Shown: positions 1 through 33,936 of the stretch, one piece after another
Numbering within the stretch: position 1 is the stretch's first letter
Layout: each line of letters begins with the position of its first letter
Assembly: GCA_023249375.1 (NCBI GenBank)
Contig: JAHFCT010000035.1
Span: 1 to 33,936 of the forward strand
Direction of reading: 5' to 3'
Origin: Gemmatimonadota bacterium
Lineage (GTDB): Bacteria > Gemmatimonadota > Gemmatimonadetes > Gemmatimonadales > Gemmatimonadaceae
Length of the DNA: 33,936 bases
Made by a program: the position numbers and the translations under genes
The notes under the pieces: generated by a model
What the model saw: only the letters and a program-made list of their open reading frames with translations
Databases searched by the model: none
Told to the model about the DNA's origin: nothing

Positions 1-2
1 TG

Positions 3-638
3 CTCGACAGTGCGTGGGTGCAGGGCTACTACCTCAACGACGCCGCGGCGGCCAAGGCCACGGTGAAGCGCGCGCTCGAGCGCTATCCCGTCGCCTCGGT
101 CTCTGCGCCCGACCGGCCGTGGGGGCAGCTCCTGAGCATCGCGACCGTGACCCACGATGTGGCTGCCGCGCGCAGCTACGGCGCGTCGCTCGAGCGCGAC
201 CTTCCCTCGTCGCGGCAGTCAACGATCAAGGGAACCGTCGCCGTTGCTCGCGCGATGGTTGCGCTCGCGGAGAACCGCCCAAAAGACGCCGCCGCGCTGT
301 TTGCCGAGGCGGACCGCGGCGATCTGGGCTCGCGCGAGATCGGCCCGTGGCGCGCACAGGCGCTCGACCTCGCCAACCAGCCCGACTCGGCCATTGCTGC
401 GTTCGAGCAGTTCACGAGCTTCGTCGATCCCTATCTCGCGCAGCAGCGCGATTTCCTGGCCGGCAGCCACAAGCGGCTCGGCGAACTCTACGACGCCAAG
501 GGGAACATTCCGAAGGCGACGGAGCATTATCAGAAGTTCGTGGAGCTGTGGAAGGACGCTGATCCCGAGCTGCAGCCCAAGGTTCGCGAGGCACGCGCGC
601 GGTTGGATGTACTGCGCCGGAAGGGGAGCAAGGGCTAG
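3..638 (+). CDS. TPR-containing protein, C-terminal part (5' end outside window)
   Basis: The reading frame is open to the left edge, so this is the C-terminal part (about 211 residues) of a longer protein; the GTG at 18 is internal, not a convincing start. The visible part is alanine-rich and helical with pairs of amphipathic helices typical of tetratricopeptide repeats, ending in a clear TPR-like unit (HKRLGELYDAKGNIPKATEH) and a basic tail. TPR repeats are protein-interaction scaffolds. In Gemmatimonadota and Acidobacteriota, tails like this commonly close large Ser/Thr protein kinases or transcriptional regulators, but the N-terminal domain that would decide this is outside the window. 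The TPR call is fairly safe; a kinase identity is only a guess. No strong terminator follows the TAG stop. Confidence 0.7.
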   Translation, partial: LDSAWVQGYYLNDAAAAKATVKRALERYPVASVSAPDRPWGQLLSIATVTHDVAAARSYGASLERDLPSSRQSTIKGTVAVARAMVALAENRPKDAAALFAEADRGDLGSREIGPWRAQALDLANQPDSAIAAFEQFTSFVDPYLAQQRDFLAGSHKRLGELYDAKGNIPKATEHYQKFVELWKDADPELQPKVREARARLDVLRRKGSKG

Positions 639-718
639 GGAATTGTCTGGCAGACAGAAAGAGGGTTCTGATTTATCAATTTCAGGCAAACCCTTACATG
701 AGTTTTGCTGATTCCCGA

Positions 719-747
719 TTGGTGCGTAATTTGAAACCGGGTATTAT
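719..747 (+). promoter_or_regulatory. Candidate sigma70-type promoter of the copper-efflux locus
   Basis: The gap 639-767 is much more AT-rich than its surroundings (24 G/C in 60 bases at 661-720). It contains TTGGTG at 719-724, a 17-base spacer and TATTAT at 742-747, which matches TATAAT at five of six positions. Transcription would begin near 754, just ahead of the GTG start at 768. The -35 match is poor, which would fit an activator-dependent promoter. A short inverted repeat (TGTCT-GGC-AGACA, 644-656) lies upstream. I see no clear MerR/CueR dyad across the spacer. Confidence 0.4.
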
Positions 748-767
748 CGGGAGTCCGAATCCGTCTT

Positions 768-1238
768 GTGAAAACCACACGCTCGCGCCTTCTCCGTGGT
801 CTGCTCGCGGCCAGCACGCTTCATCTAATGCTGGCCGTTCCTGCGCGTGCGTGTCCGATGGATGCGATCATCGACGGGACAGAGCACGCCGCCTCTGCGC
901 GCGCGATATCCGCTGAATCGGTTCACGGTTCACGCGAGATGATGGTGCCGATGTCGCACGCCGGCCATCATATGGCTGACCGGGTGACTCCACACGCCGT
1001 GCAGACTCCGGCCTCGGAAGCACCCAATGCTCCGTCGTCGCCGTGCCCGCACCAGATGCCGTGCTGCCCGTCGCCGGTTTCTGATTGCCAGACCGGAGGC
1101 TGCGCGTCCGTCGTGTCGGTCGAACTGATAACGTCCGCGTCGACTCCGGTCGTTCCGTTGATCATTCCGCCAAGCGAGACGGTCGTCCGCTGGGAGTCGT
1201 TCGTGCACGCGCCGGAGCCGCCGCCGCCGCGAGCCTAG
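768..1238 (+). CDS. Small exported Cys/His/Met-rich protein, putative periplasmic metal-binding protein
   Basis: This 156-residue protein begins with a GTG whose first 28 residues form a good Sec signal peptide (basic MKTTRSRLLRG, hydrophobic core, cleavage after ARA). The mature part is short, proline-rich and loaded with potential metal ligands: a first cysteine directly after the predicted cleavage site, a histidine/methionine patch (MSHAGHHM) and a cysteine cluster containing PHQMPCCPSPVSDC and GGC. I do not recognise a named family. Its place as first gene of a CusCBA-like locus, where E. coli has the periplasmic chaperone CusF, suggests a Cu(I)/Ag(I) binding or delivery role, but it has no CusF sequence features. 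It could alternatively be a lipoprotein-like or disulfide-stabilised accessory factor. The ORF and export signal are secure; the function is inferred from composition and context. Confidence 0.65.
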   Translation: MKTTRSRLLRGLLAASTLHLMLAVPARACPMDAIIDGTEHAASARAISAESVHGSREMMVPMSHAGHHMADRVTPHAVQTPASEAPNAPSSPCPHQMPCCPSPVSDCQTGGCASVVSVELITSASTPVVPLIIPPSETVVRWESFVHAPEPPPPRA

Positions 1239-1248
1239 GGAGTACCGC

Positions 1249-1267
1249 GCCCGCTTGCTGAGCGGGC
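1249..1267 (+). other. Short hairpin between the leader gene and the channel gene
   Basis: GCCCGCT (1249-1255) and AGCGGGC (1261-1267) form a perfect 7-bp stem with a 5-base loop, 50 bases ahead of the CusC-like start. No T-tract follows, so it is not a normal terminator. It could lower expression of the pump relative to the leader protein or stabilise an mRNA end. Weak evidence. Confidence 0.25.
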
Positions 1268-1316
1268 AGGAGCCGCGCGCGTCTGTGCGCCGGCTGACCG
1301 TACTTCCCTGCACTCC

Positions 1317-2615
1317 ATGCTCCTACAACTTCTGCACGCCGCTTGCGGCGTGTCCGGCCGCGCGCGCCAGGTCCTGCTGGCTCTGCTGTGTGCGCCTGCT
1401 GGACTCGCTGCCCAGCAAACTCGAGCGCCGCTAACGCTCGCCGATATCGTCCAGCGTCTCGAACGCGCCAGCCCGATGCTCGCCGCATCGCGCGCCGCCG
1501 CTGACGTATCGCGCGCCCGCATCGGGCCAGTCAGTGCGCTCCCCGACCCACGCGCCGAGTTCGGCGTGATGAACCGCATGATCCCGGGGCTCACGACGAT
1601 GAGTCCGCTGGCGATGGATCAGCTCACGGTCACGCAGATGCTCCCGCTCGCCACGCGGCGCGCGGCCATGCGCGCGGCCGAAGCGCGATCGCATGCGGTG
1701 GAATCGGGCATTGCCACCCAGCGATTCGCCGTCCGCCGCGAAGCGGCTGCGATGCTCGCCGACTGGTGGCAAGCGGACGGCGCGCGCGCAGTGATGGACG
1801 AGACGCGCGCGCTGATGCGCGACAACGTCAGCGCTGTCGAAGCGATGTATCGGTCTGGGCAGGCAAGGCAAACTGACGTGCTGCGCATGCAGGCCGAGCA
1901 AACGCGCATGACCGCCGAGTGGATGTCGATGGATGCGATGCGACGCTCGGCGGCCGCGAGTTTATCGGCGATGCTCGATGTGTCGATTGATGCCGACACG
2001 CTGCGACCCGAGCTGCCAGCAGCGATCGAGCGCGCGGAGGCGCTGGCCTCTGCCGGCGTCGGACCGGATGTCACCGCGGCGCAGCGCACGGTTGAGGCAT
2101 CGCTGGTTGAAGAAGCGGTCGCGCGTCGCGAACGCTGGCCCGAGCTGGAGGTTGGGATGCAGCTCGGACAGCGCCCCGGGTCGAACGAACGGATGGTGAG
2201 CGTGATGGCTGGCGCATCCATTCCGATCTTCGCGCGGCAACGGCAGCAGCAGATGATCGAAGAGAGCGTGGCGATGCGGCGGATGGCAGAGGCGGAGGCG
2301 CGCGGCGTCGCTGCGCAGAATCGCGCGGGGACCGCCGAGGCAATGTCCGACGTGCAGCGCGCACGCTCGCTGCAGCGGCTGTATCAGGCGACACTGCTGC
2401 CGCAGCTCGTCGCGATGAGAGAGAGCGCCGAAGCCGCGTATCGCGCAGGAACAGGGAACATCGACGCGGTCATCGAGGCGCTCATGGCGCTGAACACCGC
2501 GCGCATCGCGCGGCTTACCGCGCAGGCTGACGAAGTGCGGGCACTGGCCCGCTTGGAGCGACTGACCGGACGGGCCTGGCTGGCCGTTCCCCTGATGACG
2601 GAGCAACAGCCATGA
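1317..2615 (+). CDS. cusC: CusC-like outer-membrane efflux channel (TolC family)
   Basis: This 432-residue protein has a hydrophobic signal peptide ending near residue 32 (LALLCAPAGLAAQ) followed by the long alpha-helical, Ala/Glu/Arg-rich pattern of the outer-membrane efflux protein family, with the internal duplication expected of TolC: two halves each ending in a helix that brackets a short beta segment. TolC-family trimers form the beta-barrel and periplasmic tunnel that let an RND pump discharge across the outer membrane. Length is normal for the family. The next gene, the adaptor, starts inside its stop codon (ATGA at 2612-2615), so the two are translationally coupled, and a CusA-type permease follows; this makes copper/silver export the likely role. 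A GTG at 1350 would also give a good signal peptide and could be the true start; neither has an obvious ribosome-binding site. Confidence 0.88.
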   Translation: MLLQLLHAACGVSGRARQVLLALLCAPAGLAAQQTRAPLTLADIVQRLERASPMLAASRAAADVSRARIGPVSALPDPRAEFGVMNRMIPGLTTMSPLAMDQLTVTQMLPLATRRAAMRAAEARSHAVESGIATQRFAVRREAAAMLADWWQADGARAVMDETRALMRDNVSAVEAMYRSGQARQTDVLRMQAEQTRMTAEWMSMDAMRRSAAASLSAMLDVSIDADTLRPELPAAIERAEALASAGVGPDVTAAQRTVEASLVEEAVARRERWPELEVGMQLGQRPGSNERMVSVMAGASIPIFARQRQQQMIEESVAMRRMAEAEARGVAAQNRAGTAEAMSDVQRARSLQRLYQATLLPQLVAMRESAEAAYRAGTGNIDAVIEALMALNTARIARLTAQADEVRALARLERLTGRAWLAVPLMTEQQP

Positions 2616-4012
2616 CCGACTTCATTAATACGTCCATTCGCCGCGCGTTCATTGCGGCGCCCGTTGTGATTGCCTTGAGCGCGGCCTGGTGGTTCACGCG
2701 CGAGCCGGCCTCCGCGCCGGCGGCAAGCGGGCACGATCACTCCAAGATGGCAGTGGCTACAGGCGGCGGGCCTGTGGTGATCAGCGCGGCGGATGCGCGG
2801 CGCATCGGCGTGACCTACGCGACGACCACGCATGCCACCTTGCATCGCGACGTAACGCTGTCGGGTGAAGTGCGGCTCGACGAAACGCGCGTGTCGGCGG
2901 TGACGCTCAAGGTGGATGGCGTGGTGGAGCAACTGCACGCCGATTTTGTGGGGAAGGTCATTCGGCGCGGCGATCCCCTGCTTGCGATCTACTCGCCGAT
3001 GCTGGTGTCAGCGCAGGAGGAGCTACTGGTCGCCAAGCGACTGCAGGCGTCATTGGTGCGCGGCGCGTCTGACGCGTCGGGCAGCGCGAGCGATCTCGCG
3101 GCGAGCGCGCGCCGGCGGCTGCAGAACTGGGACGTGGATCCCGCGGACATTGCCGCGGTCGAGAATCACGGAATGTCACACCGCACGCTCACACTGCGCG
3201 CGCCGGCATCGGGTACGGTGATCGAGAAGAATGTGGTCGCCGGCCAGCAGGTGGTGGCCGGACAGGTGCTGCTTCGCGTGGCGGATCTCAGCGAACTGTG
3301 GGTGGACGGCGATGTCTTTGAACAGGACATGCCGCTGGTGCGCGTTGGGCAGGAGGTGCGCATTGAATTCCGCGCGCTGCCCGGCGTGGTGCGCACGGGG
3401 CGCGTGGCGTCGTTTGAACCGACGCTTGATCCGGCGATGCGCACGGCGCGAGTGCGTGTGGCGATCGCCAACATCGGTGGCGTGCTGCGTCCAGGGATGT
3501 TTGCGACGCTGCATCTCATTGCCATGGAACCCGCCGCCACGCTCGTGGTGCCGCGCGGCGCGGTGCTGTCCACGGGCGAGCGGTCACTTGTCTTTGTGCG
3601 CCGAACAGACGGACGGCTTGAACCGCGACAGGTAGTGGTTGGTCTCTCGGACGAGACGCAGATCCAGGTGCTCAGCGGGCTGAATCACGGCGATGTGGTG
3701 GTGTCATCCGCGACTTTCTTGGTGGATGCCGAATCCAACCTTGGCACTGCGATGGGCGGCATGGGTGATATGCCGGGCATGGATATGACGGCGCCGAAAC
3801 CATTGAACGGACCGGCGCCGGAGATGAAAGGGATGCCGGGCATGAAGCCTGATGGGCCGGCGCCGAAGCGCGAGCCGAAGTCGTCGATGCCCGACATGTC
3901 GGGCATGGATCACAGCAACATGCCGGGCATGAAGCACGACATGCCACCTCCGAGCGTGACACCGAAGTCAGGGGCGGCGGCGCCGGTGCGCAAGCCGCTT
4001 ATGGGACGCTAG
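2612..4012 (+). CDS. cusB: CusB-like periplasmic adaptor with methionine-rich C-terminal tail
   Basis: This 466-residue protein is an RND periplasmic adaptor (membrane fusion protein). An N-terminal membrane segment or signal (about residues 10-28) is followed by a His/Met patch (GHDHSKM), the lipoyl/barrel-sandwich halves (VDGVVEQLHADFVGKVIRRG and APASGTVIEKNVVAGQQV), a helical hairpin between them, and a beta-barrel. CusB-type adaptors pass Cu(I)/Ag(I) to CusA and couple it to the outer-membrane channel. The unusual part is the end: residues 381-444 carry 14 methionines in MPGM, MxGM and MDHSNM motifs, an obvious candidate for soft-metal binding. At DNA level this contains three copies of ATGCCGGGCATG (3770, 3833, 3920). 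The start overlaps the channel gene's stop and the CusA start lies three bases after its own stop, so one transcript is near certain. Confidence 0.92.
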   Translation: MTDFINTSIRRAFIAAPVVIALSAAWWFTREPASAPAASGHDHSKMAVATGGGPVVISAADARRIGVTYATTTHATLHRDVTLSGEVRLDETRVSAVTLKVDGVVEQLHADFVGKVIRRGDPLLAIYSPMLVSAQEELLVAKRLQASLVRGASDASGSASDLAASARRRLQNWDVDPADIAAVENHGMSHRTLTLRAPASGTVIEKNVVAGQQVVAGQVLLRVADLSELWVDGDVFEQDMPLVRVGQEVRIEFRALPGVVRTGRVASFEPTLDPAMRTARVRVAIANIGGVLRPGMFATLHLIAMEPAATLVVPRGAVLSTGERSLVFVRRTDGRLEPRQVVVGLSDETQIQVLSGLNHGDVVVSSATFLVDAESNLGTAMGGMGDMPGMDMTAPKPLNGPAPEMKGMPGMKPDGPAPKREPKSSMPDMSGMDHSNMPGMKHDMPPPSVTPKSGAAAPVRKPLMGR

Positions 4013-4015
4013 GCG

Positions 4016-7000
4016 ATGCTGCGCAAACTCATTCAATGGTCCGTCACCAACCGCGCGCTGGTGGTGCTGCTCACGCTGGCGCTGGCCGTGGCCGGCACGT
4101 ACGCGCTGCGCCACACGCCGCTGGAAGCGCTGCCCGACCTCAGCGATGTGCAGGTGGTGGTGCAGACCGATTTTTCAGAGCAGGCTCCGCGCATCGTCGA
4201 AGATCAAGTGACGTATCCCGTGGCCGCCGAGCTGCTGCGCGTGCCCGGCGCGCGCTCGGTACGCGGCTACTCGTTCTTTGGCGTGTCGTTTGTATACGTC
4301 ATCTTCGACGACCGCACCGATCTGTACTGGGCGCGCGCGCGCGTGCAGGAGACGCTCAACGGACTCAAGTCCAAATTGCCGGCGACGGTGGCGCCCACTC
4401 TTGGTCCCGATGCCACCGGACTGGGATGGGTCTACCAGTACGCGCTCGAAGACACGACGGGGCAGCTGGATCTCGCTCAGCTGCGCGCGGTGCAGGACTG
4501 GTATCTGCGCTACGCGCTCACGGCGGTGCCCGGCGTGGCCGAAGTGGCGAGCATTGGCGGCTTCGAGAAGCAATACCAGCTCGATGTTGATCCCGCACGG
4601 TTGCAAGCGTACGGTCTCTCGATCAACGCCGTGATGCGCGCGGTGCAGAACGCCAATGCCGACGTGGGCGCGATGGTGCTCGAGCTGAGTGAACGCGAGT
4701 ACATGGTGCGCGGGCTTGGTTACCTCAAGGGCATCAAGGATCTCGAACAGGTGGTGGTGGGCGCGGATGACGACGGCACACCGGTGCGCGTGGCGGATCT
4801 CGCGCGCGTGAGTGTGGGCCCTGCCGTGCGGCGCGGCATTGCCGATCTCGACGGACGCGGCGACGCGGTGGGCGGCATTGTCGTGATGCGCTTTGGCGAG
4901 AACGCGCTGGCCACCATTGAGCGTGTGAAGGCACGCCTGGCCGAGGTGCAGAAGGGACTGCCGCCGGGCGTGGTGCTGCACACGACGTATGACCGCAGCG
5001 ATCTTATCCTGCGCGCCATCGGCACCCTGCGGCAGACGCTCGTTGAAGAGTCCATCATCGTGGCGCTAGTCTGTCTCGCCTTCCTGCTGCACGCGTCTTC
5101 GGCGCTGGTGGCCATTCTCACCCTGCCCGTGGGCATACTCGGCGCGTTTGCCGCGATGCGATTGCTGGGTACGGGTGCGGACATCATGTCGCTGGGCGGC
5201 ATCGCGATTGCGATTGGCGCGATGATTGACGCGGCGATCGTGATGATCGAGAACTTGCACAAGCATCTCGAACGCGCGTGCCCGCCGCGTCACGCGGACG
5301 ATCACCGATTTGACACATCGACGCTGTCGTCCAGTGACCGGTGGCAGCTCGTCGTGCGCTCGGCGCGCGAAGTGGGACCGGCGCTGTTCTTCTCGCTGTT
5401 GGTGGTGACCGTGAGCTTCCTGCCGGTCTTTGCGCTGACCGGACAGGAAGGGCGCTTGTTCACTCCGTTGGCGCTGACGAAGACGCTGGCGATGGCGACG
5501 GCGAGCCTGCTGAGCGTGACACTTGTTCCGGTGACGATGGGGCTCGTCGTGCGCGGCCGCCTGTGGAGAGAGCACGCGAATCCGCTCAATCGTCTGCTGG
5601 TGGCGGTCTATCGTCCGGTGCTCGACTGGGCGTTGCGGCATCGCGCCGTCGTGTTGAGCGGCGCGCTGGCGCTACTGGCGCTCACGTGGATCCCGTGGGC
5701 GCGTTTGGGAAGCGAGTTCATGCCGCCGCTCGACGAGGGCTCCATTCTGTTCATGCCGACGACGATGCCGGGATTGAGCGTGGCCCGTGCCCGCGAACTG
5801 CTGCGCATTCAGGACTCGATTCTCGCGGGATTCCCCGAGGTCGAACGCGTATGGGGCAAAGCGGGGCGCGCGAACACCGCAACGGATCCGGCGGGGATGG
5901 AGATGTTCGAGACGACCATCACGCTGCGCCCCGAAGCTGAATGGCCGCGCGGCATGACGCAGGACCGGCTGATTGCGATGATGGACACGGCGGTGCGCAT
6001 GACGGGTATGCGCAACGCGTGGACGATGCCCATTCGCGGACGCATCGACATGCTCGCCACCGGCATTCGCACGCCGGTGGGCGTGAAGGTGTTCGGTCCG
6101 GATCTCGCAACACTCGAGAAGCTGGCGCGGCAAGTGGAAATGGTCGTGCAGGGCCTGCCGGGCACGCGCAGCGCATTCGCCGAGCGTGCGGAGGCCGGCT
6201 ATTACCTGGACATCGCCATCGACCGCGAAGCGGCGGCGCGCCATGGGCTGAATGTGGGCGATGTGCAGACGGTGATCGCGGCGGCGATTGGCGGGATGGC
6301 GGTGACGCAAACGGTGGAAGGGCGCGAGCGCTTTGCCGTGCGTGTGCGCTATCCGCAGGAACTGCGCGACACCCCCGAGCGACTCGCGCGCGTGCTCGTT
6401 CCGACGAGCCACGGGCTGGCAACCGGTGCGTCGCTGGGCGGCAATGCAATGGCCGCGATGTCTTCCAGTGTGGAGCGCGGCAAGCAGGGCTACGTACCAC
6501 TTGGACAGGTGGCGACAATCACGCGCGCGGTGGGGCCGATGGTGGTGCGCACGGAAGGGGCGCAGCCCACGGCGTGGGTGTACGTGGATGTCGCCGGCCG
6601 AGATCTGGGGCGCTACGTGCGCGACGCGCGCGCGGCGGTGGAGCGCGAAGTGAAACTCCCCACCGGCTACACGCTGCAGTGGAGCGGACAGTTTGAGTTC
6701 ATGGAGAGTGCGCGGTCACGACTGCGGCTCGTCGTGCCCGCCACGCTGCTGCTGATTGTGCTGCTGCTCTACATGAACTTCGGCCGGGTTGGCGAGACGG
6801 CGATCGTGCTGCTCACCCTGCCATTCTCGCTCGTTGGCGGCCTGTGGCTTGTGTCGGCACTCGGCTACAACTGGTCGGTGGCGGTGGCCATTGGCTTTAT
6901 CGCACTCGCCGGCGTGGCGGCGGAGACTGGCGTAGTGATGCTGCTGTACCTCAACCACGCGTGGGAGGCGAGGACCACAACCGGCATCCCACCGACGGCC

Positions 7001-7252
7001 GCTGATCTGTATGCCGCAATCATCGAGGGCGCCGTGGAACGCGTGCGTCCCAAGATGATGACCGTGACCGCGATCATCGCCGGCCTCCTGCCGCTGCTCT
7101 GGAGCACTGGCGTCGGGAGCACGGTGATGCGCCGCATCGCCGCACCGATGATCGGTGGAATGATCTCGAGCACGGTGCTGACACTGCTGCTTATTCCGGT
7201 GGCGTTTGCGCTGCTCAAGGAGCGCGATGTGCGGCGGCGCGCGAACGGATGA
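4016..7252 (+). CDS. cusA: CusA-type Cu(I)/Ag(I) RND efflux permease
   Basis: A 1078-residue inner-membrane proton antiporter of the heavy-metal-efflux RND family, full length for the family. The N-terminal segment after the first membrane helix has the family pattern (LEALPDLSDVQVVVQTDF). The TM4 signature is IGAMIDAAIVMIENLHKHLE with the proton-relay aspartate at residue 405; the MIDAAIVMIEN form is that of the monovalent-metal (CusA/SilA) branch rather than CzcA. The periplasmic domain keeps GKAGRANTATDPAGMEM and RIDMLATGIRTPVGVKVFG, segments carrying methionines in the Cus branch. The C-terminal membrane half includes FIALAGVAAETGVVMLLYLN and VRPKMMTVTAIIAGLLPLLW. It exports copper or silver from periplasm or cytoplasm through the neighbouring adaptor and channel. 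No truncation is visible; the start ATG directly follows the adaptor gene. Confidence 0.95.
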   Translation: MLRKLIQWSVTNRALVVLLTLALAVAGTYALRHTPLEALPDLSDVQVVVQTDFSEQAPRIVEDQVTYPVAAELLRVPGARSVRGYSFFGVSFVYVIFDDRTDLYWARARVQETLNGLKSKLPATVAPTLGPDATGLGWVYQYALEDTTGQLDLAQLRAVQDWYLRYALTAVPGVAEVASIGGFEKQYQLDVDPARLQAYGLSINAVMRAVQNANADVGAMVLELSEREYMVRGLGYLKGIKDLEQVVVGADDDGTPVRVADLARVSVGPAVRRGIADLDGRGDAVGGIVVMRFGENALATIERVKARLAEVQKGLPPGVVLHTTYDRSDLILRAIGTLRQTLVEESIIVALVCLAFLLHASSALVAILTLPVGILGAFAAMRLLGTGADIMSLGGIAIAIGAMIDAAIVMIENLHKHLERACPPRHADDHRFDTSTLSSSDRWQLVVRSAREVGPALFFSLLVVTVSFLPVFALTGQEGRLFTPLALTKTLAMATASLLSVTLVPVTMGLVVRGRLWREHANPLNRLLVAVYRPVLDWALRHRAVVLSGALALLALTWIPWARLGSEFMPPLDEGSILFMPTTMPGLSVARARELLRIQDSILAGFPEVERVWGKAGRANTATDPAGMEMFETTITLRPEAEWPRGMTQDRLIAMMDTAVRMTGMRNAWTMPIRGRIDMLATGIRTPVGVKVFGPDLATLEKLARQVEMVVQGLPGTRSAFAERAEAGYYLDIAIDREAAARHGLNVGDVQTVIAAAIGGMAVTQTVEGRERFAVRVRYPQELRDTPERLARVLVPTSHGLATGASLGGNAMAAMSSSVERGKQGYVPLGQVATITRAVGPMVVRTEGAQPTAWVYVDVAGRDLGRYVRDARAAVEREVKLPTGYTLQWSGQFEFMESARSRLRLVVPATLLLIVLLLYMNFGRVGETAIVLLTLPFSLVGGLWLVSALGYNWSVAVAIGFIALAGVAAETGVVMLLYLNHAWEARTTTGIPPTAADLYAAIIEGAVERVRPKMMTVTAIIAGLLPLLWSTGVGSTVMRRIAAPMIGGMISSTVLTLLLIPVAFALLKERDVRRRANG

Positions 7253-7328
7253 TCACACAGCGGAGCGACCCGTTACTTTGCAGATCGGTGGCCGCGCGGT
7301 TGCCGATTCACTTTCAGATCACCTGACC

Positions 7329-7841
7329 ATGCACTCGACATCACGCCGCACTGCCCTGTTGTTGGCTGGCTTGCTGGTCTTCACCGCCGGCTGCGATCGT
7401 CCGAATCAGGGACGGGAGCCGGGAGCCGTAGCATCGGTGGCCGCCAATCTCCCGCCGTTCCCGCAGGAGATTGCCTCAGTAAAAGCCGAGTTGACGCTGC
7501 CTGGTGTCTGGAAATACGCGTACCGGATGGTGGACCGGCCGGACACGATGTACGGCGCGCATCGCGCGATCGAGTTCCTCTACACGGCCGATTCCGCGGC
7601 CAAGGTGCCGCCGCGGCTACTGCTCGTGATTCGCGCGTTCAAGAAGCCGGTGTGGGAGAAGGTGAAGGAATCGCAAAAGGAGATGTCGCGCTTTCTCGCC
7701 GAACACGACGGCGACGTGTACGCGTTCTCCATCGTGACGTCCAATCCGTACAGCACGAACACGCCGTCGGCGCTGCGCGTGGACGCCATGATGCTGGCGC
7801 TCACGACGGAAACGTCGCCATTTCGGATGACGTTCAAGTAG
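7329..7841 (+). CDS. Putative lipoprotein of unknown function
   Basis: This protein of about 170 residues starts MHSTSRRTALLLAGLLVF and reaches TAGC at residue 22, a lipobox-like signal with a less usual threonine at -3, so it is probably a lipoprotein. The mature part is soluble, of mixed alpha/beta character, with a segment (VWEKVKESQKEMSRFLAEHD) that is probably helical; I do not recognise the family. I chose the ATG at 7329 because the longer frame would extend back into the cusA 3' end and lose the signal sequence. It lies 76 bases after cusA in the same direction and is followed by a strong terminator, so it may be a late member of the copper locus, though nothing in the sequence itself indicates metal binding. 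Confidence 0.6.
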   Translation: MHSTSRRTALLLAGLLVFTAGCDRPNQGREPGAVASVAANLPPFPQEIASVKAELTLPGVWKYAYRMVDRPDTMYGAHRAIEFLYTADSAAKVPPRLLLVIRAFKKPVWEKVKESQKEMSRFLAEHDGDVYAFSIVTSNPYSTNTPSALRVDAMMLALTTETSPFRMTFK

Positions 7842-7859
7842 AGGCTGCACGATGACGGT

Positions 7860-7895
7860 GGCGGCGTCCTTACTTGGGTGAGGACGCCGCCTTTT
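7860..7895. terminator. Hairpin terminator between convergent genes
   Basis: GGCGGCGTCCT (7860-7870) pairs perfectly with AGGACGCCGCC (7881-7891) around a 10-base loop and is followed by TTTT on the plus strand. It ends transcription of the lipoprotein gene. The stop codon of the convergent thioredoxin gene lies at the loop edge (7870-7872), so the same hairpin forms the end of that coding sequence. Confidence 0.8.
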
Positions 7896-8469
7896 CATTG
7901 AGCAGCCGCCGCACCGCCGGCTCGAGCGACGCCATCGCGAGCGGGCCGAGCACTTTGTACCGCACCTGTCCCGTGCGGTCAAGCAGCACCGAGGTGGGAT
8001 AGCCTTGCACGCCGCCGAAGGCCGTCTCCACGTCGCGCCCGACGATGGCCACCGGATACGTGATGCCGTGTTCGCGCAGAAACTTCGCAACGGCTTCCGG
8101 CCCCGCTTGATCGGCCGATAAGCCGAGAACCACCAGGCCGGCCGCTCCGTGCCGCTTCGACATCGCTTGGAGCAGCGGCATTTCCACTCGGCACGGCGGG
8201 CACCACGTGGCCCAGAAGTTCACCAGCACCACGTGACCGCGCAGTGTGCTGTCGCGTACCGGCGTGCCGTCGAGCGTGGTGACCGCGACTGACGGGTGCA
8301 GGTGCCCGCCGCTCTCGATGCCGAGGAGCGCGCCGATGTGAGGGAGAAAGCGCGGCGCCAGCCAGAGTGCGAACAGCAAGGCGGCGACTCTCCACGCTGA
8401 CAGCCAGAGGCGAAGTCCCTTGCGCTTGCGATCACGCTTTCGGACTTGGTCAGGCGGCGGGTTGGTCAC
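7870..8469 (-). CDS. Membrane-anchored TlpA-like thioredoxin-fold protein
   Basis: This 199-residue protein starts with GTG and has a very basic N-terminus, one uncleaved membrane anchor (about residues 21-50) and a periplasmic thioredoxin fold of the TlpA/ResA group. The active site is WATWCPPC with the redox cysteines at residues 90 and 93; the WCPPC pair is characteristic of cytochrome-c-maturation and thiol-reducing proteins. The cis-proline loop is GYPTSVLLD (proline at about 158). Its likely job is to reduce or shuffle thiols in exported proteins. Beside a copper-efflux locus it might keep cysteine-rich periplasmic proteins reduced, including the product of the gene at 768, but that link is inference. 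It converges on the lipoprotein gene and diverges from the amidohydrolase run, with 124 bases between the two start codons. Confidence 0.88.
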   Translation of the reverse strand: MTNPPPDQVRKRDRKRKGLRLWLSAWRVAALLFALWLAPRFLPHIGALLGIESGGHLHPSVAVTTLDGTPVRDSTLRGHVVLVNFWATWCPPCRVEMPLLQAMSKRHGAAGLVVLGLSADQAGPEAVAKFLREHGITYPVAIVGRDVETAFGGVQGYPTSVLLDRTGQVRYKVLGPLAMASLEPAVRRLLNEKAASSPK

Positions 8470-8507
8470 GCGCGAAATCTACGTCCCCTCCCCAACGCGC
8501 GAGCAGC

Positions 8508-8520
8508 CTGTATCGTACAG
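8508..8520. promoter_or_regulatory. Perfect palindrome in a divergent intergenic region
   Basis: CTGTA-TCG-TACAG is a perfect 5-bp inverted repeat, and its ATCGTAC core is repeated ten bases later (8522-8528). It lies between the divergent thioredoxin and amidohydrolase-like genes, where a regulator controlling one or both could bind. No protein can be assigned to it from sequence. Confidence 0.3.
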
Positions 8521-8593
8521 GATCGTACGACACGCGCCGCGGAGACCCCCTACCCCGTGGGCGCGTGTTCTGTCCTCTCGGAGAGCGCCCAAC

Positions 8594-10339
8594 ATGGTTG
8601 CATCCTTCCGCCGCGCCGCAGCGGTCGCGATAGCCAGCGCCCTGGCTGTTGCTTCCCTCGGTGCTCAGCTCGCGTCGCCGCGCAGCATCCCGGCGACCTA
8701 CGCCATCACCAACGTTCGGCTCGTGCCGGTGACGTCTCCCGTGATTGAAAAGGGAACGATCGTCGTCCGCGACGGCCTCATTGCGGCCATGGGACCAAGT
8801 GTCGCCGTGCCGGGTGACGCGCGGGTGATTGATGGCACGGGATTGACGGTCTATCCCGGCCTGATCGACGCGTACAGCACACACGGCGTGCCGAACGCAC
8901 CGGTGCAGGGCGCCGGAGGTGGCGGTCGCGGGGGCGGTGGTGGTGGCGGATTTGGCGGACCAGCGGCGACGCCGGCTCGTTCGGCGCCGAATTCCAACTA
9001 TCCTGCCGGCTTGCAGCCCGAAGTGTCCGTGGTGGAACTGCTCAAGGCCGATGATGAAGCATTCAGCGGCCCGACGAGCGCCGGCATCACGACGGCACTG
9101 AGCGGATCCGGAAGCGGCATCTTCCAGGGACAGTCGGCGGTGATCAATCTCGCCGGCGCCGACGTTAACGCCATTGTAGTGAAGGCGGGCGTGAGCCAGA
9201 ACATCGGCTTCTCTCCGCTGCGTAATGGCGGCTATCCCAACTCGCTGATGGGCGTCTTCTCGGCGCTGCGGCAGGAGCTGCTGGACGCGCAGCACTATCG
9301 TGACGTGAAGGCGGCGTACGACAAGAGCCCGCGCGGCATGACACGCCCCGAGTTTGATCCGTCGCTCGAGGCGCTGCTTCCGGCACTCGCCGGCAAGCAG
9401 CCGGTGATCATGTACGCGTCCACGCAGCGCGAGATTGAACGCGCGCTCGATCTCGCCAGGGAGTTCGGCCTACGGCCCATAATCGCCGGCGGACTCGAGT
9501 CGCATCTGGTGGCGGCGCGGCTGAAAGCCGAGAACGTGCCGGTGTTGCTGACGCTCAACTTCCCGCGCCGCACGGCGGCGGTATCGGCTGATGCCGATCC
9601 GGAACCGATGCGTCTGCTGCGCTAACGCACTGAAGCGCCCAAGACGGCGGGCCGGTTGGCGCAGGCTGGCGTGAAGTTCGCGTTTCAGTCGGGCGGCCTT
9701 TCCACCTGGACCGATTTTCCCGGCAACGTGCAGCGCGCGGTCGAGAATGGACTGCCCGCCGATGCCGCGCTCAAGGCGCTGACCATTCAGTCCGCCGAGA
9801 TCCTTGGCGTGAGCGACCGGCTCGGCTCGCTCGAGACGGGGAAGATCGCAAATCTCACCGTGACGCGCGGCGATCTGCTCGACCGCGGCCGTGTGACGCA
9901 GTTGTTCATCGACGGCCGTCCCGTCGCGCTTCGCGCGGCAGCGACGCCCGCTGGCGGTGGCAACGCCGGCATCACGGGCACGTGGACGGTGACGGTTTCG
10001 CTCGACGGCAGCGACATGCCCACGACCTGGTCGCTGCGCGCGGATGGCACGCGCCTGCTCGGATCAATGCAGGGCGCGCTGGGCAGTCCGGAGCTTCAGG
10101 GCGGCACCATTGGCACGGACAACGAGTTCCGTTTCACCGCGTCGATCACGATGAAGGACGGCACGGAAGAGGCGACGTTCATCGGCACGCTCGATGGCAA
10201 CGCGGTGCGCGGCCGACTGGCGATCGTCGGTCACACACCGGGCACGTTCTCGGGCACGCGTCCGCAGCGTCAGGGCGGACCCGGCGCCGGCGGCCCGCCG
10301 AGTGGCAGCGCGGCCCGCACTCCGCCGGAGACCCGATAA
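8594..10339 (+). pseudogene. Amidohydrolase-like exported protein interrupted by an in-frame TAA
   Basis: One continuous frame runs from the ATG at 8594 to the TAA at 10337-10339, but it is cut by another TAA at 9623-9625. No shift of frame is needed: the family pattern simply continues after the stop (RTEAPKTAGRLAQAGVKFAF). The product would have a signal peptide (MVASFRRAAAVAIASALAVA), an amidohydrolase fold and a C-terminal beta-rich, lipocalin-like domain (GITGTWTVTVSLDGSDMP onward). Residues normally giving the HxH metal site are absent: the segment reads YPGLIDAYSTHG, and later ligand positions are also replaced (IMYASTQRE, IIAGGLESH). So even the undamaged protein was probably not a classical metal-dependent hydrolase. 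A glycine-run linker sits near residues 106-122. Alternatives are a sequencing error, or two separately translated pieces using the TTG at 9656. It heads a run of three related genes. Confidence 0.75.
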
Positions 10340-10377
10340 TGCGACGCCTTCCAATGCCCCGTCTCCTCGAGGATTCC

Positions 10378-11772
10378 ATGAAGAAACTCTTCTTGCGCGC
10401 GGCGCTGATGGCGGTTGCCGCTGGCGCACTCGGCGCGCAGGCCAAACCCGTTGTTTCGGGCGCGGGGGCCACGCTGATCAAGAACGCCACCGTGCTCACG
10501 GTGACCAAGGGAACGTTGCAGCACACGGACGTCCTGATCCAGAACGGCAAAATTGCGCAGGTGGGGCAGAACATCACCGCGCCGGCCGGTGCGACGGTGA
10601 TTGACGCCACGGGCAAGTTCCTGATGCCCGGTATCATTGATCCGCACACGCACATGATGAGCGACGCCACGAATGAAGGGTCGCTCTCGGTGACGTCGAT
10701 GGTACGCATTCAGGACGTGCTCAACCCGACGAACGTCGACATCTACCGCGCGCTGGCCGGCGGCGTGACGACGATCAACGTGCTGCACGGATCGGCCAAC
10801 ACGATTGGCGGGCAGAACGCGACCGTGAAGCTCAAGTGGGGCGATCCCGTGGAGAGCATGATGTTCCCGGGTGCGCCGCCGGGCATCAAGTTCGCGCTCG
10901 GCGAAAACGTGACGCGCAAGAACCAGAATCAGATTGTCATTCCGGGGCAGCCGACCACGCGCCGCTATCCGACCTCGCGCATGGGCCAGGAAGAGGTGAT
11001 TCGCGACGCGTTCACGCGGGCGCGCGACTACAAGGCGACGATCGACGACTACAAGGCGCGCGTGGCCAAGGGCGAGAAGAACCTCGTGGCGCCGCGGCGT
11101 GACCTTGAACTCGAGCCGTTGGTTGAAGTGCTCGAAGGCAAGCGCCTGGTGCACGCACACTCGTACCGCTCCGACGAAATGCTGATGCTGCTCAATGTCG
11201 CCGAGGAGTTCGGTTTCAAGATTCAGACGCTGCAGCACGGGCTCGAGGGCTACAAGATCGCGTCGGAAATCGCGAAGGCCGGCACTGGGCTGTCGTCATT
11301 CGCGGATGAATGGTCGTACAAGATCGAAGCGTACGATGCCATTCCGTACAACGTGTCGATCCTGATGCGCCACGGCGTGACGGCGACCATCAACTCCGAT
11401 TCGGACGAGCGGATTCGCCGCCTCAACATCGACGCCGCCAAGCTGATGCGCTACGGCGGATTGACGGAGGAAGAAGCGCTGTCCGTCATCACGATCAATG
11501 GCGCCAAGCAGCTGGGCGTGTCGGACAAGGTGGGATCCATCGAAGTAGGCAAGGACGCCGATCTCGGACTGTGGAACAGCCATCCGCTCAGCGTTTACGC
11601 GAACGTCGACAAGGTGTTCGTGGACGGCAAGGTCTACTTCGACCGCCAGCAGGACCTCGCGCAGCGCGACCAGAAGGCCAAGGAGCGCGCCGAACTTGAA
11701 AAGGCCGACGCCAATCAGGCGCCGAGCAACCGTCGTGGCGTGCAGCCGGTCCTGCCGCAGGAGGAGCGTTGA
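10378..11772 (+). CDS. Exported metal-dependent amidohydrolase (imidazolonepropionase-like)
   Basis: A 464-residue protein with a clean signal peptide (MKKLFLRAALMAVAAGALGA) and a GAGG ribosome-binding site five to six bases before the ATG at 10378, which is why I prefer it to the ATG at 10339. It has the amidohydrolase TIM-barrel with flanking beta sandwich. Metal ligands are in place: HTH at residues 90-92 (MPGIIDPHTH), VHAHS with histidines 259 and 261, LQHG with histidine 287, and aspartate 341 in NSDSDE; lysine 171 in GIKFALGENV is a candidate bridging residue. The C-terminus returns to the beta sandwich (GSIEVGKDADLGLWNSHPLS). It should hydrolyse an amide or cyclic amide bond in the periplasm; the substrate cannot be told. 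It is the only one of the three tandem paralogues with a complete metal site. Confidence 0.88.
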   Translation: MKKLFLRAALMAVAAGALGAQAKPVVSGAGATLIKNATVLTVTKGTLQHTDVLIQNGKIAQVGQNITAPAGATVIDATGKFLMPGIIDPHTHMMSDATNEGSLSVTSMVRIQDVLNPTNVDIYRALAGGVTTINVLHGSANTIGGQNATVKLKWGDPVESMMFPGAPPGIKFALGENVTRKNQNQIVIPGQPTTRRYPTSRMGQEEVIRDAFTRARDYKATIDDYKARVAKGEKNLVAPRRDLELEPLVEVLEGKRLVHAHSYRSDEMLMLLNVAEEFGFKIQTLQHGLEGYKIASEIAKAGTGLSSFADEWSYKIEAYDAIPYNVSILMRHGVTATINSDSDERIRRLNIDAAKLMRYGGLTEEEALSVITINGAKQLGVSDKVGSIEVGKDADLGLWNSHPLSVYANVDKVFVDGKVYFDRQQDLAQRDQKAKERAELEKADANQAPSNRRGVQPVLPQEER

Positions 11773-11774
11773 AC

Positions 11775-13112
11775 ATGCGTCGCATCTGTATTGCAGGTTC
11801 AGCCGTCGCGCTGTGTGTCGCGGCGCCGGCGCGCGCGCAACTCGGATCGTTCAATCCGCCGCCGGGACCACAGAAGACGTTCGCCATCACCAACGCGCAC
11901 ATCGTGCCGGTGAGTGGACCGGAAATCGCGAGCGGCACGGTGGTGATCAGCGCCGGCAAGATTCAGGCGGTCGGTGCGTCGGTGACGGTGCCCGCCGGTG
12001 CCGAAGTGGTGGACGCCAAGGGACTGCGCGTCTACCCGGGCATGATGGACGCCGGCACTTCGATTGGTCTGTCGGAAATCGGACAGGGCGCCAACTCCAC
12101 CGTGGACGTCAGCGAGGTGGGGAGCTTTAACCCGAACGCGCAGGCGGTCTTTGCCATCAACCCGCACTCGGCGCACATCGGCGTGGCGCGTGTGGTGGGC
12201 ATCACGCACGTGGTGTCGCGTCCGACGGGCGGCATTCTCTCAGGGCAGGCGGCGCTGGTGAACCTTGCCGGTTCCACCGCACCGCAGATGGCGGTGGTGC
12301 GCAACCTCGCGACGGTAATTGAACTGCCGCGTTCCGGTTTTGGTGGCCGCGGCTTTGGCGGATTCCTCGCCGCGCAGAACGCGGCGAACACGCAGGACGT
12401 CAATCGCACGCGCACGCGCCAGCTCGATTCGCTGCGCACGCTGCTCAAGGATGCCGAAGCGTACGGCCGCGCGATGGACGCGTACGCGAAGGACAAGTCG
12501 CTGCCGCGCCCCAAGCAGGACGTGGTGCTGGCGTCACTCGTGCAGGCGGTGCGCGGCAAGATGCCGGTGCTGATGATTGCCGACCGCGCCAACGACATCA
12601 AGGAAGCGGTGGGCTTCGCCGAGGAGAACAAGCTCAAGCCAATCATCGTGGGCGGGCGGGATTCGTGGCAGGTGACATCGTTCCTGAAGGACCACGATGT
12701 GCCGGTGATCATCACGTCGGTGATGGAGTTGCCGTCGCGCGAGGATGATCCGTACGACGTCAACTATTCCGCGCCGGCCAAGCTCGCGCAGGGCGGCGTG
12801 CGGTTTGCGATCACGTCGGGTGATGCAGGTTCCGAAGTGCGCAATCTCCCGTATGTGGCGGGCATGGCGTCGGCGTTCGGGCTGAGCAAGGACGACGCGC
12901 TCAAGTCCGTGACGCTGTGGCCGGCGCAGATCTTTGGCGTTGCTGATAAGTTCGGGACGATCGAGCCGGGCAAGGTGGCCAACCTGGTGGTCACGGATGG
13001 CGACATGCTCGAGGCGAAGACCAACACGAAGTACCTCTTTATTGATGGGCGCATGGTGCCGCTCGACACCAAGCACACCGACCTCAACAACAAGTTCAAG
13101 GACCGTCCGTGA
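11775..13112 (+). CDS. Exported amidohydrolase-fold protein lacking metal ligands
   Basis: This 445-residue paralogue has a signal peptide (MRRICIAGSAVALCVAAPARAQ) and an AGGAGG-like ribosome-binding site before the ATG at 11775. Both halves of the amidohydrolase beta sandwich are present: AITNAHIVPVSGPEIASG at the start and FGTIEPGKVANLVVTDGDM near the end. The metal-binding residues are replaced throughout. PGxIDxHxH reads YPGMMDAGTSIG, the HxH of strand five reads IADRAND, the following histidine region reads IIVGGRDSW, and only an aspartate-containing FAITSGDAG remains. It resembles the interrupted first gene more than the intact second one. It may act as a binding or structural partner of the active paralogue, or have a different chemistry. 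Its stop overlaps the GTG start of the M20 peptidase by four bases, so they are co-translated. Confidence 0.85.
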   Translation: MRRICIAGSAVALCVAAPARAQLGSFNPPPGPQKTFAITNAHIVPVSGPEIASGTVVISAGKIQAVGASVTVPAGAEVVDAKGLRVYPGMMDAGTSIGLSEIGQGANSTVDVSEVGSFNPNAQAVFAINPHSAHIGVARVVGITHVVSRPTGGILSGQAALVNLAGSTAPQMAVVRNLATVIELPRSGFGGRGFGGFLAAQNAANTQDVNRTRTRQLDSLRTLLKDAEAYGRAMDAYAKDKSLPRPKQDVVLASLVQAVRGKMPVLMIADRANDIKEAVGFAEENKLKPIIVGGRDSWQVTSFLKDHDVPVIITSVMELPSREDDPYDVNYSAPAKLAQGGVRFAITSGDAGSEVRNLPYVAGMASAFGLSKDDALKSVTLWPAQIFGVADKFGTIEPGKVANLVVTDGDMLEAKTNTKYLFIDGRMVPLDTKHTDLNNKFKDRP

Positions 13113-14536
13113 ACAAGATCCGTTGCTACGCTGTTCTCGCACTGTCCGCCGTTGCAGTCACCGCCGGCGCACAGCAGAAGCCGCTGACGCCCACGCAGCA
13201 GTTGGCGCACGACGTGTACAAGGAACTGGTTGAGCTGAACACGTCGGTCTGGACCGGTAATACGACGCCGGCGGCGAATGCGATGGCCAAGCGATTCCGC
13301 GACGCCGGCTTTCCGGAGAAGGACATCTTCGTCGGCGGTCCGACGCCGAAGAAGCACAATCTCGTCGTGCGCTATCGCGGCAAGGGCGGCACGGCCGCGC
13401 CGAAGCCCGTGCTGCTGCTCGCACACCTCGACGTCGTCGAGGCGCTGAAGGCCGATTGGTCCAACGATCTCGATCCGTTCAAGTTCACGGAGAAGGACGG
13501 CTTCTATTATGGACGTGGCACCGCGGACGATAAGGCGATGGCATCGCTGTTCGTGGCGGCAGCCATTCGCCTGAAGAAGGAAGGCTACGTCCCCCAGCGT
13601 GACATCATCATCGCGCTGACCACCGATGAAGAAGGCGGCGCCTACAACGGCGTGGACTGGCTGCTCAAGAATCACCGCGACCTGATGGACGCCGCCTGGG
13701 TGATCAACGAAGGCGGCGGCGGCGCGCTGCGCGATGGCAAGCCGCTGCTGCATTCGGTGCAGGCGGCGGAGAAAGTCTACGCCGACTTCACGCTGCGCGT
13801 CACGAATGCCGGCGGCCATTCGTCGGTGCCGCGCGCCGACAATGCCATCTATCAATTGTCCGAGGGACTGGTGAAGCTGTCCAAGTACCAGTTCCCGGTG
13901 GAGCTGAATCCGGTATCGCGCGCCTTCTTCGAGAAGTCGGCGTCCGCCGAGAAGCCCGAAATGGGCGCGGCGATGACGGCCCTCGCCAAGGACCCGTCGG
14001 ATGCGGCCGCGGCGGCGGTGATCGGCAAGGACCCGCGCTACAGCTCCATGATGCGCACGACGTGCGTGGCGACGATGCTCAACGGTGGTCACGCCACCAA
14101 CGCGCTGCCGCAGCTCGCCGAGGCGAACGTCAACTGCCGCATGGCCCCAACCGCGTCCAAGGAGTCGGTGCGCGCGACCATCGCGAAGGTGGTTGGTGAT
14201 CCGGGCATCGCCGTCTTCGACACGACCACCGAAGATCGCGCGTCACCGCCGTCCGAGATGCGCCCCGAAGTCATGGGCGCCGTCGAGAAACTGACGAAGG
14301 AGATGTTCGGCGACATTCCGGTCGTGCCCACGATGTCGACCGGTGCCACCGACTCGCGCTACTTCCGTGCCTTGGGCGTGCCGTCGTTCGGCGTGTCGGG
14401 GCTGTTCAGTGATCCCACGGTTGACGCTCGCGCGCACGGTCGCGACGAACGCGTGCGCATCGAGTGGTATTACAAAGCGCAGGAGTTCCTGTACCAGCTC
14501 ACGCGCCAGTTGTCATCCAGCGTTCCAGTCCCTTGA
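13109..14536 (+). CDS. Exported M20-family metallopeptidase
   Basis: A 475-residue zinc peptidase of the M20 clan with a signal peptide (cleavage near AGAQQ, residue 22) and GTG start in a GTGA overlap with the preceding gene. Recognisable motifs are LLLAHLDVVE (histidine 106), GRGTADDKA (bridging aspartate 140), TTDEEGG (catalytic glutamates at 174-175), NEGGGG (glutamate 201), the dimerisation-domain motif NAGGHSSVP, and the C-terminal AHGRDER with the last metal histidine. M20 enzymes remove single amino acids from short peptides or deacylate amino acids. Downstream of an amidohydrolase in the same transcript, this suggests periplasmic release of amino acids from peptides or N-acyl/cyclic derivatives. 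The substrate is unknown. Confidence 0.92.
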   Translation: MNKIRCYAVLALSAVAVTAGAQQKPLTPTQQLAHDVYKELVELNTSVWTGNTTPAANAMAKRFRDAGFPEKDIFVGGPTPKKHNLVVRYRGKGGTAAPKPVLLLAHLDVVEALKADWSNDLDPFKFTEKDGFYYGRGTADDKAMASLFVAAAIRLKKEGYVPQRDIIIALTTDEEGGAYNGVDWLLKNHRDLMDAAWVINEGGGGALRDGKPLLHSVQAAEKVYADFTLRVTNAGGHSSVPRADNAIYQLSEGLVKLSKYQFPVELNPVSRAFFEKSASAEKPEMGAAMTALAKDPSDAAAAAVIGKDPRYSSMMRTTCVATMLNGGHATNALPQLAEANVNCRMAPTASKESVRATIAKVVGDPGIAVFDTTTEDRASPPSEMRPEVMGAVEKLTKEMFGDIPVVPTMSTGATDSRYFRALGVPSFGVSGLFSDPTVDARAHGRDERVRIEWYYKAQEFLYQLTRQLSSSVPVP

Positions 14537-14543
14537 TTCAATA

Positions 14544-14570
14544 GCGGGCCCGGCAGGATGCCGGGCCCGC
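14544..14570 (+). terminator. Hairpin after the M20 peptidase gene
   Basis: GCGGGCCCGGC (14544-14554) and GCCGGGCCCGC (14560-14570) form an 11-bp perfect stem with a 5-base loop, eight bases after the stop codon. The following sequence has no real T-tract, so termination may be incomplete and the DUF5916 gene could still receive read-through. Confidence 0.7.
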
Positions 14571-14598
14571 GCCGCATTCTCCCCACCCCGCTTTCGCC

Positions 14599-16866
14599 AT
14601 GCCGTTCTTGTCGATGCCGCGCCTGCTGGCCGCGGCGCTCGTCTGCGCGTCTGCCGTTCTGCAAGCACAGTCTCGCCCGATCCGAACCGGGTCGGCTACC
14701 GTCACCAGCACACCGCCCGTCATTGACGGCTTGCTCACTGATGCGGCCTGGCGCTCGGCAACCGTCTTTGCCGGTTTCACGCAGCGCGAGCCGCAGGAAG
14801 GCGCGGCGGTCAGCGAACGCACCGAGGTGCGCCTGCTCACCGACGGTGAGGCGCTGTATATCGGGGCGTGGATGTATGACCGCGACGCGGCGGGAATTGT
14901 CGCCGGCGAGAAGATCCGCGACGTCACGCTCACCAACAGCGACTACTTCGGCATTCTGCTCGACACCTACAAGGACCGGCAGAACGGGTTCCTGTTCGCT
15001 ACCACGCCGGCGGGCGTCGAGTACGACGGCCAGATCATTCGTGAGGGCGAGGGCGGCGGCGTCTCGCTGAGTGGGCAGACCCGTGCGCAGTCGGGCGCAC
15101 TCGGCGGCTTCAACCTGAACTGGGACGGCAGCTGGAAGGTGGCGACCTCGCACGATTCGGCGGGGTGGTACGCCGAGTTTCGCATTCCGTTTTCGACGCT
15201 GCGCTATGGTGGCGGCGCGCGGCAGGATTGGGGGCTCAACCTCGTGCGCATGATTCGGCGGCGCAACGAAGAGTCGTTCTGGTCTCCTATTTCGCGTCAG
15301 CTCAACCTCTATCGCATGTCGATGGCCGGCGACCTCACGGGACTGCAGGTACCGGTGCGGCGCGTGGCCACGGTGACGCCGTATGCGCTGGGCACGGCGC
15401 AGCGCAACTTCGCGACGTCCGCAAGCGCCACGTATCCCACCGCGTTCGGTGTGGATGCCAAGTACGGCGTGACGCCAAGCCTGACGCTGGACCTCACGCT
15501 CAACACCGACTTCGCGCAGGTGGAGGTGGACGAGCAGCGCACCAACCTCACCCGTTTCCCGCTGTTTTTCCCGGAGAAGCGCCCGTTCTTCCTCGAGAAT
15601 GCGGGGACGTTTGCCTCGGGGACGCCGCAGGCGGTGGATCTCTTCTTCACGCGGCGCATCGGCATTGACTCGACGGGCCAGCCGGTGAAGATCCGCGGCG
15701 GCGGCCGGCTCACGGGCCGCGTGGGCGGCACGACAGTGGGACTGATGCAGATCTTCACCGCCGAGAACGCCGGCGTGCAGGCCGCCCAGTCATTTACCGT
15801 GGCGCGTGCCATCAAGGAAATCGGACGCCGTTCACGCGTGGGCATCATCGGCGTGCAGCGACTCGGCACGGGAACGCGCGTGGCGCCGCTCTGCACCGCC
15901 CTGCCCTCGTGCGGCGCGCTCCCCGAAGACGTCAACCGCACCCTCGGCGTCGATGGCCGGCTAGGACTCGGCGATGCATGGACCGTGGACGCCTGGGCCG
16001 CCAAGACCGAAACGCCGGGACGCAGCGGCGACGACTTTGGCGGGAGCGTGCGCGCCGTGTACCTGACGCGCGACTGGAGTCACAGCGTTCGCGTCCTGCG
16101 CACCGGCGGCGACTTCAATCCCGAGGTCGGGTTCAACAGCCGCACGCCAGGATACACTTTCACGGAAGTGCAGTTCATGCGCATGGTGCGCCGGCCCGAA
16201 TGGAAGCACGTGCGAGAGTGGAACCCGCACCTCACGTGGCGCGAGTACTACGGCTTCGACGGGTTCCACCAGTCGGGGCAGTGGCATTTCGATTTCACGG
16301 AGTTCGCGTTTCAGAAAGGCGGCCGGTTTGGCCCGGAGATCAATCTCTACCACGAGGGGCTGCAGAAACCCTTTGCGATTGCGCCCAACGTGACCCTGCC
16401 CGCCGGCGGCTACGATTTCCTGAACGTTGGCCTCGATTGGGAGACCAATGCGGCAGCCACGTTGTCGATGTCGATGCGCGGCGACTTCGCCGGGTTCTAC
16501 AACGGCACGCGCAGCGGTGGTACCATGACCGCGACGTACCGCCGCGGCGCGTCCATCACGTCATCGCTGCTGCTCGATTACAACGACGTGACGCTCGATC
16601 AGGGGCACTTCATTCGGTCGATCATTGGCGCGCGCGTGGCATACTTCTTCACGCCGCGCGTCTTCATCCAGTCACTGGCGCAGTTCAACGACCAGGCCTC
16701 CGCGTGGACGACCAACGTGCGTTTCGGCTGGCTGAACACGGCGGCCACGGGTCTCTTCATCGTGCTCAACGACGGAGAGCAGGCCGATTCGTTCTTCAGC
16801 TGGCAGCGGCCGACGTCGCGCGCGCTCACGGTGAAGTTCACGCGGCAGTTCGGCACGGGACAATAG
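14599..16866 (+). CDS. DUF5916 outer-membrane protein with N-terminal CBM9-like domain
   Basis: A 755-residue protein with a signal peptide (PRLLAAALVCASAVLQAQ), then a CBM9-like beta-sandwich domain (PPVIDGLLTDAAWRSATVF; LYIGAWMYDRDA; GWYAEFRIPFSTLRYG) and a long region rich in alternating beta strands that reads as an outer-membrane barrel. The segment FFPEKRPFFLENAGTF is the hallmark I associate with DUF5916. The last residues (FTRQFGTGQ) do not end in the typical aromatic. Members of this family are frequent in Bacteroidota and Gemmatimonadota; their function is not established, though the CBM9-like domain suggests ligand binding at the cell surface. It follows the peptidase gene in the same direction after a hairpin. 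A start at the ATG at 14614 is also possible. Confidence 0.85.
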   Translation: MPFLSMPRLLAAALVCASAVLQAQSRPIRTGSATVTSTPPVIDGLLTDAAWRSATVFAGFTQREPQEGAAVSERTEVRLLTDGEALYIGAWMYDRDAAGIVAGEKIRDVTLTNSDYFGILLDTYKDRQNGFLFATTPAGVEYDGQIIREGEGGGVSLSGQTRAQSGALGGFNLNWDGSWKVATSHDSAGWYAEFRIPFSTLRYGGGARQDWGLNLVRMIRRRNEESFWSPISRQLNLYRMSMAGDLTGLQVPVRRVATVTPYALGTAQRNFATSASATYPTAFGVDAKYGVTPSLTLDLTLNTDFAQVEVDEQRTNLTRFPLFFPEKRPFFLENAGTFASGTPQAVDLFFTRRIGIDSTGQPVKIRGGGRLTGRVGGTTVGLMQIFTAENAGVQAAQSFTVARAIKEIGRRSRVGIIGVQRLGTGTRVAPLCTALPSCGALPEDVNRTLGVDGRLGLGDAWTVDAWAAKTETPGRSGDDFGGSVRAVYLTRDWSHSVRVLRTGGDFNPEVGFNSRTPGYTFTEVQFMRMVRRPEWKHVREWNPHLTWREYYGFDGFHQSGQWHFDFTEFAFQKGGRFGPEINLYHEGLQKPFAIAPNVTLPAGGYDFLNVGLDWETNAAATLSMSMRGDFAGFYNGTRSGGTMTATYRRGASITSSLLLDYNDVTLDQGHFIRSIIGARVAYFFTPRVFIQSLAQFNDQASAWTTNVRFGWLNTAATGLFIVLNDGEQADSFFSWQRPTSRALTVKFTRQFGTGQ

Positions 16867-16925
16867 CACTGCATATCGGCGCCCGGCGCCGGCCGAGCGC
16901 CGCACGCATTCGCGTGCATCCGCAT

Positions 16926-16967
16926 GCACCGCCCGCGCATCTACGCGCAGCGGGCGGTGCTTGTTTT
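16926..16967 (+). terminator. Strong rho-independent terminator after the DUF5916 gene
   Basis: GCACCGCCCGC (16926-16936) and GCGGGCGGTGC (16950-16960) pair over 11 bp around a 13-base loop and are followed at once by TTGTTTT. This is the clearest intrinsic terminator in the window and separates the exported-protein run from the arginase gene. Confidence 0.88.
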
Positions 16968-17014
16968 CGGGAGTGCGCCGAGGCTCAATTCAAGTACCTT
17001 CGCACCCTGCACAC

Positions 17015-17917
17015 ATGACCCACGTTGATTTGATCGGCGTTCCCCTCGACCTCGGCGCGAGCCGCCGCGGTGTCGACATGGGACCATATGCCGTGCGCGC
17101 CGCCGGATTGCGCGACGTACTGCTCGCGCTGGGACACGAGGTGCGCGATCACGGCAACGTCGCGGTGCCCGACCGGGGCACCTTTCCCACGGACGCGCGA
17201 GGCGGCGACTTCTTGCCGACCATCGCCGCCGTCTGCAGCGAACTGGTCGCGCACACGGAGGCATCGGTGACCGAGCACCGGTTTCCGGTGGTGCTCGGCG
17301 GCGATCACTCACTCGCCGCCGGATCCGTTGCTGGCGCATCGCGCGCCATGCGTGCGCGCGGCGAGACGATGGGTCTGGTGTGGGTCGATGCGCACGGCGA
17401 CATCAACACACCCGAGACCAGTCCATCGGGGAATGTGCACGGCATGCCGGTCGCCCATTTGCTCGGCCATGGAGATTCGCGGCTCCATTTCACCACCGGC
17501 CCCGCGGTGCGTCCCGAGCACACGTTTCTCGTCGGGATTCGCGACCTCGATCCCGGGGAGCGCGCGCATTTGCGTGCGTACGGCGTGCATGTGTTCACCA
17601 TGCACGACATCGACCGGCGCGGTTTGTCGGATGTGATGGACGAGGCCATCACGCTGGCCACACTTGGCACCGCCGGGTTGTGGGTGTCGTACGATGTCGA
17701 CGTGCAGGACCCGGTGCACGCGCCTGGCGTCGGCACGCCGGTGGCGGGCGGATTCTCGTGGCGCGAGGGGCATCTCGTGATGGAGTTGCTCGCCGAATCC
17801 GGCCTGCTGGTGGGGCTCGACCTCGTGGAGGTCAATCCGATTCTCGACGTCTCCAATCGCACGGCCGAGCTTGCCGTTGGCCTCGTGTCGAGCGCGCTCG
17901 GAAAGCGGATCCTCTAG
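17015..17917 (+). CDS. rocF: Arginase
   Basis: A 300-residue cytoplasmic ureohydrolase, normal length for bacterial arginase, converting L-arginine to ornithine and urea. The binuclear manganese site is complete: GGDHS (histidine 98), DAHGDIN (aspartate 125, histidine 127, aspartate 129) and SYDVDVQDP (aspartates 227 and 229). The segment GNVHGMP (histidine 142) and EVNP near the end favour arginase over agmatinase or formiminoglutamase. I chose the ATG at 17015 because the protein then begins directly with the first beta strand (THVDLIGVPLDLG); no ribosome-binding site is obvious. It could handle arginine released by the upstream exported hydrolases, but a terminator lies between them. Its last codons meet the convergent RND gene with no space between. 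Confidence 0.92.
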   Translation: MTHVDLIGVPLDLGASRRGVDMGPYAVRAAGLRDVLLALGHEVRDHGNVAVPDRGTFPTDARGGDFLPTIAAVCSELVAHTEASVTEHRFPVVLGGDHSLAAGSVAGASRAMRARGETMGLVWVDAHGDINTPETSPSGNVHGMPVAHLLGHGDSRLHFTTGPAVRPEHTFLVGIRDLDPGERAHLRAYGVHVFTMHDIDRRGLSDVMDEAITLATLGTAGLWVSYDVDVQDPVHAPGVGTPVAGGFSWREGHLVMELLAESGLLVGLDLVEVNPILDVSNRTAELAVGLVSSALGKRIL

Positions 17918-20900
17918 GCGCGCTCCGAAATCCGCCAGTCGCGTCCGCGAATCGCCACCAGCAGCGTCGGCACGATGAACAGCGTGATCGGTGTCGAGAG
18001 CGCGAGCCCGCCGATGACGGCGAGCGCCAGCGGCTTCTGCATCTCGCTGCCGGCGCCCAGTCCGAGCGCGAGCGGCAGCAGGCCAAAGAGCGTGCAGAGC
18101 GTCGTCATGAGAATGGGGCGCAGTCGCACGGCGGCGGCTTCACGGATGGCGGGTTCGAGCGCCAGTCCACCCTCGCGCATCCGATGGCGCGTGAAGTCGA
18201 GCAGGATGATGCCGTTCTTCACAATGAGCCCGACAAGCAGGATGAGCCCCATGAACGACGACACATTGAGCGGCGTTCGCGTGACCAGCAGCAGCACCAG
18301 TGCGCCCACGAACGAGAGCGGCGCGGCCACGAGCACCACGAGCGGTTCGATGAACGATTCGAATTGCACCAGCATCACCGCGACCACGCTCACGGCCGCC
18401 AGGGCGAGCACGATGAGCAGCGCGGTGAACGCCTGCTGCTGGCTGCGATACTGTCCCGCGAGTTCAAGGCGTACGCCGGCGGGCGCCGGATGCGCCGTGA
18501 GGACGTCCTGCACGTCGCGTACGATCTCGCCCAGCGACCGGCCGGTAATATCCGCCGTCATGTTGAGCAGTTGCTGCTGATTCTCGCGCAACAGTTCCGC
18601 GCGCCGCTCGGTGGGCACGAACGACGCGAGGGCGCCCAGCGGCACCGTGGATGCTCCCGGTGACGGCAGAATGGGCAGCGCATCGAGCCGCCGCGGGTTG
18701 AAGCGCACCGAGTCGGGGGCGCGCACTCGAATGCCGACGGCGCGATCATCGAGGCGCAGGGCCCCCGCGTCGACGCCAAGCAACGCACCGCTGACCAAGC
18801 CGCTCACCTGCCCCGGCGTGATGCCCAGCCGGTTGAGCTCCGCCGTGCGATATGTCATCGCCATCTCGGCGCTCGGTTCGCTCACGCCATTGTAGAGGTC
18901 TTCAAGCCCATCCACTTTGGCGAGCGCTTCTCCAAGCGTGGTGCCGTATCCCTCGAGCGCGGCGAGGTCCGACCCGAAGAGCTTGATCTCCACCGGACGC
19001 GCGTTGCCCGAGAGGTCGCCGATCACATCGGCGAGGATCTGCACGAACTCGATGCGCAGCCGCGGTTCCTCCGACTCAATGCGCTTCCGCACGTCGTCAA
19101 TGACTTGTTCGCTCGAATGCTCGCGCTGGCGGCGCGGCTTGAGCCGGACGACGAGATCACCGCGGTTTTGCAGGGTGGCAAACAGACCAAGCTCGGCGCC
19201 GGTGCGCCGCGAGGTGCCTTCCACGTCGGGCGTCTCTCGGAGGATGCGTTCAACCGTGTGGAGCATCCGGTCCGTTTCGGCCAGCGCCGTGCCGCCCGGC
19301 GTCCAGTAGTCGAGCACAAAGGCGCCCTCGTCCATCTCGGGAAGGAACCCGGTGCCGACAAAGCGGTACGCCGCCGCACCGCCCGCGACGAGCACCAGCG
19401 CCACCACGAGTACGGTGCGCCGACGCTGCATCACCGCGCCCAAGGCGCGTTCGTACCGCACCGCCAGACGGTCCACGCGCGCCGCGATGCGTCCGAGGAG
19501 ATCGGTCGTCCCGGCGGTTTCGTCGTGCTCGATCGCGCGTAGGTACTGCGCGCTCAGCAGCGGGATGATCGACAGCGCGAGCACGAGCGACACGAGGACG
19601 GCAATGGTGAGCGTTATCGACAGTGTCTGGAAGAACTGGCCTTCCACGCCAGTGAGCAGCCCGAGCGGGAGGAATACGACCACCGTGGTGATGGTCGACG
19701 TCGTCACCGGCCACACCAGCTCCCGCAACGCCTCGCGGACTGCGTGCGCGTGATCGGACGTGAGGTGGAGATGCCGCATGATGTTCTCGGTCACCACCAC
19801 GGCATCGTCGATCACGAGTCCGATGGCGATGGCCATGGCGCCCAGCGTCATCAGGTTGAGCGTTTGCCCCATGCGCGCCATCACGAACGTCGTGATGGCC
19901 ATGGTCAGCGGAATGGACGACGCACTGATGGCGGTGATGCGCGTGTGACGCAGGAACACGAGCAGCACCAGCACCGCAAGCACCGCGCCGATCAGCATCG
20001 CGTCGCGCACCGACGCCACCGCTTCGCGCACGAGGAGCGCCTGGTCATACATCGGCGTGAGCCGCACACCCGGCGGCAGCGTCGGCCGTACCGATGCGGC
20101 CAGCGCATCGATGCTGTCGGCCATCACCACCGTGTTGCTCCCGATCTGCCGCGTGATGTTCAGCAGGGCGGCGGGCCGTCCGTCACCCGCGACGATGCGC
20201 ACGTGATCCTCGGTGCCCATGGTCACGGTCGCCACATCGCGCACGCGGAGGCCGTGCCCGATCATCACGTTCGCGACATCGCTGGCCGCGCGCGCCTCGG
20301 TGGTGGTGACGATCAGGTACTGGCGGTAGTTGGCTGGCATGCGCCCGACCGCACTGACCGTCGTCGACTGCCGAATGGCGTCGGCCAGCGCGTCGAAGGT
20401 CAGGCCTTGCGCGGCAAGCTTGGCGGGGTCGGCCACCACCTGCAACTCGCGCACGTCGCTCGCCTGCACGTCCACGCGAGCCACGCCCGGCACGCGCGAG
20501 AAGAGCGGCCGAATCTGGTACTGCGCGATGTCGTACAGCGTCGCGGGATCACCGCCCTCGAGATTGTACGAGAGCACCGGAAAGAGGGACGGAGTCATCC
20601 GCTCGACTTCGATCTCGAGACCGGCGGGAAGGTCTCCGATGATGCGGTTCACCCGCGCCCGCGTCTGCTCGAGCGCCGACTGCATGTCCGTCTGCTCGGC
20701 GAACGTGATGTTCGTCTCGCTGCCGCCGCGAATGGCACGGCTCTGCACGCGCGTCACCCCGGGCACCACGCTGATGGCCTCTTCAATCGGCCGCGTGATG
20801 CTGAAGAGCACCTCGCGCGCGCCCAGCGCCGAGCCGTTGGCCACGATGGTGATGCGCGAGAAGACCAGCTCGGGGTAGATGGAGGCCGGCAGGTGCGTCG

Positions 20901-21012
20901 CCGCCCACACGCCGGCCGCACTCAGCAGCGCCACCACCAGATAGACGACGCGCCGCTGGGCGCTCAGCACCCCGAACAACGTGCGCGCCGCGGGAGTCTG
21001 CGGCATGGTCAC
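17914..21012 (-). CDS. RND efflux permease, HAE-like branch
   Basis: A 1032-residue inner-membrane RND pump. The TM4 motif IGLVIDDAVVVTENIMRHL has the double aspartate (402, 403) of proton-driven drug-type pumps, unlike the single-aspartate metal-type motif of the cusA product. The C-terminal half keeps LVGLIVKNGIILLDF with the relay lysine, then LRPILMTTLCTLFGLLPLAL. Periplasmic porter segments (IYPELVFSRITIVANG; VPGVTRVQSRAIRGGSETN) are normal. It should extrude small organic compounds or toxic ions with the adaptor and channel encoded just upstream. The start is GTG inside the adaptor's stop codon (GTGA), or the ATG two codons later. Its stop codon shares CTAG with the arginase stop (17914-17917), so neither gene has its own downstream terminator. 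Confidence 0.92.
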   Translation of the reverse strand: MTMPQTPAARTLFGVLSAQRRVVYLVVALLSAAGVWAATHLPASIYPELVFSRITIVANGSALGAREVLFSITRPIEEAISVVPGVTRVQSRAIRGGSETNITFAEQTDMQSALEQTRARVNRIIGDLPAGLEIEVERMTPSLFPVLSYNLEGGDPATLYDIAQYQIRPLFSRVPGVARVDVQASDVRELQVVADPAKLAAQGLTFDALADAIRQSTTVSAVGRMPANYRQYLIVTTTEARAASDVANVMIGHGLRVRDVATVTMGTEDHVRIVAGDGRPAALLNITRQIGSNTVVMADSIDALAASVRPTLPPGVRLTPMYDQALLVREAVASVRDAMLIGAVLAVLVLLVFLRHTRITAISASSIPLTMAITTFVMARMGQTLNLMTLGAMAIAIGLVIDDAVVVTENIMRHLHLTSDHAHAVREALRELVWPVTTSTITTVVVFLPLGLLTGVEGQFFQTLSITLTIAVLVSLVLALSIIPLLSAQYLRAIEHDETAGTTDLLGRIAARVDRLAVRYERALGAVMQRRRTVLVVALVLVAGGAAAYRFVGTGFLPEMDEGAFVLDYWTPGGTALAETDRMLHTVERILRETPDVEGTSRRTGAELGLFATLQNRGDLVVRLKPRRQREHSSEQVIDDVRKRIESEEPRLRIEFVQILADVIGDLSGNARPVEIKLFGSDLAALEGYGTTLGEALAKVDGLEDLYNGVSEPSAEMAMTYRTAELNRLGITPGQVSGLVSGALLGVDAGALRLDDRAVGIRVRAPDSVRFNPRRLDALPILPSPGASTVPLGALASFVPTERRAELLRENQQQLLNMTADITGRSLGEIVRDVQDVLTAHPAPAGVRLELAGQYRSQQQAFTALLIVLALAAVSVVAVMLVQFESFIEPLVVLVAAPLSFVGALVLLLVTRTPLNVSSFMGLILLVGLIVKNGIILLDFTRHRMREGGLALEPAIREAAAVRLRPILMTTLCTLFGLLPLALGLGAGSEMQKPLALAVIGGLALSTPITLFIVPTLLVAIRGRDWRISERA

Positions 21013-22154
21013 TTGCTGTCCGCCGCAGGTTTGGCGGATGGCTTCGTATCCGATTTTGTATCCGGCTTGGTATCCGGCTTGGTATCCGGCTTCGCGTTCT
21101 GCTTCTTCGCCGGCTCGCCCGCGGGCGCCACCTTCACACTGTCGTCCATGCCGTATGCGCCGTACGTGACAATGCGCTGACCGGCCGTGAGCCCCTTGGT
21201 GATCTCGATGACCGATTCAGAACGACCACCAATCTCCACCGGCTGCGCGTGCGCCATGCCGGCATCGTCCACGATGAACACCTTGAAGGACTCCCCGTCG
21301 GGGACGAGCGCCTCCACCGGAACAACCAGCGCGCGCGTCCGCGTGCCAACCGCGATGCGCACCGCGATCGTCTCGCCAATCTGGAGCGGCCTTGTGCTGC
21401 GCTGCACGGCCGCTCGCACCGTCACGGCGCGCGTCGCACTGTCCACGACGCCGCCGACGGTCGTGACCGAGGCTTCACCCAAGCCCTCGGCGCCCTTGCC
21501 TTCGCTCAGCATCGCAACGCGCGCGCCAGCGCGCAGCGTCGCCACCTGCGACGGCGGAAGGTTGAGCACGAGGTCGAGCACGCTGCCGTCAGCCACCTGC
21601 ACCAGGGCCTGCGCCGGTTCCACCGTAGCGCCAAGCACTGCTGACACCTGCGTCACGACGCCTGCGATCGGTGAGCGTATTGTCGAGAGATCCGCTTGCC
21701 GGTGCGCGGTTTCTGCCGTGGCGCGCGACGCGGCGAGTTCGGCCGTTGCGGTCTCCACATCGCGCCGCGGGGCGATGCCCGCATCCGCCAGGCGCTGCGT
21801 GCGCGCCAACTGCTTGTCCGCCGCGGCCAGCGCCGCATCGGCAGCGTTCACCGCCGCACGGAACGCCACCTGATCGAGTTCCACGAGCACGTCGCCCGCT
21901 TTCACACGCTGACCCACGACGGCATGAACGGTCGTGACGCGCGCGGCACTCGGGGCGCTCAGCGTCGCCATGTGATCGGCGCGTCCACTCACCATCGCAG
22001 ACGCCTCGACAGTTTCGGCAAATGGCTGCGCCGCCACGAGTGCCGTCTTGGCTCCGGTGACGATACGCGCGACGGAGGCCTCATCCTCGCTCCCTTTGGC
22101 GCACGCGCCAAGGGTCAGCGAGAGAAGCAGTACGGAGCACGAGAGAGTTCGCAT
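21009..22154 (-). CDS. RND periplasmic adaptor lipoprotein with KPDT-repeat tail
   Basis: A 381-residue membrane fusion protein. The signal sequence ends in a lipobox (LTLGAC, cysteine at about residue 18), so it is a lipoprotein anchored in the inner membrane. It shows the lipoyl halves (VTTVHAVVGQRVKAGDVLVE and STIRSPIAGVVTQVSAVLGA) flanking a helical hairpin, then a beta-barrel and membrane-proximal domain ending near APAGEPAKK. The last 30 residues are a charged repeat (KPDT three times, then KSDT) encoded by a 12-bp tandem repeat; this tail is not part of the normal fold. It bridges the RND pump downstream and the TolC-like channel upstream. The start lies three bases after the channel gene's stop. 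Confidence 0.9.
   Translation of the reverse strand: MRTLSCSVLLLSLTLGACAKGSEDEASVARIVTGAKTALVAAQPFAETVEASAMVSGRADHMATLSAPSAARVTTVHAVVGQRVKAGDVLVELDQVAFRAAVNAADAALAAADKQLARTQRLADAGIAPRRDVETATAELAASRATAETAHRQADLSTIRSPIAGVVTQVSAVLGATVEPAQALVQVADGSVLDLVLNLPPSQVATLRAGARVAMLSEGKGAEGLGEASVTTVGGVVDSATRAVTVRAAVQRSTRPLQIGETIAVRIAVGTRTRALVVPVEALVPDGESFKVFIVDDAGMAHAQPVEIGGRSESVIEITKGLTAGQRIVTYGAYGMDDSVKVAPAGEPAKKQNAKPDTKPDTKPDTKSDTKPSAKPAADSK
21046..21093. repeat. 12-bp tandem repeat inside the adaptor gene
   Basis: Four units of GTATCCGGCTTG lie at 21046, 21058, 21070 and 21082; the first is degenerate after the seventh base and the fourth ends in C. Read on the minus strand it encodes KPDT units. Because the unit is a multiple of three, copy-number change by slippage would only alter tail length. 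Confidence 0.9.
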
Positions 22155-22156
22155 TG

Positions 22157-23407
22157 TCAGGGCGCCGTTGGCGCGGTGAGGGTCAGCACCTTGAGTTCAG
22201 CAGCAGCAATCCAGGCGTCCGCGATATCGCGGATGTACTCGGCCAGCAGCTCGCGCGCCGTGCGCTGCGCCTCGAGCACGTTGGGCAGCGATGCCGCCCC
22301 TTCGCGGTACGCCGTCATCGCCATGGTGACCACGCGGTCCGCCTGCTGCACGAGCATCTTGTCGCGCTCCACCTTGGCGCTCGCCGAACGCCACTCGCGC
22401 TGCGCGCGCGCCAGTTCGGTGCGGCTCTGGATTTCAGCGAAACGCAGCTCGGCACGCGCGCGCGCCTCCTCGGCGCGCGCCAAGGCGATGGGGCCGCGGT
22501 TGCGGTTGAAGATCGGGAGCGGAAGCGCCAGTCCGAACGTTGGCAGACGCCCCTTGGCGTCGCCGGAGGGATCGCCGGTCTCCACGCCCGCCATCAGGCT
22601 CGGCACACCGAAGACATTGCGGCGCTCGAGTGTCGCGGTGAGCGACGCGGCTTCGAGCTGCGCCGACGCCGCGGCGATGGGCAGCAGCGGTGCCGTCTGC
22701 TCAAATGCGGCCGGCGCGATGGGCATCGCCGCGAGTGAATCGGACAGCACGATCTCTGCCCGCGAGTCACTGAGCCCCATGACCGACTGCAGGTCGAGCA
22801 GCGCCGAGGTGAAGGCGACTGAGTCGGCAGTGGCTTGGTTGGCCGCTTGGCCCGCACTGACGGTGGCGAGCGCCACGTCCATGTCGCTCGCGTCGCCCGC
22901 CTCCCGTCGCGTGACCGCCATGCGGCGCAGGCTGTCGGCGTCGTGCGCCGTGCGTGCGGACAGTTCGGCGAGGGCGCGCGCGGCGAGCGCACGAGTGTAC
23001 GTCGTGTCGGCTTCCATCTGCACCGACGCATGCTCATAGGCAAAACGGTAACGGGCAGCGCGTTGTGCAGCCGTCGCCGCGCCAATCCGGGGTCCGCGTT
23101 GATATGGAAGATCAAGCGGCAGCTCAAACGTGTAGTGGTACTGCGGCGCGTCTTTGGAGTACGACGCGGAGAACACCGGATTCTGCCATTGCCGCGCCGA
23201 CTGCAATAGTGCGGCGGCCGAGGCCGTGTCCGCCTGTGCGACGGCAAGGCGCGGGCCGCGCGCGAGCGCCGCGCCAATCGCCGCGTTGCGCGAAATGGCA
23301 GGTGAAGCGTCCTGCGCGGCGGCGTGCCCCGACCATACGAGGCACGCCGCCGCGCCGATCAGTGCACCGCGCCGCAGCGTGGCGGCATCTGGTCGTCCGA
23401 AAATCAT
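22157..23407 (-). CDS. TolC-family outer-membrane efflux protein
   Basis: A 416-residue channel protein with a signal peptide (GALIGAAACLVWSGHAAAQ) and the duplicated helical-hairpin organisation of the TolC family. Recognisable stretches include NAAIGAALARGPRLAVAQAD near the start, a beta segment before GLALPLPIFNRNRGPIALAR, and ANVLEAQRT-like sequence near the end (SLPNVLEAQRTARELLAEYI). It supplies the outer-membrane exit for the adaptor and pump encoded next in the operon. It sits six bases after the PepSY gene on the minus strand, with the adaptor gene three bases beyond, so all are probably on one transcript. Confidence 0.9.
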   Translation of the reverse strand: MIFGRPDAATLRRGALIGAAACLVWSGHAAAQDASPAISRNAAIGAALARGPRLAVAQADTASAAALLQSARQWQNPVFSASYSKDAPQYHYTFELPLDLPYQRGPRIGAATAAQRAARYRFAYEHASVQMEADTTYTRALAARALAELSARTAHDADSLRRMAVTRREAGDASDMDVALATVSAGQAANQATADSVAFTSALLDLQSVMGLSDSRAEIVLSDSLAAMPIAPAAFEQTAPLLPIAAASAQLEAASLTATLERRNVFGVPSLMAGVETGDPSGDAKGRLPTFGLALPLPIFNRNRGPIALARAEEARARAELRFAEIQSRTELARAQREWRSASAKVERDKMLVQQADRVVTMAMTAYREGAASLPNVLEAQRTARELLAEYIRDIADAWIAAAELKVLTLTAPTAP

Positions 23408-23413
23408 GATTGG

Positions 23414-23863
23414 TTACGGTTTGTCGGGAGCGGGTTTCTTGGCGGCCGGCGCCTTCTTCGCGGCCTTCGCGTCTTCCTTGGCCTCGGCTTTCTCCGCCTT
23501 CTCGTCTTCATGTTCCTTTGCCAGAACCTTTCCCGTCCTGGAGTCGATATTCACTTCTTCCACGCCCTTCTTGCCGGCGACGGCGAGATCCACCGACCAG
23601 ATAACCGCTCCCTTCTCCTTCTCGATTTCAATTGCCTTGACCACGGAACCCGGCACGGCCTTCAGCGCGATCTTGCGCGCGGAGTCCTCGCTCACCGTGG
23701 CGGCCGCACGCAGCGCGGCTTCACCGGTTTCCTTTTTGGTTTCCTTCTTGGCCGCCTTCTCGGCCCCCTTCTCGCTCGCCGGTTTTGGTGCCGCGGGCTT
23801 CTGCGCGCTCGCGGTGACGGTCACCGCGGCGAGCAACAGCGCAACAATGGATATTCGTCGCAT
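23414..23863 (-). CDS. Exported PepSY-domain protein
   Basis: A 149-residue protein. I chose the ATG at 23863 because it gives a good signal peptide (MRRISIVALLLAAVTVTASA) and has AGGAG at 23871-23875, correctly spaced. After a Lys/Ala/Glu-rich linker comes one PepSY domain (about residues 60-115: SEDSARKIALKAVPGSVVKA, then VIWSVDLAVAGKKGVEEVNI and DSRTGKVL). The tail is again Lys/Glu/Ala-rich. PepSY domains are small periplasmic modules thought to bind or inhibit partners; in several phyla they are encoded beside two-component systems and efflux pumps. Here it lies exactly between the histidine kinase and the channel gene, so it may modulate the sensor or the pump. Confidence 0.85.
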   Translation of the reverse strand: MRRISIVALLLAAVTVTASAQKPAAPKPASEKGAEKAAKKETKKETGEAALRAAATVSEDSARKIALKAVPGSVVKAIEIEKEKGAVIWSVDLAVAGKKGVEEVNIDSRTGKVLAKEHEDEKAEKAEAKEDAKAAKKAPAAKKPAPDKP

Positions 23864-23907
23864 GATCAAACTCCTGATCGAGCCCTCTGCGGGCGTGAAC
23901 ACAGTCA

Positions 23908-23926
23908 CCGCGGCCAATTGCCGCGG
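23908..23926. promoter_or_regulatory. Inverted repeat between kinase and PepSY genes
   Basis: CCGCGGC and GCCGCGG form a 7-bp dyad around CAATT in the 101-base gap separating the sensory genes from the pump genes. No T-tract follows on either strand, so it is more likely an operator or mRNA hairpin than a terminator. This is where an internal promoter controlled by the upstream response regulator could lie. Confidence 0.3.
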
Positions 23927-23964
23927 AAGTCTTTCGACCCGTTCAGAGTAGTGCACGGCACCTG

Positions 23965-25278
23965 TCAGGAGGATGACACGTTGGTGCTGCCGGCTTCGGG
24001 AAACGCAACGCTCACCGATGTGCCAGCGCCCACTGCCGATCGGACGCTGATCTCGGCCCCGTGACTATCGATGATCCACTTGGCGATCGCGAGCCCCAGC
24101 CCTGCGCCATCCGCCGGAGAACCTGCGTTTCCACGGCTGCGCGCGGGGTCCCCACGATAGAATCGCTCGAAAATGTGTGCCAACTGGTCATCCGGGATTC
24201 CCGGCCCCGTGTCCTGCACCACCAAGCGGGCGCGACCGTCCTTCATGCCTACGCGCACCGAGACGCGACCGCTGGCGGGCGTAAACTTCACTGCATTGTC
24301 GAGCAAGAGCATCGCCAGCTGGCGCAACAGCGCGGCGTCGCCGTCAACTGGCGCCTCCTCGAATTCGTCGATTACCAGTTCCACGCTTCGCGCATTGGCC
24401 ATTGCTCCGGCGGCACCGGCCGCATCACTGACGATGTCGTCCAAGAATACCCGGCTGCGCACCAGCGGTCGTTCGCCAGCGTCGGCGCGCGCCAGTGTGA
24501 GCAGGTCTTCCACTATGTGTCCCAGCCGCCGTGTCTCTGCCTCGATGCCCTGTATTGCGTCCACGTAATCGCCGCCGGTACGCGGCTGCTGCAGCGCCAC
24601 TTCGGCACGGCTGCGAATGACCGTCAGCGGCGTGCGCATCTCGTGCGCCGCGTCGGCCATAAAGCGCCGCATGTGCGCGATGGACCGTTCTACCGGCAGC
24701 AACGATTGCTGCACGAGGAACGACCCGCCGAGTGCGACGAGTACCACGGCGACCGCGGCGGCGGCGCCGAAGGCGGCAATGAGCGCCGCGTACCGATCCT
24801 CCAACTCCACCTGGTCCGCGACGGCCACTGCCACCATCGACTTGCCACTCGCCAAGACGAAGCGTTCGGCGTGCAGCCGCAGTTGTACTTCCGAGGGCGT
24901 CTCGCGGGACAGTTGCTCCGTGGAGGCCGCGCGTACGCTGCGCGCCGCGGACCGCACCCAGTCGGGTGCCGTATCCGGCGTAATTGGTGAACCCGCTGTA
25001 TCGAGCAGAAACAGGCTGCGATCAGGGATGTGCAGCTCTTCCACGGCGTCAACGACGCGCCCTCGAGCGCCCGCTTCAAGTTCCCGAATGCGCGCCGCGC
25101 GTGCCAGCTCCGCCGTCGCGCTCTGCAGCGACACGTCGAGCTGCGCCGACAGTTGATAGCGAATGGTGAAATAGAGGCCGCCCCCGAGCAGCAGGAGAAT
25201 GCCGCTGAGCGTGACGACGTACCATGCCGTGAGGCGTCGGCGCAGCGTGCGCAGGGGCTGCAGGGGCGGTGTGGTCAC
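23965..25278 (-). CDS. Sensor histidine kinase
   Basis: A 437-residue inner-membrane kinase of the OmpR-partner type. It has two membrane helices (about residues 18-39 and 165-188) enclosing a periplasmic sensor of roughly 125 residues, a short linker, then the phosphoacceptor motif MADAAHEMRTPLTVIRSR with histidine 212. The ATPase domain has the N box (LLLDNAVKFTP), G1 (VQDTGPGIP), F (IFERFYRGD) and G2 (GAGLGLAIA) motifs. All catalytic motifs look intact. The GTG start overlaps the response regulator's stop by three to four bases, so kinase and regulator are made in step. The following genes encode a PepSY protein and an efflux pump, the likely targets of the pathway. Confidence 0.93.
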   Translation of the reverse strand: MTTPPLQPLRTLRRRLTAWYVVTLSGILLLLGGGLYFTIRYQLSAQLDVSLQSATAELARAARIRELEAGARGRVVDAVEELHIPDRSLFLLDTAGSPITPDTAPDWVRSAARSVRAASTEQLSRETPSEVQLRLHAERFVLASGKSMVAVAVADQVELEDRYAALIAAFGAAAAVAVVLVALGGSFLVQQSLLPVERSIAHMRRFMADAAHEMRTPLTVIRSRAEVALQQPRTGGDYVDAIQGIEAETRRLGHIVEDLLTLARADAGERPLVRSRVFLDDIVSDAAGAAGAMANARSVELVIDEFEEAPVDGDAALLRQLAMLLLDNAVKFTPASGRVSVRVGMKDGRARLVVQDTGPGIPDDQLAHIFERFYRGDPARSRGNAGSPADGAGLGLAIAKWIIDSHGAEISVRSAVGAGTSVSVAFPEAGSTNVSSS

Positions 25279-25943
25279 GGGCTCAGTCGGTAGCCGGCGC
25301 CGCGCAGGGTGTGAATGAGTTTCGGCTCAAAGGCATCATCGAGTTTCCGGCGCAGGCGTCGCACGAGCACCTCGAGCACGTTGGTGAACGGATCGTGGTT
25401 GTCGTCCCAGACGTGTGCGGTGATGGTGGCGCGGTCCACCACCTGTCCCGTGTGAAGGAGCAGGCATTCGAGCAAGGCGAACTCCTTGGCGGTGAGTCCA
25501 ATCGACCGCCCACCGCGCGTGACCTTTCGGGAGGGCAAGTCCACGAACAAGTCGGCTACCTCCACTTGCTGCGCCACGAGCGCGGGACGCCGCCGCGCCA
25601 GGGCACGCACACGCGCCAGCAGTTCGCGGAATGCGAATGGCTTCGTGAGATAGTCGTCCGCTCCGGCATCCAGCCCTCGCACACGATCATCCACCGTGTC
25701 GCGCGCGGTGAGCATGAGGATGGGCGCCGAGTGTCCGCCGCGCCGCAGGTCGCGGCAGAGATCGAATCCCGACCCGCCCGGCAGCATCACGTCGAGCAGT
25801 ATCACATCGAACTGCCCAAGCAGTACCTGCGACTTCGCCGTCGCTACGGTCGCGGCGCGCACCGTGTCGATCCCCTGTTCGCCGAATCCTCGCGCGAGGA
25901 CTTCGGCAAGTTCCGGATCATCCTCGACGATCAGCAGGCGCAT
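25275..25943 (-). CDS. OmpR/PhoB-type response regulator
   Basis: A 222-residue regulator. The receiver domain has acidic residues 8 and 9 (MRLLIVEDD), phosphoacceptor aspartate 51 (ILLDVMLPGG), threonine 79 and lysine 101 (DDYLTKPF). The C-terminal winged helix carries LTAKEFALLECLLLHTGQVV and VLVRRLRRKL, the DNA-contacting part. I chose the ATG at 25943 since the receiver begins there; this start lies inside the 3' end of the TPR/Cys4 gene (26-base overlap), so the two are co-translated. It is the probable target of the kinase encoded immediately after, and probably activates the downstream pump genes. Two 5' fragments of similar regulators occur elsewhere in the window. Confidence 0.93.
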   Translation of the reverse strand: MRLLIVEDDPELAEVLARGFGEQGIDTVRAATVATAKSQVLLGQFDVILLDVMLPGGSGFDLCRDLRRGGHSAPILMLTARDTVDDRVRGLDAGADDYLTKPFAFRELLARVRALARRRPALVAQQVEVADLFVDLPSRKVTRGGRSIGLTAKEFALLECLLLHTGQVVDRATITAHVWDDNHDPFTNVLEVLVRRLRRKLDDAFEPKLIHTLRGAGYRLSP

Positions 25944-27618
25944 GGTCGGCGTCACCGTGCCGGATCGCATGTTCGACCGTCACCCAGTCCTCCCCGTACA
26001 GCTTTGGTCCGCACGTGGCGCAGATGGCGTGGCTGAACTTCACGTTCGAGTGGTTGGTGATGTACGTCTCCACGGCCTCCCAGTACCCTTGATCGTCGCG
26101 CACCTTCTTGCACGACGCGCAGATCGGAATGAGGCCGGACAGCGTCTGCACTTCCGACAGGGCCGTGCGCAGCTCGGCATTCGTCGTACCGAGGTCGGTG
26201 TTGGCCTGCCGCAGGGCCCGGGAGCGGGCGCGCAGCTTGCGATTGAACAGGACAAGCACCCAAACCAGCGCCGCGGTCAGCAGCAGGATCACCATCACGA
26301 AGCCGACGACGATGCGCTGGCGCGCAATGGTCTCGGTTTGGTCGCGCTGCGCCTGACGCAGCCGGTTGTTCTCGCGCTGGGCCCGTTCGGTTTCCGCGCG
26401 CGCTTCCATGGCCGCGATGCGCTGCGCCGCCGACTGGTCAAAGATCGTGTCGCGCAGCGCCTGATACGCACGCACGTGGCGGAGCGCCGGTCCGGCGTTG
26501 CCCGCAGCTTCTTCAAGCTCGGCCAGTTGCCGCAGGGCATCGAGGGTCAGCACGCGCTGCTGTATGCTGCGCGACAGCACAAGGGAACGGGCAAAGACAT
26601 CCCGTGCGCGCCCCTGCTTGCCGAGTGCCCGGTATGCCTCGCCGAGGTAGAGGAGCGATCGCGCCTGCCCGCGAATGCTGTTGCGCCGCGTGCCGATGGC
26701 AAGGAGCGTGTCGAGCAACGGAAGTGCCTGCGCCGGCTTGCCTTCCCGAATGAAGAGCAGGCTCAACGCCGCAGTGCTGAGCGACCAGGCGCTGGCCGAG
26801 TCGGCCGCCGACACCGGGGATCGCTGCGCGCGGTACGCCGCTTCGGATTTTGCAATCGACGTACGCGCTTGCGCGTACTCTCCCGCATCGATCTGCAGCA
26901 TGGCGAGGCTGTTGAGCGCGTATCCAAGAATGCCTTGGCTATCCACCGCCACTGCCGTGGCGGCCGCCTGCTCGAGCATGCGGCGCGCCCGCTCGTACTG
27001 ATGCCAGTCGTGGTACGTCTTGCCGATGTTGACGAGCAATCGGGCGGCCCCCGCCGAATCGCCCGCGTCGCGCTTGAGTGCGAGCGACTGCACAAAGGCG
27101 TCGAGGGCGTGCTCGTAGTTGCCAAGCTGGTAGTACGTCGCGCCAATGCTGTTGAGCACAACCCCGAGACCGGCTCGATCACCGCGTGCCACGCGCAACG
27201 CTCGAGCGTGCTCCATGTGCACCAAGGCGCTGTCGTATTGGTTCCTGCGCCAAAGCGACAGCCCCAGCCCGCTCTGCGCGGTGGCCATCGCCGTGGAATC
27301 GTGCGCGGTGTCGGCATAGCCAAGGGCTGCACGATACGCCTCGAGCGCTTCGAGTTGGTGCCTGCTGTCCTCGTGCGCGCTGGCGAGCTGCAGGTACGCC
27401 GCGGCCATCACACCAGCGGGCACCGTGTTCGGTGCGCGTTTCGCGACGGCAAGCAGCGAGTCGACGCGGTACTGCAGCGCCTCAACGCCGGGCGCGGCGG
27501 GACGCGCTTGTGCGGCGAGCGGTCGCACCCACGCGAACCGTGCGAGCATCAACAACGACGCGGCCCAGATGATGGGACGCCCACGTCGCTGCCAGAAACC
27601 GCCGCACACGAATGGCAT
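25918..27618 (-). CDS. Membrane TPR protein with C-terminal four-cysteine motif, putative sensor
   Basis: A 566-residue protein with no enzymatic domain. After an N-terminal signal (cleavage likely near PLAAQA, about residue 37) come roughly 370 residues of TPR repeats, for example LNSIGATYYQLGNYEHALDA and YLGEAYRALGKQGRARDVFA. A coiled coil (AMEARAETERAQRENNRLRQ) and one membrane helix (about 436-457) follow. A second coiled coil leads into the tail: GLIPICASCKKVRDDQGYW and SHAICATC, with cysteines 500, 503, 533 and 536. That tail is a recurrent C-terminal module of bacterial signalling proteins, probably zinc- or metal-binding; its role is not established. The topology would put TPRs in the periplasm and the Cys4 tail in the cytoplasm. 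It is first in an operon with a response regulator, kinase and efflux pump, so a sensing or partner-recruiting role is likely. No ribosome-binding site is visible before its ATG. Confidence 0.82.
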   Translation of the reverse strand: MPFVCGGFWQRRGRPIIWAASLLMLARFAWVRPLAAQARPAAPGVEALQYRVDSLLAVAKRAPNTVPAGVMAAAYLQLASAHEDSRHQLEALEAYRAALGYADTAHDSTAMATAQSGLGLSLWRRNQYDSALVHMEHARALRVARGDRAGLGVVLNSIGATYYQLGNYEHALDAFVQSLALKRDAGDSAGAARLLVNIGKTYHDWHQYERARRMLEQAAATAVAVDSQGILGYALNSLAMLQIDAGEYAQARTSIAKSEAAYRAQRSPVSAADSASAWSLSTAALSLLFIREGKPAQALPLLDTLLAIGTRRNSIRGQARSLLYLGEAYRALGKQGRARDVFARSLVLSRSIQQRVLTLDALRQLAELEEAAGNAGPALRHVRAYQALRDTIFDQSAAQRIAAMEARAETERAQRENNRLRQAQRDQTETIARQRIVVGFVMVILLLTAALVWVLVLFNRKLRARSRALRQANTDLGTTNAELRTALSEVQTLSGLIPICASCKKVRDDQGYWEAVETYITNHSNVKFSHAICATCGPKLYGEDWVTVEHAIRHGDADHAPADRRG

Positions 27619-27806
27619 ACGCGTTCAAGTTAGCGTTCCGGAAGGACTCGACGATAGGCGCGGCGCCCAAGGGCCATTCAGCTACACCAGAGGTGCCGGT
27701 GTAGAGCGAGATCCGGTCAGCGTATCCAGCGAGCAGCAGATGCAGTGGAATCGCTGCCACGTCGTCTTTGGCGTACCACTCCACATGATCAGCGGTCGCG
27801 AGTATC
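27619..27806. other. Upstream region of the sensor operon; unrecognised coding-like remnant
   Basis: This stretch lies between the start of the TPR sensor gene and a response-regulator fragment and should hold the promoter of the long minus-strand operon; I find no convincing -35/-10 pair. On the minus strand one frame reads from the GTG at 27784 as protein-like sequence (VEWYAKDDVAAIPLHLLLAG, then YADRISLYTG) and runs on into the sensor gene in a different frame. I do not recognise it, and it may be the tail of a deleted gene. Confidence 0.35.
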
Positions 27807-27909
27807 CCGCCACGGTCGCCGCGCGGACGGAGACGATACCCTGTTTCCCGAATCCGCGCGCGAGCACATCGGCAAGCTCGCGATCATCTTCAACGCTCAG
27901 GAGATGCAT
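27807..27909 (-). pseudogene. 5' fragment of a response-regulator gene (first relic)
   Basis: Starting at an ATG (27909), about 34 codons read as the start of an OmpR-type receiver: MHLLSVEDDRELADVLARGF, then GKQGIVSVRAATVA. This parallels the intact regulator of this window (MRLLIVEDDPELAEVLARGF) residue for residue. After about 27807 the similarity stops: the frame stays open but no longer encodes a receiver, and the phosphoacceptor aspartate is missing. It is therefore a truncated copy, not a functional regulator. The sequence is diverged from the intact gene, so it is either an old duplicate or derived from another regulator. Confidence 0.75.
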
Positions 27910-28036
27910 GGTGATGGACGCTTGCCCGTAGAAGGCGTTCTCGCAACCCTCTATAGACAGCAACCCGTCAACAGGTCCACTCTCACCGACGTAGACAATG
28001 GTCGGCCGTGTTTCCCACCCACACCAGGACGCCCGG
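27910..28036 (+). promoter_or_regulatory. Upstream region of the BNR/VPS10-like gene
   Basis: The 127 bases ahead of the ATG at 28037 contain TATAGA at 27952-27957, a possible -10 element, but no matching -35 at normal spacing. AGGA at 28026-28029 is a plausible ribosome-binding site. Nothing else is recognisable. Confidence 0.25.
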
Positions 28037-31000
28037 ATGAGCCACACTTTCCGTCGCCTCGTCGCCGTGATCGCCGTCGCACTCCTTCCCGCCGCCGCTG
28101 CCGCGCAAGGCCGTGGCACCGCGGCGCGCGACTCCTCACAGATCAACCGCTCCGCGAACCCGATTCTCGCGAACTTCCGGTTCCGCTCCATCGGGCCGGC
28201 GGTGATGGGTGGACGCATTGACGACATCGCCGTCTCCGAGAGCAACCCGAACATCATCTACCTCGGCTACGCCGTGGGCGGCGTCTGGAAGTCGGAGAAC
28301 AACGGCACGACGTTCACGCCCGTGTTCGACGAGCAGCCGGTTGCGTCCATCGGTGATATCGCCATTCACCCGAAGAACCCCGACATCGTGTACGTCGGCA
28401 CGGGCGAGGCGAACAACCGGCAGACGTCGTCGTTCGGCGACGGCATCTACAAGACCACCGATGGCGGCAAGACCTGGCAAAACATCGGGCTCAGGGAGAC
28501 GCAGACCATTGCGCGCATCGTCATCGATCCGCGCAATCCCGACGTGGTGTACGTCGCATCGCCGGGACACCTGTTTGGCCCCAACGCCGAGCGTGGCATC
28601 TACAAGTCCACCGACGGCGGCAAGACGTGGCAGAAAATCAAGTACATCGACGAGAACACCGGCTTCACCGACATCCAGATGAGCCCGGGCAACTCGAATG
28701 TGCTTGTGGCCGCAAGCTATCAGCGGCGGCGCAGCGGCTGCTGCTTCAACGGCGGCGGCGCAGGAAGCGCCCTCTGGCGCACGGACAATGGCGGCCGCAC
28801 GTGGACGAAGATCGAGGACAAGGGACTTCCCGCGGGCACGTACGGGCGCATTGCCGTCGACATCGCACGGAAGAACAGCAGCGTGTGGTACGCGCAGATC
28901 GAGGCCGGCAGCACGGGTAACGCCGCGCCGGAAACGGCGCCCGCAGCACCGGCTGTGGCTGGTGGCGCCGCGGGTGGCGGTGGACGCGCCGCATTTGACT
29001 GGTGCAACAACGGCGCACCGGCGAGCGCTGCCGGACGCGGCGCCGACACAACGACGCCGCCCGCGCTCGACGCCTCGAAAGGGGGCATCTTCCGCTCCGA
29101 CAATGGCGGCCGCAGTTGGCACCTCGTGACCAACTGCAACGCGCGGCCTATGTATTTCAGCCAACTGCGCATCGATCCGCAGAACGAGAACACGATCTAC
29201 GTGGCCGGACTGCCTGTGGCCAAGTCGCTCGATGGCGGCAAGACGTTCGCCACGCTCGATGCCGCGGGCGGCAACGGCACACCGGGGCATGTCGACCAAC
29301 ATGCCATCTGGGTGGACCCGAAGAACTCCGGCCACCTGATGATCGGCAATGACGGTGGCCTCGACATCAGCTACGACCAGGGACGCAACTGGCAGTTCGT
29401 GAACACGATGGCCACCGGTCTCGCCTACGCAGTCACGGCCGACATGCGTCACCCCTATCACGTGCAGTTCGGGCTGCAGGACAACAACGGCTGGGGTGGA
29501 CCAAGCAGCAAGCGCGGGAACGTCGGAATCATGAACTCCGACTGGTATCCGCTGGCTGGCGGCGATGGCTTCTGGACCGCCGCTGATCCGAACGATCATC
29601 ACATCGTCTATGCCGAATCGCAGGACGGCAACACGTCGCGCTACGATCTGGCCACTGGGCAGCAGAAGAGCATTCGCCCCGTGCCAATGGCGGCGGCACC
29701 CGGTGGCGCCGCGCGCGGCGCGGCGGCAGCAGCACCGGCGGCGGCCACGTGCGTTGACGGACGCGTAGGCCGCGCCGGTGGCGGACCTGGTGGTGGTGGT
29801 GGTGGCGGTGGTGGAGGAGCGGGCCGCGGTGGCGCCGGCAACGTCGTCAACTCGCAACCGGGTGACGTGTACCGCTTCAATTGGAACACGCCATTCCTGC
29901 TCTCGCCGCACAGCGGCAGCATCGTATGGCTCGGCGGCAACCGGCTGTTCAAGTCGGTGGATCGCGGCGATCACTGGATGGCGAGCGCCAATCTCACGAA
30001 GCAGGCGGACCGCTGCACCGTCACTCTCATGGGCGCGCGCGGCGACCAGCAGCAGTTGTCAAAGAACGACGGCGTAGTGAGCTACGGCACCATCATCTCG
30101 GTGAGCGAGTCGCCGGTGATTCCTGGCGTCGTGTGGGCCGGCACCGACGACGGCCTGCTGCACGTGAGCCGCGACGGCGGCGTGACCTTCACCGAAGTCG
30201 GTAAGAACATCGCGGGCCTGCCGGCGAATCACGAGTACTGGTTCTCGCGCGTCGACGCGTCGCACTTCGACGCGGGCGCAGCCTATGTGGCGGTGGACGG
30301 ACACCGCAGCGATGACCTCAAGCCTTATGTGTTCGTGACCAAGGACTATGGCCGCACATGGAAGCTGATCACGAACGGGCTGCCGGCGTACGGCAACGTG
30401 CAGGTGGTGCGCGAAGATCCGAAGAACCGCGACCTGCTCTATGTGGGCACGGAATTCGGACTGTACGCCTCGCTCGATGCCGGCGCGCACTGGGAAACGT
30501 TCATGAACAACTATCCCACGGTGCGCACCGACGACATCCTCGTGCAGTCGCGCGACAACGATCTCATCATCGGCACGCACGGGCGCAGCATCTGGATCGC
30601 GGACGACATCACGCCGCTGCAGCAGCTCACGCAGGCGGTGCGGGATGCCGACGCCTACCTGTTCGACCCGCGCAGCGCCATCAACTACCTCAGCGACCGT
30701 CAGTTGCAGCAGCACTCGGGCGGCCAGCAGTTGTTCACGGGCGAGAATGCGCCGCGTGGCACGAGCATCAGTTACTGGCTCAAGACCGCCGTGACGAGTG
30801 ACGTGAAGATCTCGGTCGCCGATGCGCAGGGCCACACGCTCTGCACGAGCGATGGCCCGAAGAGCGCCGGCATCAACCGCGTGCAATGGTCGCTCGTGGC
30901 GCCAATGCTCGCCGGCGCCGCTGGGCGCGGTGCCTTTGGCGGCGGTGGCGGCGGTGGTGGAGCCGGAGGCCGTGGCGCCGTCGCTCCGCCGAACAACAGT

Positions 31001-31171
31001 TGCCAGGGCGGCGGCCGCGGCGGATTTGGTGGCGGCGGTGGCGGTGGCGGTTTTGGCGGAGGCGGCGGCGGTATTGAGCCGGGCACGTACACCGTCTCGC
31101 TCACCGTCAACGGCAAGACGATGACGAAGCCGGTGAAGGTGCTTGAGGACGTGTGGATGAACGAGCGCTAG
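28037..31171 (+). CDS. Large exported BNR/Asp-box (VPS10/sortilin-like) beta-propeller protein
   Basis: A 1044-residue protein with a signal peptide (MSHTFRRLVAVIAVALLPAA) from the ATG at 28037. It contains many Asp-box repeats of the BNR/sortilin type, each a turn in a beta-propeller blade: TTDGGKTW (about residue 139), STDGGKTW (about 191), RTDNGGRTW, RSDNGGRSW, and looser copies up to about residue 790. DPxNPDxVYV blades (NPDIVYVGTGEANNRQ; NPDVVYVASPGHLFGP) recur, as in secreted 'VPS10 domain / glycosyl hydrolase' annotated proteins of Gemmatimonadota and Acidobacteriota. The substrate is unknown and no catalytic motif is evident. Three Gly-rich low-complexity tracts interrupt the protein, including GGGPGGGGGGGGGGAGRG near residue 585 and two near the C-terminus. 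The family is large, and the usual 'glycosyl hydrolase' label is not well founded. Confidence 0.85.
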   Translation: MSHTFRRLVAVIAVALLPAAAAAQGRGTAARDSSQINRSANPILANFRFRSIGPAVMGGRIDDIAVSESNPNIIYLGYAVGGVWKSENNGTTFTPVFDEQPVASIGDIAIHPKNPDIVYVGTGEANNRQTSSFGDGIYKTTDGGKTWQNIGLRETQTIARIVIDPRNPDVVYVASPGHLFGPNAERGIYKSTDGGKTWQKIKYIDENTGFTDIQMSPGNSNVLVAASYQRRRSGCCFNGGGAGSALWRTDNGGRTWTKIEDKGLPAGTYGRIAVDIARKNSSVWYAQIEAGSTGNAAPETAPAAPAVAGGAAGGGGRAAFDWCNNGAPASAAGRGADTTTPPALDASKGGIFRSDNGGRSWHLVTNCNARPMYFSQLRIDPQNENTIYVAGLPVAKSLDGGKTFATLDAAGGNGTPGHVDQHAIWVDPKNSGHLMIGNDGGLDISYDQGRNWQFVNTMATGLAYAVTADMRHPYHVQFGLQDNNGWGGPSSKRGNVGIMNSDWYPLAGGDGFWTAADPNDHHIVYAESQDGNTSRYDLATGQQKSIRPVPMAAAPGGAARGAAAAAPAAATCVDGRVGRAGGGPGGGGGGGGGGAGRGGAGNVVNSQPGDVYRFNWNTPFLLSPHSGSIVWLGGNRLFKSVDRGDHWMASANLTKQADRCTVTLMGARGDQQQLSKNDGVVSYGTIISVSESPVIPGVVWAGTDDGLLHVSRDGGVTFTEVGKNIAGLPANHEYWFSRVDASHFDAGAAYVAVDGHRSDDLKPYVFVTKDYGRTWKLITNGLPAYGNVQVVREDPKNRDLLYVGTEFGLYASLDAGAHWETFMNNYPTVRTDDILVQSRDNDLIIGTHGRSIWIADDITPLQQLTQAVRDADAYLFDPRSAINYLSDRQLQQHSGGQQLFTGENAPRGTSISYWLKTAVTSDVKISVADAQGHTLCTSDGPKSAGINRVQWSLVAPMLAGAAGRGAFGGGGGGGGAGGRGAVAPPNNSCQGGGRGGFGGGGGGGGFGGGGGGIEPGTYTVSLTVNGKTMTKPVKVLEDVWMNER

Positions 31172-31311
31172 TTTCGGCTTGGCTCTGCACGACCCGCACG
31201 ACGACGGGCCCGGCGGTCACCACGCGATGGTGACGGCCGGGCCCGTTGGTCATGCGGTGATTACGTGCTGCGCGGCTAGCTTGGTGCCGGACTGATTCGG
31301 GAACTCTACAA
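31172..31311 (+). terminator. Intergenic region with a large hairpin at 31204-31246
   Basis: ACGGGCCCGGC (31204-31214) pairs with GCCGGGCCCGT (31236-31246); inside it GTCACCA (31216-31222) pairs with TGGTGAC (31228-31234), leaving one G-G mismatch and a 5-base loop. It starts 33 bases after the stop codon and probably ends the transcript, though no T-tract follows on the plus strand. The rest of the region has no recognisable feature. Confidence 0.7.
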
Positions 31312-31434
31312 CTAGCTCCGCACCAACTTCTTGTACTTAATCCGATGCGGCTGATCCGCGTCCGGTCCCTTGCGACGTTTCAAGTCCTCGATGTACCCCT
31401 CGAAGTTTCCCTCGAACCACACCACTTCCGACTC
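31312..31434. repeat. Direct repeat, left copy (ettA 3' end)
   Basis: This segment matches 33814-33936 at 120 of 123 positions (my own base-by-base comparison). Similarity ends exactly at the stop codon (CTA on the plus strand), because the bases beyond it differ. The match probably continues rightwards past the window edge. Confidence 0.95.
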
Positions 31435-31623
31435 GCTCTCGAACGCCAGAATGTGCGTCGCCACGCGGTCCAGGAACCAGCGATCGTGCGAGATGATCAC
31501 CGCGCAGCCGCTGAAGTCGAGCACCGCTTCTTCCAGTGCGCGCAACGTATCGACGTCGAGGTCGTTGGTTGGTTCGTCGAGCAGCAGCAGGTTGCCGCCC
31601 TGCATGAGCGTCTTGGCGACCCG
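31312..31623 (-). pseudogene. ettA: 3' fragment of ettA (ABC-F ATPase)
   Basis: About 104 codons on the minus strand encode the C-terminal end of EttA, the ribosome-binding ABC-F translation factor. It begins near AKTLMQGG and includes the Walker B region LLLLDEPTNDLD, the switch histidine in IISHDRWFLDR, and the family C-terminus ending KYKKLVRS. The signature motif, the Walker A motif and the whole first ATPase domain are missing, and upstream the sequence changes abruptly into a response-regulator fragment. It cannot make a working ABC-F protein. The frame has no internal stop or shift. Its last 123 bases match the end of the probable intact gene at the right edge of the window at all but three positions. 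Confidence 0.9.
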
Positions 31624-31634
31624 CGCGCCGCAGT

Positions 31635-31829
31635 TCGCCGCAGAAGTCGAAAGCCCGACCCGCCCGGCAGCATCACATCGAGCAGCACGACGTCGAATCG
31701 CTGTTCGAGCGCCAACGCGCGCGCGTTTGACAGGGTACCAGCGTGACTCGAGTCGATCCCTTGCTCGGCGAAACCCTTGGCGAGGACACCCGCGAGTTCG
31801 GCATCATCTTCAACGATCAGCAGTCGCAT
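31635..31829 (-). pseudogene. 5' fragment of a response-regulator gene (second relic), joined to the ettA fragment
   Basis: From an ATG at 31829 about 65 codons encode a receiver start: MRLLIVEDDAELAGVLAKGF, AEQGIDS, then FDVVLLDVMLPGGSGFRLL, with the phosphoacceptor aspartate at position 51. Shortly after GGSGF the receiver ends and the frame runs out of register into the ettA fragment (junction about 31623-31635), so lysine 101 and the DNA-binding domain are missing. The open frame of 110 codons thus encodes a chimera of half a receiver and out-of-frame ettA sequence. It is more complete than the relic at 27807 and differs from it, so the two are separate events or copies of different ages. 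Confidence 0.82.
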
Positions 31830-32107
31830 GATGCATCACGCTCGCGCATTCAGCGGCTTCTCGCAAGCACTCGACGGCGGCAGGATCCACGACGTTGCGC
31901 TCTTGCGCCAAGGCATACGACGCCTGACTTTCGTGCTTCGGGATTCGGACGCTGTCGAGGCCGTTGCTCGGGGGACACTCGCGTTCAATGTGAGCGCGAT
32001 AGCGCCTTGGCAAATCAATCGAGCGTGCGCCAAACATCGAACGGCATGATGAGCGTGCTTCGTTGCGCCGTCCGCAAACCTCCCACGGCCATGGCCCGGC
32101 ACCAACT
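31830..32107. other. Intergenic region without a recognised gene
   Basis: Between the second response-regulator relic and the unknown exported protein gene I find no feature I can name. A plus-strand frame through it reads somewhat protein-like (HDVALLRQGIRRLTFVLRDS) and could be a decayed gene fragment, but it has no start context and overlaps the relic. The promoter of the gene at 32108 should lie here; no clear elements are visible. Confidence 0.3.
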
Positions 32108-33754
32108 ATGACGTCAAGAAGGCGCGGTCGCATGAGTCCGTGGTGGATCGCGGGCTTCGTTGTGCTTGCCAGCGGGATGACGTCCGCCGTGGCACCGTTA
32201 GCCTCGCCGACGCCTAGCCCATTACCAGAGACACCGTGCCTTCGCATCATCGTGATGCCGGGCGCGGTCAAGGCGGCTATCTCAATTGCTGGCGCGATCG
32301 ACGATCCCGATGGCATCACCGACTCCATCTCCGCCGTCCTTACCAAAGCGCTGCCCCGGGCGACGGTGTTCAGCAAGGAAGAGATGACGGCGGAGGTCGC
32401 ACGCCGAATAAAGGCGCTGGAGAAGAGCGTGGCCGCTCGTCAACTCTCACTCTCCGAGGTCAAGAAAGAATCGCTCTCCGAGGCCAAGACAGAAGCACGG
32501 CGTAAGGAGATTAATGCGAAGGCCGATCTCCGTGACGAGAAGATCACGGCCGGGCTCGTGGCCACTACCGACGCCGATCTGCTGGTGACTTGGACCGCGA
32601 AGGGCGGCACGACGAATTACTCGTTTGAGCTCACAGTGCTGGCACTCGAACATGCCGTGGCCGTTGCAAGAGCCGTGGCGAGTGGCGCCACACCGTCCAT
32701 CGGCGCCATCGACAGCCTCGCCATCACGAAAGTCCCCAAGCTCGCCCGCGATGTGGCTGCGAAAATCGCCACGACCTATACCTGCCTGCACTTCACCGAG
32801 AAATCGGTCAAGGTGAACTTCGACCACGAACCCGAACGAAAGCACGCGTTCACTGCCGAATTGCGCGACCTCAAGAATCGAACCGTGGATGGTATGCACG
32901 TGCACTTTGGCGTCACGCCCCATGCGGGCTTGTCTGCACGCAATGTGGTGGCCGCTGATGGGTTAGCCCACACGACGTTCACCATGCTGTCCAAGGGCAA
33001 GTACACCCTCATGGCGTCCGTCGAGCGGAAGGGCATGTCAGACGCCACGGACGATGCCGTGATCGATGCCACCGAGAACATGTTGACCGTCAAATTCAAG
33101 GGCAGCGTGACAGGTCAGACCCATGGATACGCGGATACCCTTCAGCTCCTGTTCTTCGGGCTCGCAGCGCCACCGCCCACGGTGAGCGGCGCTGGGAACA
33201 GCCGGAACTTCGCGGTGGACCTGCCGGTGTCCGGGACCGTGGTGTTGTCCTCGGGTCTGCTCGACTGCAAAGACAAACAGCCCTTTGCCGCCACGATCCA
33301 TCTTGAGTGGGGCGTCAGGAACGGCGTCGCCAAGCCGGTCACCTGGAAGTTCACTGATACCACCGGCTTCCCCCTTCTCTGCAAATCTGCAGCGGCCCCA
33401 GCGCTGGCCCAAGCGTACGCGTTCTTTGGCGCCTCTGATCAAGGACTCCCATCCTCGGTGTTCCTCTCAGCGTTCACCAACGATGACGCCGGAGGCAATG
33501 CCAAGGATAAGGGCATTCCACTCACGGGGGCGGATCCGGATGTTCAGCTGGTATTGAAGGGCCAGTCTTGGGCAATCCACTACCAAGGCAGCCAGAAATT
33601 CAGCAGCACTCTGCCGGTGTGTCCCGTCCCAGGCAGTGACTTCGCCGCGTGCGCAGGATTTGACCCCAAGAAAGCCGGCCCCCTCGGCCATGCAAACATC
33701 TCAAAAGGGACCGCCACCGTCGACCTACAAGTTCAGTTGACGGCTTCCAAGTAG
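32108..33754 (+). CDS. Exported protein of unknown function, LpoB/CsgG-like N-terminal region plus Ig-like domain
   Basis: About 548 residues. The N-terminus (basic SRRRGR, then SPWWIAGFVVLASGM) is a signal sequence; the ATG at 32132, with AAGAAGG about ten bases before it, is an equally good start. Residues about 40-230 are alpha/beta with a charged coiled coil (LEKSVAARQLSLSEVKKESL) and a strand pair around DADLLVTWTAKGGTTNYSF. That layout faintly resembles LpoB/CsgG/TolB-type lipoprotein folds. A segment near residues 255-320 (FTAELRDLKNRTVDGMHVHF; DGLAHTTFTMLSKGKYTLMA) looks like a Big_1-type immunoglobulin domain. The last 240 residues are beta-rich with a few cysteines and unrecognised. 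G+C dips locally (30 of 60 bases at 32461-32520). The gene lies between two copies of the ettA 3' end, which suggests acquisition by recombination. Confidence 0.75.
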   Translation: MTSRRRGRMSPWWIAGFVVLASGMTSAVAPLASPTPSPLPETPCLRIIVMPGAVKAAISIAGAIDDPDGITDSISAVLTKALPRATVFSKEEMTAEVARRIKALEKSVAARQLSLSEVKKESLSEAKTEARRKEINAKADLRDEKITAGLVATTDADLLVTWTAKGGTTNYSFELTVLALEHAVAVARAVASGATPSIGAIDSLAITKVPKLARDVAAKIATTYTCLHFTEKSVKVNFDHEPERKHAFTAELRDLKNRTVDGMHVHFGVTPHAGLSARNVVAADGLAHTTFTMLSKGKYTLMASVERKGMSDATDDAVIDATENMLTVKFKGSVTGQTHGYADTLQLLFFGLAAPPPTVSGAGNSRNFAVDLPVSGTVVLSSGLLDCKDKQPFAATIHLEWGVRNGVAKPVTWKFTDTTGFPLLCKSAAAPALAQAYAFFGASDQGLPSSVFLSAFTNDDAGGNAKDKGIPLTGADPDVQLVLKGQSWAIHYQGSQKFSSTLPVCPVPGSDFAACAGFDPKKAGPLGHANISKGTATVDLQVQLTASK

Positions 33755-33770
33755 AAGTGGCGCTCTCGCG

Positions 33771-33800
33771 AAAACGGGCCAGCCTCCCAGGCTGGCCCGT
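33771..33800 (-). terminator. Terminator of the ettA gene, probably bidirectional
   Basis: ACGGGCCAGCCT (33774-33785) and AGGCTGGCCCGT (33789-33800) form a 12-bp perfect stem with a 3-base loop. On the minus strand it is followed by a T-run (AAAA on the plus strand, 33771-33774), so it is an intrinsic terminator for ettA. It begins 16 bases after the stop of the plus-strand unknown gene and may serve that too. Confidence 0.85.
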
Positions 33801-33813
33801 TCGCCGCAGCGTG

Positions 33814-33936
33814 CTAGCTCCGCACCAGCTTCTTGTACTTGATCCGATGCGGCTGGTCCGCGTCCGGTCCCTTGCGACGTTTCAAGTCCTCGATGTACCC
33901 CTCGAAGTTTCCCTCGAACCACACCACTTCCGACTC
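33814..33936 (-). CDS. ettA: EttA energy-dependent translational throttle protein, C-terminal end (gene continues right)
   Basis: The last 40 codons of an ABC-F gene run to the window edge: ESEVVWFEGNFEGYIEDLKR, then RKGPDADQPHRIKYKKLVRS and TAG. EttA binds the ribosomal E site and gates early elongation according to the ATP/ADP ratio. The C-terminal KYKKL(V) ending is typical. A normal intrinsic terminator lies just downstream, which the left duplicate does not have, so this is more likely the resident gene. Whether the rest is intact cannot be seen. Confidence 0.88.
   Translation of the reverse strand, partial: ESEVVWFEGNFEGYIEDLKRRKGPDADQPHRIKYKKLVRS
33814..33936. repeat. Direct repeat, right copy (ettA 3' end)
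   Basis: Partner of 31312-31434, same orientation, about 2.4 kb apart from edge to edge. The three differences fall at Leu (CTG here, TTG there), Ile (ATC, ATT) and Asp (GAC, GAT) codons. Confidence 0.95.

Follow-up and report, generated by a model that had tools for sequence, protein, structure and literature searches.

Eukaryotes offer well-known examples of active enzymes with pseudoenzyme partners, and so do a few bacterial complexes. The animal CRMPs (dihydropyrimidinase-related proteins) have the amidohydrolase fold without enzymatic function and form hetero-oligomers, and the heterodimeric M16 peptidases combine an active and an inactive subunit as one unit. By sequence and fold, the best match of two of the genes described below, g2 and g3, is an amidohydrolase of Thermotoga maritima MSB8 (PDB 3OOQ), for which literature searches gave no assigned function. 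Its relatives in Bacillota and Actinomycetota are, at the loci examined, single genes with no visible signal peptide and no metal-less partner. In Pseudomonas aeruginosa, ATCase needs an inactive pseudo-dihydroorotase for its activity (PMC7053772). Is there any bacterial locus in which an active amidohydrolase is accompanied by dead copies of its own fold? Here we describe a gene trio of this kind, of which the literature searches returned no account.

The window, that is, the whole stretch of 33,936 nucleotides that was analysed, is contig C95 of a Gemmatimonadota genome (3.8 Mb in 120 contigs, 96% complete). Three tandem amidohydrolase-fold genes, g1, g2 and g3 in that order, run on its plus strand from the ATG at 8594 to the last stop at 13110-13112. 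The first-pass annotation had placed the three genes correctly and had overlooked an in-frame TAA in g1. The genes and their junctions are as follows.

8594..10339, plus strand: g1, first metal-less amidohydrolase-fold gene, with signal peptide; stop at 10337-10339
10337..10341, plus strand: TAATG in the sequence, the g1 stop overlapping an upstream ATG of g2 (coupling-type overlap)
10378..11772, plus strand: g2, active-type amidohydrolase, with signal peptide MKKLFLRAALMAVAAGALGAQA; stop at 11770-11772
11769..13112, plus strand: g3, second metal-less amidohydrolase-fold gene, with signal peptide; start at TTG 11769 or ATG 11775
13109..14536, plus strand: M20 family metallopeptidase; its start overlaps the g3 stop (GTGA)

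The candidate TTG start of g3 overlaps the g2 stop as TTGA. With the overlaps TAATG, TTGA and GTGA at each junction, the M20 gene probably shares one transcription unit with the trio, and an M20 peptidase gene lies downstream in 7 loci of the neighbour comparison. Read by eye from the sequence, a Sec-type signal peptide begins each of g1, g2 and g3. Two other neighbours recur: a divergent thioredoxin-like gene on the minus strand (7870-8469), kept beside the trio in 7 loci, and a DUF5916 protein gene downstream (14599-16866), whose relatives lie close to the trio at about ten loci. At a second locus of the same genome (L011, 3841-6506 of G000:C26), a GDPD-family gene is followed by an active plus metal-less pair, which is of the shorter g2-g3 type.

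Which of the three proteins could bind catalytic metals? Six ligand columns were read from an alignment with 3OOQ, and all six are occupied in g2 (HHEHHD, shared with 3OOQ) at these positions.

10645..10653, plus strand: beta-1 HTH ligands of g2, H107 and H109 of P0001, from the 3OOQ alignment
10903..10905, plus strand: beta-4 Glu ligand of g2, E193, GEN motif, from the same alignment
11158..11160, plus strand: beta-5 His ligand of g2, H278, from the same alignment
11236..11238, plus strand: beta-6 His ligand of g2, H304, QHG motif, from the same alignment
11398..11400, plus strand: beta-8 Asp of g2, D358, NSDSD motif, from the same alignment

The g2 motifs read DPHTHM, VHAHS, LQHGL and NSDSD, so that HTH, HAH, QHG and NSDSD are all present, as the first-pass annotation had said of the middle gene; the beta-4 Glu is a sixth ligand beyond its description. 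It was also right about the altered first motif and the lost later histidines of the other two genes: at the position of the first motif g1 carries YPGLIDAYSTHG and g3 carries YPGMMDAGTSIG, and each has 0 of the six ligands. Thus g2 has the ligands of a catalytic amidohydrolase on strands 1, 4, 5, 6 and 8, while g1 and g3 do not. The same contrast was found in a survey of 214 domains together with the window trio. HHEHHD is present in 73 of 73 g2 copies of the trio and pair families, while the full set occurs in none of their g1 or g3 copies. In one g1 subclade the first His and last Asp survive, apparently an intermediate stage of erosion. Six further copies classed as g2 (L083-L086, L091 and L093) read HHP, HHA or HHT and then HHD; they come from a more distantly related family of pairs, and a metal-less neighbour stands beside each of them. 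L095 is similar. The active-type members of these seven pairs have HH.HHD without the beta-4 Glu, and the pairs are sometimes fused (834-836 aa, or within 1413 aa).

If the metal site is gone, do g1 and g3 carry out a different, metal-independent reaction on the same fold, as the first-pass annotation had proposed as one option? Long-term purifying selection on both genes with the metal set absent is a point on the side of such new chemistry. However, substitute ligands, which would have spoken against the first claim, were not seen: every His or Cys column stays below 70% in g3 and below 52% in g1, so there is no new conserved His/Cys cluster, and conserved polar residues are few in g1 and g3 compared with about 50 in g2. 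No new conserved set of catalytic-type residues has taken the place of the old pocket columns, so nothing positively favours this option. Nor are g1 and g3 found without an active partner among the 180 genomes described below, contig-end cases aside, and we consider a new chemistry very unlikely.

The loss of ligands does not appear to have removed the fold. The predicted model of g3 (pLDDT 82, pTM 0.82) keeps the barrel, and its best PDB match by far is 3OOQ (E 1.3e-32, TM 0.74/0.85). Confidence is low at residues 101-116 and 189-204, which take in the loop that follows strand 1, immediately beyond the position of HxH in g2. In the sequence search against PDB, g2 matches 3OOQ with E 7e-63 (next best 2e-16) and g3 matches it with E 1.5e-31; CRMPs are among the distant matches. 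Pfam PF01979 is above its cut-off for g2, g3 and the part of g1 after its in-frame stop, and the 343 residues of g1 before the stop have zero Pfam matches. Two features of g1 were not in the first description.

9623..9625, plus strand: in-frame TAA interrupting g1 in the window's assembly; GAA/GAG (Glu) in relatives
9950..10336, plus strand: C-terminal extension of g1, a predicted eight-stranded beta barrel, from the model of the fused relative L037

The strands of the predicted extra domain run from E438 to E532 in the model of L037:4806-7766 (residues 438-532). Pfam does not recognise this domain, and g1 matches nothing in Pfam beyond Amidohydro_1/3. The extension is missing in several lineages.

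The stop divides g1 into 343 aa and a 237-aa remainder whose frame is open to 10336, with the second half of the beta-sandwich beyond it; if the stop is real, the first product would lose the end of the barrel and that sandwich half. Are the metal-less genes then decaying pseudogenes or neutral duplicates? Besides the nonsense codon in the window, which makes decay possible for this one g1, both g1 and g3 outpace g2 in evolution (mean tree distances 1.99 for g1, 1.60 for g3 and 1.13 for g2). At the family level, however, decay is contradicted by pairwise dN/dS against close relatives, which is 0.13-0.17 for g1 and 0.10-0.15 for g3, similar to 0.12-0.18 for g2; over this short range the dead copies are constrained as strongly as the live one. 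The other genus members, and almost every complete locus examined, also have frames open over their full length, and the metal-less genes persist across phyla and fuse to g2. Decay as an explanation of the family is thus hardly tenable. The TAA itself is peculiar to the window's assembly among the genomes checked and is absent from the six other genus members carrying g1. In comparison with relatives, g1 is as constrained after it as before it, which suggests that the stop either arose recently or is an error of assembly. It may be a nonsense mutation, an assembly error or a site of readthrough, and the window trio may accordingly be recently damaged, misassembled, or working without full-length g1.

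How general is the arrangement? An initial scan of genome contigs gave 26 loci in Gemmatimonadota and Acidobacteriota, and the complete ones were all in the order g1-g2-g3. Profiles of g2 and g3 were then searched in 81 Gemmatimonadota and 99 Acidobacteriota genomes. Over these 180 genomes, 122 g2 and 121 g3 were found, and all were neighbours save five matches that sit at, or fit with, contig ends. Among the Gemmatimonadota genomes, 67 carry both genes, with 77 g2 and 77 g3 in all, and no other carries either; g2 adjoins g3 in 76 of 77 cases, the single exception being on contig ends, and the loci comprise 47 trios and 29 g2-g3 pairs. Since these 29 pairs have no g1, g1 is dispensable in some lineages. 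The 45 g2 and 44 g3 of Acidobacteriota likewise share one set of 42 genomes, with g2 adjoining g3 in 43 of 45 and the remainder consistent with contig ends (the end at G176:C118 is presumed). Thus the linkage is obligate: contig-end cases aside, no g3 without an active g2 neighbour was found in the 180 genomes, which bears out the expectation that the metal-less forms accompany an active one. Candidate orphans were rejected one by one: those in G005, G043 and G036 lie at contig ends, and next to the extra g1 of G075 lies a g2 that is partial and broken in frame. The pattern is conserved in far more than 100 genomes from two phyla, which excludes a chance origin.

Plasmid records extend the range further. 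A pair is present in Qipengyuania and in Novosphingobium, a trio whose frames are broken in Hymenobacter (Bacteroidota), and a lone active gene in Acetoanaerobium, Cytobacillus and Nonomuraea. Overall, trios are found in at least three phyla and pairs in others; Gemmatimonadota and Alphaproteobacteria have pairs of an active and a metal-less gene, and the lone active enzyme is found in Bacillota, Actinomycetota and Thermotoga. The Hymenobacter trio (L098, 4275-8696) is annotated as separate short amidohydrolases, and its several frame breaks are possibly sequencing errors.

Why have the three genes stayed together? The strongest evidence comes from fusions. Single frames join g1 and g2 in many genomes (L037, L042, L044, L050, L056, L057, L063, L068-L074, L076, L077 and L097) and g2 and g3 in four loci (L082 and L087-L089). 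In L094, from Acidobacteriota, all three are in one frame of 1361 aa, with acidic linkers joining the domains and a signal peptide at the N-terminus and nowhere else. The fusions are colinear with the operon, the order being invariably g1, g2, g3, and same-order fusions of all combinations point to a stoichiometric assembly. A unit kept together, and often fused, across several phyla is thus probably a mixed complex, and the one-frame fusions of metal-less and active proteins strongly favour the hetero-oligomer that had been suggested from the window alone. In the AlphaFold model of the natural g1-g2 fusion L037, whose alignment had two rows read through an in-frame stop as anchors, the parts are confident (pLDDT 81) and the whole has pTM 0.51, so that domain packing is not defined by the model. 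Fusion is also found between enzymes that act sequentially without a complex.

The three genes are co-inherited as well. Across 24 trios the distances of g1, g2 and g3 correlate with r 0.85-0.86, in distances all taken from one joint tree and with a contribution of common host ancestry to r; 0 of 2000 permutations were as high, the permuted maxima being 0.31-0.36.

Our reading, to which we give a probability of roughly 70%, is that the trio encodes a secreted (periplasmic) hetero-oligomer in which two pseudo-subunits with a structural or regulatory role accompany one catalytic subunit. In this complex g2 would be the sole catalytic subunit, a metal-dependent enzyme of the 3OOQ type with the beta-1 HxH, beta-4 Glu, beta-5 and beta-6 His and beta-8 Asp. 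The same-fold descendants g1 and g3, without metal ligands, most likely took subunit positions of an ancestral homo-oligomer. We infer for them a supporting role: they may act on the stability of g2, on its regulation, or on its substrate access by completing or shaping it. From fusion and linkage, we also infer physical contact and a 1:1:1 stoichiometry. Could g1 and g3 instead be binding proteins or scavengers, capturing substrate or product near g2 with no stable complex? The signal peptides on all three proteins and the barrel retained in the g3 model would suit this, and a POT transporter by one alphaproteobacterial pair and the M20 gene of the window fit peptide handling. However, fixed-order fusions of all combinations and near-perfect adjacency indicate stoichiometric assembly, and polar residues are seldom conserved in g1 and g3, against about 50 in g2. 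We therefore regard separate binding proteins as rather unlikely.

What is the substrate of the proposed complex? The conserved neighbours give weak hints. A peptide or an N-acyl amino acid is possible, from the M20 gene in the operon, the POT gene beside the alphaproteobacterial pair and prolidase-like structural matches of g3. The POT-family peptide transporter gene (L099, 4126-5724) lies directly upstream of the Qipengyuania pair, which is followed by an FKBP isomerase gene. A bolder version of the hetero-oligomer, which we put forward only tentatively, is an obligate secreted assembly with a composite or allosterically gated active site, in which the dead pockets would be ligand sensors or substrate guides and one active with two dead subunits would be a general architecture that arose by duplication of a stand-alone enzyme.

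The order of events may be read from the tree, in which one branch (SH-aLRT 91-92) parts all active from all metal-less proteins and g1 forms one clade. The metal site thus seems to have been lost once, early on, in one copy of a duplicated gene, which gave a pair of the g2-g3 type; a further duplication then gave g1. Also compatible with the hetero-oligomer is that the g1 and g3 types shed their ligands independently, not once before duplicating. One g1 clade still has two ligands, and the AU test does not formally reject a grouping of g1 with the active proteins (p-AU 0.073). The independent-loss tree is worse by 22.6 log units, however, and the best trees put all metal-less proteins on one side of the branch, a pattern that fast evolution of the metal-less forms could mimic; independent loss is thus doubtful while keeping some chance.

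Compared with known systems, the trio is outside every characterised hetero-complex family considered. Unlike the stand-alone 3OOQ-type genes (L101-L103), g2 nearly always adjoins g3. Heterodimeric M16 peptidases are unrelated in fold and chemistry and serve as analogy only, while the CRMPs are eukaryotic, belong to the dihydropyrimidinase branch and form no operon with one active member. A precedent on this fold is P. aeruginosa ATCase, in which an inactive amidohydrolase-fold subunit is likewise present, required there and stoichiometric with the catalytic subunit (PMC7053772). Its partner is an unrelated cytoplasmic transcarbamoylase, while the partner in the trio is a secreted, active paralogue of the same fold; no transcarbamoylase gene is present at the window trio, whose neighbours are amidohydrolases and the M20 peptidase. 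The trio is thus a real and general observation, and genomics supports well its probable hetero-oligomeric nature. It is a conserved operon in which two distinct dead paralogues flank one active enzyme, and it is found in every state of fusion. One consequence is that annotating all three genes as amidohydrolases is misleading for two of three. Another is that lone enzyme, pair, trio and full fusion can be compared directly, as a natural series on why dead copies persist.
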